From: a virus
Virus record (IMG/VR): IMGVR_UViG_3300042934_000822
Coordinates: 1-64,000 of that record
Direction: 5' to 3' (one strand)
Length of the DNA: 64,000 bases
Under the pieces are notes generated by a model. That model was given only the letters and a program-made list of their open reading frames with translations, was not told where the DNA came from and made no database searches. Positions within the stretch are counted from its first letter, which is position 1. The number at the start of each line of letters is the position of its first letter. The position numbers and the translations under genes were made by a program. Shown in pieces: positions 1 to 64,000 of the stretch.

Positions 1-55
1 ATTGGGCCAGGCGGCTCTCCTCCTCAGGCGCGGGGGGTGTGGTCTGGTTATCCAT
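1..55 (-). CDS. Partial hypothetical protein, N-terminus only
   Basis: Only the first 18 codons lie in the window; the gene runs off the left edge. The start ATG is at 55-53 with GGAG a few bases upstream (GGAGAACCACC before the ATG). The visible peptide begins MDNQTTPPAPEEESRLAQ and is polar and proline/glutamate-rich. It lies 63 bases downstream of the DUF1643 gene on the same strand and could be the last part of that operon. No function can be assigned. Confidence 0.5.
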   Translation of the reverse strand, partial: MDNQTTPPAPEEESRLAQ

Positions 56-118
56 GGTGGTTCTCCGACTGTTCCAAGTCTTGATGTTGTTTCAGGTGGC
101 GACCGCGTGCGTTACGAG

Positions 119-613
119 TCATGGAGCACCCCAGGGAATCAAGGGCGTGGCGTAGGCCAGCATCTGCACATGCTTAGGTTGCTGGCAGGCAGTAAGCCCG
201 AAGTGCTTGACGGGCTTGCCGCTGGCCAGCAGTTGCGCCAGGACAGTGTCGAGCATGTGACGCATGTGCTTTGGGATCTTCGCCGAGGCGCCCCAGCACG
301 GCACCAGCACGTCAGCATCCTTGATGATCTGCGTGAAGTGCTCTGCCCACTGCGGGCCTTGAGCCGTCATGGTCGTATGGGCCGCCAAGTGCTTGATATC
401 CTTCGAGCGGATCGAGAAGACGTTGGCCACTATGAGGCGGCGGCCGCCATTGCGTTCGGTAAACCCGATCCACTTGCGGAGGGTCGCATCGTTCAGCACG
501 GCGTCAGCGGTCGACGGGTTGATACCGATGTAGGCGTATACCAGACCCTCGGCCTGCACCTCGCGTTCCAGGCGGTACCGGTGGAGCTTGCATGGACTGA
601 AAATCGCGCTCAT
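119..613 (-). CDS. DUF1643 family protein
   Basis: A 164-residue protein. The ATG at 613 was chosen because it overlaps the stop of the upstream gene by four bases (ATGA), and the upstream extension has no conserved character. The sequence has the DUF1643 pattern: YIGINPSTADA near residue 30, then LRKWIGFTERNGG, then VANVFSIRS. This family is a small cytosolic domain common in phages and plasmids whose biochemical role is not established. It is the third gene of an operon starting near 1840. Family assignment is confident; no function is claimed. Confidence 0.8.
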   Translation of the reverse strand: MSAIFSPCKLHRYRLEREVQAEGLVYAYIGINPSTADAVLNDATLRKWIGFTERNGGRRLIVANVFSIRSKDIKHLAAHTTMTAQGPQWAEHFTQIIKDADVLVPCWGASAKIPKHMRHMLDTVLAQLLASGKPVKHFGLTACQQPKHVQMLAYATPLIPWGAP

Positions 614-819
614 TTGGCGGCCTCGAGCAATTGGGATATGCGGGAGCGAAGTACTGCAACGACCGCATCGTGTGCGTCGCAGGTGACAAAGCCTGATTTG
701 GTGAGTTGGGGGGGAGCGCTGCGCACCTGCTCCGCAGTGAAGCGCTTGATGGCTCCCTGCTCCTCGAGGCACTGCACCTGCACCCGATCCGGGTCGACGG
801 CAATCCGGTTGCTGGTCAT
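610..819 (-). CDS. Small hypothetical protein (69 aa)
   Basis: A 69-residue soluble protein translationally coupled on both sides: its ATG overlaps the stop of the upstream 328-residue gene by four bases, and its stop overlaps the DUF1643 start in the same way. AGGAAG lies nine bases before the ATG at 819, so an in-frame TTG two codons earlier is less likely. The N-terminal half is acidic and beta-like; the C-terminal half is an Ala/Val-rich helix ending LLEAAK. I do not recognise the family. The coupling suggests it acts with its neighbours. Confidence 0.65.
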   Translation of the reverse strand: MTSNRIAVDPDRVQVQCLEEQGAIKRFTAEQVRSAPPQLTKSGFVTCDAHDAVVAVLRSRISQLLEAAK

Positions 820-1802
820 GGGCAAACTTCCTGTGCTGGGTCTTCGACAGCAGCAGGGTTCGGCGCAGCGGCCTCGTTGCGCTGCAGGTACTCCACGGCC
901 AAGCTGATCGGATAGATCCAGGTCAGGCCACCATTTGCCTGCTCATCCTTCTCCCAACGGCGTGACACATGGTTCAGCAGGCACCAGCCCTTTCTCGGCG
1001 CATAGCTGTAGAACAGCATGAAGTCGTCCTGGGCGCTGAGAGCGAAGTGTGTGACCCCAATGTTGAGGTCTAGCATTTCGATCAGCTGCGCCTTGTGAGA
1101 GACATTCAGGTTACCCGGCAGTGCACGGCCACCAAAGCTGATCGGCGCCGGTAGATGCCGCACCTCGCACAGCGCCCGCAGGAAGGCCAAGGATTTCACA
1201 GGACCGTCTTCGCCTGGCTGGTAGGCGGCATGTTTCATCAGGCGCTGTCCTCGAGGCCGCGACGGTGTCTTGTCTGCCTTGGGCCGAACTTTTTCGCGTG
1301 GCATCAGCTTTGGATTGGTCGTTTCATAGCTGACCGCCGCCGGCGCCGGCGTGGAAGGCTTCGCTTGTTGGGTTTCGGGTATGGCGGTAGTTGTTGCAGG
1401 CTCAGCTACCTGGTGGGCCAGGCCGGCCGAGGAACCTCCAGCGTCGATCGGCGCGGCCGAGGTCACCAGCTGGGGGCGGCTGCGCTGACGAAGCAGCTCA
1501 GGCCGCTCCTGCAGCTCGCAAAAGTCCAGGGCGTCAGCGCCATAGCGAATGCTGCCTACCACGCGCCCCTCATCGGCCTGGTCTACAACCCAGGCCAGCA
1601 ACGATAAGGCGCGCGCCACCGTTAGGTTCAGGTCCGATTGGTTGCAGCGCGTCATGAGGGCATCCAGCTTGCGCTTGCTCTCATCACCCATGGAAAAGTT
1701 GAAGTCGTGCCGAGGTGGCCGTGGTGCTGCGCCTGTGGCGCCAATCTGGCGGGACGTGGACGACGCCTGCGACGGGGCGTGGGGGGGAATAGCGTTGGAC
1801 AT
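816..1802 (-). CDS. Hypothetical protein, possible DNA-binding N-terminus (328 aa)
   Basis: First gene of a three-gene overlapping operon. The ATG at 1802 is preceded by AGGAATTCCCC. Residues 1-30 are disordered. Residues 35-85 form a predicted helical segment (MGDESKRKLDALMTR and following) that could be a small DNA-binding or dimerisation unit. Residues 115-200 are a proline/alanine linker, and the last 120 residues form a folded domain with IGVTHFALSAQDD and RKGWCLLNHVSRRWE. I do not recognise that domain. The promoter region carries the 17-bp inverted repeat and the ATCAGCCAGATA leader shared with other early genes, so it probably belongs to the same regulon. Confidence 0.6.
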   Translation of the reverse strand: MSNAIPPHAPSQASSTSRQIGATGAAPRPPRHDFNFSMGDESKRKLDALMTRCNQSDLNLTVARALSLLAWVVDQADEGRVVGSIRYGADALDFCELQERPELLRQRSRPQLVTSAAPIDAGGSSAGLAHQVAEPATTTAIPETQQAKPSTPAPAAVSYETTNPKLMPREKVRPKADKTPSRPRGQRLMKHAAYQPGEDGPVKSLAFLRALCEVRHLPAPISFGGRALPGNLNVSHKAQLIEMLDLNIGVTHFALSAQDDFMLFYSYAPRKGWCLLNHVSRRWEKDEQANGGLTWIYPISLAVEYLQRNEAAAPNPAAVEDPAQEVCP

Positions 1803-1814
1803 GGGGAATTCCTG

Positions 1815-1895
1815 TATCTGGCTGATTGCCTGATCATCATACACTAACGCGCGTTCGCGCCAACGTGTTTTAGCGCGAACGCGCGTTAGCGCCTT
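1815..1895 (-). promoter_or_regulatory. Promoter with 17-bp inverted GCGC repeat and ATCAGCCAGATA leader
   Basis: Read on the minus strand, a perfect inverted repeat has arms CTAACGCGCGTTCGCGC (1844-1860) and its complement (1873-1889) with a 12-base spacer. It is followed by a -10-like TATGAT (about 1836-1841), the leader element ATCAGCCAGATA (1826-1815), then the ribosome site and ATG at 1802. The same order of elements recurs upstream of several other non-structural genes here. The repeat is probably an operator covering the -35 region. Confidence 0.6.
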
Positions 1896-1979
1896 TAAGT
1901 TATGATTATCTCGCGCTCAGCGGACGCTGCTATCGCTCGGTTTGCGCCAGCTACTGGTCGTCCAATACCCGTAGCTCGT

Positions 1980-2372
1980 TCAAACATCAGCAGCATCCAG
2001 ACCCAGCGCCTGCAGGTCCACATTGAAGAAACGAAGTCGCCCTTTCACAGGTGTGAATGGCAGTGGCATCGGATCGCGCAAGGCCCACGCTACCTCCCCC
2101 ATGTACCAGGGGGATGGGCTGTACAGCGCGCAGTCGTACAGCTCTACGGAGCCGATGATTCCGCCCCGCACCAGGGCATCGACGGCGGGAAGCGTGACGC
2201 CCCGGCTGCGTGCGAACTCAGCCGCTTCGAAGTACTGCTGGCGGCTCATGCGCTGGGACGCATGCACCAGGAAGCGGCCGCGGATCTGCGTCTGCCAGGT
2301 CCGATTCTCCACATCCTTGCCACCGTGCACGATGAGCCACGCCCAGGGCTGGCGAATGCTCAGTGCTTTCAC
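1980..2372 (-). CDS. ASCH domain protein
   Basis: A 130-residue protein made almost entirely of one ASCH domain. The N-terminal signature SIRQPWAWLIVHGGKDVENR is diagnostic, followed by RGRFLVHASQRM and a C-terminal GRLRFFNVDL strand. ASCH domains adopt a PUA-like fold and are proposed to bind RNA or modified nucleotides; phage members are common but mostly uncharacterised. The GTG at 2372 overlaps the upstream stop by four bases (GTGA), which decides the start. It is the last gene of a cluster running from about 4000 to 1980. Confidence 0.88.
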   Translation of the reverse strand: MKALSIRQPWAWLIVHGGKDVENRTWQTQIRGRFLVHASQRMSRQQYFEAAEFARSRGVTLPAVDALVRGGIIGSVELYDCALYSPSPWYMGEVAWALRDPMPLPFTPVKGRLRFFNVDLQALGLDAADV

Positions 2373-2620
2373 GGCTGCACCTGATCGACAAGGCTTTCTT
2401 TGATGGAGTCCTGTAAACGGCCGATACGCTCGAGGAGTTCATCCTCCGACAGTCTTTGAACTTGAATCCTGGGGTGCTCTACGCGCCGGGCAGGTATTGC
2501 CAAGCCCGGGTTACGCTCGACACGTCGCCGATCGTAGGCGTCTCTGAATTCGTCCCAGGTGATATCGACGCCGTCTGCGTTGAGCAGCTCGATCACGCGT
2601 TTGTCCATTCTGCATTGCAT
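2369..2620 (-). CDS. Small hypothetical protein (83 aa)
   Basis: An 83-residue charged, mostly helical protein. The ATG at 2620 is used here; a second ATG at 2608 (MDKRVIELL) is also possible, and neither has a strong ribosome site. The stop overlaps the GTG of the ASCH gene, so the two are coupled. The N-terminal segment DGVDITWDEFRDAYDRRR resembles a short helix-turn-helix-like or EF-hand-like stretch, but not enough to name a family. Confidence 0.6.
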   Translation of the reverse strand: MQCRMDKRVIELLNADGVDITWDEFRDAYDRRRVERNPGLAIPARRVEHPRIQVQRLSEDELLERIGRLQDSIKESLVDQVQP

Positions 2621-2707
2621 AGCTGGTGTCCCGATCCGGCAGTTGTGCCGTGTGATGGTGAGGGGCTCTGCCCAGGACTAGTGCCGGGCAGAGCCTGCAG
2701 CGGCCTC

Positions 2708-3352
2708 TCAGGCGGCCCGTGTGCTTTCCTGGTCGACGATCAGAGGCAGCTGACGGGCGGCCGCGCGGCATGCAGCCAACTGATCATCTGGGTAGCCCCA
2801 GATATTGCCTTTGCCGGAACTGCGCTCAAGGCCGATGAAGTGAAGCCCGATCCGGGTTCCCTTCATGACGTAGTCACGCATCATCGTCACCAGGTCACGC
2901 AGAGTGCCGTTGTGGCCGAAACCCTCCCAGTAGCCGTTGTTGCGCAGCACCACCCGGGCACCGGACTTCTCATCGATGAGGTAGACGGACCCGTCGTAGA
3001 CCAGGCGCGCGACTCGCTCATGCTTCTTGCTGAAAAAGAAGCAGCGCCCGTGACTGGAAATGATCTCGATCAGCTGATTGGCATAGAAACAACGGACCTG
3101 CCGGGCGAAGTGATGCCGCCCAGGCTCACTCAGGCGAGCGTCTGTGAAAGCCTTGGCCAGCTGGACGCAAAGCGCGGCCATCGTTGCTACCGAGTCTTTC
3201 AGCGGCTCCAGGCCAACCTGTAACTCTGCTTTGACCTGGGTGCGCTTGTGCTCGAGCACCAGCAGGCGACCTGTTTCGGTGGTGGTCGACGTCAGGGCGA
3301 ACAGCTCCCGATCGAGCATGCCTGGGGTCCAGTCGACTTCGTCAATTTGCAT
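2708..3352 (-). CDS. Hypothetical protein (214 aa)
   Basis: A 214-residue soluble protein starting at the ATG at 3352 (MQIDEVDW), which lies inside the 3' end of the upstream gene with an 11-base overlap. The middle contains a helical region (LKDSVATMAALCVQLAKAF). The C-terminal half is beta-rich with KHERVARLVYDGSVYLIDEK. I do not recognise it. Codon use and the tight operon make it a real gene. It sits between the 100-residue gene and the small coupled pair at 2620-1980. Confidence 0.6.
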   Translation of the reverse strand: MQIDEVDWTPGMLDRELFALTSTTTETGRLLVLEHKRTQVKAELQVGLEPLKDSVATMAALCVQLAKAFTDARLSEPGRHHFARQVRCFYANQLIEIISSHGRCFFFSKKHERVARLVYDGSVYLIDEKSGARVVLRNNGYWEGFGHNGTLRDLVTMMRDYVMKGTRIGLHFIGLERSSGKGNIWGYPDDQLAACRAAARQLPLIVDQESTRAA

Positions 3353-3644
3353 AGCGTTGAACCTCGAACTTCTGTCGGTATTTGATGAGCTCCATAACGG
3401 TGAGGTAGAGATCGCTGCCGGCGTTGGCACATGCCGTCCGGTAGGCGTCCGTACCCCGCTCGCCGCTTGTGCTGTGCCCCATGGTCATGACCCCGGTTTC
3501 ACGGTGATGCGCGATCGCCACGAAGTTGTAGGCCTGCTCAGGAGCGTCTTGACCGCCCACTGTGCAGCTGACGGTGAAAGCCACATCCCCGTAAGGGGTA
3601 GCGTCGACGGTATTGCTCAGCGAAATGTCTCGGTTGGCCAGCAT
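3342..3644 (-). CDS. Small hypothetical protein (100 aa)
   Basis: A 100-residue protein starting at ATG 3644, which overlaps the stop of the upstream gene by one base (TGATG). Its N-terminal half is beta-rich (GDVAFTVSCTVGG) and its C-terminal half helical (ANAGSDLYLTVMELIKYRQ). No signal peptide or membrane segment is visible. The family is not recognised. It is co-transcribed with the genes on either side. Confidence 0.55.
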   Translation of the reverse strand: MLANRDISLSNTVDATPYGDVAFTVSCTVGGQDAPEQAYNFVAIAHHRETGVMTMGHSTSGERGTDAYRTACANAGSDLYLTVMELIKYRQKFEVQRYAN

Positions 3645-4000
3645 CAGTTCAGCTCCGGGCGCACTGGCCGACCCATGTAGGGCTCCAAGCGTTTGGCGAT
3701 CTCGTTGGCCAAGCTCGCCAGCCCTTCGCGCATTCCCGCGCTGGCCAGGGCAATGGTCTGATTGCCCTCCAGCGACTCCACCAGCAGCTCCACGTTGCGC
3801 GCGCTGGCCTGAATGGCCTGGCCAGCCCTCAGCGCTTCGGTCAGCCCCTGTGCAGCGTCCGCCCATGCCTCGGCGTCAAACCCCACGGGCGGGTTGTACT
3901 CATAGGTGTCCGCCAACAGCTCGGCATTCCCCAGGAACCTCATGCGTTCGGCGAGGAAAACCCCGGCCATGCCGCTGAAAATGATCGGTAGCTTTTGCAT
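3644..4000 (-). CDS. Hypothetical protein (118 aa), first gene of early operon
   Basis: A 118-residue protein. Of two close ATGs, 4000 is preferred because AGAGGT lies six bases before it. An alanine-rich helical protein with ADAAQGLTEALRAGQAIQ and LEGNQTIALASAGMREGLAS; no recognised domain. It heads the operon that continues through 3342, 2708, 2369 and 1980. Its leader carries AATCAGCCAGAG directly before the ribosome site, and the promoter region contains an inverted GCGC repeat, so it shares the regulatory module of the early genes. Confidence 0.55.
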   Translation of the reverse strand: MQKLPIIFSGMAGVFLAERMRFLGNAELLADTYEYNPPVGFDAEAWADAAQGLTEALRAGQAIQASARNVELLVESLEGNQTIALASAGMREGLASLANEIAKRLEPYMGRPVRPELN

Positions 4001-4008
4001 GTTCATAC

Positions 4009-4095
4009 CTCTGGCTGATTTGCCCGGGAATGATTGCACAAACGCGCGTTCGCGCCAAACTGTTTACGCGCTTTCGCGCTAACGCGCGTTTGATG
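4009..4095 (-). promoter_or_regulatory. Inverted GCGC repeats plus ATCAGCCAGA leader
   Basis: The leader element AATCAGCCAGAG occupies 4020-4009 on the minus strand. Behind it, arms CAAACGCGCGTT (4039-4050) and AACGCGCGTTTG (4081-4092) form a perfect 12-bp inverted repeat around internal copies of the CGCGCCAAAC and CGCGC words. Same arrangement as at 1815-1895 but with a longer spacer. The 96 bases between this and the ref stop (4096-4191) hold no visible gene. Confidence 0.55.
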
Positions 4096-4191
4096 CCAAT
4101 TCGAAGGCTCATTGCAACGAGGACGTCAGCACCAGGTAACGGCTACCGAACTGGCAGGCCTTGGCGCTACGCGTAGACGTGCGCTCATCGG

Positions 4192-4602
4192 TCAGCACGC
4201 TTGTGCCTCCTGGTACTGACGATGCTCGGCCCACCTGGCCAACAGGAGCTGAACACCATCGGGCACAGTCCGGCCGGCCCTCTCAACGAGCTGAACACAC
4301 GCGTCTACCAGCTGGATCTCGCGACCATACGTCTCGATGAAGGCGGCCTTGTTGCCGTGCACAGCGCACAGCGTCTTGACTGGTCCGTGGCCAGGCTGGT
4401 GGTGGCCAGCACACAGCGGCAGAACGTAATAGTGCGCATGCGCCTTGGTGCGGCCGTCACAGTGGTGAATCGAGACGTGTCCAGGCTTCGTGTAGTCGCG
4501 CGGTCGGCCGTCCAACAGGCAGCAGATACACCCGCAGATGTAGGCAAGGTCGTCGTGCCACTGCCGCTCGGTCTTGGTCACAGTGCGTCCGGCAAAGCTC
4601 AT
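4192..4602 (-). CDS. ref: Ref-family RecA-dependent HNH nuclease
   Basis: A 136-residue protein matching the phage P1 Ref (recombination enhancement function) family. P1 Ref is an HNH-type endonuclease that cuts DNA within RecA-formed displacement loops. Visible hallmarks are two cysteines in CGCICCLLDG, the core VSIHHCDGRTKAHAHYY (His 46-47), PLCAGHH, and AVHGNKAAFIETYG. It is shorter than the P1 protein (186 residues) and lacks most of its basic disordered N-terminal arm. Its ATG overlaps the stop of the upstream 412-residue gene by four bases. With rdgC, ssb and umuDC it points to a RecA-linked recombination and SOS programme. Confidence 0.85.
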   Translation of the reverse strand: MSFAGRTVTKTERQWHDDLAYICGCICCLLDGRPRDYTKPGHVSIHHCDGRTKAHAHYYVLPLCAGHHQPGHGPVKTLCAVHGNKAAFIETYGREIQLVDACVQLVERAGRTVPDGVQLLLARWAEHRQYQEAQAC

Positions 4603-5837
4603 GGCAGCAAGCTCCCAACGTGCTGCATGCCCTTGCGTCCCGGACTGGCTGCCAGGAGGCTGGCCAGGCCTGCAGGAGGCGTCCGCTTCGTCTTCTCAGG
4701 CTGTTCAGCCTGCGCAGTGGATGGCTCTGCAGGTGCTGCAGGTGATGCAGGTGATGCAGGTGTTGCAGCGCTCCGCCTGGCCACTTCGGCCAGCAGGGTA
4801 GCCAATGGGATGGTTGGCTGATCAGCCTTGGCCGACGGCGTTGAGGCGACGCCTGCAGCCTGGGCATCCGCTACGGGTGCCGGCGCTGATGGTGGTGCTG
4901 GTGCTGGTGCTGGTGCTGCAGCGGACTCAGCCTGGGCGCGCCCCTTGCGGACTTTCTCGGCCTGTTTCACTCGCGTGACATAGGCCTCACAGTGTTTCAG
5001 CAGCATGTCGACCGGATGGAGGGCCGCGACGATCTGAGCGTTGGTCTCACGGTTGACGTAGTACGTGGCCACCATCGCAGCCATGTCACTCACCCTGGCG
5101 ACCACCTGGGTCATCTTGCCGAGCATGTGGGAGTTGCATACCGGCCAGGACTTGTACTTGGCCCGATAGGCCCGGGCGTAGGCATGCCAGACCGGATAGG
5201 TGGCTGCGCCCGGATTCTGGGGGTAGTTCGAGGGTTCCCCAGGTTCAGGGGTGTGGGCTCCCGAGGCCGCCTTGGAATTCGATCCTTTGCCCGCCGGCAA
5301 GCCATCCCCATCCCCCCCAGCGGTAATAGGTGCTTTTTCAATCTTGAATGAACTTTCAGTACTGTTTATTGCTTCCGGCCTATCCGTAAACGGTGCTGGC
5401 GTAACGGGTGATCCCGGATTCGATGCAACCGTTTCCGGGAAATCCGTAACCGGGGGTTGTGCACCGGCGCCGGGATAGGGAGCCGCTTTAGCTTCAAGGC
5501 TTGCCAGATACAGGGCGCCCTGCTCCAGGTCGGGGTTCTCATGGACCTCGTAGGAGACGCCCCGGAAGTTACCGCCTTCGCGGATGAACTCCTGATAGAC
5601 GTAGCCCGCTGCGCGTAGCTCGTTGATCAGCTTGTAGATCTTGTCCCGGCCAGATCGCCCACCGATCGCCTCCAAGGTCTGGTTGCGTAGATCCTTGATC
5701 TGCACACGCCAGTTGTCCGGCTTGCTCAGCAGGTACACCAGCATTCCGCGCGCAGCCCAGGAGAGACGGCGGTCCTCGATGATGTTGGCTGGCAGCATGT
5801 AGTACTGGCTTTTGCGGGCAACGCGAATGATGCTCAT
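4599..5837 (-). CDS. Winged-helix replication-type protein with low-complexity tail (412 aa)
   Basis: Residues 1-90 resemble the helix-turn-helix domain of phage replication proteins: RRLSWAARGMLVYLLSKP, then DLRNQTLEAIGGRSGRDKIY and a wing ending AAGYVYQE. A second folded segment around 205-300 (YPVWHAYARAYRAKYKSWP) follows a proline/serine-rich linker. The tail is alanine/proline-rich with short codon repeats. The start ATG at 5837 has a near-perfect AAGGAGGT seven bases upstream, so expression is probably strong. Likely role: DNA binding at the phage origin or helicase recruitment, like phage O or DnaD-type proteins; this is inference. It is coupled to ref. Confidence 0.6.
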   Translation of the reverse strand: MSIIRVARKSQYYMLPANIIEDRRLSWAARGMLVYLLSKPDNWRVQIKDLRNQTLEAIGGRSGRDKIYKLINELRAAGYVYQEFIREGGNFRGVSYEVHENPDLEQGALYLASLEAKAAPYPGAGAQPPVTDFPETVASNPGSPVTPAPFTDRPEAINSTESSFKIEKAPITAGGDGDGLPAGKGSNSKAASGAHTPEPGEPSNYPQNPGAATYPVWHAYARAYRAKYKSWPVCNSHMLGKMTQVVARVSDMAAMVATYYVNRETNAQIVAALHPVDMLLKHCEAYVTRVKQAEKVRKGRAQAESAAAPAPAPAPPSAPAPVADAQAAGVASTPSAKADQPTIPLATLLAEVARRSAATPASPASPAAPAEPSTAQAEQPEKTKRTPPAGLASLLAASPGRKGMQHVGSLLP

Positions 5838-5948
5838 CGAGCACCTCCTTGTGGAATGGGTGCTGGGAGCAGACGGGGGGCACAGATCGGCGCGCGCAGA
5901 GCTGCGCGGCGGAAAGATGGCTTGGGGGGACAGATGGTAATGACGCAA

Positions 5949-5987
5949 AGGCGCGAACGTGTTAACGCGCGGACCCTATGGTATAGT
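5949..5987 (+). promoter_or_regulatory. Promoter of the candidate small RNA
   Basis: A -10 element TATAGT lies at 5982-5987. Over the -35 position is GCGCGAACGTGTTAACGCGC (5951-5970), a variant of the GCGC operator found upstream of the early protein genes. This links the downstream RNA to the same regulon. The -35 hexamer itself is weak. Confidence 0.5.
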
Positions 5988-5992
5988 CCGGC

Positions 5993-6203
5993 TACAGACA
6001 CAATGGGACTCCCAAGTGCTGATTACTCGGCGCGACGGCTAAGCACGGACTGCTTTGCGATCCATGGGCTATGGAACCTTCATAGCGGTGTGTGTAGCGG
6101 GATAGCTTTTCGAGAGCTAAAACGCTGAAAAATGTGAGTTTTCGCATTTTTGTGGTGAAAAAGAACCCCTTGAGCCTTGGTCGGTGATGCGGGTTCTTTT
6201 TTT
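5993..6203 (+). ncRNA. Candidate structured small RNA, about 210 nt
   Basis: The 487-base gap between the genes ending at 5837 and 6325 holds no convincing protein gene but has a promoter and a double terminator. From a predicted start near 5993 the transcript can form GTGCT...AGCAC (about 6016-6045), TAGCT...AGCTA (6103-6120), AAAAATG...CATTTTT (6128-6151) and a final AAGAACCC...GGGTTCTT hairpin with a T run (6161-6203). An in-frame 41-codon reading frame from ATG 6003 has no ribosome site, so an RNA product is favoured. I do not match it to a known family. Confidence 0.45.
6161..6203 (+). terminator. Intrinsic terminator of the small RNA
   Basis: AAGAACCC pairs with GGGTTCTT across a 20-odd base loop and is followed by eight T residues on the plus strand. 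A second AT-rich hairpin lies directly before it. Confidence 0.7.
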
Positions 6204-6271
6204 TCGCCTCCATTTCAAGCAGTGCGCCTTTCGCGCATGCGATCCAATTTGGCGAGCTGTATACCATAGCG

Positions 6272-6321
6272 GCGCGGATACCGTCTAAGGCATTATCCGC
6301 GTACGTTTTCGCGAACGTACA
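6272..6321. promoter_or_regulatory. ACGCGGATA-type operator pair and GTACGTT palindrome
   Basis: GCGCGGATA (6272-6280) faces TTATCCGCGTACG (6293-6305), and GTACGTT...AACGTAC follows to about 6321. The same core occurs in the ssb promoter, before the integrase and at 62946. It lies just past the 3' end of the repressor-like gene, so its target is unclear. Confidence 0.4.
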
Positions 6322-6324
6322 TTT

Positions 6325-6795
6325 TTACCCCTTCTTTTTCGGCACCAAATGCGCCACAGCCCGCAAATATAGGGCCTTGGACAGTCCCCTTTCGCCCTTG
6401 GGCGCCCCTGAAATAATGTCCATCACGCTCGCCTTCTTGAACCTGGGCGCAAGGTCGTAAAAGCGAAGTTTCGTCGCCAGACGAGTGCCGCGCGCGATCG
6501 AGCAGCGCAGCTCACGTTCGGGGTAATCCTGATCGAACCACCCGAATGGAAGGCCTAGAATGTCCTCGAGCCGACGGCTGAGGCGCTCGGGTATTCCGCC
6601 GCGTGCAGTCACCGCGACGCTCATCTGGTTGGCGAATTTGTTCTGATCCTGCTCGGAATAGGCGCTTAGAGCCCTGATGCGCACGCCGTCATAGCGCAGA
6701 TCAACGTACAGGATGAACCTGAGACGGCGCGCAGCCTGGGCTGCGGCGACGGCCTCATCTACCGTCTGGCACCCCTCGAAAACTTCAATGTTCAT
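6325..6795 (-). CDS. Repressor-like protein with phage HTH C-region (156 aa)
   Basis: Divergent from ssb. Start taken at ATG 6795 (MNIEVFEGCQ) downstream of a TACTAT -10-like element; the ribosome site is weak. The segment LSRRLEDILGLPFGWFDQD (near residues 100-120) closely follows the end of phage cI-type helix-turn-helix domains (pattern RIExALGLPxGWLD), and the preceding region fits the first helices. There is no S24 peptidase domain. Position between divergent promoters flanked by ACGCGGATA operators suggests it is their repressor; this is inference. The last 40 residues are basic. Confidence 0.5.
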   Translation of the reverse strand: MNIEVFEGCQTVDEAVAAAQAARRLRFILYVDLRYDGVRIRALSAYSEQDQNKFANQMSVAVTARGGIPERLSRRLEDILGLPFGWFDQDYPERELRCSIARGTRLATKLRFYDLAPRFKKASVMDIISGAPKGERGLSKALYLRAVAHLVPKKKG

Positions 6796-6894
6796 ATCGC
6801 ACTTATCGCTGGCTGTCTTGGTGCAGGGATAGTACCAGCACAAATTAACAAACCGCTGTTTTTTCTGCAAAAAGCCCTTTATCGTATGCACCGT

Positions 6895-6930
6895 ATGTAC
6901 GCGGATACATTTTCCGATGTACGCGGATAG
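6895..6930 (+). promoter_or_regulatory. Tandem ATGTACGCGGATA operators in the ssb promoter
   Basis: Two direct copies of ATGTACGCGGATA at 6895-6907 and 6917-6929, 22 bases apart (about two helical turns, so on the same DNA face). They lie between the divergent repressor-like gene and ssb and probably control both. The core matches one arm of the palindrome before the integrase. Confidence 0.6.
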
Positions 6931-6947
6931 CGAGAGAGGGGGCTTTG

Positions 6948-7472
6948 ATGGCTCGCGGTGTGAACAAAGTGATACTGGTGGGTACCTGCGGGCAAGATCC
7001 CGAAGTGCGGTACCTGCCCAACGGAAACGCGGTGACCAACCTCAGCTTGGCCACCTCCGAGCAGTGGACGGACAAGCAGTCCGGACAGAAAGTCGAACGC
7101 ACAGAATGGCACCGGGTATCTCTGTTCGGCCGCCTGGCCGAGATCGCCGGCGAGTACCTGCGCAAGGGTTCGCAGGTGTACGTCGAGGGCAAGCTCCAGA
7201 CCCGGGAGTGGGAGAAGGACGGGATCAAACGCTACACCACGGAGATCGTCGTGGACATGCAAGGCTCGATGCAGCTGCTGGGCGGCCGGCCCCAGGGCGA
7301 TCAGCGTCAGGCACCAGCACGACCCCATGCTCAAGACTCAGCAGCACGCCAGCCAGCACCACGTCCGTCTCAGGCTCAATCTCAGGCGCAGACGGATTAC
7401 CCGCCCCCGCAGCCTGGGGACTTCGACGATGACATTCCGTTCGCGCCGCTTCACCACCTGGTGGGGGCCTGA
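6948..7472 (+). CDS. ssb: Single-stranded DNA-binding protein
   Basis: A 174-residue SSB. The OB-fold occupies residues 1-110 with [51 protein letters not shown] and [15 protein letters not shown], all canonical. A glutamine/proline-rich linker follows. The protein-interaction tip DDDIPF is present but is followed by nine extra residues (APLHHLVGA) instead of ending the protein. It coats single-stranded DNA during replication and recombination. ATG 6948 follows GAGAGAGGGGG. It leads the operon with the 60-residue gene and rdgC. Confidence 0.95.
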
Positions 7473-7475
7473 ACT

Positions 7476-7658
7476 GTGCCCCACCCTGTCCAATACCTGG
7501 GCCATCCCCTACACACTGTCGGGGCCAAGGCCGACGCGCGCCGGCAACTGGCCGAGGCCATGGCTGCTTTCGGGACGGTACCGCCGGCAGAACCCTTCGA
7601 GATCAAGCCTACACCTGCGCAGGAGCGCGTCACCCGATATGGCCTGCACAGGAGATAA
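7476..7658 (+). CDS. Small hypothetical protein between ssb and rdgC (60 aa)
   Basis: A 60-residue frame starting with GTG three bases after the ssb stop and ending three bases before the rdgC ATG, so it fills the gap exactly. GGTGGGGG lies upstream. It is basic at the C-terminus (PAQERVTRYGLHRR) with an alanine-rich helix in the middle. The family is unknown; the exact fit in the operon is the main support. Confidence 0.55.
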   Translation: MPHPVQYLGHPLHTVGAKADARRQLAEAMAAFGTVPPAEPFEIKPTPAQERVTRYGLHRR

Positions 7659-7661
7659 GCC

Positions 7662-8627
7662 ATGTTCTTCAAAAACCTGCTGACCTACCGGCTGACACAG
7701 CGCGTGGCCCTGGACGTCGACACGCTCGAGCATGCGCTGGCCAGCAAAAAGACGCGCGAGCCGGCCAACCAGGAGCTGAGCACTTACGGCTTCACAGCGC
7801 CCTACGGCAAACATGAGGATGCACCCTTGGTGCATGCCAGTCACGGCTACGTGTTGATCGCCGCACGTAAGGTCGAAAGGATCCTGCCAAGCGGATCGGT
7901 AGCCCAAGAGGTTCGCAAGCGCATTGAGACGATCGAGGCCGAGCAGATGCGCAAGGTCTACAAGGCCGAGCGGGACCAGATCAAGGATGAAGTGATCCAG
8001 GCCTTCCTGCCCCGGGCTTTCCTGCGTGAGAAAGTGACCTATGCGGCCATTGACGCCGAGCGCAACCTGATCCTGGTCAACACCGCCAGCGCCAAGACTG
8101 CCGAGGATTTGCTCTCAACACTGCGAGAGGTGCTCGGCTCGCTGCCGGTGCGACCAGTGGCTGTCAAAATTGCGCCTACGGCCACCTTCACCGACTGGCT
8201 CAAGACCCAGTCACCTGCAGAACACTTCTACGTGGGTGACAACTGCGAACTGCACGATGTGGCCGAGGGTGGCGGCGTGGTGCGTCTCAAGGGTCAGGAC
8301 TTGATGGGTGAGGAAGTCCAGCTGCACCTGAGCACCGGCAAGGTGTGCGCACGTCTGGCGCTGACCTACAAGGACGAGCTCTCCTTTGTGCTGAACGATC
8401 GGCTGACCCTGTCCCGGTTGAAGTTCGAGGCCCTGCTCACAGAGAAAGCGGCCCATGACGGCGGTGACGATGATGCTGGGCACTTCGACGCCAGCTTTGT
8501 GCTGATGATGGCAACGCTGCGTGCCTTCTTGCCCTATCTGTTCGAGGTCCTGGGCGGCGAGGACGTACCGCAAGGTGTTGGGCTGCCCGAAATGATCACC
8601 ACCTTGGGCGGCCGGCCGGCGGCCTGA
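7662..8627 (+). CDS. rdgC: Recombination-associated protein RdgC
   Basis: A 321-residue homologue of RdgC, slightly longer than the E. coli protein (303). The N-terminus [18 protein letters not shown] matches the family start, followed by the conserved [10 protein letters not shown] region, a central alpha-helical [15 protein letters not shown] stretch and [20 protein letters not shown]. RdgC forms a ring-shaped dimer on DNA and restrains RecA filament activity. On a mobile element it may tune recombination together with the ssb in the same operon. A terminator follows at 8658. Confidence 0.92.
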
Positions 8628-8655
8628 CAGGAAGCGGCTCAAACGCGAGGCGAAA

Positions 8656-8692
8656 AAAAGCCGCGGCTCCCAAGGGATCGCGGCCTTTCTTC
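8656..8692 (+). terminator. Intrinsic terminator after rdgC
   Basis: GCCGCG pairs with CGCGGC across a 14-base loop, with an A run before and CTTTCTT after. It ends the ssb-rdgC operon and insulates the next promoter. Confidence 0.65.
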
Positions 8693-8697
8693 ACAAA

Positions 8698-8710
8698 TAT
8701 CAGCCAGATA
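8698..8710 (+). promoter_or_regulatory. TATCAGCCAGATA leader element
   Basis: TATCAGCCAGATA precedes the 94-residue gene on the plus strand. This is the only plus-strand copy of the leader motif; six others precede minus-strand early genes. Here it lies 50 bases before the ATG. Confidence 0.55.
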
Positions 8711-8759
8711 AATGTGCCCGCATTATAAGCCGCTGGACCTGATTAGCAAGGAACACCCG

Positions 8760-9044
8760 ATGAAAATCATCTTCGACGGCCACCAGGTTCTGCACCAGGG
8801 CCATCGCGGCCGGCATCAGCCGAGCTTACCCAGGAAGCGTGTTACCTGGGTGGGCACTGCGATGGTCCGGGACAGCACTGGCCGCGCAGTAGAAGCCAGT
8901 TGGACAACACCTGCAGGACAGCGCATGAACTATCTCGAGGCGAAGGCGGCAGTGTTCGCGATTGTTGGCGAGCTACAGCGACAATTCATCGCGGACTATC
9001 AAGAAGCTCCAGGGACGGCAACTTTCATATTGGTGGGCCGATAA
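8760..9044 (+). CDS. Small hypothetical protein (94 aa)
   Basis: Starts at ATG 8760 (MKIIFDGHQV) eight bases after AAGGAA. A 94-residue mixed alpha/beta protein with VTWVGTAMVRDSTGRAVE and a helical AAVFAIVGELQRQFI. Its stop overlaps the next start by one base (TAATG), so the two are translated together. Not recognised. Confidence 0.6.
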   Translation: MKIIFDGHQVLHQGHRGRHQPSLPRKRVTWVGTAMVRDSTGRAVEASWTTPAGQRMNYLEAKAAVFAIVGELQRQFIADYQEAPGTATFILVGR

Positions 9045-9535
9045 TGCGCGCGCCTTCCGACTTGGCAACTCTGGACTTCACTCTGCAGAAGCTGGCGTTC
9101 ACACCTGAGATCAGCGCGAAGGTCCAAAGCGGCTCGGTGCGCCTGGCCATTCTGCCGTGCTGGCCACAACCTGTCGTCGACGCCGAGCTGATGAGCGCCG
9201 CCGGCGTTCCGGTGGGGGATGAGCTGGCGCTGATCGGTGTGGTTGAACGCGCATTTCGCCAAGGCCTCATTGACCGCAGCACGGCGCCGATCCGGGTCGG
9301 CCATGCCTTTGAGTTGCTCCAGGCTCTGCCAGGGCAGAAATTCAATCGCCTGGGCACCGGTCTGGTGAAGGACGTTGGTATCACACGGCTGAGCCAGATC
9401 ACTGAGTTGCAACGACAAGGCGCAGGACACCCAACACTCCACGATTTATCCAGATATTGGGCAAGTAATATGCCTGACTTTCCAGCGCACACTAACCCAT
9501 GGTGCTGGCTAATCTTCTTCGAGAACAAGGGGTAA
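9044..9535 (+). CDS. Hypothetical protein (163 aa)
   Basis: Begins at ATG 9044, one base overlapping the preceding stop. A 163-residue soluble protein with a valine/leucine-rich region (GDELALIGVVERAFRQGLI) and PIRVGHAFELLQALPGQKF. No known domain is evident. It ends five bases before the next start, so a three-gene operon 8760-9882 is likely. Confidence 0.6.
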   Translation: MRAPSDLATLDFTLQKLAFTPEISAKVQSGSVRLAILPCWPQPVVDAELMSAAGVPVGDELALIGVVERAFRQGLIDRSTAPIRVGHAFELLQALPGQKFNRLGTGLVKDVGITRLSQITELQRQGAGHPTLHDLSRYWASNMPDFPAHTNPWCWLIFFENKG

Positions 9536-9540
9536 CTTAC

Positions 9541-9882
9541 ATGCACACTTTGCCGCTATTTGTAGTTGTTGGGGCGCTGGTTTTTATCTATCGAAAATAT
9601 AATCCAGCCAACCAGCCGAATATATTGCTGCACAAGTTTCAACGGCGGTTAAGAGTGTGGTTGGGCGCTTTCATTTTTATCGTGCTGCTGCTGATTGGCT
9701 ACACCGCTCCGGCCAGCGTTGGCCATCTGCTGGCGAGCATCCAGGCGAACCAGCTCGAGCAGATCGCTCAGCGGCAGGAGGCTAGACAGGCGTCAGAATT
9801 ACGACACGTCCAGGCGATGATCGAGGTGCTGGGAGGGCCAGACAACTATTTGGCGTACGAAAAACGACACCGAGCACTATAG
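9541..9882 (+). CDS. Small membrane protein (113 aa)
   Basis: Start ATG 9541 follows AAGGGG. A hydrophobic N-terminal segment (LPLFVVVGALVFIY) and a second at about residues 38-55 (LGAFIFIVLLLIGYTAP) predict two membrane passes, followed by a glutamine-rich helical, probably coiled-coil tail. It could be an inner-membrane exclusion or anchor protein, but nothing in the sequence identifies it. Confidence 0.6.
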   Translation: MHTLPLFVVVGALVFIYRKYNPANQPNILLHKFQRRLRVWLGAFIFIVLLLIGYTAPASVGHLLASIQANQLEQIAQRQEARQASELRHVQAMIEVLGGPDNYLAYEKRHRAL

Positions 9883-10042
9883 CGGCAAAATTTCTATACC
9901 ACTCGTCGCTAAAACCCCTTCCGCCCGGAACTTTCTCATGCCACCCTTCACAAACCAAGCATGCGAGGATGGGGTCAATGTGTGGGACCGGATTTCCCCC
10001 GACCCTCGTCAGCCCTTGCGCGGTAGGCTCTAGAGCGTTTCA

Positions 10043-10067
10043 TGACGCGGATATTATATCCGCGTCA
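10043..10067. promoter_or_regulatory. Perfect ACGCGGATA palindrome upstream of the integrase
   Basis: TGACGCGGATAT at 10043-10054 and its exact complement at 10056-10067 are separated by one base, a 12-bp-arm palindrome. Its centre contains a TATTAT/TATAAT-like -10. Each arm carries the core of the ssb-promoter operators. The rest of the 323-base gap 9883-10205 shows no convincing gene; an attachment site could lie here but I cannot identify its core. Confidence 0.55.
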
Positions 10068-10205
10068 ATTCCGGCGAATGTCTCGCCTTTGCTCTAGGCT
10101 TAGACCTGTTCCATTCAAACTCAAACGTCTTTCGATTCACCAGGTCTGGAACCGTCGCATGCAGCTCGAAGCCCCCATTAACACAGCACACACGAAGGCA
10201 GAACG

Positions 10206-11438
10206 ATGTCCCTTACTCAGAAGGTTATTCAAAACATAACCACGCCGGGAAAGTATCAAGACAAGTATGGTCTAGCCTTGCGCGTCTCTCCGGGCGGCTC
10301 TAAAGCCTGGATTTTGAGGTACACGTTCAACGGCGTGCGGCGTGATGACGGCCTGGGAAAGTACCCTGACGTCTCGCTGGCCGAAGCACGCGAGACGGCC
10401 ATGGCCATGAGGCTCAAGGCAGGTAAGGGGATAGACCCGCGCCAGGAGAAGGCAGAGCGGGCCAAGGCCGCTACCACGTTCGAGGAGGCAGGCAATGCCT
10501 TTATCGCGCGGCACCGGCACGGATGGTCGGAGGCGCACATCCATCAGTGGGAAGCGTCCCTGCGCGACCATGTTTACCCAAAAATTGGCAGAACCCCTGT
10601 GCACGCCATCGACACGGAAACCGTGAGGACCGTGCTCGACGTGATATGGCACGAAAAGCCTGAAACAGCGCGGCGCGTGCGTAACAGGATTGAGCGGATC
10701 CTGGACTACTCAAAGGCGCTCGGCCACCGCGAAGGCGACAACCCGGCCCGCTGGCGTGGTCACCTGCAGAACATCATGTCCACGCTGCTGCCCACCCCTA
10801 CTCCCCTCGAGTCAATGGATTATCGAGTATTGCCAGCTTTCATGCGGCGGCTTGATGCGGAAGATTCGCGCGCCGCGCGCTGCCTGCAGTTCCTGATCCT
10901 GACGGGTTGCCGCAGCAAAGAGGCAATGGACGCGCGGTGGGACGAGATCGATTGGGAGCGACTGGTGTGGCGCATTCCGGCCGAGCGGATGAAAAGCCGC
11001 GAGCTGCATGAGATCCCGCTGAGCGATGCGGCGTTGGCTGTCCTGAAAGAGGCCGGTACCCGGGGCCGCAGCGACTACATTTTCGCCAGCAAGAACCTCA
11101 AGGCGCCCATGGCCAACAACTCGTTGCGCCGCCTAATGACCAAGCTGGGCGAGGACTGCACGGTGCACGGGTTCCGCGCTACCTTCCGCACCTGGCTGCA
11201 GGAGAAGACCGATTTCTCCAACGAATTGTGTGAGGCTGCGCTGGCACATGCCGTGGGCACCCTGACGCAACGGGCTTACACCCGGGGTAAGCAGTTGGAG
11301 AAACGTCGGCCGATGATGGATAAATGGGCGCGTTTTGCGGTGGAAAAGCTGGTGACGCCCACGCCAAGGCCAACCGTGAATTCAATGGCGGCGGCTCGCA
11401 CACCACGCATTAAAAACGAGTGCACCGTCCGGCCCTGA
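10206..11438 (+). CDS. int: Tyrosine-type site-specific integrase
   Basis: A 410-residue tyrosine recombinase of the P4 type. Residues 1-85 are the arm-type DNA-binding domain (YGLALRVSPGGSKAW and LGKYPDVSLAEAR). The core-binding domain spans about 90-190 and the catalytic domain 205-375. The catalytic set is complete: Arg236 (TGCRSKEA), a candidate Lys263, His321 and Arg324 (HGFRATFRTW), His348 and Tyr358 (RAYTRG). It would integrate the element into a chromosomal target or resolve multimers. GAAGG precedes the ATG. Flanked by the palindromic operator upstream and a long hairpin downstream. Confidence 0.95.
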   Translation: MSLTQKVIQNITTPGKYQDKYGLALRVSPGGSKAWILRYTFNGVRRDDGLGKYPDVSLAEARETAMAMRLKAGKGIDPRQEKAERAKAATTFEEAGNAFIARHRHGWSEAHIHQWEASLRDHVYPKIGRTPVHAIDTETVRTVLDVIWHEKPETARRVRNRIERILDYSKALGHREGDNPARWRGHLQNIMSTLLPTPTPLESMDYRVLPAFMRRLDAEDSRAARCLQFLILTGCRSKEAMDARWDEIDWERLVWRIPAERMKSRELHEIPLSDAALAVLKEAGTRGRSDYIFASKNLKAPMANNSLRRLMTKLGEDCTVHGFRATFRTWLQEKTDFSNELCEAALAHAVGTLTQRAYTRGKQLEKRRPMMDKWARFAVEKLVTPTPRPTVNSMAAARTPRIKNECTVRP

Positions 11439-11445
11439 CCGGAAA

Positions 11446-11491
11446 GCCGCGTCTGCAGCTGCCAATCGAAAAAGGCAGGCTGCAGCGCGGC
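11446..11491. terminator. Long hairpin after the integrase
   Basis: GCCGCGTCTGCAGCTGCC (11446-11463) pairs imperfectly with GGCAGGCTGCAGCGCGGC (11474-11491) across a ten-base A-rich loop. It lacks a T run, so it is either a weak bidirectional terminator between the convergent int and lysis genes or part of an attachment region. Confidence 0.4.
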
Positions 11492-11530
11492 CGCGTCGCG
11501 AATTAAGCATGAATTGACAACCGGGGTGAC

Positions 11531-12019
11531 TCACGCAGTGCGCTGAATATCCGGAATATTGAAGCGCGCGCGGTAATCAGCGATCTCCGCATCGGTCAGC
11601 ACTGCTACATCGAAGTCCGACCAGCTCACCCCAGCGGCCTGGCAAGCATTCCAAGCGTGCCAACCGCCTACGTCCAGACCTGCGTGAAGCGCGCTCCCCT
11701 GCAGCGGCGTGGCGCCCTGCAGCAGGCACATTTCGGCAAACAGCGCATCCAACTCGGCCCGAGTCTCGCCGGTCACCCTGCTGAGCATGTAGCGGGCATC
11801 GTGAATTACACCTGGCAGCCTGTGGTCGACACCACGGAAGAAGCCGCCGGCCAAGTTCGGGATGCTGGCCAGGTCGGTCAGCATCCCGCGTGGTGCCTCG
11901 TAGGTCTTGCCGTTCGCCGCCACATAGTGGAACGGCTCCATCAACGTCCACAGCTGGTTGCTCTGCGCCGATCGGAAAGGGCGCAGCGCCGGTATGCCGC
12001 TGAAACCCTGCTTAGGCAC
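11531..12019 (-). CDS. DUF1353 family phage protein
   Basis: A 162-residue protein with a GTG start at 12019, eight bases inside the upstream lipoprotein gene. It shows the DUF1353 pattern: APRGMLTDLASIPNLAGGFF, then LPGVIHDARYML. This small domain is widespread in tailed phages, usually near lysis or tail genes, with unknown biochemical role. It ends the lysis cluster. Confidence 0.82.
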   Translation of the reverse strand: MPKQGFSGIPALRPFRSAQSNQLWTLMEPFHYVAANGKTYEAPRGMLTDLASIPNLAGGFFRGVDHRLPGVIHDARYMLSRVTGETRAELDALFAEMCLLQGATPLQGSALHAGLDVGGWHAWNACQAAGVSWSDFDVAVLTDAEIADYRARFNIPDIQRTA

Positions 12020-12506
12020 CGCGTGTCGTCTCGATCGCTTGCGCCACGGTACCTGGTACCGGCGCCTCTTCGGCGCCGATCGCCAGCTTGGTAGGCGGCT
12101 CGGACGGCACCGCGCCAGGCTGGCCAGCTGGCGACTTTGGGGCAGCGCGCAGGCTCTGGATCAGGTCGGCCTGTTCCTGGGTCAGGCGCCCATCGGCCAC
12201 CGCCTTGGTGATAGCCTGGTCGATCAGCTGCGCAGCCTTTTCCTGGGCCGCCAAGGACAGCTTGGCATCCAGGGTGGTGTCGCCATTGACCACATCGCAG
12301 ATGCCGGTGTTGTAGGCCTTGCCGGCGACCACCAGCTGCGCGACCGCTCGCTGGCCGGGGGTCAGGGAGCAGTAGCCGGACAGCGCGCTCGAGGCGTCGG
12401 CATACACCGCGCCCCCGACAGTGGAAACAGTACGGCCAACAGTGGAACAGGCGGCCATGCTGGCCAGCGCCAGGCCCAGAACGGCGCCCATCAGAATTTT
12501 ACGCAT
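12012..12506 (-). CDS. Secreted lipoprotein of the lysis region (164 aa)
   Basis: A clear lipoprotein signal: MRKILMGAVLGLALASMAAC, with Cys20 as the lipidation site. The mature part is alanine-rich and helical with a proline-rich tail. Next to the endolysin, it could be an outer-membrane lysis component of spanin type, but it is longer than most Rz1 proteins and I see no partner spanin. AGAGAGA precedes the ATG. Confidence 0.65.
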   Translation of the reverse strand: MRKILMGAVLGLALASMAACSTVGRTVSTVGGAVYADASSALSGYCSLTPGQRAVAQLVVAGKAYNTGICDVVNGDTTLDAKLSLAAQEKAAQLIDQAITKAVADGRLTQEQADLIQSLRAAPKSPAGQPGAVPSEPPTKLAIGAEEAPVPGTVAQAIETTRGA

Positions 12507-12550
12507 AGGTCTCTCTCTTGATTTTCAGGGGTTGGGGGAAATAGGGGAAG

Positions 12551-13132
12551 TCAGGCCGCCGGCGGCAGCCCGCTGAGGCATTGCCCCAGCTCGTGCTCGC
12601 GGCGGATCTTGATGCCGCGCATCCACTTGGGGTTGAGCCACTGCATGATTTCGTTACACGCGCCCCGGCGATCGCCGGCGCGCAGCTTGCGCATAAGGGT
12701 GCTGGGTACGCCGCTGGACTTGAGCGCGAACAAGCCATCCTTCACGCCTTTGCCGCCTGGGCCCAGGTTGTCGTACATGCTGTTGTAGGCGAACTGCTCG
12801 CCCTCGCTCAGGTCGAGGTAGGTGATAGGACCGGTCGGCGTCTGGATAGGGCCGATCCGGCGATTGAGAACCTGCTGGTTGGAAGCGATACGCTCGAGCA
12901 GCGTGCTCGAGCACTCTGCCAAGGTGCGGTCCGGCTGGTCGAACTTGACGCCCATGGTCTGGCCCATGCACACGGTCGGGATGCCCAGGCCATCGTCGTA
13001 GACGGTCAAGCGTGTGCCTTCGTAGCCTGCAGCCGTGATCGCCATAGCGATAACCAACCCCGCGAAGCCTTTTCGCTTGCCCGTGGTCTTGAGCGAGGCT
13101 GTTACCTCAGACGTTGTCGGGTTCTTCGCCAT
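12551..13132 (-). CDS. Phage lysozyme (endolysin) with SAR-like N-terminus
   Basis: A 193-residue T4-type lysozyme (glycoside hydrolase 24). The catalytic triad is visible and correctly spaced: Glu38 in GYEGTRLTVYDDG, Asp47 and Thr53 (E-x8-D-x5-T). Residues 22-37 (GFAGLVIAMAITAAGY) form a weakly hydrophobic helix directly before the catalytic Glu, typical of signal-arrest-release endolysins that are exported and held at the inner membrane until it is depolarised. It cleaves peptidoglycan at lysis. The 3' end of the next gene upstream overlaps its start by 26 bases. Confidence 0.88.
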   Translation of the reverse strand: MAKNPTTSEVTASLKTTGKRKGFAGLVIAMAITAAGYEGTRLTVYDDGLGIPTVCMGQTMGVKFDQPDRTLAECSSTLLERIASNQQVLNRRIGPIQTPTGPITYLDLSEGEQFAYNSMYDNLGPGGKGVKDGLFALKSSGVPSTLMRKLRAGDRRGACNEIMQWLNPKWMRGIKIRREHELGQCLSGLPPAA

Positions 13133-13337
13133 CGTCGTTGTCTCCTGTGGTTTTGCTGAGGAAGTGGATGGCCACGTTCAAGGCCTTGAGCACCGCCGAC
13201 ACGGCGCCATAGATGGCCGGGTCGACCAGGCCCTGGCCATCCAGGCAGGCCCAGGCGACCACTACCCCGTCGAGCAGGATCCCGGTCACGATCAGTGCGG
13301 TGTTGTAGGGTTTGGCGCCGCGCGCGCAACGCTTCAT
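13107..13337 (-). CDS. Small membrane protein, holin candidate (76 aa)
   Basis: ATG 13337 (MKRCARGAKPYN) gives a 76-residue protein; longer versions need a TTG. Residues 10-30 (NTALIVTGILLDGVVVAWA) are hydrophobic and a second helix (IYGAVSAVLKALNVAIHFL) follows, then an acidic tail (DNDDGEEPDNV). Two helices, charged ends and position next to the endolysin fit a holin or pinholin. The ribosome site is poor. Inference from context. Confidence 0.5.
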   Translation of the reverse strand: MKRCARGAKPYNTALIVTGILLDGVVVAWACLDGQGLVDPAIYGAVSAVLKALNVAIHFLSKTTGDNDDGEEPDNV

Positions 13338-13356
13338 GGCGCCAGGTTTGGTGGTC

Positions 13357-13662
13357 TCAGCGGCCACGGGAATCGGCCTCCTTGCGCAGCTGCTTGATCT
13401 CAAAGCCCTGCTCGAGGACGGTGGCCTTCATGGCGCTGACCTCCTTGACGGTGTCGTCCTGGGTGGTCTTCACCTGGCTCAGGTCACGCTGTACCAGGGC
13501 AATGTCGCGGCTGAATCCGTTGATGGAGCTTTGAATGCCGTCCAGCTTGCCCACCATCATCGTGCCGAGGCCGATGATGGCTGCGCCGGCGACGCTTTGG
13601 CCCAGCTTGATAGCGGCCTGGACCAGGGGTGAATCCATCAAACGCTTTTGGTCGGCGGCCAT
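13357..13662 (-). CDS. Membrane-anchored coiled-coil protein of lysis cassette (101 aa)
   Basis: Residues 14-38 form a transmembrane helix (IKLGQSVAGAAIIGLGTMMVG). Residues 40-100 form a heptad-like coiled coil (DIALVQRDLSQVKTTQDDTV). This layout resembles phage inner-membrane lysis accessory proteins or Rz-like i-spanins in reverse proportion. A short LMDS word lies near the N-terminus (residues 8-11). Function is not certain. Confidence 0.5.
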   Translation of the reverse strand: MAADQKRLMDSPLVQAAIKLGQSVAGAAIIGLGTMMVGKLDGIQSSINGFSRDIALVQRDLSQVKTTQDDTVKEVSAMKATVLEQGFEIKQLRKEADSRGR

Positions 13663-13748
13663 GTGTGTCTATCTCGGGAATGCGTGTCAGATGGCACTAT
13701 TCTCAAGGGACGGCAGGCCGCGAATTTGGAGAGGTTTGCGTCGATTTG

Positions 13749-13991
13749 CTAACGTTTGCAGAGGATTTCCGCCACGTTCGATATGCCTTTGATGAGGGCG
13801 TCCAGGCGGCTCAGCTCCGCGGCCGCGAGCTTGCCCTCGTTCTCGCGATTTTTCTTCCAGTTCTCGAACGGTTTGCTGGCGAAGAGCTTGCGGATGCGAT
13901 CGTCGGTCAGCTTGCCGCACTGGATGAGGTCCTGGCCGAAGTACAGCGCCAGGTCGGCACGCACGTCGTTATAGGACTCCCATAATTTCAC
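13749..13991 (-). CDS. Small hypothetical protein (80 aa)
   Basis: An 80-residue helical, charged protein (WKKNRENEGKLAAAELSRLDAL). Its start lies 23 bases inside the 3' end of the next gene upstream. The stop is followed by a CGCAAACC box on the minus strand. In position it closes the tail operon before the lysis genes. Unknown. Confidence 0.5.
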   Translation of the reverse strand: MKLWESYNDVRADLALYFGQDLIQCGKLTDDRIRKLFASKPFENWKKNRENEGKLAAAELSRLDALIKGISNVAEILCKR

Positions 13992-14742
13992 GCGCTCGCT
14001 CGCTGATGCAGGAATGGGGAGGAAACCTGGCCGGTGCTAACTCTGGCACCCCCTTTTCGGCATCCGGTTCGCTGACCTGGCGCGCGACGACGCCGTGCAG
14101 GTAGGTGACTGCATAAACCAGATGCGCTGCCTGCTGCTCGCACTGCCGGTAGTAGTCGAACAGGCTGACGAACTCCGAGTCCTCCAGTCTGCGCACCTCG
14201 CGGATCCGCGCAGTGAGAGCCGCCTCGTACTGACCGTCGTCGTTGTAGGGCAACGGATCTTCGTCGGCGCAGCGTAGGCAGGCCGCCATGGTCGCCGCCC
14301 ACCAGCTGTAGTTGTTCTTTTTAAAGACCCCGCCCTCGATCAACGTCTCAATCGTCTCGGCCTGGTAGCCCAGCATGGGGCTATACACCATCGCCCGACC
14401 GTTGCACTCGAAGCTGATGTTCGCCACCTCGGGCGTAAAGTCCGTGTTGCCCAGCAGGTAGTCGTGGAAGTGCCCGTGTCCGATCGGGAAGTCCGGCCCG
14501 TCCTCGCGGGTGCTGCTCATGTAATAGGCCGCCACATAGAGCCGCTCGTTGATGGACCACATGCGAGGATCCGCTACGGCCCCCGGCCGGTCGATCGGCG
14601 TGCAGATGAACTGCAGGAGAGCCGTGGTCGTGCGCTGCTCGAAGATTGCCGGGATCTCGCACAGCTGCTCGATCTGCTCCATGTTGAGGACCGACACGTT
14701 CGCCGAGATCCGCGCGGTGTTCAGCGGTTGGATGTACTTCAT
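13969..14742 (-). CDS. Hypothetical phage protein in tail region (257 aa)
   Basis: A 257-residue protein, ATG 14742, overlapping the upstream stop by four bases. It contains REDGPDFPIGHGHFHDYLLG and a later helical region ESEFVSLFDYYRQ-like segment with cysteines. No known domain is recognised. Position between tail-tube-type genes and lysis genes suggests a tail assembly or baseplate-associated role; this is guilt by association only. Confidence 0.55.
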   Translation of the reverse strand: MKYIQPLNTARISANVSVLNMEQIEQLCEIPAIFEQRTTTALLQFICTPIDRPGAVADPRMWSINERLYVAAYYMSSTREDGPDFPIGHGHFHDYLLGNTDFTPEVANISFECNGRAMVYSPMLGYQAETIETLIEGGVFKKNNYSWWAATMAACLRCADEDPLPYNDDGQYEAALTARIREVRRLEDSEFVSLFDYYRQCEQQAAHLVYAVTYLHGVVARQVSEPDAEKGVPELAPARFPPHSCISERAREIMGVL

Positions 14743-15446
14743 AGCACCCCGAAGTAGTCGTATTGGCCAAAGCGCAGGCTGACGGTGGCGAACTCATCTT
14801 CTGAGCGGGCCAGGTTGACCTCGCACGACACCGGAACCAGGGTCCAGGAGCCGCTGTAGCCGTAGTTTTCCTGCACCGCGCCGTGGGTAACGGTGATGGT
14901 GTTGGTGTACTGGGAGGGAAGACCGAACGTGCCGTCCGGAGCCGCCACCGTCAGTCTCAGCTGGTCGAACCACCGCTTGATCTCGCCGTCGACGTCGTAG
15001 CATGTCAGGGTTAATTCAACGGGGTCTGCGCCGGTAGGTACCTGGGTGAAGCCAGAGCCGATTTTTCCGGCCTCCCACCCCAGCTGGGTTCCGTTGTAGG
15101 AACACTCGATCGCCAGCAGATTGACCCGGGGCGCGGCTATCTTGGAGATGGGGTCTACCGCGACATGCCACAGGTTCGAACGCTCGCGGCTGACCCCCAT
15201 GGCCTCCTCGTGCATCTGCTCGAGCTTCTCCCAGGAGACCCCACCGAGAAGGATGTTGCCGTCTGAGGAAAACCGGGATGAGCGGCCGAAGGCGTTGTCC
15301 AGCATCTTGTTGCCGGCCCCTGAGACGTTGCCGCCCAGGAAGTCGCGCGCAGCTGCTGAATACCGAAGAAAGTTGCTGCCCAAGCCTTTCTTGGGCACCG
15401 CGGCTGACGCGGCCTGATAGGCCATGCGTTCGAAAATGTTGGCCAT
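14739..15446 (-). CDS. Putative tail protein (235 aa)
   Basis: A 235-residue protein. The N-terminal 60 residues are alanine/glycine-rich. The C-terminal 130 residues are beta-rich with PVELTLTCYDVDGEIKRWF, YTNTITVTHGAVQ and a final strand FATVSLRFGQYDYFGV, a pattern similar to tail-tube-fold proteins. It begins one base before the stop of the upstream gene. Its order with the 392-residue and 159-residue genes suggests a baseplate or tube component. Confidence that it is a virion gene is good; the exact role is inferred. Confidence 0.5.
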   Translation of the reverse strand: MANIFERMAYQAASAAVPKKGLGSNFLRYSAAARDFLGGNVSGAGNKMLDNAFGRSSRFSSDGNILLGGVSWEKLEQMHEEAMGVSRERSNLWHVAVDPISKIAAPRVNLLAIECSYNGTQLGWEAGKIGSGFTQVPTGADPVELTLTCYDVDGEIKRWFDQLRLTVAAPDGTFGLPSQYTNTITVTHGAVQENYGYSGSWTLVPVSCEVNLARSEDEFATVSLRFGQYDYFGVL

Positions 15447-15811
15447 CAGATCGACACGACCTCAAAACTGAATGCCTTTGCTGGCAGCGCCAGCAAGTAC
15501 TCCGCGATCGCAACATCGCACTCAGCTACGGAGCGGCCGAAGGGCTCTGCTCCCTGCGCCCGGGAAACCTCAAACGCGCTGGCGTTCTCCCGGTCGTTTT
15601 TCAGGTGCCACAGAGGCTTGATCAGCGCCAGCTCGCTGTCGGTCAAGTCGAAGTCCTGGTCGTCAGATTCCGGCCGCGCGTTGGTGAGGCGCCGGTACCC
15701 GCAGTACGCCGTTACGGCCTCCTGCAGGTTGCGAGCTACCTGGGCCTCGTCGAGAGCGCAGCCAATGGGCAGCACCTGGAAAAACTGAGCTACTAATTGG
15801 CTGATCTTCAT
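15446..15811 (-). CDS. Hypothetical protein in tail operon (121 aa)
   Basis: A 121-residue, mostly helical acidic protein (DQDFDLTDSELALIKPLWHL) lying three bases after the 159-residue gene. Small helical proteins in this position of myovirus tail operons are often tube or baseplate assembly factors, but nothing specific is visible. Confidence 0.5.
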   Translation of the reverse strand: MKISQLVAQFFQVLPIGCALDEAQVARNLQEAVTAYCGYRRLTNARPESDDQDFDLTDSELALIKPLWHLKNDRENASAFEVSRAQGAEPFGRSVAECDVAIAEYLLALPAKAFSFEVVSI

Positions 15812-15813
15812 GG

Positions 15814-16293
15814 TTACTGGTTCGCGAACCAGTGGAAGTGCATGGTCCCTTGGAAGATCAACAGCTCGGCGTCGCCTTCCCAGTCACGATCAGGGGTGTC
15901 CATGACCATGATCATGTTCTTGATCTCTTCCTTGCGCTTGTAGTCGTCCGGACGGCCTTCGTAAACGGTAGCGTTGAGGTAGCTGCCGTTGGCGATCAGG
16001 GCCTTGAGGAACTCACTGGCCTGGCCGTTGACGGTCTCGTACAGAGCCACCGGACCTTCCTGCTTGGTCTTGACCTGCTTGGGCTGGACCATCTTCTGGC
16101 CATTGGGGCCCCAGGTTTCGATCACGTCGTCGACCGTGGCCACAGGCCAGGGGAACTGCTTGACCAGCAGCGGCATATCGGGAAATTCGTCGAAGACGAT
16201 CTGGGCGTCGGCCTTTACGACCTTGCGCCCCTTGTCGTTGGTGTTCTGGAACGTGCGGCTCAATACCGCCATTGCATCTACGGACATACTCAA
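15814..16293 (-). CDS. Probable tail tube protein (159 aa)
   Basis: A 159-residue protein of the size and composition of contractile-tail tube subunits. It is beta-rich, with TDTPDRDW-like acidic loops and a C-terminus ending GTMHFHWFANQ. It is the first gene after a strong terminator (16337-16361), so it is probably transcribed on its own and abundantly, as expected for a tube subunit. It lies 2 kb from the sheath gene rather than next to it. Assignment is by size, fold impression and context. Confidence 0.45.
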   Translation of the reverse strand: MSMSVDAMAVLSRTFQNTNDKGRKVVKADAQIVFDEFPDMPLLVKQFPWPVATVDDVIETWGPNGQKMVQPKQVKTKQEGPVALYETVNGQASEFLKALIANGSYLNATVYEGRPDDYKRKEEIKNMIMVMDTPDRDWEGDAELLIFQGTMHFHWFANQ

Positions 16294-16336
16294 ACCCTCG
16301 GGTGTTGGAACAAACGAGAGCCATCGTCACACGAAG

Positions 16337-16361
16337 AAAACCCCCGTTTTTGCGGGGGTTT
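16337..16361 (-). terminator. Intrinsic terminator after the 392-residue gene
   Basis: On the minus strand, CGCAAA is followed by CCCCCG/CGGGGG with an AAAA loop and then TTTTC. It separates the baseplate-type gene from the tube-type gene. Confidence 0.75.
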
Positions 16362-16366
16362 GCGCA

Positions 16367-17545
16367 CTATTTGCGAGTAAAAAACTTCCGAATGTCTGGC
16401 CGATCGAGCGCGGTCAACGTCGACATTGAAACCTGCACCGTGAGATCGATGTAGTTGCCTTCGGCATCACGCGGGGCATCCAGCGGGTAGTCGATGTTCT
16501 CGATTACAGATGGAGGGTAGGTGCGGCCGCCGTGCGTCAGGCCGAGCAACTTGGGCGCCTTGGAGGGGAACAGCGCCTTGATGAAGGAATCGACGTCCTT
16601 CGTGGTCTGCAGCACCTCAGACAAGATGCCGTCCTCAGCAAGCTCCTGGGGAAAAACCCATTCGAGTAGTCGCGCCAGCGGCGCTTCGACCTCCTTGTGA
16701 GCGTCCTTGATGGCTCGGAAACGAATGCCGAAGGTGAATTTCACCGGCGGCATGCCGGCGAAGACCTGACGACTATTCAGCTTCGTGACGCCCGTGCGTC
16801 CCTGCAGGTCCTTCATCACTGACTTGAGCTTGTCGGAGCTGGAATTCAGCGTATCGCTGACAGCCCCATCCTTGAACGGGCTGATGGCCTGCAGGGCGTT
16901 CAGCACTGGCACAAGCCCACCGGTCTGCAGCATGCCGGTGAGGGTAGGCGCCTTCGTTTCAGGCCCAGAGTTTTCGAAGGGTGACTGCCAATTCTGGGTG
17001 ATCGAGACGCTGCTGTTTTCCACCAGCGGGCCATAAACGCCTGCGAACTCTGCTGTGTCAGCGATCCCGTTGGCATCGCACACGAAGATCCTGGCCAGCA
17101 GAACCTGGGACAGACTGCCCCAGTCACTGCCCAGATCGTTGTTGAGCCCGCTCAAGCCCAGCGCGCCGCCGGCAGGGCCCTGGATGATGTTGGCTACCGA
17201 TCCCTTGATCGTCTCCCCGTTCACCAGAGTGGCGACCTTGCCGCGCACCTCGCTATAGACGTCAGCCACCGTCGTCTTGCCCTTGAACAGGTCGACAACG
17301 GTGCCTGAGACCTTCTGGCCAGCGCCCACGATGGCTTTGAGGTTTGCCTCTCCGCCTACCCGGGCAGCGGCAATGTCGGCGGCCGACTCGAGCGTCCCGG
17401 TAACCACGCTGGTGCCGACCTTTCCAGAAACGTCAGCCAATGACCCTAGCATTTTGTTGGATGTGGCCCCCAGGTTGACCGGAATGACCCCCTTGATGGA
17501 GGCCCCCACGGTCTTGCCCAGAGCATCGACGCTAAAGTCGGTCAC
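16367..17545 (-). CDS. Baseplate tube-initiator-like protein (392 aa)
   Basis: A 392-residue protein. The N-terminal 140 residues are glycine/valine-rich and repetitive. The C-terminal 130 residues carry FTFGIRFRAIKDAHKEV, LLEWVFPQELAEDG and a terminal block TYPPSVIENIDYPLD...RPDIRKFF, which resembles the T4 gp48/gp54 baseplate-tube junction family. Such proteins cap the baseplate hub and start tube polymerisation. It is four bases downstream of the 244-residue acidic protein. Confidence 0.5.
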   Translation of the reverse strand: MTDFSVDALGKTVGASIKGVIPVNLGATSNKMLGSLADVSGKVGTSVVTGTLESAADIAAARVGGEANLKAIVGAGQKVSGTVVDLFKGKTTVADVYSEVRGKVATLVNGETIKGSVANIIQGPAGGALGLSGLNNDLGSDWGSLSQVLLARIFVCDANGIADTAEFAGVYGPLVENSSVSITQNWQSPFENSGPETKAPTLTGMLQTGGLVPVLNALQAISPFKDGAVSDTLNSSSDKLKSVMKDLQGRTGVTKLNSRQVFAGMPPVKFTFGIRFRAIKDAHKEVEAPLARLLEWVFPQELAEDGILSEVLQTTKDVDSFIKALFPSKAPKLLGLTHGGRTYPPSVIENIDYPLDAPRDAEGNYIDLTVQVSMSTLTALDRPDIRKFFTRK

Positions 17546-17548
17546 TGG

Positions 17549-18283
17549 TTACTTCCCGATGGTTTTCAGGCGGATCCGCATCGACTTGGCACGCTTGCGC
17601 TTCGCGGTACCGGAGAAGGCTTTGCGCTGCATCTTGCGAACAGCGGCTTTCTGGCCGGCACTGAGGCGCACGGCGCCGCCGATGCGTTTCTTCACGCGAA
17701 CTTTCTTGCCGTCACGGATGGCCAGAACCTTGCGGTAGGTCGCGTCCAGCATCGAGTCATCGTCGCCATGCACGAACTTGTCGACCGCATCCAGCATGGC
17801 TTCCTCGCCCTGGGGCATCTTGTCCAGGAGCACGTCATGGACGCGCGCAGCGACGTCGTTGTCGAAGTCCTCGAGCAGGGCGTCGATATCGCCCGAATCG
17901 ACGCCCTGGCTCTCCAGGTAGTCGCCTACCAGGTTGGCCACGTCGTTGGCGTAGTCGGCCTCGTCGTCGGTCATGTCCTCGTCGCCCTCGCTGGCGGTAC
18001 CGACGATCAGCGCGTAGAGCCGGTCGCCGTAGCCTTCCTCGGAGTCCAGGACGTCCGACTCCGACCACTCCTCGACGACAGCAGCCGCATCCACACGCAT
18101 CTCATCGGTGAACACCGACTGGACGTCGTCGAGCATATGCTCGCCTTCACCGGTGCCCGTTCCGGCGCCGTTGGCGTTGTCCATCATGGCGCCGTTGCCC
18201 GGCTGAGTCGGGCTTTGCGGTGCGGCAAATGCAGCTTCCAGGGCGACGCTCGCGCCGATGATGCTGCTCACGTAATTATCCAT
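17549..18283 (-). CDS. Acidic-to-basic structural protein with MLDA/MLDS sites (244 aa)
   Basis: Residues 1-180 are strongly acidic; residues 190-244 are strongly basic (KKVRVKKRIGG, TAKRKRAKSMRIRLK). Five words of the capsid-type cleavage motif occur: MMDN 33, MLDD 50, VLDS 78, MLDA 163 and MLDA 178. Cutting at the last one would release a basic peptide of about 63 residues from an acidic precursor. This suggests a scaffold/internal head protein whose basic tail stays with the DNA. Similar basic C-terminal blocks occur in large Pseudomonas phages. Located beside the sheath gene, so a tail role cannot be excluded. Confidence 0.55.
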   Translation of the reverse strand: MDNYVSSIIGASVALEAAFAAPQSPTQPGNGAMMDNANGAGTGTGEGEHMLDDVQSVFTDEMRVDAAAVVEEWSESDVLDSEEGYGDRLYALIVGTASEGDEDMTDDEADYANDVANLVGDYLESQGVDSGDIDALLEDFDNDVAARVHDVLLDKMPQGEEAMLDAVDKFVHGDDDSMLDATYRKVLAIRDGKKVRVKKRIGGAVRLSAGQKAAVRKMQRKAFSGTAKRKRAKSMRIRLKTIGK

Positions 18284-18292
18284 GGCCCCCCC

Positions 18293-19930
18293 TTAGGGTT
18301 TTTCGATGGTCTGCGAAACGTTGGTGATGCGGTTGGTGCCGTCGTAGCAGATCGAGTACGACACATCCATTTTCTCGAACGGCTGCGACGAGTTCGGCTC
18401 GATAACAGCGACGAAGCACGCCCCGCCCAGCTCCGCGCTTGCACGCAGCCAGCCGGCCGACTGCAGCGACTCGAAGAACTTCTTGATGAACTTGCTCATG
18501 CCTTCGATGGCTTCGGTCATCGGCTTCTGCAGCCAGCCCTGAGCCGCGGTCGTGACCACGTCGTCGACGTAGGTGGACATTTCAGCAACTGCGATCAGCT
18601 TGCTGGCGCCTTCGGTCTTCGCACCGGTGAGCGAGTCGATCCAGGCGTAAATGCCGCCGGTGCTGTAGTCACGGAAGATCACCGGGTTGATACGGGACTC
18701 TGCCAGCACTTCCAAGTCGATCTCTTCGTCCAGGTCGAACACCTGCGAAATGTTCGTGCGAGCGACTGCCCAGCCGTCGCCGGCAACTGGACGATTGCGA
18801 GGCGCAATGCCCTTGGCATTGGTCTGGGCGTTGCGGGCGCAGCGCAGGCCTGCCTGCATGCCCGAGGTACCGAAGATAGCCTTGCCCCCTACCACTGGGT
18901 TGTCGGCGCTCAAGGGCGCCCAGTACGCCTGGCTGTAGAGGCTATCGGTATCGCCGCCCACAGAGCCGTAGAACGCTGCAGCAGCCTCGGGCGACAGGTA
19001 ACCAGGAATATCCCACAGCACCTGACGGTTGATGGAGCTGCCCAGCTTCAGCAGACGCGAGATCAGGGCAACGTTCTCGGTACCGCCGCTGCAGAGATAG
19101 GAGTAGGTCTGCCGCGAACGCTTGAGGCGGTTGATGGCCTTGTCCATGTCACCGTTGGAGTAGACCTGCTCGCCTTCTTCGAAGTACTTGAGCAGCTTGC
19201 TCGAGAACAGGTCTTTGTTGTCCTTGCGGCCGTAGAACACACAGTCGGCGCCTACGCTCGCGTTTTCTGCGACCGACACGACCTCGAGCACGTCAGTGTT
19301 CTGGGCGATGACGTCGCCGATGTAGAAGCTTTTCTGGAATTCGTCCAGGGCAGTGACGTCCAGCGAGCCTTTGAAGGGCCCCAGGATCACGCGGTTGTCG
19401 ATCACGTCGCGCAGCTGCACAGTGACGATCTTGCTCGGCGCCTTGGAGCCATCAGCGCTGGTTGCGGCATCGGCGTGGATCTCGGCGATGACGCCGTCGC
19501 TGAAACACTCCAGGTGCTTGAGGGCGATCAGGTAGCCGCCGTTGAGGTCGGTATTCTGATCAGCGAGGGCCCAGACCTCGCCGGCGGCTTTGTCGTTGGC
19601 GGCGGTCGCCACCATCAGCTTGGTGACGGCGCCAGTACCGACCAGGCGGGACACTACGGCTTGAACAGTGCCGGCCTGCAGGGACTCGTAGATGTGCACG
19701 GCAGGTTCGGCCAGCTTGCTCACTGCGAGCGAAACGGCCTGGCCCAGCGTACGCTTGAAGCGACCCTGCCCAACGGCGAAGGCCTTGTCGATGCGCCCGC
19801 GCGGGAATCGACCGACCAGGGCGATGTTATGGGCGGCCGTGCTGGTGCTGGGCTGCTCGGATTTGTCGCGGATGGTGTTGGTCTGGACGCCAGAGCGCTT
19901 GCCGACCGAACGGGAAATTACTTGGCTCAC
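18293..19930 (-). CDS. Tail sheath protein
   Basis: A 545-residue contractile tail sheath subunit. Family features are the central SQAYWAPLSADNPVVGG region, the GTSGMQAGLRCARN block that corresponds to the conserved sheath core, and the C-terminal handshake domain starting near residue 415 with INPVIFRDYSTGGIYAWID. The sheath surrounds the tube and contracts on infection. Its ATG overlaps the stop of the 119-residue gene by four bases. Sheath presence defines the virion as a myovirus type. Confidence 0.85.
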   Translation of the reverse strand: MSQVISRSVGKRSGVQTNTIRDKSEQPSTSTAAHNIALVGRFPRGRIDKAFAVGQGRFKRTLGQAVSLAVSKLAEPAVHIYESLQAGTVQAVVSRLVGTGAVTKLMVATAANDKAAGEVWALADQNTDLNGGYLIALKHLECFSDGVIAEIHADAATSADGSKAPSKIVTVQLRDVIDNRVILGPFKGSLDVTALDEFQKSFYIGDVIAQNTDVLEVVSVAENASVGADCVFYGRKDNKDLFSSKLLKYFEEGEQVYSNGDMDKAINRLKRSRQTYSYLCSGGTENVALISRLLKLGSSINRQVLWDIPGYLSPEAAAAFYGSVGGDTDSLYSQAYWAPLSADNPVVGGKAIFGTSGMQAGLRCARNAQTNAKGIAPRNRPVAGDGWAVARTNISQVFDLDEEIDLEVLAESRINPVIFRDYSTGGIYAWIDSLTGAKTEGASKLIAVAEMSTYVDDVVTTAAQGWLQKPMTEAIEGMSKFIKKFFESLQSAGWLRASAELGGACFVAVIEPNSSQPFEKMDVSYSICYDGTNRITNVSQTIEKP

Positions 19931-20286
19931 TTGGCCTTCTCCTTGGTCGCCTTCGGAGCGGCGACGGGTGCTGGGGCCTGGACATTCGCCGTGCTTTCAA
20001 CCTCGGAAGCAGTGACGGTGGCGTAGTCTTCGGCTGTGTTGTTAGTACGGCTGGCGTACTCGCTGAGATCGGTGACCAGGCACCAGGCCTGCTGGAAGCT
20101 CTTGAGCTTCACGCTGTGTGTTTCCCCGGGCTGCAGCGCAGCATTGATCCCGCTCGAGGGGACTACTACCGGCAGAACGTTTTTGTGCTCCAGGTCCACA
20201 AGGAAGGGGAAGTCGCGGTTGGCGACCAGCTTTTCCACCAGCGGGCGCGGGTCATCGCCGGACGTGTGATCAATCTTGATTTGCAT
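19927..20286 (-). CDS. Hypothetical protein upstream of sheath (119 aa)
   Basis: A 119-residue protein coupled to the sheath gene (ATGA overlap at 19927-19930) and itself starting inside the end of the preceding gene (17-base overlap). Beta-rich first half (FPFLVDLEHKNVLPVVVPSS), disordered alanine/proline/lysine tail. Resembles small head-tail connector or decoration proteins in organisation only. Confidence 0.5.
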   Translation of the reverse strand: MQIKIDHTSGDDPRPLVEKLVANRDFPFLVDLEHKNVLPVVVPSSGINAALQPGETHSVKLKSFQQAWCLVTDLSEYASRTNNTAEDYATVTASEVESTANVQAPAPVAAPKATKEKAK

Positions 20287-21097
20287 GGCCTACCTGTACA
20301 CCTCGAACGTTGTCCCACTGATCAAGCCGCGCGTGCCCGCGTAGCGTTTTCTCGAGCTTGAGGTACTGTTGCTCGGTCACCTCGATCTGAATCGAATCAC
20401 CCGCCTCGATCCTTTCGCCCCGCACCACGAAGCGACTTGCCGTGTGGTTGGTCAGGTCCAAAAGGGCTGGGAAGTCACGGATCTCGGGCATCGACCAGCC
20501 GCGTTCACTGCCCAAAATTACAGGGGCAGCAGCAGCCTCTACTGGCGAGGTTTGCGTGGTTTCCGGACTGGCACCGGCCCGGCTTGCAGTAGGGGCTTTC
20601 GCGCCTTTGCGCGTTGACGCCTTCGCGCTTTCGCCCGTTGGCGCCTTTACGTCTTTGGCGGAAACGGTGCCAGTTGCCGCAGTTACGCCTTCGGTGTCGC
20701 CGGCAGGCGCTGCAGCAGCCACATCATCGGGGCCGTGACTGCCATCACCGGCAGCAGAGCCAGGCCCACTGCCGTCGAGAGAGCTGCCAGCAGCAGCAGC
20801 AGCAGCATCAGCACCAACGCCATCCCGCTCAGGAACAGCGCCAGCACCAGCACCATTGCGGTCATCAGCGCCATTGGTATCAGAAGGGCCAGCAGCCTGG
20901 CTTTCAGCGTTCGTTTTTTCCGGTCCATGCTCGTCACCCGCGTCGGTGTCATCAGATTTATCGAGGACGCCAGTGGCCAGCTTGTCGCTGGCCTTCTCCT
21001 GGGCATTGGAAGATGACGCGTCGGCGCCATCTTTCCGTTGGCCAGCTGGCGCCGCCTTTCCAGCCTTGGCTTTCGCCGTGGTTGTCTTGGCAGCCAT
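20270..21097 (-). CDS. Low-complexity protein with small folded C-terminus (275 aa)
   Basis: Residues 1-190 are alanine, glycine, aspartate and threonine-rich and probably disordered. Residues 195-260 form a short folded domain (FPALLDLTNHTASRFVVRG, QIEVTEQQYLKLEKTL). The fold impression matches the next gene, so the two may be related capsid- or tail-decorating proteins. Located immediately downstream of the major capsid gene (nine bases). Function unknown. Confidence 0.5.
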   Translation of the reverse strand: MAAKTTTAKAKAGKAAPAGQRKDGADASSSNAQEKASDKLATGVLDKSDDTDAGDEHGPEKTNAESQAAGPSDTNGADDRNGAGAGAVPERDGVGADAAAAAAGSSLDGSGPGSAAGDGSHGPDDVAAAAPAGDTEGVTAATGTVSAKDVKAPTGESAKASTRKGAKAPTASRAGASPETTQTSPVEAAAAPVILGSERGWSMPEIRDFPALLDLTNHTASRFVVRGERIEAGDSIQIEVTEQQYLKLEKTLRGHARLDQWDNVRGVQVGHANQD

Positions 21098-21106
21098 GTC
21101 GCCCCC

Positions 21107-22789
21107 TTAATCCACGGCGACGACGTTGCGGATGGTGATCAGTGCACAGCCCATGGCCGATGCCGTGTGCGGGTTGACCTCGGTCAGGTCGCGCTTGAAC
21201 AGCGCGGCGCCACTCTTGAGGTCGGGATTTACCGCCAGCGGGATCAGGGTCAGCGGAACCGCGTCGGAGAGCACGATCGGGTTACGCGCCACCTGGGCGG
21301 AGCGACCAACACAGAGGATCTCGATCTCGGTTTCGGTTTCCTCGACGACGTACGGGGTGTAGTAGACGTCGTATTTGCCTTTGTACTTGCCTACGCGCCA
21401 GATGCCGGCCTTCGCGGATACACCCGACGGCACGAAGTCGGTGGAATCCATCGACAGGAACTGCGCCATGCCGATCGCGCCTACGTACCAGATGTTCAGA
21501 CCGAACTCCATGGTGTTGTTGGCAACTTCCTGGTCGACCGTAGCCGCGAACGAACCGAAGTCGCGCCATACGGCCGCCCGGGTTTTGCTGATCAGCTGCT
21601 TGCCGGCGTCGAAGTCATAAACCCGATGGGTGCGCTTGGCGATACGCTTGAGCTTGCGCAGCGATGCGACGTAGCGTTCGGTGGCCACCTGGTTACGCGC
21701 TGCCTGGACAGCGATGGTCAAGCCATCAGCACCCAGTTCCGCTCGGGTCTGGGAGTTGCTGTCAGGGGTTACCTGCATGAGCACGCGACTCGGCGCGCAG
21801 TACAGGCTGTAGCTCACGGATTTGGTGTTGATGTGCGGCGCCAAGTCTGGCTTGCGCTCGAAGTCGACGAAGGCTTGGACTTCTGGCCAGACGCCGGCCG
21901 GCAGGGCCGGATTGAAATTCACGGTACCCTCACCAGTATCAACGTTGACTTGGCCCGTGATGGAGTAACCCTCATCTTGAGTGCGGGTGTAGTGCCCCGA
22001 TAGTTGACTGACCGAGGAGCCAGTGACGACCTCCTGGCCGACTGGCATGCCATCGACGAAGACCCGAGTGCGACCTTGCAGGATCGGAACTTGAGCGCCA
22101 GCACCACCGATCTGCGCCGTCACCTTGAAGGTACCGGTCTTGCGATCTTCGGCCATGACCAGATCGAGCATACGCTCGGAGCGGGTGTACTCCAGGCCAC
22201 CACCAGTGCCATCCAGGATGCGGCCTTTGGTGTAGCCGCCGAAATCGGAGCCGGCAACCGCACTGATGATCGCCAGCTTCGATTCGTTGGAGTTCAGGTC
22301 CGAAGGCAGGTACGCGCCAAAAGGCATGGCCTCGGACAAGCCGCCGGTGATAGCTACCGCGATACGGTTGGCCTGATGGGACAACGGCGTGGACTGGTTG
22401 TTGGTGCTGATGCTGTCCAAGGTCATGCCGCCAGGCAGCACGTTGGTAGCCGTGCCGTCGGCGACATGCTCAGCCTGAGAAATCACTGCATCGATCAACG
22501 CCCCGTCAGGCATGTGGCCGTTGCGATGCTCATAGCGAGCGATGCCGTCCAGCAGGCTGTGCACGGCCCGCGCACGGTCTTTGTCGCCGTCGATCCGATC
22601 GAGCAGGCGAGCCATACGATCAGGCAGCAGCTTGTTGGCGTTGGCGACCGCTTCTTTGATGGTGCTGACAGCCGAACCGCTGATGCTGTCGAGCATGTTC
22701 CCGTCTTCACGCGCTGCGCCCACCAGGGAGTCGATCCGGGCCTCGGTTTCTTCGAGACCGCGGCCGGGCGCGTAAATATGTCGTGGCAT
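21107..22789 (-). CDS. Major capsid protein precursor
   Basis: A 560-residue protein with the organisation of an HK97-fold capsid precursor. The first 125 residues are helical and removable; the rest is the beta-rich core with FGAYLPSDLNS near 157, a long spine helix with ARNQVATERYVASLRKLKR, and the C-terminal VVEETETEIEILCVGRS. Two copies of the proposed processing site lie in the prodomain: MLDS at 32-35 and TLDS at 123-126. A cut near 126 would leave a mature capsid of about 47 kDa. Transcription starts after a terminator, and the 5' leader carries a 10-bp hairpin just before GAGGT and the ATG. Confidence 0.8.
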   Translation of the reverse strand: MPRHIYAPGRGLEETEARIDSLVGAAREDGNMLDSISGSAVSTIKEAVANANKLLPDRMARLLDRIDGDKDRARAVHSLLDGIARYEHRNGHMPDGALIDAVISQAEHVADGTATNVLPGGMTLDSISTNNQSTPLSHQANRIAVAITGGLSEAMPFGAYLPSDLNSNESKLAIISAVAGSDFGGYTKGRILDGTGGGLEYTRSERMLDLVMAEDRKTGTFKVTAQIGGAGAQVPILQGRTRVFVDGMPVGQEVVTGSSVSQLSGHYTRTQDEGYSITGQVNVDTGEGTVNFNPALPAGVWPEVQAFVDFERKPDLAPHINTKSVSYSLYCAPSRVLMQVTPDSNSQTRAELGADGLTIAVQAARNQVATERYVASLRKLKRIAKRTHRVYDFDAGKQLISKTRAAVWRDFGSFAATVDQEVANNTMEFGLNIWYVGAIGMAQFLSMDSTDFVPSGVSAKAGIWRVGKYKGKYDVYYTPYVVEETETEIEILCVGRSAQVARNPIVLSDAVPLTLIPLAVNPDLKSGAALFKRDLTEVNPHTASAMGCALITIRNVVAVD

Positions 22790-22800
22790 TCGTATTACCT

Positions 22801-22847
22801 CGTTGCTGAATAAAGGCGCCGCCCGCAGTGGTGGCGTTTCAGCAACG
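22801..22847 (-). promoter_or_regulatory. Hairpin in the capsid gene leader
   Basis: CGTTGCTGAA and TTCAGCAACG form a perfect 10-bp stem around a 27-base loop on the minus strand, ending a few bases before the GAGGT ribosome site. It may stabilise the mRNA or adjust translation of the most abundant virion protein. Confidence 0.55.
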
Positions 22848-22861
22848 ATGGTAAAGACCCG

Positions 22862-22886
22862 AAAAGCCCCGATTTTCGGGGGGTTT
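22862..22886 (-). terminator. Intrinsic terminator between methyltransferase and capsid genes
   Basis: Minus-strand GGCGCAAACC leads into CCCCGAAAATCGGGG and CTTTTC. Separates the polyvalent gene from the capsid transcript. Confidence 0.7.
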
Positions 22887-22898
22887 GCGCCGATTTTG

Positions 22899-25800
22899 CT
22901 ATTTGCGTAGGACGATCAATCGCGCGTTGGCCGTGGTTTGCGCGAGCAGTGCGTTGTCGGTGAATGTACCGCCTTCCAGAGGTTCGACCTCGGCGCCGTG
23001 CTCCTCAAGCCATTCGCGGAAGGCGACTGCCTTCTGGTCCTTGCCGAAGAACACTCCTTCCCCTGCGATCGCCACCAACGTGCCGCCAGCTGCGAGCATG
23101 TCGAAGGCGTGCATGATGTGCGCGGCATCCCGCCGGTTGCTGAATGGCGGGTTCATCAGGATCGCCGGATATTTCTCGGTCGGGGTGAAGCCGTCGAAGT
23201 CGTGGTCGACCACCGAATAGCCCTTGGCCGTGAGAATGTCGCGCAGCTGGCTGGAGATTTCGATGACGTCGACCTGGCCACCTTCCGACTTGGCCGCATC
23301 GGCCAGGTTTCCATTGCCGGCGCTGGGCTCGAGTACCCGTGTGCCGCTGCGGATGCCCGCCAGGCGCGCCATACGCTGGGCAACGTGCGCCGGGGTTGGG
23401 AAGAAGTCGATGCCCACCTTCTGCCCTACGATTGCCCGCTCAGCCTTTTTCACCGGGTCTTCCTCTGCCTTCTCCACCAGGAGAGGTATGAGAGCCTGCA
23501 CTGCTGCCACCAGGCCGGCAGTGTCCGTGACGCCCATGCGCGCCAGCCGATCGGCACGCGCAATTGAGTCCATGGGGTCGGCAAGATCCCACCCTTCCTT
23601 CACGGTCTTGAGTTCGGCGTAGCCCTTGCGGGTCAGAGCGATGGTTGTGGAGTCCAGGTTGAAGCGTTCAGGCCCGTTGCCCAGCTTGGCCAAGGCGGCG
23701 ATCAAGCGGCTGTTACCCTTGGCGGCCTTCCTGGCAAGCGTGTCAGCGGCGCGGCTGTACCGGTTGCTCCACGACCAGGGCTGTGGGAAGGCCAAGAATC
23801 GGAGGTCGTTGTCTTCGAATGGCCGGCCGCGCCGCGCCGCGCGCCCCTGCCCTCCCAACTTCGCATCGGCATCCCACATGGCCAGGCGCATGAGTCGCTG
23901 CAGCTCCTCGAGCTGGGCGCGGCTCGACAGCTTCGCCAGTGGTCCAGCAGCACCGACCTCAATGGCATCGGCGACTCGGTTGAGGGTCTTGGCCACGGCC
24001 TTGCTGGTTTCGGCTTTCTCGATGGCGTACCCAGCTTCACGGGCCCGCTTGACGGTGTTGGTCTTCCGGCTGGCGCCCAGACTTGAGTCAGCATCACCGA
24101 TGGCCTTGTTGGCCACCTGGCGCAGTTTCTCCACCTGGTTGGCCAGCGCCTGCTGGGCACGCTCGGCCGCCAGGCGCTCTGCAGTGGCCTGGGCCTCTGC
24201 CTGTTGCTCAGCACTCATCACCACCGGTGCCGGCGCGGCCTGGATGTGCTCGGTGTCACCGCCCAGGTGCTTCTCCCGGATGAAGTAGCCGCCGTTCATC
24301 TTCCAGGTGTAGGGGTCGATGGCCTTCGCCTCGGCCAGAGACAGGTCAGTGCGAATGATGCCGCGCAGGATCTTGTCCCGTCTGGTCTTGTACTCGATGA
24401 TCTCCGGTGCAGGTGCAGGTGCAGGTGCAGGTGCAGGTGCCTCAGGCTGGTCCGTGTCCTGTACCAGGAACAAGTTGAGCACAAGCCGTTCGCCTGTGGA
24501 ATCAAGGGTGACAGCGTCTGCGTCCTGTTCTACACTGGAATGGAGCCAATGCCCTGAATAGTAATCAGGGGCACATTGGCTCACTGAGGCGATGACTCCA
24601 TCGGCCGGACGCCCTGAATAGTGATCAGGGGAACTTCCAGTCGAATCGAGCATCGCCTTTTCTTTTGGCGGATCGATCAGCAGGTCGTAATACAGCCGCC
24701 CTTTGTCGTCTTGCTCGATGACCACCCGCACAGCTATAGACTCCCCCGCCAGCATCACCGTGCTGGACAGGTAGAAATAGGCGACGACCGAGCCCTTTTT
24801 CTCTGTCTTGTGATTCTCGCTGCGCTCTGCAACCTGCGCTGTAGAGATGATCTGCGGGATAGCGTGGAGCAGTTTCAGCTTCTTCGGATTGCCGCTGAAC
24901 GCCAGGCTTTCCTTGATCCCGCGCTGGCGGATCTCAACCTTCTGGCCAAGCGCCGGGCAGTCGACCATCTGACCACGCAGACTTTCAAGGTGCGCTTTTA
25001 CCGCCGCTCGCAGCTCTTTCTTCCCCTCAGGGGTATCAGGAAACTCCCCCAGTTCGAGCCCAGACACTGAAACTGGCTCAGCACCAGGTGCACGCTGGCG
25101 CCGCACTCGTTCGGACAGGTTCTCTTCAGCGTACTGGCGCAGGAACTCCAGATACTGTTCCCGGTGGTTGGCGATCCGGCCCACGGCCGCTTCAAACTCG
25201 CCAGCTCGAATTCCTGCCCAGCCCAAAAAGGCGGCGTTGCCATCCTCGAAAGCAGGTAAAGCCTCCTGGGTGTCCAGAAACGCCTGATAGATAGGATTGG
25301 CAGACACGCCTGCACCTGTTGTGCGCTCGAACTCCTCACGCTGTTCAGCCTCGCGCACATTGCGAATGCGCTCCGTCTCCACCGCCTCGGCTGCGGCACG
25401 TTCTGCAGCCTGCAGACGCTCACGCTCAGGCGCTGCAGCTCGTTCGGCAGCATCTACCTCATTCTGGGCTTTGCGGTCAGCGATTTGCTGCTGCTCCACC
25501 TGGTACGCCTGCACGTCGGCCGCACTGGCTTCCTCGCCGAAGACGGTGCGGAATTTCTCCGGCCCCCACTCCTGGGCCAAGATTCCCTTGAGGTCAACAA
25601 GGTCCACCGCTACCCCGGAGGCACTGCCCTGATAGCTTACAGAGACCCCGCCGCCCATCAGCCCGTGCTCGTAGATCACGGCGCCGCTTGCCAGGGTCTG
25701 GGCCCGCGTCGGCATGAATTCGGCAAGCCGGGCATTAGCCTTGGAGAAGAGGACGCCCTCGGGCATCTGTGTGACCTTGAGCCTGTCAAAGTTGGCTGCC

Positions 25801-26078
25801 GCGTAGGCCGCCATTGCCGCCGGGTTGCTGCCACTGACCAGCACCGCGCCGTTTTTCTGCACCTGTGTGCCTGTGGCCATTACAGCGGAGTCGACGTGCG
25901 GCGGCACAGCGCTGGCGCCCAGCAGCTGGCGCAGCTGCAGCGCTCTGGCGCTTGCCCGAGCCTGTTCCAAGGGGGAAAGCGTCCCCGACTGCAGCTGCTC
26001 ACGCAGCCCCAGCAGTTCAGCGACCAGACGCATCTGCTCGATCGGCGCGAGGCTTGGGGGTTGGTTCGAATCAGTCAT
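22899..26078 (-). CDS. Polyvalent protein with N6-adenine methyltransferase domain (1059 aa)
   Basis: A 1059-residue multidomain protein. Residues 10-55 hold a duplicated LNPxEQAR/LREQLQSG motif shared with the next gene. A coiled-coil glutamate/arginine region covers 195-260. Residues 355-480 (VEIRQRGIKESLAFSGNPKK) resemble the LPD3/PBECR-type polyvalent domain. Residues 885-1059 are a methyltransferase with the SAM motif VLEPSAGNGNL at 915 and the catalytic NPPF at 976. MLDS (476), TLDS (524) and NLDS (807) words could be processing sites. Such proteins are thought to be packaged and injected to protect the incoming genome, as with P1 Dar proteins. Confidence 0.8.
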   Translation of the reverse strand: MTDSNQPPSLAPIEQMRLVAELLGLREQLQSGTLSPLEQARASARALQLRQLLGASAVPPHVDSAVMATGTQVQKNGAVLVSGSNPAAMAAYAAANFDRLKVTQMPEGVLFSKANARLAEFMPTRAQTLASGAVIYEHGLMGGGVSVSYQGSASGVAVDLVDLKGILAQEWGPEKFRTVFGEEASAADVQAYQVEQQQIADRKAQNEVDAAERAAAPERERLQAAERAAAEAVETERIRNVREAEQREEFERTTGAGVSANPIYQAFLDTQEALPAFEDGNAAFLGWAGIRAGEFEAAVGRIANHREQYLEFLRQYAEENLSERVRRQRAPGAEPVSVSGLELGEFPDTPEGKKELRAAVKAHLESLRGQMVDCPALGQKVEIRQRGIKESLAFSGNPKKLKLLHAIPQIISTAQVAERSENHKTEKKGSVVAYFYLSSTVMLAGESIAVRVVIEQDDKGRLYYDLLIDPPKEKAMLDSTGSSPDHYSGRPADGVIASVSQCAPDYYSGHWLHSSVEQDADAVTLDSTGERLVLNLFLVQDTDQPEAPAPAPAPAPAPEIIEYKTRRDKILRGIIRTDLSLAEAKAIDPYTWKMNGGYFIREKHLGGDTEHIQAAPAPVVMSAEQQAEAQATAERLAAERAQQALANQVEKLRQVANKAIGDADSSLGASRKTNTVKRAREAGYAIEKAETSKAVAKTLNRVADAIEVGAAGPLAKLSSRAQLEELQRLMRLAMWDADAKLGGQGRAARRGRPFEDNDLRFLAFPQPWSWSNRYSRAADTLARKAAKGNSRLIAALAKLGNGPERFNLDSTTIALTRKGYAELKTVKEGWDLADPMDSIARADRLARMGVTDTAGLVAAVQALIPLLVEKAEEDPVKKAERAIVGQKVGIDFFPTPAHVAQRMARLAGIRSGTRVLEPSAGNGNLADAAKSEGGQVDVIEISSQLRDILTAKGYSVVDHDFDGFTPTEKYPAILMNPPFSNRRDAAHIMHAFDMLAAGGTLVAIAGEGVFFGKDQKAVAFREWLEEHGAEVEPLEGGTFTDNALLAQTTANARLIVLRK

Positions 26079-28392
26079 GGGTCACCGCGAAAATGGAATC
26101 CAGCAAGGCCTCATTGGCCATGGCTTTCTCAAAGGCTTTTTCGTCACGCAGGGCCTTGAACACCTGGTCGAACGCAGCATTGATCCGGGTGCGTTCCTCG
26201 CCCTCGGGGTAGGGTTTGAATGGGGCATCCAGCTCGGGCAGATAGTGGTATTTGTTGTCCGCAAGACAGCTCAGGTAGTCGTTTTTCCGGCCCATGTCGG
26301 CCAGACGGTCCTCCAGATAGGCCTGGAACGCGCGCGCGGCCATTTCGAAGGGTTCCGACCAATACTTGCCGGTCACCCCGTCATCGAGTTTTTGCGCTTC
26401 CAGATAGAAATTCGAGACGCTGGCGCCAGACTTGACCTGCACCTCAGTGGCGTCTGCAGGCGAGTAGTAGGCCGCGGCCATTTCGCGCCACTGCTTCTTC
26501 TGCTTGAGGTAGGACTTGGACTGCAGGTTCTGATAGGCCCGGTCGACCGCCAGCACAGCGTCATGCGCGTTGCCGGCGTTCTTGATATCCAGCGCCACGC
26601 CGCGAAGGACGCGGCCGTCCAGATTGAACTGGGCCTTCTCCAAGGCGCGCGGCGGTAGCTTGATCGTCTCCACCAGGCGCTCACTGCCTGAGGTCAGGGT
26701 CTGCTTGAGCGCGACGAAGGCTTCTCGGATAGCGCCAGGCGGCATCAGGTCAGGGTTGGCACTGGCGAACTCATCCCGGGCGCCATTCTCCCCGCGCAGG
26801 ACGCTGGGCAGGATATTGTCCAGGGCGTGGTAGTGCTCATGTCCCAGCGCCCCGCCACCGTTCATTTTGGTCATGTTCATAACGCGCTCGACAGGCTCGT
26901 AATGCGCTCGAGCAGCACCCTTGCCCCCGGAACCACGGGCGCCAAAGGCCATGCCCAGGCGGCCACCGAATCCAAGATGGTTTTCATGGATGCCCAGCAC
27001 GTCAGCCATGTCCTGCATGGCGCCGGCAGTCTGCTCCACATGCCATTTGGCGCTGACGAAGTCGCTCAGCACCCAATTGCCCGACTGCACCGCGCGGAAG
27101 CCGCACAGGCGCTCTAGATCCTTGGTCGACGCAACGGCCACCGGCCGGCCGCCCACGCGTTCGAACTTGTCGACCACCTTGAGCGTGAAGCTGATCTTCT
27201 TCTTGCTGGCGCGTTTCGGCGCGGCCTTCTCCTTTGTGGTCCAGTCCCAGGACGCAGGTTCGCCGGACTTGGCGTTGACCACATGCCCGGCAAAGCTGTC
27301 AGACCCTCCTGCTCGCTTGGAGCGGTACAGGACCGTCTTGACGAAGCGATCGCCCAGGGACAGCCAAGCCCTGGCCTCAGGGCTGCGCAGGTTGCGAGCC
27401 TTAGCCATGTCGACGATATCGGACCGGTCGGCTACCAGGTCGCTCCGTTGCCGGCGTAGCGCCTCATCCTCGTCCTTGGTCATGGCGATCTCATCGCCCC
27501 ATGCCTTTTGCGCCGTCTCGTAGGCCGCTCGAGCGTCAGTGACGGCCTGGTCGTGAACCGGTTCAATAGACCAGCCACGCTTTTTCCGGTTGGCCAGCGC
27601 ACTCTGCGCAGCGTATTGGGCGCTGGCCGCTGCCGTCATGGCCCGGTACAGCACGTTACGGCCGTCCTCGATCGCCTTGGAGCGGGCGCGCAGCTCCTCC
27701 AGTTGCGCGCTCAGCGCTCGGTACTGGTCCGACTCGTCAGCGTTCAGGCGCGTACCGAGCAGCTCCTCGCCAATCTCGGCCAGGGTGCTGGTGACGTCGG
27801 CGACCGTCTTGGCCGCCTCGAGCCTGGTCCTGATGGTTTCGATGCCCAGGGCGTAGCTCTGGCGGGCCTCGGGGCCGTCCTCTACTGGCGCGGTGCCGAT
27901 CGCTGCATACGCCCGATCGATCAGGTACCCGGCCTGGGGTTCCATACCGCCTGCCTGCAGGCCTTCCCAGTCAACTTGGCCGAACAGGTTCGATTTCTTG
28001 ATCAGCTCGCGCGCCTGGCGCGGGTTTTCCTCGATCGCCTTGAAGTCGATATCGCTGATGCGCAGCATCTGGCCAGCGTCGCGCGCTGCCTTGATCGAGG
28101 CAGCTGCCTGTTCTTTGCGGGAGCCGGAAATGTAGCCGGTGTCCTTGTAGCGGTAGTTCTCGCTGTTGGGGTCGTCGCTCAGGCCGTCGTCAGCTGCTGC
28201 CAGGCGCGCCTGCTCCGCGTCGATCGTCGCGGGTGCCTGGCGCACAATGCCGCCCAGCTGGACGTAAAGCTCCAACGCTTCGGTGGTTACCCGGGCTTGT
28301 TGGATAGGGTTCAAAGAGCCGGATTGCAGCTGCTCACGAAGCTGCAAAAGCCTGGTGGTCAACCTGGCTTGCTCGAGGGGGTTTAGAGCCAT
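26071..28392 (-). CDS. Polyvalent protein with LPD1 domain (773 aa)
   Basis: Starts at ATG 28392 (MALNPLEQAR). Residues 3-48 carry the duplicated N-terminal motif shared with the 1059-residue gene. Residues 430-530 are a typical LPD1 domain: GFRAVQSGNWV, LGMAFGARGSGG and the metal-binding-type HEHYHALDN at 518-526. A C-terminal region with WSEPFEMAARAFQAYL resembles other large polyvalent protein domains. It ends LLDSIFAVTHD, an eight-base overlap with the methyltransferase gene. Unusually, a terminator hairpin ends two bases before its ATG, leaving no clear ribosome site. Confidence 0.8.
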   Translation of the reverse strand: MALNPLEQARLTTRLLQLREQLQSGSLNPIQQARVTTEALELYVQLGGIVRQAPATIDAEQARLAAADDGLSDDPNSENYRYKDTGYISGSRKEQAAASIKAARDAGQMLRISDIDFKAIEENPRQARELIKKSNLFGQVDWEGLQAGGMEPQAGYLIDRAYAAIGTAPVEDGPEARQSYALGIETIRTRLEAAKTVADVTSTLAEIGEELLGTRLNADESDQYRALSAQLEELRARSKAIEDGRNVLYRAMTAAASAQYAAQSALANRKKRGWSIEPVHDQAVTDARAAYETAQKAWGDEIAMTKDEDEALRRQRSDLVADRSDIVDMAKARNLRSPEARAWLSLGDRFVKTVLYRSKRAGGSDSFAGHVVNAKSGEPASWDWTTKEKAAPKRASKKKISFTLKVVDKFERVGGRPVAVASTKDLERLCGFRAVQSGNWVLSDFVSAKWHVEQTAGAMQDMADVLGIHENHLGFGGRLGMAFGARGSGGKGAARAHYEPVERVMNMTKMNGGGALGHEHYHALDNILPSVLRGENGARDEFASANPDLMPPGAIREAFVALKQTLTSGSERLVETIKLPPRALEKAQFNLDGRVLRGVALDIKNAGNAHDAVLAVDRAYQNLQSKSYLKQKKQWREMAAAYYSPADATEVQVKSGASVSNFYLEAQKLDDGVTGKYWSEPFEMAARAFQAYLEDRLADMGRKNDYLSCLADNKYHYLPELDAPFKPYPEGEERTRINAAFDQVFKALRDEKAFEKAMANEALLDSIFAVTHD

Positions 28393-28393
28393 G

Positions 28394-28428
28394 AAAAAGG
28401 GCCTGCATAGTGTGCAAGCCCTCATTTT
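28394..28428 (-). terminator. Intrinsic terminator abutting the 773-aa start codon
   Basis: Minus strand: AGGGCTTGCA, loop CACTA, TGCAGGCCCT then TTTTT and C directly before ATG 28392. It ends the 247-residue gene transcript but also occupies the place where the next gene's ribosome site should be. Confidence 0.7.
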
Positions 28429-28445
28429 GAAGCGGCGGAAACGCG

Positions 28446-29189
28446 CTATTCCGCTGGTGTTTCCGCATGCCGGACGAACACGTAGCCGCGCATGAACTGC
28501 TGAATGGTCATCAGCTGGTTCTGATTTGCGTTCACCCGCTCGATCTCAACGTCCAACTCGGACAAAGAGCCATTGAGTTCATCGATATCCTTGATGAACC
28601 ATTCGCGCTGCTGGTGGAGCAGGGTGAATCTTGGGTTTTCAGTGAACACATCGCCGCGCTTCCAGTTGGCGGGCTTGGTCATGTCCAGCTTGGCCACCGG
28701 CTCCTCTGGTTGGAGAGGCGAATCGGAAACCAGCTCGAGGGGCTCCGACGTCTTCACCAGCTCCGCGTAATCGCTCACGGCCAACGCCGATGGAACAACT
28801 TGCGCAACAGGCTCTTTCCCCTCGAGGCTGATCGCCGCCGTCGGCACCAAGGGGGCGACGTCAGCTGCAGGTGTGGTGATGGTGGACTGCGGCGGATCTG
28901 CCATCAGCGGCGCCAGCACGGGACTGGCCAGCAACTCGGCGAACGACCCGATGCTTACGCGTTGCGCCTCGGGCAACACGTCGAAGTACTCCTGCTGGCC
29001 CTGGGGCTCGATCTCGACGCAATCGATGCCAATGGGGATCAACACACCGCGCAGCTTATCCAGCAGCCCCGGGCGCATTTCACCCGTCATCACCAGCACC
29101 TTACGTGCCTGGGCCGCGTGCTGCTCCAGTCGGGTCAGCTCCTGCACGATCCCCGAAACCCCCATGTCTTGCCCCTGCACTTCGCTCAT
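28446..29189 (-). CDS. Hypothetical protein with coiled-coil C-terminus (247 aa)
   Basis: ATG 29189 follows AGGAA with eight-base spacing. Residues 1-80 form a small alpha/beta unit (KVLVMTGEMRPGLLDKL and IGIDCVEIEPQG). A proline-rich linker follows, then a heptad-like helix (DIDELNGSLSELDVEIERV). Its promoter contains the GCGC repeats and a -10-like GATAAT. Not recognised; its place upstream of the polyvalent genes suggests an early role. Confidence 0.55.
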   Translation of the reverse strand: MSEVQGQDMGVSGIVQELTRLEQHAAQARKVLVMTGEMRPGLLDKLRGVLIPIGIDCVEIEPQGQQEYFDVLPEAQRVSIGSFAELLASPVLAPLMADPPQSTITTPAADVAPLVPTAAISLEGKEPVAQVVPSALAVSDYAELVKTSEPLELVSDSPLQPEEPVAKLDMTKPANWKRGDVFTENPRFTLLHQQREWFIKDIDELNGSLSELDVEIERVNANQNQLMTIQQFMRGYVFVRHAETPAE

Positions 29190-29227
29190 TGCCCGATTCC
29201 TGGATGATTGGTAAACCAGGATTATCA

Positions 29228-29282
29228 AGCGCGTTGGAGGGTACGCGCGTTGGCACCTTTGCGCGTTCGCGCCAAAAAAACT
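29228..29282 (-). promoter_or_regulatory. GCGC repeat cluster upstream of the 247-aa gene
   Basis: Minus strand: TTTTGGCGCGAACGCGCAAAG, split here as TTTTGGCGCG and AACGCGCAAAG, then CCAACGCGCG and CCAACGCGC, three to four copies of the family word before a GATAAT -10-like element (about 29217-29222). Confidence 0.5.
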
Positions 29283-29300
29283 TGTGATTGGTGACAGGCA

Positions 29301-29585
29301 TCAGCGAGTGGCGATCCAGCCGACCGGCTCGCTGTCCTGGTCTACCAGGGCTCGGAACTCGCTCATGGCTAGGGCGGGATTGTTGTAGCAGTAGCGCCGG
29401 GCGTAGCCGTACGGGTCAACGTCGGTGACGATTGCGACGGTGAAAATGAGCGGAATCATGGCCACATAGGTACCGTCTTCGAGCTGGCGCCAGCACAGGT
29501 ACCGGTTGGCTGGGTTGTTCAGCTGAGCTTCGACCTCTGGGCGGGGCTGGGCGTTTATCATCCAGACATTTTGAGGGGCTTTCAT
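29301..29585 (-). CDS. Small hypothetical protein (94 aa)
   Basis: ATG 29585 (MKAPQNVWMINA) lies just after the ATCAGCCAGAG leader. A 94-residue soluble protein with PANRYLCWRQLEDGTYVAM and a short hydrophobic strand IPLIFTVAIVTDVDP, then YGYARRYCYNNPALAM. The family is not recognised. Single-gene transcript with the early-gene regulatory module. Confidence 0.55.
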   Translation of the reverse strand: MKAPQNVWMINAQPRPEVEAQLNNPANRYLCWRQLEDGTYVAMIPLIFTVAIVTDVDPYGYARRYCYNNPALAMSEFRALVDQDSEPVGWIATR

Positions 29586-29594
29586 GACTGATTT

Positions 29595-29726
29595 CTCTGG
29601 CTGATATCGTATGCGGACGATAGTACTGGCCAGAAATAGGAATTTAAACCTGTTTTCACGCGTTCGCGCGTTCGCGCTTTGGCGCTTTGGCGCTTTGGCG
29701 CTTTGGCGCTTTGGCGCTTTGGCGCC
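29595..29726 (-). promoter_or_regulatory. Leader element and octanucleotide/GCGC repeat array
   Basis: GATATCAGCCAGAG (29606-29593) precedes the 94-residue gene. Upstream, six perfect tandem copies of GCGCTTTG fill 29674-29721, next to CGCGTTCGCGCGTTCGCGC (29659-29677). The remaining part of the 314-base gap (29727-29899) holds a bidirectional terminator and no convincing gene. Confidence 0.55.
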
Positions 29727-29829
29727 TATGATGCGCTTCACAACAATGAGGCAGATTTCGAAAAGATCGTCAACGATTTGGCTTCGGTTGAGAGTGTTTG
29801 ATCTGCAGAGACCTTGAAAGCGGCGCGAT

Positions 29830-29860
29830 AAAAAATGGGGCCTACTAAGGGCCCCATTTT
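29830..29860. terminator. Bidirectional intrinsic terminator
   Basis: AAAATGGGGCC and GGGCCCCATTTT form an 11-12-bp hairpin with A and T runs on both sides. It ends the 1017-residue polyvalent gene on the minus strand. Confidence 0.8.
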
Positions 29861-29899
29861 CAATTCAACGCTCGGCAGGTCAGGACTGCCGGAATACCC

Positions 29900-32800
29900 C
29901 TACAGAGTGTCAGCCGTGACCTTCAACGCATAGTCACGCAGCGCGTTGGACGCATCGGCAAACAGGTCTTTCAGCTCAGCCTCACCCCATTGGGCGTAGA
30001 TCTCCTCGAGCCTGGCCAGCACCTCGGCGGGGCTTCCCAGGTCAGTCGTTCCTTCGATCAGGCTATCGAGATAGGCCTTTGCTGCTTTCAATTTGTCATC
30101 CTCGTCTGGCTCCGGGGGCGTCGATTGGTCAGGCTCGGCGGCGGCGGCCGGCGCTGGGGCAGCGAACATATCGCCTTGGTCGATGGCAAACAAGCCTTCA
30201 CCGTACTCCTGGTCAAGCTTGCGGTTGGCCGCGCCCACAATGTCCGTGAAGCTGACAGCAGCGTCGCCGAACAAGCCTGCCGTCTGCTTGCGGGCGTTTT
30301 CGCTTTCCACGAACTGGGCCATAGCCTTGAACGCGGTCCCCATGCGCTTGGCACTGCGATTGTTCTGGTGGATGAACATGGCCATGGCTGCCACGGCAGG
30401 ATCGGTACCACCGAACATATCGCCCTGGCGCAGGAACTCGTCCAGGCCCAGGCCGGCCTCCTTCGCCTGGCGCAGCACGTTGGTAGCGCCGATGATGGCG
30501 TTGACGGCCTCCTGATTGAGCGATAGCTCAACGGAGTCGGTAACACGGCCGCCAGCCTCCTCGGCACCAACCAGGTCGACCTCCTTGGCGCGCATGAAGT
30601 CTGGAGCGGCGCTGTTGAGTGCAGCCACGATGTTGGCGATCTCAGGCTTAGCGACGTCCGCGGTCATTTCCAGGAGGCGATCATCGGAGTAGGCGCCAGC
30701 GAACAGCGCAGCCTGCAGGCGGCTGATCAGGCCGCTGGTGGGCTTGCCCTCGGTGGTCAGGTACTGGGCAGCCTCCGCGTCACCCAGCGACTGCAGGAAG
30801 GCTGCAACGAAGTCACGGTTTGCTGCGCTGTTGAGGTCTCCGTCTGCCAGCTTGGCCAGCATGGCGGTGTCAAGCCGCTTGGCATCGCTGCGCGCCTTCT
30901 CCGTGGCAGTCATGGCCAACTTATCATCCTGGTTGGCCTCGACAGCGAACGTCACACGATCGACGTCAGACCTGCGCACGCGCACCAGGACAGGGTTCTG
31001 CATGCGGTTGATCTTCTCCACGTCTACCCCGAAGTACTCCGCGTTCTCTACGAGCCATTCACGGTAGTCACCAGCAGAGCCGATCCGGTAGGCCTCTCGG
31101 ATCGCCATTGCGCGGCCGTTGCCCGACTCCACTACTCGATCAGGCCCAACGATGGGGGCACCGCTGTCGGCACGCTGGGTGCGCCCCAGGCTGTCTGGGT
31201 CGAGGCTGCGTGCAGTTTTTTGGACCCAGGCCTGCGAGGTGCTGCGGGAGCGGTCGCGCGGCTGGATCTCTGCGGGGTAGTCAGGATTCGGTGTGCCGTC
31301 GCTCTCATGGCTGATCACCAGCTTGCCTGCCTCGATGACCTTGAAACCGGTCAGCACCTTGGTGCCCTTGGCCGTCTTCACGGTGTTGTCGCGGCCTTCC
31401 GCCTCAATGGTACCGGTGTCCTCTTGCTCGGCCTTGAGCGCAGCGTTGGCGGTCCGTTCGGCACGCTCCTCCTCGCGCTCTGCAAGATGCGCCGCCAACA
31501 TGGCTTCCTCCTGAGGCGTTTCAGGCTCGACGGTGGCCGCTGCCTGCACGGCAGCTGCTGCCTGTGCTGGTGTCTTCCCTGCAGCGAACAGCTGGTCCAC
31601 CAGAGACTCCTGAGGCATGGCCATCGCATCCGCATCACCGTGACTGATCTCCATGCGCTCTGCTAGCGCTTCCAGGAACAGTTCCTGCCACGCATTACGC
31701 TCTGCAGGCGCAGCCGCTGGCGGCAGGGTGGTAGATGCTGGCGCACTCTTCCGGGCTGCCAACTGGGCGGTCAGATCCTCGATCTGCTTGTCCAGCTCGG
31801 CCAGCTCGTCCGTCTTTGCAGATTCCGCCTCTTTCAATGCCGCAAGCTGGGCATCGCGCTCGGCTTTATTGGCATTGGCCTGGGTGAACTTGGCGCTGTT
31901 CTTGTCGACCAGCCTGATGATGCGTCGGGCAACCTCACGCGGGTTGAGATCCTGGCCACGCTCGGGCGCCACCACGATCGTGACGTCCTTCTTGTTGAGC
32001 ACCCACTTCCAGCTAACCATCTCGTCGGTGGGACTCAGCTTGTTGGGGGTGGTGTCGGGGTTGTGGAAGAACACGCTGACGGACTGGCCATCGTCCATCG
32101 TGAACAACATGGCCAGCTGCGTGGTGCCTCGATTCTTGAATGCTTTGCTGACCTGGACGCCTTCTGGCTTCACTTGGGTCGCAACCATCTGCATGACGCG
32201 CAGCAGCTGGTTGGCCTTGCGCTCGAATTGCTGCACCTGGATCACCATGGCATCGAGCATGGCGCCATCGCTCATGAACTCCTCGAGGTCGGACAGGGTG
32301 GCCGCGTCCATCATCAATCCGCCACTGTCGTGACGGCGCAGCTTGGCGATCACGTCGCCAAGGGTCTCGCCTACAGGCATGCGCTGATCGTCCCAGCGCA
32401 CGATTACGTCGGTCATGCTTACCGCCTTGTCTTCAATGAGATCGCCAGGCACAAGCGGCCGGCGCAGATCACCGTGCTTGAGCCAGTCCTTGAACTGCTT
32501 GATGCTGCAGGCCGTCAGGCTGGCCAGCCCGGTCCAGCCCTTTTCGTAGCTGTTGAGATAGGCCTGGCGCGCCTGCTCCTCGTCAGTGAACCCCAGCAGC
32601 ACCTTGTGCTCATCGAAAGCACCAGTCTTGTCCTGCTGGTTGACGACAAAGACCTGCAGGCTCTCAGGCATGGGGCCGATGAACACGTCTACCGCGTCGC
32701 CGTCGGCGCCCACGGTGCCGTTGATGTAGCCGTAGTGGGCCATGCACACGACTGACCAGGGGGCCCCATCCGTTTTGCCTCGACGAGGCTGGAACATGGG

Positions 32801-32953
32801 CGTTTCGATGGTGACGGTCATGCCGTGAAGACGCGTGCTGCCCTTCGAGTAGTTGCCGGCGCGGAGCTGCTCAGGCGTGGGAGTGGCGCGGGAGCCTGCG
32901 CCGAATGCGCCGGAATGGGCCGCGCCCTGTAGTGCTGCGAATTTGTCTGCCAT
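29900..32953 (-). CDS. Polyvalent protein: pyrophosphatase-like, DarA-like and DdrB/ParB-like domains (1017 aa)
   Basis: Start ATG 32953 (MADKFAALQG) after GAGGCG. Residues 10-160 resemble the inorganic-pyrophosphatase-like domain of polyvalent proteins (SRLHG, GADGDAVDVFIG, DEHKVLLGF). Residues 225-350 resemble the DarA N-terminal region seen also in the 331-residue gene. A coiled coil spans 355-400. Residues 530-700 form a DdrB-like ParB-superfamily domain with GNGRAMAIREAY at 611-622. MMDA (214) and MLDA (232) words lie between the first two domains. Inferred role: packaged anti-host or genome-protection protein. Confidence 0.8.
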   Translation of the reverse strand: MADKFAALQGAAHSGAFGAGSRATPTPEQLRAGNYSKGSTRLHGMTVTIETPMFQPRRGKTDGAPWSVVCMAHYGYINGTVGADGDAVDVFIGPMPESLQVFVVNQQDKTGAFDEHKVLLGFTDEEQARQAYLNSYEKGWTGLASLTACSIKQFKDWLKHGDLRRPLVPGDLIEDKAVSMTDVIVRWDDQRMPVGETLGDVIAKLRRHDSGGLMMDAATLSDLEEFMSDGAMLDAMVIQVQQFERKANQLLRVMQMVATQVKPEGVQVSKAFKNRGTTQLAMLFTMDDGQSVSVFFHNPDTTPNKLSPTDEMVSWKWVLNKKDVTIVVAPERGQDLNPREVARRIIRLVDKNSAKFTQANANKAERDAQLAALKEAESAKTDELAELDKQIEDLTAQLAARKSAPASTTLPPAAAPAERNAWQELFLEALAERMEISHGDADAMAMPQESLVDQLFAAGKTPAQAAAAVQAAATVEPETPQEEAMLAAHLAEREEERAERTANAALKAEQEDTGTIEAEGRDNTVKTAKGTKVLTGFKVIEAGKLVISHESDGTPNPDYPAEIQPRDRSRSTSQAWVQKTARSLDPDSLGRTQRADSGAPIVGPDRVVESGNGRAMAIREAYRIGSAGDYREWLVENAEYFGVDVEKINRMQNPVLVRVRRSDVDRVTFAVEANQDDKLAMTATEKARSDAKRLDTAMLAKLADGDLNSAANRDFVAAFLQSLGDAEAAQYLTTEGKPTSGLISRLQAALFAGAYSDDRLLEMTADVAKPEIANIVAALNSAAPDFMRAKEVDLVGAEEAGGRVTDSVELSLNQEAVNAIIGATNVLRQAKEAGLGLDEFLRQGDMFGGTDPAVAAMAMFIHQNNRSAKRMGTAFKAMAQFVESENARKQTAGLFGDAAVSFTDIVGAANRKLDQEYGEGLFAIDQGDMFAAPAPAAAAEPDQSTPPEPDEDDKLKAAKAYLDSLIEGTTDLGSPAEVLARLEEIYAQWGEAELKDLFADASNALRDYALKVTADTL

Positions 32954-33036
32954 GGCTGTCGCCTCGGATGAAAGCACACACGATATAGGGCCAGGAAGGG
33001 CACTTTCGGGCAGGCTTTCCGCCGATCGGCAGGCAC

Positions 33037-33065
33037 AAAAAAGGCGCCTCAATGGGCGCCTCATT
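33037..33065 (-). terminator. Intrinsic terminator after the par-linked small gene
   Basis: Minus strand AGGCGCCCATTGAGGCGCCT with a following TTTTTT. It separates the 97-residue gene from the polyvalent gene. Confidence 0.75.
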
Positions 33066-33079
33066 GCCAACTTGCCAAC

Positions 33080-33373
33080 TCAGCGTGCTGAGCGCGGTAC
33101 TGGTCGGCGATTGGTCTTCCGGTCGCGGTAACGCATCAGGGCGTCTTCGAAGTACTCGTCCTTCTCGCCAGCGGCTGTCCGCGCAGCGTGCGCCTCAAGC
33201 AGCAGGTTCAACAAGTCGGATGGCCGTGATAGGCGAAGCTCGGCTGTCGAGGTGCGCAGCGTCAGGTTGGGTCCCTTCTGCAGGTGCGCGTTGAAGCGGT
33301 AGCTCTCAGTCGATTCTTCAAGCTCCTGATCAACCTTCTGTCTACTGGGTCGGATGCTGGCTCGGTCACTCAT
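33080..33373 (-). CDS. Small protein downstream of parA, possible ParB-like partner (97 aa)
   Basis: ATG 33373 follows AGGTGAGCA. A 97-residue charged protein: acidic N-terminal part, a beta-type stretch NLTLRTSTAELRLSR, then a long helix and a basic tail (YRDRKTNRRPVPRSAR). Many small ParA loci encode a short ribbon-helix-helix partner right after parA that binds centromere repeats; here an inverted GCGC repeat lies between the two genes. The partner role is inferred from position and size only. Confidence 0.5.
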   Translation of the reverse strand: MSDRASIRPSRQKVDQELEESTESYRFNAHLQKGPNLTLRTSTAELRLSRPSDLLNLLLEAHAARTAAGEKDEYFEDALMRYRDRKTNRRPVPRSAR

Positions 33374-33401
33374 TGCTCACCTGGTACTGTCATTGATCGA
33401 A

Positions 33402-33456
33402 GGCGCGAACGCGTGTTGGTGATCATAGGGGAAAAGCGCGTTCGCGCCAAGGCGCG
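33402..33456. repeat. Inverted GCGC repeats between parA and its neighbour, candidate centromere
   Basis: GGCGCGAACGCG (33402-33413) and CGCGTTCGCGCC (33437-33448) are perfect inverted copies 23 bases apart, with a further GGCGCG at 33451. With the cluster on the other side of parA, these could be a partition site or operators. Confidence 0.5.
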
Positions 33457-33457
33457 T

Positions 33458-34117
33458 TTATTCCGTGCCCTCGAGCAGCGACAGTACGTTGTTCATGATG
33501 AGGGTGATTTCATCGACCGCAGCCTGGTCGCGGGGCTTGTACTCGAAGACTGACTGGCCCACGCCCGCGCTCTCCGGATACGCGACGCGCTGGACCACGA
33601 TGCCTTCGATGACTGGCAGCTCGAAGACCTCGATTTCGCTCTGGATGTTCTTCGCTCGGTTGGTGCCCTGAATCACACGGGTCAGGACGAATGCAGCCTT
33701 GAGGGAGCGCGACACGTCCGCCAGCATTTCCTGGCGGTCCTTGATCATGTTGACCAGGTCTTCGGATGCCCAGACGTCGAGCTTCGAAGGCTGAACAGGG
33801 ATCAACACCAGGTCAGCAGCCTTGACGGCGGCCTCGGCCAGCTTGTTGGCCTTCGAAGCGCCATCGATGACCACATAGTCGTTCTTGATTCGGGAGACTT
33901 CACGCGAGAGCAGTTCCGGGCGATCGATTGCATAGATGCGCACCGTCTCCTGATCATCCTCTCGGGCTGCCGCCCAGTCGCGGGCAGTCCCTTGAGGATC
34001 GGAGTCAACCAGCACCACGTCCATACCCTGACGGCTCATGGCGTCGACCAGGTTGTACGACAGGGTGGTTTTGCCGGCGCCGCCCTTGGGCTGCAGGACC
34101 GCAATGACCTTTGGCAT
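33458..34117 (-). CDS. parA: ParA-family partition ATPase
   Basis: A 219-residue ParA/MinD-type ATPase of the short (type Ib, ParF-like) class without an N-terminal DNA-binding domain. The deviant Walker A motif KGGAGKTT is at 11-18, Walker A' VVLVDSDPQGTARDW at 34-48 and Walker B around DYVVIDGASK. ParA dimers on the nucleoid move plasmid copies apart with a centromere-binding partner. Start ATG 34117 follows GAGG; the leader carries ATTCAGCCAGATAA and the promoter two clusters of GCGC repeats, so transcription is probably autoregulated. Confidence 0.93.
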   Translation of the reverse strand: MPKVIAVLQPKGGAGKTTLSYNLVDAMSRQGMDVVLVDSDPQGTARDWAAAREDDQETVRIYAIDRPELLSREVSRIKNDYVVIDGASKANKLAEAAVKAADLVLIPVQPSKLDVWASEDLVNMIKDRQEMLADVSRSLKAAFVLTRVIQGTNRAKNIQSEIEVFELPVIEGIVVQRVAYPESAGVGQSVFEYKPRDQAAVDEITLIMNNVLSLLEGTE

Positions 34118-34130
34118 GAAGAAACCTCGA

Positions 34131-34228
34131 TTATCTGGCTGAATGAGGCCGGCACTATAACTGCAAAGCGCGTTCGTGCGAACCCTCCAACGCACAAAAG
34201 CGCGTTCGCGCCAAAGCGCCTTAGCGCC
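34131..34228 (-). promoter_or_regulatory. parA promoter: leader element, TATAGT -10 and GCGC repeats
   Basis: Minus strand order: AAAGCGCGTTCGCGCC-type repeats at 34228-34163 (several copies), TATAGT at about 34160-34155, then ATTCAGCCAGATAA (34144-34131) and the parA ribosome site. This is the clearest example of the repeated promoter module. Confidence 0.6.
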
Positions 34229-34247
34229 TTAGATGCGTCTGGGCATG

Positions 34248-34271
34248 AAAAAGCCCAGCAAAAGCTGGGCT
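34248..34271 (-). terminator. Intrinsic terminator after the 83-aa gene
   Basis: AGCCCAGCTTTTGCTGGGCT followed by TTTTT on the minus strand. Confidence 0.8.
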
Positions 34272-34288
34272 CTGGTACTCAACAGCGG

Positions 34289-34540
34289 TTACATCTGAGC
34301 GACCCTTTCCTCCTCGACGGGCTCACGCAAGGTGGGCTCTACCAGGTCGTTTCTGGCCAGCCTCCCGTTACCTGGCCAGGTGCCTTCTTGGATCATCTGC
34401 TTGTTGAACTTGGCGTCAGCTACCTGTTGCTCGAAATCAGCAGATCCGGCGAGCCCGAAGCAAACGGCAAGTGCGACACCGGTGAGGAAAGTAGACACCG
34501 GGCCCATGAACTGCTGACGCTTATGATTGTGTGTACGCAT
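34289..34540 (-). CDS. Small membrane or exported protein (83 aa)
   Basis: ATG 34540 follows AAGGAC in the leader after TATCAGCCAGATA. Residues 12-34 (MGPVSTFLTGVALAVCFGLAG) are hydrophobic and could be a signal anchor or membrane helix; the rest is acidic and soluble. Product unknown. Single-gene transcript upstream of the parA promoter, ending in a strong terminator. Confidence 0.55.
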   Translation of the reverse strand: MRTHNHKRQQFMGPVSTFLTGVALAVCFGLAGSADFEQQVADAKFNKQMIQEGTWPGNGRLARNDLVEPTLREPVEEERVAQM

Positions 34541-34555
34541 TGGTGAAGTCCTTCA

Positions 34556-34568
34556 TATCTGGCTGATA
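34556..34568 (-). promoter_or_regulatory. TATCAGCCAGATA leader element
   Basis: A perfect copy on the minus strand between a CATAAT-like -10 (about 34590) and the AAGGAC ribosome site of the 83-residue gene. The flanking 34570-34655 is AT-rich and divergent, serving the plus-strand gene on the other side. Confidence 0.6.
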
Positions 34569-34657
34569 GGTGAAGCGAGAAGGACATTATCATTATGTTA
34601 ATTTTCTAGCAATGAAGCATTATCAAATTACTAATTTTTTGCAGACTGGAGAAGGTC

Positions 34658-35119
34658 ATGCAGGTGCTGGTATCGATCGCGGGTTATGGAGGGGAGGGCG
34701 CCAAGCCTACGACCCTGGCTGCATTTTTTGACGAGTCCAACAGCTCGATGGTGGCGCTAAAGGAGGTCCCATTTCGCGAAAAAGCCGACAAAGGCTACGC
34801 ATTTGTGACCAATCTTCGGCTTGAAAACTACGATTGCCTGTTCACCGAATCGCATCTGCAGGGGGCCATCCTCGCCTACCGCGAAGAGGTGGCCAGGGTA
34901 GGGTTCATCTTGGCAGATGAAGTGGGCAAGCATCGTCCTCGGATAGAAACTGACGGGATCGACGCCTCAGGCCAGAAATACCGCCTGCACGCCAGCATGA
35001 CCAATGGTGAGGTGGCAGTGCTGGCGCTGGCACACTTCCAGTCACGCCAGCGCTCCGTGGGCTCTCTCACGAATCAGATGGACAAGATGGCCGACCTCTA
35101 CAACATCAGATCGATCTAG
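34658..35119 (+). CDS. Lone plus-strand hypothetical protein (153 aa)
   Basis: ATG 34658 follows GGAGAAGG. A 153-residue alpha/beta protein: a beta-rich N-terminus (MQVLVSIAGYGGEG), a central YDCLFTESHLQGAILAYREE helix and a C-terminal helix. Its promoter lies in an AT-rich stretch unlike the surrounding GC-rich DNA, and the gene stands alone against minus-strand neighbours, like a phage moron expressed separately. Its 3' end overlaps the DarA-like gene by four bases tail to tail. Function unknown. Confidence 0.6.
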   Translation: MQVLVSIAGYGGEGAKPTTLAAFFDESNSSMVALKEVPFREKADKGYAFVTNLRLENYDCLFTESHLQGAILAYREEVARVGFILADEVGKHRPRIETDGIDASGQKYRLHASMTNGEVAVLALAHFQSRQRSVGSLTNQMDKMADLYNIRSI

Positions 35120-36111
35120 TCGGCAGCCGCATAGGGCTCGCCAAACGAGTCGTAACCGGCCTCATCCAGGGCAGTGACACCTGTTGGCGTGATCAAGTAC
35201 AGCCCTGACTCAACCTCGACCATTCCCAGCGCCAGCAGCTCGGCCAGTGCGTTCTGGTCATCGATGGCGTCAGCTTCGGCCGCCGATACCGCTGCGATCA
35301 CCACCAGCTGCGCCAGGCCTGCATCACTGATCTCTGTAGGGGCGCTGTCCAGCATGCCGAGGGCCAGGCGGTAGGCCTCGGCGCTATGCTGCTGCAGCGC
35401 GGCCAGTGGCAAGTCGCCAGACTCGAGGCTCACCCGGTGATCAGCCTCCGTAGCACTCAGGGCTGCGCGCAAGACGCTCCCTGCGCCCTCTGTCGCCGCG
35501 CTGTCGAGCATTTCAGGCTTTTCCGCCACCAGGTCTCGGGCTTCGATGTAAGTCGTCGCCAGCGGCTTCACAGCGGCCTGCAGGTGAACCTGCTGAGGCG
35601 ACGGCGCGCCGATGCTGTCGGTCATGACACCCAGCTGCTGCTGTAGATCAGCGACAGTTGCCTTGCGCTCGGCAATTTGCGCATCGAGCGCACTGACGCG
35701 CTCCTGCAGGGCCTGGGCCATCTTGGGCTTTGGCGTGCTCAGGCCAGGCGGAAGCGCCACCTTGACCCGGGCCTGAGCCTTCTGGAAGGCCGCCTGGTTG
35801 CTCTCTGCGGCCCTGGCCAACTCTGCAACTGCCTTGGCCATGTCGTCGTGATTCTTGATCGGCACGACGGACTTGTTCAGCACAGCCTGGAAAATGTCGC
35901 CGGTGGCGATAACGCGCAGTGTGATCAGCTGCCCGCTGGCCAGCGTCAGGGTCGCCTCACGGTAGGTGACGCTGTTGCTGCGCTTGGGCTTGTCCATGAA
36001 CTCGGTGGCCACTACCGGTTGCCCGGCGCGGATCATCCACTGCTTGATCTTTTTCAGCGCGCCCTCGGCGGCCGATGCGCTGGAGAAGTCCAGCGGGTTC
36101 GCTACTGGCAT
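35116..36111 (-). CDS. DarA-like defence-against-restriction protein (331 aa)
   Basis: Start ATG 36111 (MPVANPLDFS). Residues 10-115 match the DarA N-terminal domain type: a helix (LKKIKQWMI), beta strands with YREATLTLASGQLITLRV, and IFQAVLNKSVVPIKNHDD followed by a long helix. A coiled coil covers about 130-165. MTDS (163), MLDS (201) and MLDS (253) follow. P1 DarA is packaged in the head, processed, and injected to protect the genome from type I restriction. A similar domain occurs inside the 1017-residue protein. Confidence 0.72.
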   Translation of the reverse strand: MPVANPLDFSSASAAEGALKKIKQWMIRAGQPVVATEFMDKPKRSNSVTYREATLTLASGQLITLRVIATGDIFQAVLNKSVVPIKNHDDMAKAVAELARAAESNQAAFQKAQARVKVALPPGLSTPKPKMAQALQERVSALDAQIAERKATVADLQQQLGVMTDSIGAPSPQQVHLQAAVKPLATTYIEARDLVAEKPEMLDSAATEGAGSVLRAALSATEADHRVSLESGDLPLAALQQHSAEAYRLALGMLDSAPTEISDAGLAQLVVIAAVSAAEADAIDDQNALAELLALGMVEVESGLYLITPTGVTALDEAGYDSFGEPYAAAD

Positions 36112-36196
36112 AGATTGCCCCCATTCTCGGTTTATGAGGCCATTGTGCGCGCCTGCAGGACGGGCATTAGGCAGCATGTTTGCGGGGGAGCAGCCG

Positions 36197-36225
36197 AAAA
36201 AAAGCCCCAGCTTTTGCTGAGGCCC
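36197..36225 (-). terminator. Intrinsic terminator after the 88-aa gene
   Basis: GCCTCAGCAAAAGCTGGGGC followed by seven T residues on the minus strand; separates the 88-residue gene from the DarA-like gene. Confidence 0.75.
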
Positions 36226-36244
36226 TGATAGAGAGCACGAATTG

Positions 36245-36511
36245 TTACTTCTCCTCACCTTTGTCTGGAGCCGCGAGTCGTTTGTAGCTCTCGAGCACTT
36301 TGGCGCACTTCGGCGAGCCTTTACGCGTGCCCTCAGAGATCGCATCTGCGAGTTGTTCCATAGTCTGTTGGGTGCCCACGGCTTGACCAACGGCCAAGCC
36401 CTTGATGAAGCCAGAGGCTTCTCCCATTTCGAATCCAGCCTCAAATGCGACACGCGCGGCCGCATCTACAGTGTGTTTGACGTATTTGTCGTACAAATCT
36501 TCTTGTGCCAT
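36245..36511 (-). CDS. Small hypothetical protein (88 aa)
   Basis: ATG 36511 (MAQEDLYDKYVKH). An 88-residue helical protein with a glycine-rich amphipathic centre (AGFEMGEASGFIKGLAVGQAVG) and a charged C-terminus (APDKGEEK). It could associate with membranes, but no clear transmembrane segment is present. It is divergent from umuDC, with the SOS promoter region between them. Unknown. Confidence 0.5.
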   Translation of the reverse strand: MAQEDLYDKYVKHTVDAAARVAFEAGFEMGEASGFIKGLAVGQAVGTQQTMEQLADAISEGTRKGSPKCAKVLESYKRLAAPDKGEEK

Positions 36512-36749
36512 GGTGAAAATCCCAATTTGCTCCTCGCCCCCTTGGCGAGGTAAGCAACGTGAGGTTACCCGTGTCTCGAACTGCCCACCAGCAGTGGTCG
36601 ATAAGGTACCAGACCACATGACGACTGGCGTTCCCATGGCCAGATCGCCAGCGCCACTGCCTCGATCGAGACACCGACCGCCTATGCCAGCTGGTTGGCA
36701 ACGAAGACACCCGATGTGAAAAATCTTGCGGGTTACCGAATCAATGTAA

Positions 36750-36769
36750 TACTGTAAAAATATACAGTA
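36750..36769 (+). promoter_or_regulatory. LexA box upstream of umuDC
   Basis: TACTGTAAAAATATACAGTA contains CTGT-N8-ACAG, the gammaproteobacterial LexA operator, about 64 bases before umuD. The rest of the 36512-36832 gap shows no gene. Transcription of umuDC should be induced on DNA damage. Confidence 0.88.
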
Positions 36770-36832
36770 AAAATACCGATCCACCAGACGCCGCCCTAGA
36801 GCGGTTTTGACCGGCTACTTGCGGTGACACCC

Positions 36833-37264
36833 ATGTCCTACACCATCCTCGGCCCCATCGGGCCTTCTACCGTATCCCTCCCGCTGTTTGCCTGCCGCGT
36901 TCCTGCCGGCTTTCCATCCCCTGCAGCAGATCACCTGGAAAATCACATCTCCTTGGACGAGCTGTTCGACATTCGAGCACCGCACGTCTACCTGGTGAAG
37001 ATTGAAGGCGACAGCATGAGCGGCGCCGGCCTCTTTACCGGTGACCTGGTGATTGTGGATCGAAGTCGCGAGGCCCGGCATGGCGATATCGTGATCGCAG
37101 CCCTGAACGGAGAGCCGGTGTGCAAGCGGCTGCACCACAAGGGCAGTCAGCTGATCCTGCTGTCGGAAAACCCGGGCTACCCCGCGCGATACATCCTGGA
37201 AAGCGATGAAATGACCATCTGGGGCGTTGTCCGCTACAGCGTGCGCGACCATGCCTACGCCTAA
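36833..37264 (+). CDS. umuD: UmuD-type SOS mutagenesis protein
   Basis: A 143-residue S24-family protein. All functional residues line up with E. coli UmuD: cleavage bond Ala25-Gly26 (RVPAGFPSP), catalytic Ser61 (EGDSMSGAG) and Lys98 (GEPVCKRL). It lacks an HTH, so it is not a repressor. After RecA-stimulated self-cleavage the product forms DNA polymerase V with UmuC. ATG 36833 is preferred over an in-frame GTG three codons earlier. A LexA box lies upstream and umuC overlaps its end. Confidence 0.93.
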   Translation: MSYTILGPIGPSTVSLPLFACRVPAGFPSPAADHLENHISLDELFDIRAPHVYLVKIEGDSMSGAGLFTGDLVIVDRSREARHGDIVIAALNGEPVCKRLHHKGSQLILLSENPGYPARYILESDEMTIWGVVRYSVRDHAYA

Positions 37265-38531
37265 ACCTACGTTTGCCCTGGTGGACTGCAATTCGTTCTA
37301 TGCGTCCTGTGAGAGGGTCTTTCGGCCTGATCTGGCCAGGACGCCGATAGTTGTCCTGTCGAACAACGATGGCTGTGTGATTGCCCGCAGCTACGACGCC
37401 AAGCCATTCGTGAAAATGGGTGCGCCCTACTTTCAGATCAAAGACACGCTGCGCAGACATGGCATCGTGGCGTTCAGCAGCAACTATGCCTTGTACGGGC
37501 AAATGTCAGAACGCGTGATGACCTTGATCGAGAGCATGGTGGCTGGCTCTGAGGTCTACAGCATCGACGAAATTTTCTGCGATCTGACCGGCCAGCCCGG
37601 CGACCTCACAGAGCTGGGGCGCTCGATCCGCGAGCGCGTCTTGAAAGCGACGGGCATTCCAGTTGGCGTGGGCATTGCCCATACCAAGACCCTGGCCAAG
37701 CTGGCCAACCACACAGCCAAGCGCCTGCAGCAGCACACAGGCGGCGTGGTCGATATCTGCGACTCCTTCAAACGTGATTGGGTGCTGCGCAACACTGCAG
37801 TGTCCGAGGTGTGGGGGGTTGGGCGCCGTCTGACGACTCATCTGCAGGCGATGGGTATCCGATCGGCCATGGACCTGGCCAAGGCCAACCCTGTCACCCT
37901 GCGCGCCAAATTCAGCGTCGTCCTGGAACGCACGGCTCGCGAGCTGGCAGGAGTGCCGTGCCTTGGCCTGGAAGATCCCGACCCTCCCAAGCAAGAGATT
38001 TGCTGCAGCCGCATGTTCGGCAAGCGACTCACCGAGCTATCCCCCATCAAGGAAGCGGTGGCCACCTACACAGCGCGTGCCGCTGAAAAGCTGCGTGCTC
38101 AGGGTTCCATGTGCAAGAAGATGCGGGTCAGCGTGCGCACTGGCATGTTCAACCCCGACGAGGCCCGGTATGCAAATGGTGTCCTGGTGGAATTGCCTTA
38201 CCCCACCAACGACACACTGTTGCTGACCAATGCAGCCACGCAAGCCGTAGAGAGCATTTATCGAGAGGGCTACCGCTACAGCAAGGCCGAGATACTGCTA
38301 CTCGACCTGAGGCAGCCAGGCGAGTACACAGGTGATCTGTTTGCCGTGACTCAACCGAAGAGATCCCAGGATCTGATGAACACGCTGGACAGCATCAATG
38401 CTCGGTGGGGGCGTGGTACGGTGAGGACCGCGGCCGCCCCCATCGAACCGGACTGGGGCATGCGTCGGGAGTTCATGAGCCAGAGCTACACCACGCGCAT
38501 CGATCAGCTGTGGACGGTCAGTGCGCACTAG
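37251..38531 (+). CDS. umuC: UmuC-type Y-family DNA polymerase
   Basis: A 426-residue Y-family polymerase. Catalytic motifs are FALVDCNSFYASCERVF near residue 8 and SIDEIFCDL near 103. The thumb/HhH region (SEVWGVGRRLTTHLQAMGI) and little finger follow, and the C-terminal WGMRREFMSQSYTTRIDQLW block is typical of UmuC. It performs error-prone translesion synthesis with UmuD'. It overlaps umuD by 14 bases. Plasmid- and phage-borne umuDC are common on elements that exploit the host SOS response. Confidence 0.95.
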   Translation: MPTPKPTFALVDCNSFYASCERVFRPDLARTPIVVLSNNDGCVIARSYDAKPFVKMGAPYFQIKDTLRRHGIVAFSSNYALYGQMSERVMTLIESMVAGSEVYSIDEIFCDLTGQPGDLTELGRSIRERVLKATGIPVGVGIAHTKTLAKLANHTAKRLQQHTGGVVDICDSFKRDWVLRNTAVSEVWGVGRRLTTHLQAMGIRSAMDLAKANPVTLRAKFSVVLERTARELAGVPCLGLEDPDPPKQEICCSRMFGKRLTELSPIKEAVATYTARAAEKLRAQGSMCKKMRVSVRTGMFNPDEARYANGVLVELPYPTNDTLLLTNAATQAVESIYREGYRYSKAEILLLDLRQPGEYTGDLFAVTQPKRSQDLMNTLDSINARWGRGTVRTAAAPIEPDWGMRREFMSQSYTTRIDQLWTVSAH

Positions 38532-38559
38532 CTCAACCCCACCCGCAGAGCGTGGTCCA

Positions 38560-38823
38560 TCAGCCCACGAGGACATTCGGCGAACCCGTAGCCTGGTGGG
38601 TGCAGTTGGCCAGGTCGCCAGCACGGCAGACTGGCTTGCCCTGGGCGAACACCGTGGCGCTGCCGGTGACCATCGCAGGGCCGGCGTGGGCGCCCACACC
38701 GTGCCCTGCAACGTCTGCCCCTACCACTGCGATCGGGGCACCGTTGACCAACACGGTGGGCGCCAGGTTGCCGGTGATGACGCCCCCGGCGTTGTCGATT
38801 CCTACTCGAGCTGCTCCAGGCAT
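38560..38823 (-). CDS. PAAR-domain tail spike tip
   Basis: An 87-residue PAAR protein: PGAARVGIDNAGGVITG, then PTVLVNGAPIAVVGADVAGHG, MVTGSATVFAQGKPVCRAGD and a final GSPNVLVG. The His and Cys positions (H41, C66, C73, H75) fit metal binding at the tip. PAAR proteins form the sharp point on the central spike of contractile tails. It lies nine bases downstream of the spike gene. Confidence 0.9.
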   Translation of the reverse strand: MPGAARVGIDNAGGVITGNLAPTVLVNGAPIAVVGADVAGHGVGAHAGPAMVTGSATVFAQGKPVCRAGDLANCTHQATGSPNVLVG

Positions 38824-38832
38824 GTCTTTCTC

Positions 38833-39276
38833 CTACTGGTTGAGTTTGATGATGCTGGCCAGCAAGGCGATCTGCGAGCCGGTGATCTCGAGCTTCGAGC
38901 CCCCGACCTGCAGGAGGATCTTGGTACCCGCCTTGAGAACGATGGTCTTGCCGGCGTTCAGGTTGAGCGCTTCGTCGGCGTTCTGCTCGATGTTGTCATG
39001 GGCCCACCGGCGCCATCCCACCCCATTGCCGACATGGGCATTACGGTATCCCATGATGATGGGATAGCGCGGGTCGCCGTTGTGAAAGCTGATGTTGACC
39101 GGTAGCCCTTCAACGATGCGGATCTCGGTGTTCTTGGCATCGTCGCCGATCGGATAGTTGATCTCGGCCAGCGGCCAGATGCTGGCGCCGTCGGTGAGCG
39201 GCGGTATTTCTACGCGGACTTCGCGTCGAGCGCGGTCTACCGAGCGCACGAAGCCTGGATACACGTCACTTGGCAT
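38833..39276 (-). CDS. Baseplate central spike protein (147 aa)
   Basis: A 147-residue protein. Residues 1-75 form an OB-type domain (YPGFVRSVDRARREVRVEIP, FHNGDPRYPIIMGYRN). Residues 95-147 are a repeating beta stretch (LNLNAGKTIVLKAGTKILL, KLEITGSQIALL) typical of the trimeric beta-helix of gpV/gp5.4-type spikes. Adjacent to the PAAR gene downstream and overlapping the hub gene upstream, as expected for a membrane-piercing device. Confidence 0.8.
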   Translation of the reverse strand: MPSDVYPGFVRSVDRARREVRVEIPPLTDGASIWPLAEINYPIGDDAKNTEIRIVEGLPVNISFHNGDPRYPIIMGYRNAHVGNGVGWRRWAHDNIEQNADEALNLNAGKTIVLKAGTKILLQVGGSKLEITGSQIALLASIIKLNQ

Positions 39277-40165
39277 CGATGAGCTTCCCCATCCAGAGAC
39301 GGCTGCGGTCCTCCACAGCCCCTTCGTTATTTTCCATGCAATGGGCAGCGGTCAGGACGACCAGGTTTTCGCCTGCCACGCGCAGGACGTCGCCGGCGAC
39401 AACCTGCTGGCAGATCATGCTGTCGAGGATCTTGGTGCGCACCAGGACGCTGCTGGCATTGCGCAGCTGGCGCAGGTCCATCCCGGGCTGGAACTGCAGG
39501 CGACGTCCCTGGTTCATGGCCCCCTTGACGATATCGGCCTTGTCGTCGGTCGAAAAGAACGAGGGCACCTGCTGGAACTGGTGGAACTCGCTGCTGACCA
39601 TAGCGCTGCTGTCGACCTGGCCGATGTTGTCGCGCGGCGCCTGCGCCATCAGGTCGACCAGGCGCATGACGCTGATCTGCCCATTGCGCAGTACCAGGGC
39701 CGCGCCTTCCTCCTGCAGCACCTGCACCAGGTGCACGCTGGGCTCAAACCCACGGAAGCAGGTGAATCGCGGCACCACAAAGTCGTTGCCGATCGTGGCA
39801 TAGGCGCCGCATGCTCTGTACGCAGCGCCGAAGGTCTCCCCCTCCTGCACGACTGCAGTTTGACGCGGCTTGGCCACGCCGGCGCAGTTGTGCAGCAGGC
39901 CGATCACTTTCATGGACTGCTGCTGGTTCTTGCCCTGGACCTGGCCAAGAGGCGCGCCCCGGTCGGTATGAACGATCTCGTACTGCAGATTCTCGCGTCC
40001 GGACCAGAACGAATTGCCCTCTACCAGGCGTTCTTCCACTCCGTCGATCAGCTTGCAGGTGAACTCGACCGTGCGGGGCACCGGCGCCAGATCAGAACGG
40101 AGGGTCCAGTTGAGCACCACGTCGGTAGGCAACTGGTCTCCGTTTTCTTTGAGCAGAATGTTCAC
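39266..40165 (-). CDS. Baseplate hub-like protein (299 aa)
   Basis: GTG start at 40165 overlaps the upstream stop by four bases (GTGA); the upstream in-frame extension has no protein-like character. It is mostly beta-structured, with PRTVEFTCKLIDGVEERLVEG, a central AVVQEGETFGAAYRACG segment like the LysM-like part of hub proteins, and late SVLVRTKILDSMICQQVV. Position just upstream of the spike suggests the gp44/gpD-type hub. A single ILDS word is present at about residue 250. Confidence 0.6.
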   Translation of the reverse strand: MNILLKENGDQLPTDVVLNWTLRSDLAPVPRTVEFTCKLIDGVEERLVEGNSFWSGRENLQYEIVHTDRGAPLGQVQGKNQQQSMKVIGLLHNCAGVAKPRQTAVVQEGETFGAAYRACGAYATIGNDFVVPRFTCFRGFEPSVHLVQVLQEEGAALVLRNGQISVMRLVDLMAQAPRDNIGQVDSSAMVSSEFHQFQQVPSFFSTDDKADIVKGAMNQGRRLQFQPGMDLRQLRNASSVLVRTKILDSMICQQVVAGDVLRVAGENLVVLTAAHCMENNEGAVEDRSRLWMGKLIDAK

Positions 40166-40938
40166 CTGGTGGCGCTCCAGGTCACGCCCTCGGCCGTGCC
40201 GACGGTACGCAGGTGCGCCACGGTGTCGTCGCTCTGGATCTCTTTCACCGAGGGGTAACCCGGCGGCGTGCAGTTGCTGCCGTCGTTGGGCTCGCCTTCC
40301 TGGGGCGCATCGAAGAACGGAATCACGCATTTGAGCGTCAGGTCGGCCGCCAGGATCTTGAGGTTCTTGGCGTCGTGCGGCGGCGCCACGTTCATCCAGT
40401 CGATGCGGTTGGTCTCCAGCGTGACGGGCATGGGCACGCTGTACTGGCCAAACTTATAAGGGGCATCGAATCGCCGGTTCTTCGGCTCCTGGATGAACGA
40501 AGAAAGCTGGGCGGCCAGGCTCTGTGCCGACCCGCCCTCACTCGCGAAGATCACCACCTGGACCCGGCGGTCCTGCATCACGTCCTTGTAGCCATACCAG
40601 GAACCACCCTCCACGATCTGCACCAGGCGCCGGCTGGAATGCTGGCCACCCCAGTCGGCGCCGGTGCCCAGGAAGTTGTCATCCATGGCCATCAAGACCA
40701 CCGGAAGCGTTCCTTCGCCATTGGACGATTGGCGATACAGCGCCAGCATTTCCTCGGCCGCGTCGATCATGCGTGCAGGCGCCCACTGAAGGGCCTCCCT
40801 GGTGGGCTTTTTCAGGAAGCGCTGCACAGCCGCGGTATCGGCGTATTCGGCATAGATCCCCTTGCGCCAGCTTGCAAGGTAACGGCCAAACCCGACTCTG
40901 GTCTGGTCGAAGCTGCCGTTCTTGTTGGTGGTGGTCAT
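40162..40938 (-). CDS. Tail-associated hypothetical protein (258 aa)
   Basis: A 258-residue protein with GRYLASWRKGIYAEYADTAAV, VVLMAMDDNFLGTGADWGG and a beta-rich C-terminal half ending EGVTWSATR. It lies between the fibre assembly gene and the hub. It could be a neck or baseplate component, but no family is recognised. Confidence 0.5.
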   Translation of the reverse strand: MTTTNKNGSFDQTRVGFGRYLASWRKGIYAEYADTAAVQRFLKKPTREALQWAPARMIDAAEEMLALYRQSSNGEGTLPVVLMAMDDNFLGTGADWGGQHSSRRLVQIVEGGSWYGYKDVMQDRRVQVVIFASEGGSAQSLAAQLSSFIQEPKNRRFDAPYKFGQYSVPMPVTLETNRIDWMNVAPPHDAKNLKILAADLTLKCVIPFFDAPQEGEPNDGSNCTPPGYPSVKEIQSDDTVAHLRTVGTAEGVTWSATR

Positions 40939-40985
40939 ACAGTCCTCTGCAGCGCCAGCAGCAGCTGGCGCCGGTGTAGTTGGGG

Positions 40986-41903
40986 TCAGGCCTGCTTGGT
41001 GGCGTCTTCGGCTTCTGGGGCTGCGTCCGTGGCCACAATGCCCTCCTGGGCAGCCTCAGGCGCTGGCGCCGGCTCAGCGCCAGTTGAACCCTCGCCTTGC
41101 GCAGTCTCTGTCTCGAAAGCCACAGCTGGATCGATATCGTAAGGGTCTTGGTGCTGGGCAACCTGATCGCCTTTGCTCGCTCCGGCTGCATCGATCTCAT
41201 CGAAGCCTTGGCTTTCCAGCCAGGCGTCTGCACCTTCACCGGCTGGGCAGGTCGGCCAATCAGCGGTTTCAGGGACGCTCTGGCTGGCATCCAACCGGCC
41301 CAGGAGTACGAGGTAGACCTTCCATGCCTTGACCTCGGCGACTTCCTCGGGCGTGGCCATGTCCAGCTCCACGGCATAGTTCAGCCGTGTGATCGTGTCG
41401 GTGGCCAGCTGGTTGAGCAGCCGTTTCTTGAGCGTGGCATTGGCCTGCAGGGCGCGGGTCTTTGCTGCTTCATCCTCTACCCACTCGTCCCCACTCCACT
41501 GGTCGTACTGGCCGGGCTCTTGGAGCGTGTGCGTGGCCGGAATCGCGCCCAGGACCTCCCAAACCTGTGCTTCACCGGTTTCGACGCTGTACACGGTCTT
41601 GCCGCGATGATCCTCGACCTCCTCCCAGCCCTTGCCGTCGTCGGCCAGCCTCATCACATGGCCAAGCCGGGCTGAGGCCTCTGGCTTACCCAGTACAGCA
41701 CAGGCCGGAACGAGCCACACGCCAGGCTCCAAAGGGCTGGGGTTCGCACGGTCTGCGCGTCGATACTCGCGTGTATAGGGCGAGTAGCTGCTCACGAAAG
41801 GCGCCTCCACTCCCTCTTCTTTCCACCACTCTGCAGGGCCAGAAAGTGACGACTCGTCGATCAGCATTGCGTCGTCCTGGGTCATTTCAATGTCTTGGGT
41901 CAT
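40986..41903 (-). CDS. Tail fibre assembly protein (Tfa type), with long tail
   Basis: ATG 41903 gives 305 residues. Residues about 120-225 match the tail fibre assembly family: YDQWSGDEWVEDEAAKTRAL, LLNQLATDTITRLNYAVELD, and VYLVLLGRLDASQSVPETADWP. These chaperones help trimerise fibres and often determine the fibre tip. The last 80 residues are an extra acidic alanine-rich tail. The gene starts just inside the end of the fibre gene (fibre stop at 41918), the usual pairing. Confidence 0.8.
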   Translation of the reverse strand: MTQDIEMTQDDAMLIDESSLSGPAEWWKEEGVEAPFVSSYSPYTREYRRADRANPSPLEPGVWLVPACAVLGKPEASARLGHVMRLADDGKGWEEVEDHRGKTVYSVETGEAQVWEVLGAIPATHTLQEPGQYDQWSGDEWVEDEAAKTRALQANATLKKRLLNQLATDTITRLNYAVELDMATPEEVAEVKAWKVYLVLLGRLDASQSVPETADWPTCPAGEGADAWLESQGFDEIDAAGASKGDQVAQHQDPYDIDPAVAFETETAQGEGSTGAEPAPAPEAAQEGIVATDAAPEAEDATKQA

Positions 41904-41917
41904 GGGTAAATGCTCAA

Positions 41918-44900
41918 TCAGTACTTGATACAAGGGAGAAACGCGACGTTGTGTGGTCGGCCATCCGCCTCACCAGAGGGGTAAACGGTAATGACGTGGT
42001 TGTGCGCACCAGAGGCGGAGGAAGTCCACGACTGATAGCCATCACCTACTTCATCGCCCATGACCGCGTTACCACCCGATGCCACACGGCCGGATTCGAT
42101 ACGTTCGCGAATAAGCGTTGTGGTGTGCGTGTGCGAACCATTAACTGCGGCGGTCGACCTGTGGGTGTGCTCGACGTTGGCGCTTTCCTGGGTCGAACCG
42201 AACACACGGTCGACGTCGAGTCCGCGCCCATCATCGAAGCCTCGGTCGAAACTGCCTCGAGAGTCCGGCAGGTTGAAGGTGGTCGAGCCATCCCCCGCGC
42301 CGAATCTCGTCCCGATCTTCTCGAACAGTGGCTTGTAGGCCGTTCGCGAGACAGCCGAACCATCACGCACCAGATACCCTGCCGGCGGCGTAGGAGTAGC
42401 GAAATGCGTGACCTCACCAACGCGATCGCCCAGCTGGCTTACACTGACAACCTCCTCGAGCTTGCCGCGATCAATGACCCAGTAATTGGTGCCGCTGCTG
42501 GCGATCTCCACCCACTCGTTGTACTGCAGGTTGAGAGTGCTGCCGGCAACCCCTGTTTCCTGTTGAATCGTGCCGCCTGAGTGGGTGATCTTCACCACGC
42601 CCGACGACTGATTGCGGAAGGTGAAGACCAGGCCGTTCCCGATCGAACCGCTCGAAGGCAGTGTTGCCGTCGACCCTACCCCCGTCATGTTGATCCAGCG
42701 ACCGGTATCGTTGGCAGAGACCGAGTAGTTGCCGCTCGCCCCGATGCCGACCCCTGTGAAACGGCGGGTGTTGTAGTCGATCTCGCTTTGAACCCATCCG
42801 CTACTCGGCACCCGTGTCGAGCTATCACGCGCAGGTGGCGCGGCGACGTTAGCCCCTTCCGAGAACGAAAGCATGCCAGATACCAAGCTCACCGATAGCG
42901 GCCGCTTTGCGCTCCAAGCACCAAACGCATCGCCCAGGGCAGTGAGCAACAGATACAGCGTGGCGCCATCGTTGCGCCAGATCGTGCCGTACTTCTTGTT
43001 CGTGTCGACCAACCGCAGACCATCCGTCGACGAGACGATCAGTTCCCCGTTGACCTGGGCATACGGGAAGTTGTTGGCGCCAAAGTTGAGGTTGGTACCG
43101 TCGTTGACGATATCGGCCTGGTAGCCCTGCTCGATGTACTGCCCCACCCCACCGGAATTCTTGAGGCGCAGCGTGTAGTTGCCGCTTGTGCGGTTGAAAA
43201 CAGTCCACCGGTTCTGGCCCGTGGGCACAATGACGTCAATGTTGCCGGTCAAGGCGCCGGTGAACCATAAGACGCCGACATTCGCTTCGGCCTCGCTGAG
43301 GGTCACGGTCTTGTTGCCGGCGACGTTCTTGGTCGTGATGCCGTTGACGAAGGTGCCCACGCCCAGAGTCTGCAGCGCTGCAGCCTGGCTGTTGTCGTCC
43401 AGCAACGTCTGGGCGAACGAACTGACGCTGATCTCCGAAAAGATCTCCTTGAAGATGATCGGGTTGGCGCCAATCGACTGGTAGCCGATCCACATCCGGC
43501 CAGAGCCATAGTCCGAGAAGATGCCGGTATAGCCGTCCTGCGCGTCACGTCGGCCCAGAATCTGCCACATGCCATAGGAGGGCGAGGTACCGGCCACGCT
43601 GACCGGGATCGTTACGCCATTGGCCTTCGTGCCGTTGAGATCGATGAATCCGCTCCAGCCCGCTGGCTTGGACCAGTCCGATTCGCTCGTGAAAGCGACC
43701 TTCTGAGGGCGCAGAATGCCCAGGCCATAGTCACCGACCTTGAGCATCCGACCAGGCGTCGAGTCCAAATCGCCGTTGGTCTTGACCAGCGTGTCCGTGT
43801 CCCAGCACATGGACCACGGGGACCACTCACTGTTGTAGCGGGCCCGGTTCCACATCCGGCCATTGCTGAACTCCTGATACATCTGGGTCGTGATCCCGCT
43901 GGCGCCGTTCTGGACGAACAGCGTGCCGGCCTTGGCCAACGGGTAGTTGAGGTCCAAGCTGGCGTAGGCATTCAGCGCCTGTCCAAAAGAGCCCGAGGTG
44001 ACGTAGTTGTTGAGGTTGCTGCCCGAGGGGATGGCATTGGCTGACCCCTTGATGCCCATGCCGACAGCCGTCAGCGCATCGACCACTTCGTCGGAGGTAG
44101 CCGACCTTTTCCACGGCTTCCAGCTGCTCGAGGCGCGGCCGCGGTACCAGGTGGCGTTGCCGTCGCGATCCATCAGGTATTGGCCCTGGGAAGCACCGTC
44201 CAAGACCACATGGATGATGATCGGACTGTACATATCGCAGGTGGTGGCGCCGCTTGGCCAGGTACCTGGGGTCTTGCCACGCACGCCCATGTAGAAGCCC
44301 GAGGCAGGAATGTCGTCGACGCTGCGCCCTTCAAGCGAAATGGCGCCAGCACCCAGGCCGAAGTCCCCTACCTTGAGCATGCGGCCGGCGGTCGTATCGT
44401 CGCGCGACGCAGTCTTCTCGAGGTTACCGCTGTGCCAGGACTCAACCCAGTCGCTCCAGCCGCTCGTCGACAGCGAACGGGTGAACACGCGCCCCCCGGA
44501 CGTGGTGAAGAAGGTCTGAGCAGCCCCTGTGGCGTCGACGTTGGCGTGCACCAGCAGGCCGAAGGCCTTCACCGGCGTGTTCGCGGCTGTGCCCTGCAGG
44601 TAGTAGAAGCCGCTGGTGCTGATGGTGTTGGCGTTTCCAGATGGCTGGGCATTGCCGCCCAGGCCGAAGTCGCCCACCTGCAGCATGCGCCCTGGGGTGC
44701 TGTCGGTCCTGCTATCGGTCTTGATGAGCGTCGCCGAGTCCCAACTGAATGCCCAGGTGCTCCAGCTGCTGTTGTAACGCGCGCGGCTCCAGATCCGGCT
44801 GGTGTTGTACTCCTGGTAGATCTGCGTGGTGATGGCGCCACCACCGGTCTGGACAAAGAGGGTGCCTGCCTTGAGCACGGGGTAGTTCAGGTCGAACGAG

Positions 44901-47900
44901 GTGTTGGCGTTCAACGACTGGCCGTAGGTGCCCGAGGTCAGCAGGGTGTTGAGGTCGACATTCGAACCCAGTGCCGTCGGTGAACTCGATACGTTGATCG
45001 AGCTGATGCCGAACCCTACGGACGCCAGAGCCGCTAACACGTCGTCGGACGTGGCCACACGGGCCCAGTTCTTCCATTTGCCTGAGGCCTGGCCACGGTA
45101 GTAGGTCGTGTTGGTATCACGATCCATCATGTACTGGCCCTGGGAGGCATCGCCCGCTTTGATATGGATGATCAAAGGGCTGTACACGTCGCAGGTGGTC
45201 GCGCCGCTCGGCCAGGTGCCCGGGGTGGTCGAGCGGGTGGCGGTATAGAACCCAGTGGCGCTCAGGTCATCGATGCTCTTGTCGACCAGATTGATGGTCG
45301 TCGTGCCCAGGCCAAAGTCACCAACCTTGAGCATGCGCCCGGCAGTCGTATCGTCCCGAGAAGTCGTTTTCTCCAGGTTGTCGCTGGTCCAGGACTGGGT
45401 CCAGTTGCCCCACTTGCCGCCTGTGTACCGGCGCTGCCAGTAGGCGCCACCCTGCAGCAGCTGCTGCTGAATGGTGTCCTTGTTCCAGGTGGAGACGATG
45501 AGCATGGCGCCATGGCCTGCACCTGCCGGCGTGTTGGTCGCCGGATCCTGCACGCGGTAGAACCCTGTCAGCACCGCCTCATTCACGTCGGTGATCACCG
45601 GTGCCAGCACAGACGTGCCGGTGCCCAGGCCGAAGTCACCGGTGCGCAACATGCGGCCGCTGGTGCTGTCGAGCGAGTTCTCCGTCTTGATCAGGTTCCG
45701 GTCGGTCCAGGACTCGGTCCAGTCGGACCAGGCCGTATCAGCGGCCGTGCCGGTGTAGGTCCGGTTCCAGACGCGCGGCACGCCGTCCGTGGAATAGAAC
45801 GTCTGCATGACCCGCCCGAACGATCCGGCGAAGTTGTTGCGGCCGTTGACCACCAGCACACCATAGCTGGCAGGCTTTTTACCGGCAGTGTTGGCGCCGA
45901 TCGCATACCAGCCGTTGGCCAGGCTCTGGTCGTCAATGTTGGCCTCGTAGGCCATGGTCTTGGCGCCGAGCCCGAAGTCGCCCACCTTGACGATCTCGGT
46001 CCACGCACTCCAGACGCCCGTCGCTCCAACCTTCTTGCGGATCCACAGGTCTGCGGTGGCAATGCCAGCTATCGAGGCGTACTGAACCACGCTGTTGTTG
46101 TATGCCTGGACCAGAAGCCAGACCGGAGTATTGGCGACCGGGCTGTTCTTGTAGGTGGTGTCGAGCCGGTAAAAGCCGGCAACGGTCGCGTCATTGGCGT
46201 CTGTTACCGACAGCTGCGCGCCCAGGCCGTAGTCACCTACGCGTACCAGCCGGCCGGCGGTGGTATCGGTCGTGCTCAGAGCCTTCTGAGCGTTCTGGCC
46301 GGTCCAGACCTCGACCCAGTCAGACCACGACGACGTCGAGGCCTTGTAGGCCCGCTTCCACTCACGCGGGAAACCGGCGTCGGTCTCGATGAATGTCTGG
46401 GTGATACGTGCTGAGGCGCCTGTCTGGTTCTTGCGGCCAACGACCTGCAGGATGCCCCACGTATTCGGCTTGCTGCCCGTCGTCTGGCTGTTGACGGCAT
46501 AGGTGCCGTTGGGGAGAGCCACATCATCCACGTTGTTGACGATGTTGTTGGTCGCCAGGTCGAGCGAGCCGGTACCGAAGTCGCCTACCTGCAGCATGCG
46601 GCCCAGGGTGCTATCGCTGTTGTTGGCAGTCTTGACCAGGTTGTTGCCGTTCCACAGCTCGACCCATGGCGTCCAGATCCTGGCCCCGGTGGTGCCGTTG
46701 CAAGCACGCTGGAACATGCGTGGCGAGCTTTGCGGCATGAAAATCTGCTGGACCCAGTTCTTGGCGTTGGCCATCACGATGACCTTGCCAGCACCCGTAC
46801 CAGGCGGGACGTTGGCGGCCTTGTTCGAGGCCATGTAGAAGCCAGTGGCGTTCAGGGCATCGAGGTCAGTTGTAACGTCGACAAGGTCAGTGGCGCCAAG
46901 GCCAAAGTCGCCTACACGCAAGACACGGCCGATCGTCGTGTCACTCTCCGACGTGGTCAACGTGGCCAGCGCGGCATCGCCCAGTTCCAGAGCCGTCCGA
47001 GCGCTCTCAGCGGTCTTGCCGATCACCAGCTGGTTGCCGTCGTGGAAAAGCTCCACCGAGGCCCATTCGTTCTTGAGCTTGCGGCGCAGCCACATGCGGT
47101 TGCTGACGTGGCTGGTTACCAGCTGCGACGCGGAATCTGTGGTGTCGCCCGTCAGGTGGACAACCTCGCCAGACTCACCGTTGGCCGGTCGGCCGACAGT
47201 CGAAGGCCCCCAGCCATAGCTGCCACTGGCGGTCAGCGTGTTGATGTTGGCGGTGGCGTTCAGCACCGTGGCGCCGGCGCCGAACGAACCAGGAATCAGG
47301 AGGGTGCCCGGCGTGGTGTCGTACAGCGAGGCCTGGATGCGGGCGCTGATGCCCTCGTGCAGGCGCAACGGACTCACCCAGCGATCCGCCGCGGTGGTGT
47401 TCTTGTCTTTCACCTGAGCTGCGGTGGAGGCGAAGTCCTGGTACTCGCGCTTGGTGTAGGTATCAGCCACCGCGAAGGTGCTGAGCGCCACGATGGTGAC
47501 TACCGTCCCGACGACGATGCCGGCGGCGCTGGCGGCGGTCAGGGTCACGTTCTGCCCATCAGCTGCGGTAAAGCCGTTCTGGGGCAGTTTGCTCCCGCCA
47601 ACGAACACCATCACGCTACCCGGCGTGTACACGCCTTTGAAGGCGGTCTGCTTGGCCGTCGTCGCGGCCGTCGGGTACTCGATGTAGAACTGGCCACCGC
47701 CCACGCCGCCGTTGAGCTGGAAGCGCGTGCCGTCGTAGATCACGTCGTAGACGGAGTCAGCCTTGAGGTCGCTGGGGATCAGGGCGTTGCCGCCACTCTT
47801 GACCACCTGCTTGACGCCCAGGCCGTTGATGTTGATCGTCACGGCGCCTGTGTTGCCGTAGGAGGCCTTGAACCGGAACTGCTGCCCCGGGCGGTAGGCA

Positions 47901-48505
47901 TTCAGGACGATCTCACTGGACATGGTCAGCAAGATGGCATTGGCTGAGCCACCAACGGTTTCAGCCCACAGGTCGGCCTGGGCGTCTGGGAACAGGGAGT
48001 GCTTGACGTAGTCGGGGTGGGCGTTGGATGCCCCTTCATGGGCCGCGAGTGCCGCCAGGGCCTCGCTTTCCTTGGGATCGATCTGGACGGTGATGGTGGC
48101 GGCCGGTACCGAGGACAGCACCAGGTCGTTGAAGTGAACGGCAGCAACGCCATCGGTCTTGACGAAGGCCGGCTTGCCGGCGGCCGTCGACCACACGAAC
48201 ACCAAGATGTTGTTGGACCAGTAACCGATCTCGGTGATGGGGATGCCGTTCTCGCCACCGCCGATATTCTCGCGCCAGGCGGCCAGCATGCGCAGCTGGG
48301 TAGGCGTGGGCCGAGTGCCGCCCGCCAACGTTACCTTGGCGCTCACAGGCGTCTTGAGCGCCACCTCTTTGCCGGTTGGGGCGTACTTGCCGGTACCGAA
48401 CGATACGTGCGTCAGGTTCAGCGATACGCCTTGATTCGAGCTGGAAAGAGCCAGCTCCTGCCCCGCTGCTGTGAGCGTGGGATTTACGATTACCGGATCA
48501 GCCAT
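41918..48505 (-). CDS. Giant tail fibre with pyocin-knob repeats and collar tip (2195 aa)
   Basis: Residues 1-160 are the phage tail-collar fibre N-terminal domain (DPVIVNPTLTAAGQELAL, GIPITEIGYW). The shaft contains about twelve knob-type repeats marked by GRMLQVGDFGLG or close variants, each followed by a GFYxx/W-rich segment. Near the C-terminus lies a tail-collar domain (GTRFGAGDGSTTFNLPDSRG) and an HxH-containing tip (HTHRSTA, HTHTTTL, HNHVITV) as in receptor-binding tips. It recognises the host surface. Its ribosome site is folded into a hairpin. Confidence 0.9.
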   Translation of the reverse strand: MADPVIVNPTLTAAGQELALSSSNQGVSLNLTHVSFGTGKYAPTGKEVALKTPVSAKVTLAGGTRPTPTQLRMLAAWRENIGGGENGIPITEIGYWSNNILVFVWSTAAGKPAFVKTDGVAAVHFNDLVLSSVPAATITVQIDPKESEALAALAAHEGASNAHPDYVKHSLFPDAQADLWAETVGGSANAILLTMSSEIVLNAYRPGQQFRFKASYGNTGAVTININGLGVKQVVKSGGNALIPSDLKADSVYDVIYDGTRFQLNGGVGGGQFYIEYPTAATTAKQTAFKGVYTPGSVMVFVGGSKLPQNGFTAADGQNVTLTAASAAGIVVGTVVTIVALSTFAVADTYTKREYQDFASTAAQVKDKNTTAADRWVSPLRLHEGISARIQASLYDTTPGTLLIPGSFGAGATVLNATANINTLTASGSYGWGPSTVGRPANGESGEVVHLTGDTTDSASQLVTSHVSNRMWLRRKLKNEWASVELFHDGNQLVIGKTAESARTALELGDAALATLTTSESDTTIGRVLRVGDFGLGATDLVDVTTDLDALNATGFYMASNKAANVPPGTGAGKVIVMANAKNWVQQIFMPQSSPRMFQRACNGTTGARIWTPWVELWNGNNLVKTANNSDSTLGRMLQVGDFGTGSLDLATNNIVNNVDDVALPNGTYAVNSQTTGSKPNTWGILQVVGRKNQTGASARITQTFIETDAGFPREWKRAYKASTSSWSDWVEVWTGQNAQKALSTTDTTAGRLVRVGDYGLGAQLSVTDANDATVAGFYRLDTTYKNSPVANTPVWLLVQAYNNSVVQYASIAGIATADLWIRKKVGATGVWSAWTEIVKVGDFGLGAKTMAYEANIDDQSLANGWYAIGANTAGKKPASYGVLVVNGRNNFAGSFGRVMQTFYSTDGVPRVWNRTYTGTAADTAWSDWTESWTDRNLIKTENSLDSTSGRMLRTGDFGLGTGTSVLAPVITDVNEAVLTGFYRVQDPATNTPAGAGHGAMLIVSTWNKDTIQQQLLQGGAYWQRRYTGGKWGNWTQSWTSDNLEKTTSRDDTTAGRMLKVGDFGLGTTTINLVDKSIDDLSATGFYTATRSTTPGTWPSGATTCDVYSPLIIHIKAGDASQGQYMMDRDTNTTYYRGQASGKWKNWARVATSDDVLAALASVGFGISSINVSSSPTALGSNVDLNTLLTSGTYGQSLNANTSFDLNYPVLKAGTLFVQTGGGAITTQIYQEYNTSRIWSRARYNSSWSTWAFSWDSATLIKTDSRTDSTPGRMLQVGDFGLGGNAQPSGNANTISTSGFYYLQGTAANTPVKAFGLLVHANVDATGAAQTFFTTSGGRVFTRSLSTSGWSDWVESWHSGNLEKTASRDDTTAGRMLKVGDFGLGAGAISLEGRSVDDIPASGFYMGVRGKTPGTWPSGATTCDMYSPIIIHVVLDGASQGQYLMDRDGNATWYRGRASSSWKPWKRSATSDEVVDALTAVGMGIKGSANAIPSGSNLNNYVTSGSFGQALNAYASLDLNYPLAKAGTLFVQNGASGITTQMYQEFSNGRMWNRARYNSEWSPWSMCWDTDTLVKTNGDLDSTPGRMLKVGDYGLGILRPQKVAFTSESDWSKPAGWSGFIDLNGTKANGVTIPVSVAGTSPSYGMWQILGRRDAQDGYTGIFSDYGSGRMWIGYQSIGANPIIFKEIFSEISVSSFAQTLLDDNSQAAALQTLGVGTFVNGITTKNVAGNKTVTLSEAEANVGVLWFTGALTGNIDVIVPTGQNRWTVFNRTSGNYTLRLKNSGGVGQYIEQGYQADIVNDGTNLNFGANNFPYAQVNGELIVSSTDGLRLVDTNKKYGTIWRNDGATLYLLLTALGDAFGAWSAKRPLSVSLVSGMLSFSEGANVAAPPARDSSTRVPSSGWVQSEIDYNTRRFTGVGIGASGNYSVSANDTGRWINMTGVGSTATLPSSGSIGNGLVFTFRNQSSGVVKITHSGGTIQQETGVAGSTLNLQYNEWVEIASSGTNYWVIDRGKLEEVVSVSQLGDRVGEVTHFATPTPPAGYLVRDGSAVSRTAYKPLFEKIGTRFGAGDGSTTFNLPDSRGSFDRGFDDGRGLDVDRVFGSTQESANVEHTHRSTAAVNGSHTHTTTLIRERIESGRVASGGNAVMGDEVGDGYQSWTSSASGAHNHVITVYPSGEADGRPHNVAFLPCIKY

Positions 48506-48509
48506 GGTG

Positions 48510-48531
48510 CCCCCAATTTGTAGATTGGGGG
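48510..48531 (-). promoter_or_regulatory. Hairpin covering the tail fibre ribosome site
   Basis: CCCCCAAT-CTACAA-ATTGGGGG is a perfect 8-bp hairpin; its 3' arm GGGGG is the only Shine-Dalgarno-like sequence, four bases before the ATG at 48505. The site would be occluded when folded. Confidence 0.55.
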
Positions 48532-48546
48532 AAATGCTACGGACCG

Positions 48547-48571
48547 AAAAACGCCCTATTTCCGGGCACTT
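48547..48571 (-). terminator. Intrinsic terminator before the tail fibre gene
   Basis: Minus strand: GGCGCAAAG then GCCCGGAAATAGGGC and GTTTTTC. It separates the baseplate operon from the fibre gene. Confidence 0.65.
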
Positions 48572-48580
48572 TGCGCCGTT

Positions 48581-49192
48581 TTAGCGTCCTGGGCGGATGG
48601 TGGTCGAGAGTCTGGCCACGGTGACCGAACGCCCCGGTAGCGCAACGCTGTAACCCAGCGTGATGGTCTTGGCGATGCGAAGCTCGAGGACGAACTTGGC
48701 TGCTACGGCCGTGCGGCTGGCGCGCAGGATTCGTTCCGGCACGATGGGCGTCTCGATATCCACACGCAGCCGACTGGTCAGGTAGTAGTCATCGAGCTTG
48801 CCGCCGATATCGGCGATCTCGCCCTGGCTCAGGCAATCGGTGGGGTATTTGCCGTCCTTGTGGCACCACAGCTGCGTGATGGTATAGACCGGACCGAACA
48901 GGGTGCTGAGGTACGCGCCCAGGAACGCGGTACCGCGCTGAGGGTTGTTGTAGCGCCAGGCATGGAACAGGTAGCGGATCTGGTCCACCGTCGTCGTGCG
49001 CAGCACCGCCAGCCCGTCGTTGGAGACGTACCGCTCGATGATGCCGATCGAACCCAGGTGCGGCATGCCGTAGAGCGCCAGCTCGTTCACGCTGGGGGCC
49101 ACGCGCTCGCGATACAGCTGCAGGAACAGGGCTTTGAACTCAGCTTCGACGTCGTCAGCAACGGCGCTGCGCTGCAGCGGGATCAGCTCCAT
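48581..49192 (-). CDS. Baseplate wedge protein (gpI / gp7-like, 203 aa)
   Basis: A 203-residue protein starting one base into the stop of the gp6-like gene. It has LPHLGSIGIIERYVSNDGLA and YLFHAWRYNNPQRGTAFLGAYL. Gene order gp25-like, gp6/J-like, this gene, then fibre exactly follows W-J-I-H of P2 and related contractile systems, so it probably links the wedge to the fibre. Assignment rests mainly on order. Confidence 0.6.
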   Translation of the reverse strand: MELIPLQRSAVADDVEAEFKALFLQLYRERVAPSVNELALYGMPHLGSIGIIERYVSNDGLAVLRTTTVDQIRYLFHAWRYNNPQRGTAFLGAYLSTLFGPVYTITQLWCHKDGKYPTDCLSQGEIADIGGKLDDYYLTSRLRVDIETPIVPERILRASRTAVAAKFVLELRIAKTITLGYSVALPGRSVTVARLSTTIRPGR

Positions 49193-50595
49193 TACTCGGC
49201 CTCCTCCGTGACTACCTGCAGGCTGGCTTCGGTGATGTACCGGTGGTGCTCAGGCAGTACCTTGGGGATTTGGTTGGTGATGGAGTTGATCACCAGGTTG
49301 CCGAGCCGTGGGTTGAGCGCCTCCACCTTGTCCCGCAGCAGGTCGTAAATGTCCTTCTCCAGCATCCTGGCCTCGCCGCGCTGGGACCACGCGGACTTTT
49401 TGCCGTATTTGTCGAGCATCAGCGTACGAACCTGCTCTTTCACGGCCGCGCCGTCGTACACCGAGGTGATGTACAGCGTGAGCTTGACCGACACGATCGA
49501 GGGGACGACGTCACGCCGCCGGTAGCGCAGGCTGCTGTCGGCACGGCGGATGATCTCCTCGATGCGTTTGTGCAGGGTGTCGTCGTCCCCGCTGCCCTTG
49601 GTCGCTGCCACGAAAATGGAGTTGATGTTGGCGTAGCTGGGTCCGCGCGCCTCCTCCTCACGGGCTTCATTCCACACGCTGAGGAACATCACCGGAGCCA
49701 CCTTCTTGCGTACCAGGAAGTCGAAGTTGGACTGGAAAACGGCGTTCTCGCCGTAGATGGCCGGGTACGAACCGATCTCGCGCATGGTGTTGATATCCAT
49801 AGGGTCCGCACCCGGCTGGCTGACCTTGGCCAGCTCCATGACCATCTGCGACTCCAGGTTGCCCACGTTGGCGCCAGCGTAGCGGAAGGCAAACTTCATG
49901 CCCTGGGACAGGACGAGTTCGCCCTCGGTGTCCTCGACCCGAATCTTGATGCTCTCGCCAATAGCTGGCTGGTAGCCCGATAGGTTCTGGATGCCGAACT
50001 GCACGCTGATCACGCTGCTGGCGTCGCACTTGATGTTGAACACCTTGTCGCCGGCCAGCGTGTTGGCAAAGTCGTTGGACAGTTCGAAGTCGGTCACCGC
50101 CACGCTGGTGATATGGCCAACCTCGGCCGCCGGGATCTCCACGCTGTAGAACGGCATCGACTTGCTCACAGAGTGCGCCAGCGTGCGGGTTTTGACCTGC
50201 TTGGCGATCATGGTGCCGACCTGGCCAGCCAGCAGCGTGACGCCGCCGGTGACGATCCAATAGCGCCCCTGTTGGTCGATCAGCTCACGGCCGGCAATGA
50301 CCCGCATCGTCGTGTTGGACCCATTGGTCACGGTGATGGTGGCGATCGTTGGCGTGGCAAAAGGAAGGATGCCCTTCACAGCGCCATCGGCGCGCACGGT
50401 GACGTCCCGGGCTTTGGTGAAGGGCTCGGCACCGGTCACGTCGACCTGCGTGCTCAGCATGGCCAACATCGCGGCATCCGACCCGATCATTTGCATGATC
50501 ATGGGGTCGCCGATCGCATAGCGAGCCGCGATCGTTGGGTAGTCCGCAATGGCGTTTACCGCCGCCTGGATGAACTGGTCTTTAGTAACTGCCAC
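49192..50595 (-). CDS. Baseplate wedge protein (gpJ / gp6-like, 467 aa)
   Basis: A 467-residue baseplate J-family protein. Typical signals are the N-terminal helix with DQFIQAAVNAIADYPT, LATMLSTQ-type segment, GRELIDQQGRYWIVTGG beta region, and the C-terminal domain with VPSIVSVKLTLYITSVYDG, MLEKDIYDLLRDKVEALNPRL. It forms the inner iris of the baseplate that keeps the tube-sheath junction closed. It overlaps the gp25-like gene by 14 bases and the gpI-like gene by one. Confidence 0.8.
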   Translation of the reverse strand: MAVTKDQFIQAAVNAIADYPTIAARYAIGDPMIMQMIGSDAAMLAMLSTQVDVTGAEPFTKARDVTVRADGAVKGILPFATPTIATITVTNGSNTTMRVIAGRELIDQQGRYWIVTGGVTLLAGQVGTMIAKQVKTRTLAHSVSKSMPFYSVEIPAAEVGHITSVAVTDFELSNDFANTLAGDKVFNIKCDASSVISVQFGIQNLSGYQPAIGESIKIRVEDTEGELVLSQGMKFAFRYAGANVGNLESQMVMELAKVSQPGADPMDINTMREIGSYPAIYGENAVFQSNFDFLVRKKVAPVMFLSVWNEAREEEARGPSYANINSIFVAATKGSGDDDTLHKRIEEIIRRADSSLRYRRRDVVPSIVSVKLTLYITSVYDGAAVKEQVRTLMLDKYGKKSAWSQRGEARMLEKDIYDLLRDKVEALNPRLGNLVINSITNQIPKVLPEHHRYITEASLQVVTEEAE

Positions 50596-50914
50596 GGTCG
50601 ACCTCTCCTACGAGGGAATCAACGCTGATAGAGCTGCCGTTGATGTTGATGAACAGGTTTCGTTGGTCGATGCCGTCGTCGGTGGCTTCCAGGCTGATCG
50701 TGCCGGGCGGCAAGGCCGCCAGAACGGGAATGTCGACCTTCATCTTGGCCAGGAAGGCGTCGGCGATCGGCGAACTGAGCGGCTTTTGCAGCCAATCATC
50801 GAGCGGCGCGCCGTAGGGGGACCCCAGGTAACTTTTGGGCTTCGTCCGCAGCCAGTGGGCGATCATTCGAAACAGCAGGTCCACGTTGAAAACATCATTT
50901 GCCATGTCAGTCAT
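50582..50914 (-). CDS. gp25-like baseplate wedge protein (110 aa)
   Basis: A 110-residue protein of gp25/gpW size with MTDMANDVFNVDLLFRM at the start and helical/beta parts with DDGIDQRNLFININGSSISVDS at the end. Start ATG 50914 has GGTGG close upstream; 50905 is an alternative. In T4 and secretion systems gp25 nucleates sheath assembly on the wedge. It is the first gene after a terminator, so a promoter near 50950 is expected though not seen clearly. Confidence 0.6.
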   Translation of the reverse strand: MTDMANDVFNVDLLFRMIAHWLRTKPKSYLGSPYGAPLDDWLQKPLSSPIADAFLAKMKVDIPVLAALPPGTISLEATDDGIDQRNLFININGSSISVDSLVGEVDRGSY

Positions 50915-50955
50915 AGGCCACCAGAAACGGTTTGTTGACTGAAATGGTGCCAAAG

Positions 50956-50982
50956 AAAAACCGCCACATTGCGTGGCGGTTT
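50956..50982 (-). terminator. Intrinsic terminator after the tape-measure gene
   Basis: Minus strand: CGCAAACCGCC, loop ACGCAATGT, GGCGGTTTTTC. Confidence 0.75.
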
Positions 50983-50989
50983 GCGTGAC

Positions 50990-53900
50990 TCACAGGCTGC
51001 GAGCAGTGCCGCCCATGCCAATCCCACCCGTTGCAGCGTGCGCGATGGCACGGTCGCTGATGTTCTGGCTCAGCGGCGCCAGGACCTGACCTGCCGGCGC
51101 TGCTGGCGTCTTACTCGGCGCTGGCATCGGCTTGGCCACTTGGGGCGTTGCCGGGATCCGCGCATGCGAGGCATCCGGCGCCGGCGCGCTGTAGCTTGGC
51201 ACCTTGATCGGCGGCACCGCGGCTGGGGCGGAACCACTGACCATGGCTGGCGCACGCGCCTGCACGCTGGCAGGGTTGGCCGCCGGCGTCACAGGCGCCA
51301 GCGATACCGGCGTCATAGGCATCATCCCCAGCGGCATGCTGCTGCCTTTGGCGGCAACCTGCAGCGGCGTTGGCCCTGCCATCACGCCCATCCCGGCGAG
51401 CATCGACCCACCTGGTGCGCCGGTGGTGCTGCCGGCGTTGAGAGCACCAGGCGCGGCAGGAGTGGCTGCCATGGCGCCAGGACTTCCTGGAACGCTGACC
51501 GGGGTCTTTACCAGCGGAGTGGCCAGGGCCTCGAGCGACAGCGCCGCCCCGACCTTGGGCGCAGCGGCGCCGTTCTTCTGGCCGGCCGCTGCGAGAACGC
51601 CGACCGGTCCTGCTGCAGCGCCAGCAGGTTGCCCCTTCACCTTGGCCAGGGTGCTGCCGATCGCGCCCATGGCAGTCTTGGGCGCCGCCACGCGCACGTC
51701 GTCAGCCTTGCGGGTAGGCGTCAGGTCGCCAGCATTGGCCTGGGCCAGGTACCCTTCGTATTTGGCTTCGACGTCGCTCCAGCCATTGGTGCCTCCGTTG
51801 GTACGCCTGCGCGCGCCCTTGATATCCCCCCGTGTTGCAAGCTCGTTGGCGCCGGAATCCTTCCAGTGCTGGACCGCGATCTGTGCCGAGTACCTGGGGT
51901 CGCTGGCCAGCTCGGGGTTGTTGACCAGGTCGATGCCCAGCTTCTGGCCCATCCGCTCGTATTGGTCACGCCCGGTCAGCTGAATGTCGCCACGACCCCT
52001 GTACTTGAACCCATCACCAGGATCCTTGTTGCCCATGCGGCCGCCGTATACGCGATTCGCGATCGCCTCAGGGTTGCCGGCATCGGCCCGGGCGGTCTCG
52101 GCGTCCTTGTAGTACTTGGGGAAGACCTCCTGCAGGCGCTTGGCGCTGTAGTTGAGGTTCTCGCCCTTCGCCTTGAAGCCTCCCGACTCATGGTCCACGT
52201 TGGCCATGAGCGCCGCCTTGGATTTCTCATCGGTGATGCCGCCGGCGTCCATGGCCTTGATCAGCTCATCCTTGCGGGCGTTGGAGCCGCCCGTGTACCG
52301 GCCGCCGCTGATCTTGTACAGCGCGTTCTGCTTGACGTCCTGGATCGAGGCGCGCTTTTCGTTGATGTAGTCGCGTGCGGTATAGGCCTTGTCCTGTACG
52401 GTGTCCTTGGCACTCCTGTAGGTCGATACGACCTTCTCTCTTGCCTCGGTGAACGTCTCGACCAGCTTGTCTTTGACGTTGTAGTAGGCGTCGGCGACCT
52501 TGCCCCACGACTCTTTCGCCCAGTCGGCCATGCCGCTGATCATGCTCGAGCCGGCCGCTACCACGCTGCTCCAACCGTCCTTGACAGCTGTGAACGAGTC
52601 GCTGGCCATCTTGAAGGCGCCATCGGCTACGGTGGTCCAGGCGCTCGAGATATCGGCCATCATACCGGTCATGTCGACCGTGCTCAGCCACTCGCCCACC
52701 GCCGTGCCCAGCTGGTCACCCAGCATGTTGCCGACGATCGCACCAGCAGGGCCGCCAACCATCCCCAGCGCGCCCCCCAATACGCCGCCAGCCAGGCCGC
52801 CCATGGCACCCCAGCGATCGGCCTTCTGTGCACGCTGCTCCTCAGGTGTTGCGTTCGGGTCATCCTTGGCCATAGCTGCTTGCGCAAAGAGGCCGGCACC
52901 GAGCACAGCGCCCAGAACCGGTATCTTGGTCAGTAGCTTCTTGCCCACCTTGCCTGCGCCGCGCGCCGCGCGCGCCGCCTTGGAGGCTCTCGACGGTGCG
53001 CCCGCCTCCTCACCCAGGCCTGCGCGGGTTGCGCGCCCGCTGCCCTCGGCAACGACCTCTGCAGGTGCTGTTCGGCCTGCACGTCGGCTTCGAATGGCAG
53101 CGCGTTTTTCCTTGGCCCTGGCTGCATCTGGACTGCTGGCCGTGCCGGAGCCGGCGCTCGAAGCCGCTGTCCGGCTTGAGGTGCTGCCAGGCCTGGTGCT
53201 GGTGCGCGATTCGAAACGGCCGGTCTCCCGGTTACGGGTGATGTGCCGCGCTTCGGCCGCTCGCCGCCCCCGCCTGTCGATCGCTTGCCGGCGTGCATTC
53301 GCGCCCTGGCCACGCCGGCCTCCATCAGCACCGCGAGTCCCCCGTCGGCCTCGGCCACCACGATCGCCACGGCCACGCAGGCCGCCCAGCCCTTTGGCCA
53401 GCCCACCAAGAGCACCCAACGCCTTGAGCATACCTGTCATGCGGGCAAGCGCGCGCAACGGCGACAGCAGCATCCCCAGCATCGACAGCAGCCCCGTCAG
53501 CACCAGGCCCATGCCACGGCCGCCACTCTTCTTGTTGCCCTCGCGCAATTCGCCCCAGATCCGGCGGTACCAGACTACGGCCTGGCGCTGGCGCTTGTCC
53601 TCAGGCGTGCGCCCCATCCCGAACAGGCGACCGAGCGGCTTCACTGCGCCCACGACTGGCGAGACGATCCCCCCCAGTTCCTTGGCCGCCGTTACTGCAG
53701 GATCGACGTTGTCAGCACCATGGCTCAAGCCATCGGCCACGCTCTTGAGCGACTCGGAGGCCGCCCCCATGGCCTTGGAGGTGCGCGTTTCGCTAGAGCC
53801 TGCGTCTTCCCGGTCCCCCGAACCGAAGCGTCCATCTGCCCCGCGCCGGCGCTGAGCGGAATGCCCCGCCTCTGGGGCTTCCTGGTCGGCGCCAGCACGT

Positions 53901-54643
53901 TCAAACCGCCCTTGGGCATCACGCCGGCGGCCCTGCTCCTCAGCCGCGATGCGCGCCTGGCGCGGGTCAGCGATGATTGGGTCACCAGTGGGCAGGGGCA
54001 CATGCGCGGGCGTACCCGGGGCGGCCGAGGCAAAGCGCCCTTGCTCATCACGCGCCTGGCGATGAGTGGACCCCGAGGTGTCAGGTGCAGCGGCAGAGGT
54101 AGTCGCGGAAGGTGGTGCACCGGGAGCTACTGCAGGCGGTGCTGGTGCTGCACGCGTGTCTTCGCCCGCGCCCGGGTTCTGCGCCAGTGGCCGGCCGCCA
54201 GGCTGGGATGCGGCGCCCGGGGCAGACACTGTCGCTGTAGAGGTAGCTGGCCCCGGGGCAATGGGTGCGACCGAGGCTGGTGCGTGCGCCACGATGATCG
54301 GCTCAATGTCGATCGGCGGCACGTCGACCTGCACTGCAGGCGCAGGGCCTGCCGAGGCCGGCTTCTCGGCAGCGGCACCTGGTAGGGCCGGGGCGATCAT
54401 TGCCAGTCCGGAACGCTCGTCGGGCCCGCGCGGCGGCATCGGCGGCCGGTTGGGCTCCACTGGCTTGAATGCGTTGGCCGAATTGACCGCGTCGACCAGT
54501 CTGCCCAGCTGCTCGACCGTCTCCTCGGTGTTCCCACGGATCTCGCGCAGCAGCGCCAGCTCGCGCGCGATCTTGTCCAGGTCGTCAGTTACCTTGGGGC
54601 CGACCAGGAAGCCCCCGGCGTCATGGTTGAGTTCTCTGGTCAT
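50990..54643 (-). CDS. Tape-measure-type protein with GH19 lysozyme domain (1217 aa)
   Basis: A 1217-residue protein. Residues 1-350 are disordered and charged. Residues 365-650 include amphipathic and hydrophobic helices (GMGLVLTGLLSMLGMLLSPL, GAMGGLAGGVLGGALGMVGG) as in tape measures. Residues 780-1000 form a GH19 chitinase/lysozyme-like domain with the catalytic Glu in DHESGGFKA, VYGGRMGNKDPGDGFKY and GRGDIQLTGRDQYERMG. Thus the ruler of tail length also degrades peptidoglycan during DNA entry. A proline/alanine-rich tail follows. Placed immediately before the head protease gene. Confidence 0.75.
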   Translation of the reverse strand: MTRELNHDAGGFLVGPKVTDDLDKIARELALLREIRGNTEETVEQLGRLVDAVNSANAFKPVEPNRPPMPPRGPDERSGLAMIAPALPGAAAEKPASAGPAPAVQVDVPPIDIEPIIVAHAPASVAPIAPGPATSTATVSAPGAASQPGGRPLAQNPGAGEDTRAAPAPPAVAPGAPPSATTSAAAPDTSGSTHRQARDEQGRFASAAPGTPAHVPLPTGDPIIADPRQARIAAEEQGRRRDAQGRFERAGADQEAPEAGHSAQRRRGADGRFGSGDREDAGSSETRTSKAMGAASESLKSVADGLSHGADNVDPAVTAAKELGGIVSPVVGAVKPLGRLFGMGRTPEDKRQRQAVVWYRRIWGELREGNKKSGGRGMGLVLTGLLSMLGMLLSPLRALARMTGMLKALGALGGLAKGLGGLRGRGDRGGRGRRGTRGADGGRRGQGANARRQAIDRRGRRAAEARHITRNRETGRFESRTSTRPGSTSSRTAASSAGSGTASSPDAARAKEKRAAIRSRRAGRTAPAEVVAEGSGRATRAGLGEEAGAPSRASKAARAARGAGKVGKKLLTKIPVLGAVLGAGLFAQAAMAKDDPNATPEEQRAQKADRWGAMGGLAGGVLGGALGMVGGPAGAIVGNMLGDQLGTAVGEWLSTVDMTGMMADISSAWTTVADGAFKMASDSFTAVKDGWSSVVAAGSSMISGMADWAKESWGKVADAYYNVKDKLVETFTEAREKVVSTYRSAKDTVQDKAYTARDYINEKRASIQDVKQNALYKISGGRYTGGSNARKDELIKAMDAGGITDEKSKAALMANVDHESGGFKAKGENLNYSAKRLQEVFPKYYKDAETARADAGNPEAIANRVYGGRMGNKDPGDGFKYRGRGDIQLTGRDQYERMGQKLGIDLVNNPELASDPRYSAQIAVQHWKDSGANELATRGDIKGARRRTNGGTNGWSDVEAKYEGYLAQANAGDLTPTRKADDVRVAAPKTAMGAIGSTLAKVKGQPAGAAAGPVGVLAAAGQKNGAAAPKVGAALSLEALATPLVKTPVSVPGSPGAMAATPAAPGALNAGSTTGAPGGSMLAGMGVMAGPTPLQVAAKGSSMPLGMMPMTPVSLAPVTPAANPASVQARAPAMVSGSAPAAVPPIKVPSYSAPAPDASHARIPATPQVAKPMPAPSKTPAAPAGQVLAPLSQNISDRAIAHAATGGIGMGGTARSL

Positions 54644-54644
54644 G

Positions 54645-55592
54645 TCAGAAGCGCCCGATTGCCCGGTTTACCAGATCCACGCCCCGCCGCAACAAGCCTT
54701 GCTGCTCTTTTTCTGCCTCCTCCTGGGGTGAGTTCTCGATCGGCGCAAGGGTCGCGTGCATGTAGTGGGCGGCACTGTCGAGCATTCCATGGGCGCGGTC
54801 TCGCGACAGGGTCGAGCCACGCTGGAACACGTCAGGCGCCGCTGCAGGTAAGAACGAGGTGCTGTCCATCATGGCGCCGCCGCCCTTGCGCAGCTCGGCG
54901 ATGTGCGACAGCAGCTTGGCGTTCTGGGTCACCAGGTCGTCGTTCAGCCGGCACTGGTGCAGGTAGCTGTCGCTCATGCCCTCCAGGGCGACGCCGCTGG
55001 CCTCTACCTGGGCGTCGCGCTCGGCCAGAATGCCGTCGATGCTGTCGAGCATGGCGCTGTACTCAGTGGCGAAGCTCTCACCCTGCAGAGCGCCTGCCTC
55101 CGTACTGTCCAGCATCGCGTCGTAGCCACGATTGGTGTCGTAGTTGGGGCTGCGCACGAAGTCCATGCCGAAGTAGTCTTTGGGCGTGCGCTTGCCGTTG
55201 ATCAGCGGGGCGAAAAAGACCGAACTGAATCCCCAGCTCTTGCCCTTGTACAAAGCCCGGGCGATACGTCCGGAGGGGGTGGGCAGAAACTCCTGCTGGT
55301 GCTCGATGGTGCCGTCAGGGTAGGCCTTGATCATCACCGTTTTCACGGTTGGTTCCAGCACCACGGTCCTGCCGCCTTCGATGACAACCTCAGGTGGCTG
55401 CAGGCCGTACTTTTCGCGGAAACAGTGCCCCACATAGCCGCAAAGGTCGCCCTTACGGACAGCCTCCTGCACCACCGGCCCGTTGAGCAGCAGGCACAGC
55501 GCTGGGATGTCGATGTCACGATCGGCGCCGGTGAATTCACGGCCTCGATCCTTCACGTTGTAGCGGATTACCTCGGTTCGGTTATCCATCAT
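54645..55592 (-). CDS. Prohead protease fused to a scaffold-like tail (315 aa)
   Basis: Residues 1-140 resemble T4 gp21-type serine prohead proteases. The His motif GDLCGYVGHC places His56, and LPTPSGRIARALYKGKSWGF then SSVFF places Ser123/124 in the conserved TPxGRI...GxSS context. Residues 150-315 are helical and charged like a scaffold. They contain four capsid-type cleavage words: MLDS 160, MLDS 181, MMDS 241 and MLDS 270, consistent with self-removal. It would cut the capsid precursor and internal proteins during head maturation. It lies between the portal (four-base overlap) and tape-measure genes. The family match is by motif only. Confidence 0.65.
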   Translation of the reverse strand: MMDNRTEVIRYNVKDRGREFTGADRDIDIPALCLLLNGPVVQEAVRKGDLCGYVGHCFREKYGLQPPEVVIEGGRTVVLEPTVKTVMIKAYPDGTIEHQQEFLPTPSGRIARALYKGKSWGFSSVFFAPLINGKRTPKDYFGMDFVRSPNYDTNRGYDAMLDSTEAGALQGESFATEYSAMLDSIDGILAERDAQVEASGVALEGMSDSYLHQCRLNDDLVTQNAKLLSHIAELRKGGGAMMDSTSFLPAAAPDVFQRGSTLSRDRAHGMLDSAAHYMHATLAPIENSPQEEAEKEQQGLLRRGVDLVNRAIGRF

Positions 55593-57196
55593 TCGTCCTC
55601 GTTGGTGTCTTGCGTCAGCGCGCGCTCTGGCGGCATCTGATCGTTGTCGTCATCGAAGCCCCCCAGCATCCCGCCCCCCATGCCCGGCGGTGCCGGCGGC
55701 TTGGCGTTCTTGAGCCCGTTGGTGAGGATCTTGGCGAAGTCGTGGTCTAGCTCGGACTTGATGAAAATCTGCTCTGCAGCCTCAGGCGGCAGGCCCAGGT
55801 CGCGCATGCCGGTCATCATCTGCACCAGCATCAGCGAGCCGTTGATCGCACGTTCCCGGCTGGCCTGCTTTTCGGCCTCGAGCGCTGCGATCGAGCCGTA
55901 GAAGTTGATGGCGTAGGGGCGACTGCTGTCGTCCCAGGTGCGCCCGTACTTGGCGATCATGTGTCGGTCGATCACGTCGTTGCAGTACGCTGTATAGGCG
56001 GTTCGAATGATGCGGGAGCGCTCGGCAGCCTGGCTGCTGGTGCGGTTGAACCCCCCTTCGCCAAGCCCACCGGTCAGCTGATCGGCAAAGCCGACCATGG
56101 ACAGGTCAATCCCGGCGGTACCAGCCAGCTTGCGGGCGTGAAACATCACGTCCTCGATGTTGGTACCGGCGCCGGAGTTGGACGTACCGTTGAACTGGCT
56201 AATCTGGGTAAGCTGCTTCTCGTTGTAGGTCGGCATGATGTGGAAGTTGCGGGAGGTGGCGTAACGCCCGGTCCGTACCGCCTCCTCGGCACGCTGCTTC
56301 ATGGCCTGTAGCATCCGCTCGAGCGAGCGCATGAAGCTGGCCTGCTGGTCAGCCGTCATATCGGTCATGTTGGCGCCCAGCATCGTCTCATCGATCGCGC
56401 CTGCGATTCGTTGGCCGACCAGGCCCCGGAGCGCCGCCTCCAGGTTGTCGAAGTCGGTTTCGGCGGCCTCCAGGAAGGAACCACCCACCTGCGCCGGCAA
56501 TGCCTCCATCTGCGAAGGGTCGTTCGACTCCAGGTTGATACGCTGGGCGTTCTCCACGGCCCGCATCTGCGCCAGGTAGCCCATGCGGGGCATCTTCATG
56601 CGCACCATGTCGATGTGGCTCAGGCGCGAATCGATCTTCTTGCCCAACGAGACCACGTAGGTGACCGTCTGGCCCAGGACCTCATAGGGCTGGACCAGGG
56701 GCGGGAAGATATCGGCGTTGAGCGCGTACAGGCCGTGGCCCTTGCGCACATAGAGGCGGGTGTAGGCGTCGCCATAGGCCGCTGCGTTGAAGCACACCTG
56801 GTGGGCGTTATCGTTGAAAAACGGCACCAGGCACTGCAGCTCCTCGATGATCTTCTTGTCGCCACTGGTGGCGCTCGGCTTGGGCTCGATGAAGATCGTT
56901 TCGCCTGTGGTCTCATGGCCACCCAGCGCCATCTGCACATGCAGGCGCAGGATGGTGTTCATCAGCCCGTCCTGGGCCATGTGGTGCCACTTACGGAAGA
57001 TTTCGACGCGCGTGCGGGCCGGCCGGTCGCCGTCGCCCATCATCACCTCGACGCCCACATAGTCGGCGTCGTAGGTCGAGACGGAATTCTGCATCGCAGG
57101 TTCAGCCACCTCGCCCAGGAGCAGCTGCGTAGTCGTCCTGGTGAGGCTGGCCAGGCTACTCATGAGCCTGCGCTTGGGTTTCGGTTGATCTGCCAT
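55589..57196 (-). CDS. Portal protein
   Basis: A 535-residue portal-type protein. It has the T4 gp20-like organisation: early beta region with YDADYVGVEVMMGDGDRPAR, IFRKWHHMAQDGLMNTILRL, then NAAAYGDAYTRLYVRKGHGL and a long central helical domain (RSLERMLQAMKQRAEEAVRTG) with GTSNSGAGTNIEDVMFHARK. It forms the dodecameric DNA channel at one head vertex. ATG 57196 was chosen (MADQPKPKRR); a TTG five codons earlier is possible. It overlaps the protease gene, as in many large phages. Confidence 0.82.
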   Translation of the reverse strand: MADQPKPKRRLMSSLASLTRTTTQLLLGEVAEPAMQNSVSTYDADYVGVEVMMGDGDRPARTRVEIFRKWHHMAQDGLMNTILRLHVQMALGGHETTGETIFIEPKPSATSGDKKIIEELQCLVPFFNDNAHQVCFNAAAYGDAYTRLYVRKGHGLYALNADIFPPLVQPYEVLGQTVTYVVSLGKKIDSRLSHIDMVRMKMPRMGYLAQMRAVENAQRINLESNDPSQMEALPAQVGGSFLEAAETDFDNLEAALRGLVGQRIAGAIDETMLGANMTDMTADQQASFMRSLERMLQAMKQRAEEAVRTGRYATSRNFHIMPTYNEKQLTQISQFNGTSNSGAGTNIEDVMFHARKLAGTAGIDLSMVGFADQLTGGLGEGGFNRTSSQAAERSRIIRTAYTAYCNDVIDRHMIAKYGRTWDDSSRPYAINFYGSIAALEAEKQASRERAINGSLMLVQMMTGMRDLGLPPEAAEQIFIKSELDHDFAKILTNGLKNAKPPAPPGMGGGMLGGFDDDNDQMPPERALTQDTNEDE

Positions 57197-57243
57197 GGAT
57201 TGGGTACGCAATAGGCCTGTTTGGGGTCCAGCGTACCGGCGCA

Positions 57244-57266
57244 GAAACGCCCGATTTTCGGACGGT
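57244..57266 (-). terminator. Intrinsic terminator before the portal gene
   Basis: Minus strand: GCGCAAACC then GTCCGAAAATCGGGC and GTTTC. A weaker T run than the others. Confidence 0.55.
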
Positions 57267-57285
57267 TTGCGCGCTTTTCGAGGGT

Positions 57286-57801
57286 CTACAGCGCTTCGGT
57301 GGCCAGCTCGTCCGGCCGCGCGTTGAGCAAGTACTTGCGGGTGTAGGGCGGGATGTTGAGGTTGCCTGTAACGCCAACGATTTCGTAGTTGACGATGATC
57401 CCATCGCCCACCAGCACAGCCACCAGCATCCGCTTTTCAGGCAGGACGTAATCGTCGGTACCAGGATCTGCCAGTGGCTCTATCGACGCCTCCAGGACGC
57501 TACCGCTGTAGTCCAGGAGGCCGCCATCATTGGAGGTGTTGCCCAGCTCGGCCGCGAAGCCCTGGGCGAAGTGGATGACTGCATCACAAGCTCTGACCCA
57601 TGAGTAGTTCACCTCGTCCTCATCGGACATGACAGTGGCGCCACCCAGCATGCCGGGCTCGTCCTCGAGGTCGTCATGCTCTGCAGGCGCAGTGCCGCGC
57701 TCGACCCGCTTGGTGAACAGCACGCAGTCGATCCGGTTCGGCTCGCGCAGGGTGCGCTGGCGGTTGGCACGGTTCACGGCGATTGCCACGTTGTTGAGCA
57801 T
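57286..57801 (-). CDS. Hypothetical virion-type protein (171 aa)
   Basis: A 171-residue protein starting two bases after the previous gene's stop. Beta-rich, with RIDCVLFTKRVERGTAP, a glycine/aspartate loop (DDLEDEPGMLGG), and MLVAVLVGDGIIVNYEIVG. It lies between the SWIM-type gene and the portal, a usual place for neck or head-completion proteins. No family is recognised. Confidence 0.5.
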   Translation of the reverse strand: MLNNVAIAVNRANRQRTLREPNRIDCVLFTKRVERGTAPAEHDDLEDEPGMLGGATVMSDEDEVNYSWVRACDAVIHFAQGFAAELGNTSNDGGLLDYSGSVLEASIEPLADPGTDDYVLPEKRMLVAVLVGDGIIVNYEIVGVTGNLNIPPYTRKYLLNARPDELATEAL

Positions 57802-57803
57802 GG

Positions 57804-58883
57804 TTACCTCTGGGCCTGGTCAGCAGCGGTGATAGCGGCCACGGCGGCGTCTCGGCCGTACCCCATCGCCATCAGCGTCTTGATTTTCTGTTCGAAGGGC
57901 ACGGACTTGTTGACCTTCGCGGTATGGGTCTTGCGTAGTTGGTCATTGGCGGCCTTGACCCGCTCGGCCGCGCGGCGCTTCTCGGCCGGCTGCGCCTGGC
58001 GCGCATGCCGGCGTTCCTCGCTGGTGGTGATGGTCCGGTCACGCTTGCGGGCCTTGAGCGCCTGCTGGACGAACTTCTGCTGGTCGGCCACCGAAACGGT
58101 CTGGTTCTTGTTGCTGAGCGTCTTGCGCCCGTTGTCGATCATGCGCTGGGCGAAGTTCTCGAAGGTCGGCCCATGGGCAATGACGGCCATCACGCGCAAG
58201 ACGTGCTTGCAGGCCACCCCGTACAGCTTCGGGTTGCGCACCTTCGGGAAACCGTCCTCAGCCCGGCCCACGTTGAAGTTGCCGATCGTGGCGATGTAGC
58301 GGTACCAGAACGTGTGCCGGCCGCAGTCGCAGTCAAACTTGATCTTGCCGCGCGCCATCTGCCGCGCGGCCTCGCGCGTCGACAGGCCGCCAGCCAGGGC
58401 GGTGTCGTACCCCATGAACTGCACGGTGACGAAGTGGCGCTGGGTGTCCGAGTTCGGCCCGGCATTGGTCTGGAACTGGACCACGCCAGCGCGGTTGGCC
58501 AGGGGAGTGGCGAAGTGGATCTGCTTGTTCGCTCGCTGGCGGTCCTCTGGGCGAGACAGGTCGATCACCTGGCGCGCCAGGATGCCGCCGGCGTCCCCAG
58601 TAGGCTTGCCGGCCCTGAACTGCCCGTGCTTGCGCTGGATATCCCGCACAGCGGCCTTGAAGGCCAGGATATCGTCGAAGGTCAGCATGCGCGGCTTGCC
58701 GTCGATCGTGGTGAACAGCTGGCGCGATGGGTCGTACAGGCCGGACAAGTCGTCGGCACTCAGGATCACACCCTGGTCGGCCAGGCGGCGCTGCAGGTCG
58801 TGTTCGAACGATTCGCGCGCCTGCTTGCCCGAGCGCGCGGCGCCCTGGATGAACTCCAGGCGCGTGTTGCTGGTGGTCGCCAT
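57804..58883 (-). CDS. Phage protein with SWIM-like zinc motif (359 aa)
   Basis: ATG 58883 (MATTSNTRLEFIQGAAR) overlaps the upstream stop by one base. The centre contains KFDCDCGRHTFWYRY followed about 30 residues later by GVACKHVLRVM, which fits the CxCx(n)CxH SWIM zinc-binding pattern. The C-terminal 130 residues are highly basic (ARKRDRTITTSEERRHARQ) and probably bind nucleic acid. The function is unknown; position near portal genes suggests a virion or packaging role. Confidence 0.55.
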   Translation of the reverse strand: MATTSNTRLEFIQGAARSGKQARESFEHDLQRRLADQGVILSADDLSGLYDPSRQLFTTIDGKPRMLTFDDILAFKAAVRDIQRKHGQFRAGKPTGDAGGILARQVIDLSRPEDRQRANKQIHFATPLANRAGVVQFQTNAGPNSDTQRHFVTVQFMGYDTALAGGLSTREAARQMARGKIKFDCDCGRHTFWYRYIATIGNFNVGRAEDGFPKVRNPKLYGVACKHVLRVMAVIAHGPTFENFAQRMIDNGRKTLSNKNQTVSVADQQKFVQQALKARKRDRTITTSEERRHARQAQPAEKRRAAERVKAANDQLRKTHTAKVNKSVPFEQKIKTLMAMGYGRDAAVAAITAADQAQR

Positions 58884-59179
58884 CAGCGCACCTTCCGTGT
58901 TTCGGTGCTCAGGCCACACTTCTGCTTGAGGTAGCGCAGGTGCTCGGCCGTGGGCAGCACCAGGTTCTGCTCCTCGAGCACGGAGTCCACGGTGGCCAGG
59001 CCTGCTGCAGCCTGGATCGCCAGCGTTTCCTCAGGGTCGCCATACACGCGCCGCGCGACCAGGGTCAGGTCGAAACGCTCACTCGGCAGAGTACGCACCA
59101 CCTGGCGCGCGCCCGAATACGTGGGCTCTGTCACTGCGAACAGACGCACCTCACGGTAGAACCTGGAAACCTCAATCAC
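58883..59179 (-). CDS. Small tail-type protein, LysM-like impression (98 aa)
   Basis: A 98-residue protein with an N-terminal beta strand region (REVRLFAVTEPTYSG) and a segment FDLTLVARRVYGDPEETL followed by VDSVLEEQNLVLPT that recalls tail protein X / LysM-like baseplate proteins. First gene after the repA terminator region; the start codon ATG 59179 has GGAAAC upstream. The LysM assignment is tentative. Confidence 0.5.
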   Translation of the reverse strand: MIEVSRFYREVRLFAVTEPTYSGARQVVRTLPSERFDLTLVARRVYGDPEETLAIQAAAGLATVDSVLEEQNLVLPTAEHLRYLKQKCGLSTETRKVR

Positions 59180-59188
59180 GGGTGTTTA

Positions 59189-59258
59189 CCTTGCTGGCGC
59201 CAGCGACCCTGGCCAAGGGGTCATTGTGCTGGCGCCCCGGGGCGGGCTCCGGGCAAGG
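59189..59258. terminator. Compound inverted repeat between repA and virion genes
   Basis: CCTTGC/GCAAGG outer arms, GGCGCCAGC (59196-59204) with GCTGGCGCC (59228-59236), and an inner GACCC/GGGGTC pairing form a large cruciform-capable element after the repA stop. A CGCAAACC box borders it. Likely a transcription insulator. Confidence 0.5.
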
Positions 59259-59266
59259 TTTGCGTG

Positions 59267-60334
59267 TTACTCGGCGTCAGCCTCGTAGGAAGCACCGCGG
59301 CTGCTATCGGGCGACAGCTTCCACTTATCGGCCTGGGACCGGTGCACCATCCGCAGGATGGAGTCTGCCTTGCCCTGCTCCTCGGCCAAGGAGTAGTCCG
59401 GCAGGTTGTCGTCCTTGATGATGGCGCGGATCATGCGGTTGAACTCCTTCCGTGATCCCTGGCTTCCGCTGCGCTCGTAGATCGTGCCAAAGCTCCAGGC
59501 CGCCGAGTCCTTGCCTGCCGCGCGGCGCGCCAGGCGGTACACGAACCTGGCCAGGCCGCGCTCGATCTTGAAGTAGTCCGGATTGACCGTGAGCACCTCA
59601 GGCTGATGGCCTGCCGTGATCTCGTCGTACATCCACTGGGCGACCCGGAACTCAATGGCCTCGACCTTCTTGGTGCGCGGGTTGCTCAGCACCTTGAATG
59701 GCCCGATCAGGTTCTCGCCCTCGGTGATCGTCATGGGCTTGTCGCCCACGTTGCGGGTGCGCTCGATCTTGACGTGGGTAGTGCTCAAACGCTCCAGGGC
59801 GCCGACCACGGCGTCTTTCTGGTTGCCGCCATTGTCGCGTCGGCAGAAATTCAGCACGTCGGCGATCGCCGGCCGGAACACCTGGCCAGGCTTGGCTCCT
59901 TTGCCCTCACGGTGGCGGTTCATCGCCTCTGTGAGATGCGACACGGCCATCAGCACAATGTCGTAGTCGTAGACCGAGGCCATGCCCAACGGGCCAGACG
60001 TGACCTGCACGCCCCCATCGGGCAGCGTGTAGGTCAGGATCGTGTTGGCGCGCTTGTCGCTCTTGGAGAGTCGGAACACAGCGACGTCCATCACCGTCCT
60101 GCTATCGCGGCTTCCAACGTCGCACAGGACCGGCGCGTAAAAGTCAGCCTGAACCGGATCCTGGGACGCCACAGCCGCTTTCTTGCGAGGGGCCTTGGGC
60201 GCCGCCTTGCGAGCGGGCGCGGGCTTCTTCGGCGCGGCCTGGGGCTGAGGCTCGTCCAGGCCTTTCAACAGGTCGCCCTGGGCCTTCTTGGCCTGTAGCT
60301 CCAGCAATCGCTGCGCGTGCTTGTTGGTTGCCAT
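59267..60334 (-). CDS. repA: Plasmid replication initiator protein A (RPA family)
   Basis: A 355-residue initiator of the RPA type found on proteobacterial plasmids. Residues 1-55 are a basic lysine/proline/alanine leader. The conserved core runs from about 65 to 310: VFRLSKSDKRANTILTYTL, VTSGPLGMASVYDYDIVLM, FCRRDNGGNQKDAVVGALER, TVNPDYFKIERGLARFVYRL. It would bind the iterons at 60431-60660 directly upstream and open the origin with host DnaA. Finding it inside a virion gene cluster is the clearest evidence for a plasmid lifestyle. The ribosome site is weak, consistent with low-level expression. Confidence 0.9.
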   Translation of the reverse strand: MATNKHAQRLLELQAKKAQGDLLKGLDEPQPQAAPKKPAPARKAAPKAPRKKAAVASQDPVQADFYAPVLCDVGSRDSRTVMDVAVFRLSKSDKRANTILTYTLPDGGVQVTSGPLGMASVYDYDIVLMAVSHLTEAMNRHREGKGAKPGQVFRPAIADVLNFCRRDNGGNQKDAVVGALERLSTTHVKIERTRNVGDKPMTITEGENLIGPFKVLSNPRTKKVEAIEFRVAQWMYDEITAGHQPEVLTVNPDYFKIERGLARFVYRLARRAAGKDSAAWSFGTIYERSGSQGSRKEFNRMIRAIIKDDNLPDYSLAEEQGKADSILRMVHRSQADKWKLSPDSSRGASYEADAE

Positions 60335-60399
60335 GTGCGTGATCCGTGCCTGTCGAGTGCGCTGCCAGGGCGGCAGTGCCGTGAATGATAAGTGCTGTG

Positions 60400-60800
60400 G
60401 TGGTCACCGCAAACCTTGTGGTCGTTTGGGGTGGGTGGGTGAATTACGGAAAAACGGAGTGTGATATGCGCGCAACCCCCGTATTTACTGGGGAAAGGAG
60501 GCTTAAACGGGGTGTGAAACCCTCGCCAGACCCGCGAAACGCGTAATTCACACACCACCGAGCGGCTGGCGGGCCCAAATCCGTAATTCACCCACCAAAA
60601 AGCGTAATTCGCCCACCCTTTTCCGTAATTCACCCACCCATTCCAGTAATTCACCCACCCGCCCACAGGGTTGTCTACAGCCTGCAAGCCCCGCCACGCG
60701 CGGGCTGGAACGAGTTATGAACAATCGCCAAAACTTATATAAAACTGCTTTAAAACTCTCTAAAACCTTTTTCCCTGGAAGGGGCTGTGGACAACCGTAC
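60400..60800. other. Plasmid origin of replication (oriV) with iterons
   Basis: Five direct copies of GTAATTCACCCACC (one each with CACACACC and CGCCCACC variants) start at 60543, 60583, 60604, 60625 and 60647, spaced 21-22 bases apart or double that. An inverted copy GTGGGTGGGTGAATTACGG lies at 60431-60449 beside the repA promoter, suited to autoregulation. DnaA-box-like TTGTCTACA (60671) and TGTGGACAA (60785) flank an AT-rich stretch at 60715-60775. No protein gene is evident in 60335-60837. Confidence 0.85.
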
Positions 60801-60837
60801 CGCCGACGCCATCGTCTACCCCTTCCATGACACATGG

Positions 60838-61260
60838 CTACGCTGTGGCGCGGCTGTTACGAAGCAGCTGGCCACGGGCCTGGCTCACGTCCTGACGCAA
60901 CCCCTCCAACCCTTCCAGGTGGACGAATGCTTGCTCAGTGGTCTCAGGCATGATGTAGGCGACCATGAAGCTGTTGACCAGGCTCTTGATCAGCCCAGCG
61001 GTATCGTGGCCCCTCACAGCACTGACAACGCACAGCTGCTCGAGCACCACCACCGGCGTCGTTTCCAGGAAGTCCCGGCCAAGGCGCTGGCCCATGTCGA
61101 GCATCGAGCGGCGATAGTAGTCCTGGGCGTCGACGCTGCCGGCAAGCTCCAGGCGCCGCCCTGTCAGGGCGCCGACGGGGATCTTGGCCAGCTCGAGTAA
61201 CTTGGCATCGACCACAGCCTCGATCTGCTGCAGGTGACCAGATGGCTCAGCACCCCTCAT
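60838..61260 (-). CDS. Hypothetical protein beside oriV (140 aa)
   Basis: ATG 61260 overlaps the stop of the XRE gene by four bases; the longer upstream frame looks non-coding. A 140-residue helical protein with RSMLDMGQRLGRDFLETTP and DTAGLIKSLVNSFMVAYIM. It contains one MLDM word, which is not the cleavage motif proper. Coupled to the regulator next to the origin, it may take part in copy control or maintenance. Family unknown. Confidence 0.55.
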   Translation of the reverse strand: MRGAEPSGHLQQIEAVVDAKLLELAKIPVGALTGRRLELAGSVDAQDYYRRSMLDMGQRLGRDFLETTPVVVLEQLCVVSAVRGHDTAGLIKSLVNSFMVAYIMPETTEQAFVHLEGLEGLRQDVSQARGQLLRNSRATA

Positions 61261-61754
61261 GCCTTGTCTTCCTCGGCGGTGCCGAAGTGCGGACGCGCCA
61301 GCAGGGCCTCGAGCGCCAGCTCGAGCATGACGCCCGATCCGGCCGCGCGCCCTTGCATGTAGTCGCTCAGGTTCTGACGGGTAACGCCCACACGCTCGGC
61401 TACGCTCTGCTGTGACATATCGAACTTGTGCATGATTTGCGTCACCAACCGGCGAATGCGCTCGCTTTTGGCAGGCCTGGGAGCCTGCCCTAGAAGCTCT
61501 TCCCACCAATCAAACTCATGCGGGGCGAGCTGTAGGGCTGCCTTCTCAATTTCGGCAAAGGTGGCAGCATCGTCTTCGAAGTTCAGTTGGTGCAGACTCC
61601 ATTCGCCGCCTGCAAAACGCTCGCAGTGCCAGGTCTTACCTTGACCTGCCACCTGTGAGAGTTCGACCTTGTAGACCGCGCTTTCAAACGCGCGAACGAA
61701 GACCAGGGCCGTGCCTTTCAGGTCGACGAAGCTGATTACGGTATCGTTGTTCAT
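61257..61754 (-). CDS. XRE-family regulator near the origin (165 aa)
   Basis: A 165-residue protein. Residues 1-95 form an uncharacterised beta-rich domain with DLKGTALVFVRAFESAVYKV. The C-terminal 65 residues are an XRE helix-turn-helix: MSQQSVAERVGVTRQNLSDYMQ, GSGVMLELALEALL. The N-terminal effector plus C-terminal HTH order resembles some antitoxins and copy-control repressors. With its coupled partner it lies about 0.4 kb from the iterons. Confidence 0.7.
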   Translation of the reverse strand: MNNDTVISFVDLKGTALVFVRAFESAVYKVELSQVAGQGKTWHCERFAGGEWSLHQLNFEDDAATFAEIEKAALQLAPHEFDWWEELLGQAPRPAKSERIRRLVTQIMHKFDMSQQSVAERVGVTRQNLSDYMQGRAAGSGVMLELALEALLARPHFGTAEEDKA

Positions 61755-61853
61755 TGGCTGTGTTCCATGTCATCCGGGCGGTTTGCACGGTACTAGGAAG
61801 CCCCCAGCGAGGGGGCTGCGTAAGAGTTCAGGGATGCGTGCTAGGCCAAGGGC

Positions 61854-62336
61854 TCACGCCGGTGCAGCCGCGCTTGGCGTGCCGGGATGGGTGAACGCGC
61901 CAGCAAGCCCGTTGCTTTCCACCTGCAGCAGCAACGCGGCATCAAGCCCGAGCTTCTCGCAGACAGCGATAGCAGCGCGCTCGGCAGACTGGGAATTGCT
62001 GGCGGTCACGCCCCGGCGCATAGCACGGGCCAGGTAGCCGCCAGTGATGTACCGCACGTTGATCTGCACAGCGACAGCGCTTGTCGCGCCAGCGTCCTCC
62101 TGGGCAGCCACTGGGGTGCAGTGTTCCAGGTCAACGAAACCGCGCTTGCCTTCCAGGAACACGATGGCGGTATGGCCACCGGTTACCTGTGCTTCGCTCG
62201 AGGTGCGGCCACGGAAAGTTTCGCCATCGCCGAGGATCTCCTCGAAGCTAACGAGCGTGCCCGGCGGGTTGGCAGCGTTCCACTGGTCACATTGGATTTG
62301 AAGCTCGGCGGGGGTTTTGCGTTTCGGTAAGGGCAT
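61854..62336 (-). CDS. Hypothetical protein (160 aa)
   Basis: ATG 62336 lies seven bases after a TATCAGCCGGATA leader element. A 160-residue protein with PGTLVSFEEILGDGETFRG, GKRGFVDLEHCTPV and an alanine-rich helical C-terminal half. The first part is beta-rich and could be a small ligand- or nucleic-acid-binding fold. Not recognised. Early-gene type promoter. Confidence 0.55.
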   Translation of the reverse strand: MPLPKRKTPAELQIQCDQWNAANPPGTLVSFEEILGDGETFRGRTSSEAQVTGGHTAIVFLEGKRGFVDLEHCTPVAAQEDAGATSAVAVQINVRYITGGYLARAMRRGVTASNSQSAERAAIAVCEKLGLDAALLLQVESNGLAGAFTHPGTPSAAAPA

Positions 62337-62343
62337 TTTGGTG

Positions 62344-62356
62344 TATCCGGCTGATA
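62344..62356 (-). promoter_or_regulatory. TATCAGCCGGATA leader element
   Basis: Single-mismatch copy of the ATCAGCCAGATA motif on the minus strand, downstream of a TAGAAT -10-like box (about 62370-62375) and next to the ATG at 62336. Confidence 0.5.
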
Positions 62357-62427
62357 TTGAGCCTAGATTCTAAGCGGCCTCGGCTACATTTTCAACTCTT
62401 AATGTAATCTGAGATTACATATAGATG

Positions 62428-62892
62428 TTATTGAGGCGTCCAGGACGACGCCTGGGAGGCCACAGCTCGGCTAGCCGTCAGCCTGGCGCCGCGTCTAATC
62501 AGAGCGCTCGCTCCTCGATTCTCGGCGTTCCGGGCGCAGGCCACCTCGAACGGTCGTACGTCTTGCCGGCGCGAAAGGCTGTACTCACCAGCGATCGTGC
62601 GCACCTGGCGCTGGTATCCCGCTCCAACGACCTCCAAGGCTGCGCTGTCGACTACTAGGACGTCCCGACTCGCCCGCAACATGCCCTGCAGGCCGGTTTC
62701 GATGCCCTTGAGGGTTACCCTTTGACGCTGGGGACGATCATCGCCAGGCACCTGGCTCACCGAACTCAGCAGGAGGCGTTCATCCCCGCTCGGCAGAACG
62801 CCCATTACAAATTTATTGTCAGCCCGAAACGCCACGAACGCCGCTGCATCCATGATTTCGTTCCTTGGGTATGCGTAGCACATGAACTGCAT
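62428..62892 (-). CDS. Hypothetical protein (154 aa)
   Basis: Two starts are plausible: ATG 62892 (MQFMCYAYPRNE) after GAGGGG, or ATG 62853 (MDAAAFVAFRADN) after AAGGAA. Both have good spacing. The protein is mixed alpha/beta with QRVTLKGIETGLQGMLRASR and a basic arginine-rich C-terminus (GASALIRRGARLTAS). Its promoter carries an ACGCGGATA operator. No family is recognised. Confidence 0.55.
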   Translation of the reverse strand: MQFMCYAYPRNEIMDAAAFVAFRADNKFVMGVLPSGDERLLLSSVSQVPGDDRPQRQRVTLKGIETGLQGMLRASRDVLVVDSAALEVVGAGYQRQVRTIAGEYSLSRRQDVRPFEVACARNAENRGASALIRRGARLTASRAVASQASSWTPQ

Positions 62893-62945
62893 GATCCAAC
62901 CCCTCGCTCGGATGTGACGAAACCGGCAATTTGCCACTAAAAAAC

Positions 62946-62958
62946 TATCCGCGTACAT
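62946..62958 (-). promoter_or_regulatory. ATGTACGCGGATA operator
   Basis: Minus-strand ATGTACGCGGATA, identical to the two operators in the ssb promoter, 54 bases upstream of ATG 62892. Confidence 0.5.
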
Positions 62959-63095
62959 AATTCGGACGAAAAAACCGTGTTTTGGATCCTGAAAACGGCC
63001 TTCGAGCGATTTTATGGGTTGGCCGATCGCGTCTGGGGCGGCTCAACCAAAGGCCGCGATTCAGCCAATGCGCTGGCGCTCCTGCGCCACCTGCC

Positions 63096-64000
63096 TCACT
63101 GCAGGTTGGCCAGCGCCGCCATTGCCTTCTGCAAGGCACTCTCGCGCTTATCCTGCACCAGGTTCTCGCTCTCACCCCGGGCAGGGATGTAGTCGACCTC
63201 CTCGAGGTAGGCCATGGCCACGGTATCGAATAGGTCAGGGGACGAGAGGTTCTCTGCTGCCATGTCCTGCTTACGAGCGATGTGGTACCTGCCAAGCTCG
63301 TCCAGGTGGTAGGGCATCCGGCTAGCCTGGTCGAGTAGATCCTTCTGGTACTTGGCGATGAAGCGCACGGCGCCATCCTTGATGGCTTCAATGGCGTGCA
63401 CGGTCGACTGCGCGCGCTGGTTGAGGAAGCGCTTGCGGTACTCGTTTGAGAAGGGTCTTTCGCCCCAGCGCACGCCTTTGAAGCTGATCCCGCCGCCGTC
63501 CAGCTCCATCATGCGCTTGAGGAACTGGTTACCCATGCCGTTGGTATCGACCACGATGGTGACGTTGCTGAACGCCGCAGCGTAATCCAGCACCTTGCGC
63601 GCCACCGGGGTCCAGTCCTCAGTGCTGGTGTACACAGGCACGTCGACCACTTCTACGCGGCGCCGATCCTGCATCATGCGGTCACCGTTGCCGATGACCT
63701 TGAAGTGGGTGGCCACCGTTTTGTCCCGTCCCACGCCAGCGGCGACGTCGACCACGATGACGTGCCCATAGGCTTCGCCGTCCAGAATGACGCGCGGCCC
63801 CTCGATGACACGCTCGATCGCCGCGCGACTGATCAGGTATTTGCTCGAATGGGTCGGGAACATACCCCGGACCTTGATCTGGTACTCAGGGTCGTCCCGG
63901 CCGCCGTATTGGATGACCTTCGCCTTGATGAAAGGCAGGTCAACCAGCGGGCTGTCCTCGGAACTGAACGTCAGCGCAGTCCACTCGCCGCCCTGCTCCT
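63096..64000 (-). CDS. Terminase large subunit, C-terminal part
   Basis: Partial gene entering from the right edge; about 301 residues are visible and the frame remains open at 64000. The segment EYQIKVRGMFPTHSSKYLI is the usual linker between ATPase and nuclease domains, followed by the RNase H-type nuclease strand HVIVVDVAAGVGRDKTV with a metal-binding Asp, then VTIVVDTNGMGNQFLKRMM and a third acidic cluster near LFDTVAMAYLEEVDY. The protein cuts and translocates DNA into the head. The small subunit and ATPase domain would be outside the window. Confidence 0.85.
   Translation of the reverse strand, partial: EQGGEWTALTFSSEDSPLVDLPFIKAKVIQYGGRDDPEYQIKVRGMFPTHSSKYLISRAAIERVIEGPRVILDGEAYGHVIVVDVAAGVGRDKTVATHFKVIGNGDRMMQDRRRVEVVDVPVYTSTEDWTPVARKVLDYAAAFSNVTIVVDTNGMGNQFLKRMMELDGGGISFKGVRWGERPFSNEYRKRFLNQRAQSTVHAIEAIKDGAVRFIAKYQKDLLDQASRMPYHLDELGRYHIARKQDMAAENLSSPDLFDTVAMAYLEEVDYIPARGESENLVQDKRESALQKAMAALANLQ

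Follow-up and report, generated by a model that had tools for sequence, protein, structure and literature searches.

A tyrosine recombinase with a composite upstream site on a distant P1-like phage-plasmid: a probable dimer-resolution module of the TnpI/attI type

What would a complete tyrosine recombinase do on an element that already has a replicon of its own? The question arises from a virus record of 80,908 bases (IMG/VR, IMGVR_UViG_3300042934_000822), of which positions 1 to 64,000 constitute the 64,000-nucleotide stretch analyzed here, hereafter the window. A sequence-only reading had offered two answers, that the element alternates between plasmid and integrated states or that the enzyme resolves dimers as Cre does in P1, and had taken a palindrome lying upstream, over a -10 element, as a sign of strict repression. 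The gene and the palindrome look like a matched cut-and-rejoin pair, concerned with single-copy upkeep rather than with chromosomal insertion.

Judged from its gene content, the element is a distant P1-like phage-plasmid, with P1-type structural genes alongside genes for replication and partition (Table 1). When the portal protein was searched in 50,697 phage records, 24 matches were obtained; among the best 20 of the 24, 18 belong to P1-, P7- or SJ46-type phages of enteric bacteria (about 26%) and one each to Acinetobacter phage ABMM1 (32%) and Xanthomonas phage Rb1 (44%). A sheath gene, a PmgG-like head gene and DarA-like genes on the record agree with this P1 likeness. Likewise, the independent replicon that had been read from the letters is confirmed by an RPA initiator and a ParA-like ATPase. 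The ends of the record repeat over 277 bp with 99.3% identity (2 mismatches), which fits a circular or circularly permuted molecule; on account of the two mismatches, this repeat (window 1-277 and the record end) may also have arisen as an overlap in the assembly of a mixed population. Elsewhere in the window (29900-33070), a single protein of 1056 aa joins a pyrophosphatase-like domain, DarA_N and a ddrB-like ParB domain.

Within the family of this phage-plasmid, exactly one PF00589 gene occurs in each of the 15 records searched (one of them partial, 51 kb), as P1 has with Cre, while the RPA initiator is present in 9 of the 15. From these counts, replicons appear to have been swapped around a constant recombinase module. 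A similar pattern is described in the available part of a study of P1-like elements, where Cre is among the conserved genes and the partition and replicase genes are not (PMC10879196).

The recombinase is a full tyrosine integrase, as had been claimed, whose Arm-DNA-bind_3 (residues 3-84), Phage_int_M (92-186) and Phage_integrase (210-360) domains, all above the Pfam cut-offs, are in Pfam terms the arm-binding, core-binding and catalytic domains. Residues R236, K263, H321, R324, H348 and Y358, which we take from the general motif of the family to be the catalytic six, are kept in all 35 recombinases of the clade described below, so that under this assignment the catalytic residues are indeed intact. 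A catalytic domain with R, K, HxxR, H/W and Y makes the protein a member of PF00589, and the N-terminal Arm-DNA-bind_3 followed by a central Phage_int_M places it among the P4-type integrases; its closest solved domains are those of phage and CP4-like integrases.

Upstream of the gene, TGACGCGGATATTATATCCGCGTCA forms a palindrome at 10043-10067 with 12-bp arms flanking one base. A search allowing up to three mismatches locates it once in the window and never in 100 shuffles; a second att-like copy, sought across the window, was not found. The exact core pattern is present in 5 stretches among 2.9 million viral contigs, all from the phage-plasmid family of the window, a count that may omit a record very near the window. 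In an alignment of the upstream regions of 20 relatives, the core (arms GGATA/TATCC), a tandem repeat of TGTGGG type and a box resembling CTCGTCG stand out from otherwise diverged DNA. In the window, one copy of the tandem repeat is degenerate (ATGGGG, 9969-9974) and the other full (TGTGGG, 9981-9986), and 58 bp separate the repeat from the heptamer arm of the core (10045). The box that follows the core has the consensus-like form CGGCGAAATCT in relatives, NAH7 among them. An att-like core thus does stand near the gene, and it is the palindrome itself: the pattern of arms, spacer and tandem repeat suits a recombination-site core better than the operator proposed earlier.

Table 1. Coordinates of the features discussed (window positions unless a locus is named; overlap borders of the core follow the conservation profile)
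Feature	Position	Strand	Basis
RdgC homologue, upstream marker for contiguity	7662..8627	+	Pfam
Conserved box ACCACTCGTCG, 5' of tandem repeat	9898..9908	+	20 upstream regions aligned; spacing
Tandem arm-type repeat	9969..9986	+	composite-site scans; 40 distinct sites compared
Palindromic core of proposed recombination site	10043..10067	.	pattern scans; 40 distinct sites compared
Core arms (9 bp each)	10043..10051, 10059..10067		
Core spacer (overlap), 7 bp, TATTATA	10052..10058		
Conserved box 3' of core, window form CCGGCGAATGTCT	10071..10083	+	upstream alignment; site comparison
Tyrosine recombinase, 410 aa	10206..11438	+	Pfam; catalytic residues in 35/35 clade members
ParA-like partition ATPase	33458..34195	-	profile searches
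Portal protein, P1 type	55589..57211	-	phrog_1497; tblastn
Replication initiator (RPA, PF10134)	59267..60334	-	in 9/15 family records searched
Tus-like gene, locus L022	9169..10194		
Tus-like gene, locus L023	9172..10197		
Tus-like gene, locus L137	4175..5206		

How widely does this composite site accompany the enzyme? Under a strict rule (tandem repeat, a gap of 52-65 bp, then 7-bp arms flanking 7 bp), it lies upstream of 32 of the 35 recombinases in the clade, which belong to 20 phage-plasmids, 14 plasmids and 1 contig (L107). A looser rule adds L028 and L040, bringing the number to 34, and the sole member without the site, L138, has unrelated sequence at the expected place. Outside the clade, two loci matched the strict rule: L003, whose tandem repeat is paired with another core, and L076, at one stray position. 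Simulated sequence gave no match to the strict rule in 3.13 Mb; the loose rule gave 4 in 3.37 Mb, against 53 in real DNA (50 at expected loci and 3 at places of other kind). Of 30 further loci from Pseudomonadaceae genomes, scanned for the site and left out of the tree, 17 have it, one being L107 fetched again.

In a quick maximum-likelihood tree of 131 recombinases, with no inferred root and with SH-aLRT as the only support measure, the 34 site-bearing rows and L138 fall on one branch (SH-aLRT 95), inside which the 20 phage-plasmids group at 100 and the 15 others at 99. The tree omits two fragments starting at or in int (L029 and L066), two entries that are records of L014 and L032 (L010 and L015) and the helper loci. 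On it, the site needs 2 changes, compared with a mean of about 30 under shuffled labels. Among the closest named relatives, the recombinase of Pseudomonas plasmid pKF715C, which is also the only match of a flanking-DNA search of plasmids, is 75% identical and those of two Pseudomonas plasmids of about 81 kb are 57% identical. Site-bearing plasmids with recombinases 40-47% identical have listed neighbour genes that look unrelated. Sequence comparison thus shows that the composite site is associated exclusively with recombinases of this clade.

The variation among sites is instructive as well. Forty distinct sites carry 26 different 7-bp spacers, the middle of the spacer being the most variable part (entropy up to 1.85 bits), whereas the GA/TC adjoining it, two bases per side, is invariant. 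Arm position 3 is mirrored in 31 of the 40, mainly G with G or C with C, and the distance from tandem repeat to core stays at 56-60 bp. Six loci, NAH7 and pCAR1 included, have an identical 33-bp core region in common. A free spacer with concerted arms is what would be expected if two protomers of the same enzyme bind the arms and the partner is the site's own copy; in turn, spacer drift speaks against a chromosomal partner, since a fixed partner would keep the spacer constant. As TATTATA in the window nearly equals its own reverse complement, polarity would need the one-sided tandem repeat. In plasmid pA62H2 (L023), the spacer is TTCGAAC, with the core about -76 from int, and resembles a tRNA T-loop; by this resemblance it might mark a tRNA-targeting form, past or present.

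Altogether, these sequence data make it probable that the module is a dimer-resolution system of the TnpI/attI type standing in place of Cre/lox. The gene and some 110 bp at 9969-10083 would constitute a self-contained site-specific recombination module, in which recombinase protomers would occupy the palindromic core at both arms, strand exchange would take place across the 7-bp spacer, and the N-terminal domains of the protomers would contact the TGTGGG-type tandem repeat on one side. This one-sided repeat would give direction to a nearly symmetric site and favour directly repeated copies, so that phage-plasmid dimers would be resolved to monomers, to the benefit of plasmid stability. Incoming phage DNA with terminal redundancy may also be cyclized by the same reaction, a task that Cre/lox performs in P1. 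By analogy, the module most likely works like Cre/lox yet outside that family, and the Cre-like resolution raised in the sequence-only reading gains weight from the conserved composite site, the drifting spacer and the unbroken gene order. A Tus-like terminator-binding gene, which adjoins the recombinase gene tail to tail on three Pseudomonas plasmids, also suggests replicon upkeep, and the two could possibly be the plasmid counterpart of the neighbourhood of Ter/Tus and dif/Xer.

Some observations count against this reading: the first copy of the tandem repeat is degenerate in the window, the site of the NAH7/pCAR1 group is about 500 bp from the gene rather than adjoining it, and a palindrome whose centre varies freely is likewise consistent with a dimeric repressor. 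Moreover, resolution may not be the sole role, because the TnpI of NAH7 reportedly carries genes from one replicon to another.

NAH7 deserves closer inspection in this respect. It has exactly one PF00589 gene, with a composite site at 58,915-58,937, about 500 bp before that gene, whose tandem repeat and CGGCGAAATCT box keep the same spacing as in other sites. According to the available part of a review, the tyrosine recombinase encoded on Tn4655 of NAH7 moves a catabolic cluster between replicons (PMC13343209), and by elimination the single PF00589 gene must encode that enzyme, TnpI. From the tandem repeat to the last box, the composite site is about as long as the attI known from this transposon. 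In a 2006 study TnpI reportedly recombined two attI sites, both inter- and intramolecularly, attI being said to lie within 119 bp and the exchange within 30 bp.

The alternative that survives best, though we consider it unlikely, is that the main role is fusion or exchange between replicons by attI x attI recombination, with resolution as a by-product. It could draw on the identical 33-bp core region present on different replicons (the six loci above), on the traffic of the catabolic cluster by the Tn4655 recombinase in the same review (PMC13343209), and on pDTG1, which has another, shorter gene for a recombinase on the far side of its nah genes. However, pDTG1 and NAH7 have a single composite site each, and gene order in the phage-plasmid family is unbroken at the site. 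This second gene of pDTG1 (53634-54590; L188 4635-5591) is of NAH7 type and is without a composite site of its own. NAH7 and pDTG1 were also examined for break points left by natural recombination, and showed no clear break at the spacer. A broader version, in which the 7-bp spacers would be address labels by which matching replicons (phage-plasmids, conjugative and catabolic plasmids) fuse and separate at their sites, is an equally long shot.

It is slightly less probable still that the palindrome serves a repressor of the integrase gene as its operator and is no recombination site at all. Such an operator would account for a palindrome that is almost perfect, lies upstream of the gene and has TATTAT at its centre, and free centres occur in operators too. 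Nevertheless, the site accompanies the recombinase across plasmids that otherwise look unrelated in their listed neighbour genes, its tandem repeat keeps a constant 56-60 bp from the core, and on NAH7 and pCAR1 one gene and as much as 500 bp separate it from int. Furthermore, no promoter pair of sigma-70 type was found when 9850-10250 was scanned for the consensus; of the palindrome said to overlie a -10, the palindrome is real, but the -10 is weak and amounts to the TATTAT hexamer inside it. Repression by the recombinase binding to its own site would be possible, by analogy with resolution sites elsewhere, where the available parts of two papers report it (PMC6312765, PMC7157771).

Could the enzyme instead be a true phage integrase, the element alternating between plasmid and chromosome by recombination of the core with a chromosomal attB? 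The arm-binding domain is as in P4-type integrases, and integration does occur among outgroup relatives. Of 60 viral contigs in the outgroup, 27 begin no more than 100 bp from int by hand count, as those of cut-out prophages would. Outgroup integrase L076 has a symmetric core whose half-site plus spacer (537-550) coincides with the terminal bases of the Pseudomonadaceae tRNA-Ser(GCT), a tRNA-Ser gene end being found in 3 of 3 loci checked. Used as a positive control, these 14 bases were found in 28 of 59 Pseudomonadaceae genomes, once each (the reversed pattern in 3 of 59), while the corresponding half-site plus spacer of the window, ACGCGGATATWATA, taken with either half, was found in none of 398, although an attB with weak similarity would escape such a search. 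The closest recombinase in these 398 genomes does not exceed 47% identity, which implies that the phage-plasmid form is absent there, integrated or not, and that the negative attB result carries limited weight. The 17-bp core with up to two mismatches occurs in 2 of 25 genomes, below the 4 of 25 of its reversed control.

Moreover, the gene order across the core is unbroken in all 20 informative records of the family, with rdgC upstream and lysis or tail genes downstream (pKF715C being read across the record start); the test covers the 20 of 22 records that show both sides of the core, L029 and L066 being left out since they begin at or inside int. No tRNA gene was detected in the window or in the 34 clade loci. 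In a further set of 58 loci taken from genomes, 4 have a tRNA gene near int and 16 have the composite site; tRNA proximity, at 0 of 34 clade loci against 4 of 58 in that set, was rejected as a separator of the groups. The plasmid/integrated alternation, and the chromosomal junctions that it would leave, thus find no backing in the genomes searched, in the gene order or in a spacer that drifts freely, and chromosomal integration, which is not supported, is the least likely of the readings considered here.

The kind of system is already known from one transposon; what is added here is its stable presence on P1-like phage-plasmids, the composite site and the spread of that site. In the available portions of the literature on Tn4655/TnpI, IncP-7, Tn4430 TnpI, phage-plasmid recombinases and integrases, and pKF715C, the module on P1-like phage-plasmids was not found described. 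P1-like phage-plasmids outside enteric bacteria may solve the dimer problem without Cre/lox, by a different enzyme and site, and this enzyme-site pair is common to them and to well-known degradative plasmids. The composite site provides a defined sequence for cloning and testing. It also accounts for the frequent annotation of arm-domain integrases on plasmids of Pseudomonas, and stresses that an integrase gene alone does not prove chromosomal integration. The laboratory toolbox could gain a recombinase of distinct selectivity if resolution is confirmed; if the address-label network were true, plasmid genes could travel in phage capsids and phage-plasmids could gain conjugative cargo.

Compared with known systems, Cre/lox of P1 offers the closest parallel in setting: one tyrosine recombinase on a P1-type phage-plasmid, one PF00589 gene per record, and a site upstream, the P1 record starting with lox, followed by cre (436-1467) and ref (at 2077). 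The lox site consists of 13-bp arms, listed as a repeat in that record, around an 8-bp spacer, and has no accessory sites. Whereas Cre is without an arm-binding domain and acts on this simple 34-bp site, the enzyme of the window has such a domain and P4-type relatives, and its site is composite, with accessory repeats.

The irs sites of Tn4430 and Tn5401, on which their TnpI acts, combine direct and inverted repeats that share a motif. The layout resembles that of the window, namely an inverted-repeat core, direct repeats on one side and a position upstream of the recombinase gene, but repeat and arm motifs differ from each other in the window. The available part of one paper gives two inverted repeats and two one-sided direct repeats upstream of the gene for these transposons (PMC7157771).

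Arm-DNA-bind_3 integrases of prophages and islands have the same domains and form the outgroup of the tree. They differ in that the strict-rule composite site is absent upstream: L003 has the repeat with another core, and L076 a core of tRNA-Ser type.

The best match is TnpI/attI of Tn4655 on NAH7, for which alone, to our knowledge, a function is known within this comparison. The two recombinases are 40% identical over their length and belong to one clade (SH-aLRT 95), and the same layout lies upstream of both: a tandem TGTGGG-type repeat, 57-58 bp, the core and a CGGCGAAATCT-type box. The module of the window differs in residing on a P1-like phage-plasmid, in core arms and spacer unlike those of NAH7, and in a site about 160 bp from its gene with no gene between, as against about 500 bp on NAH7.
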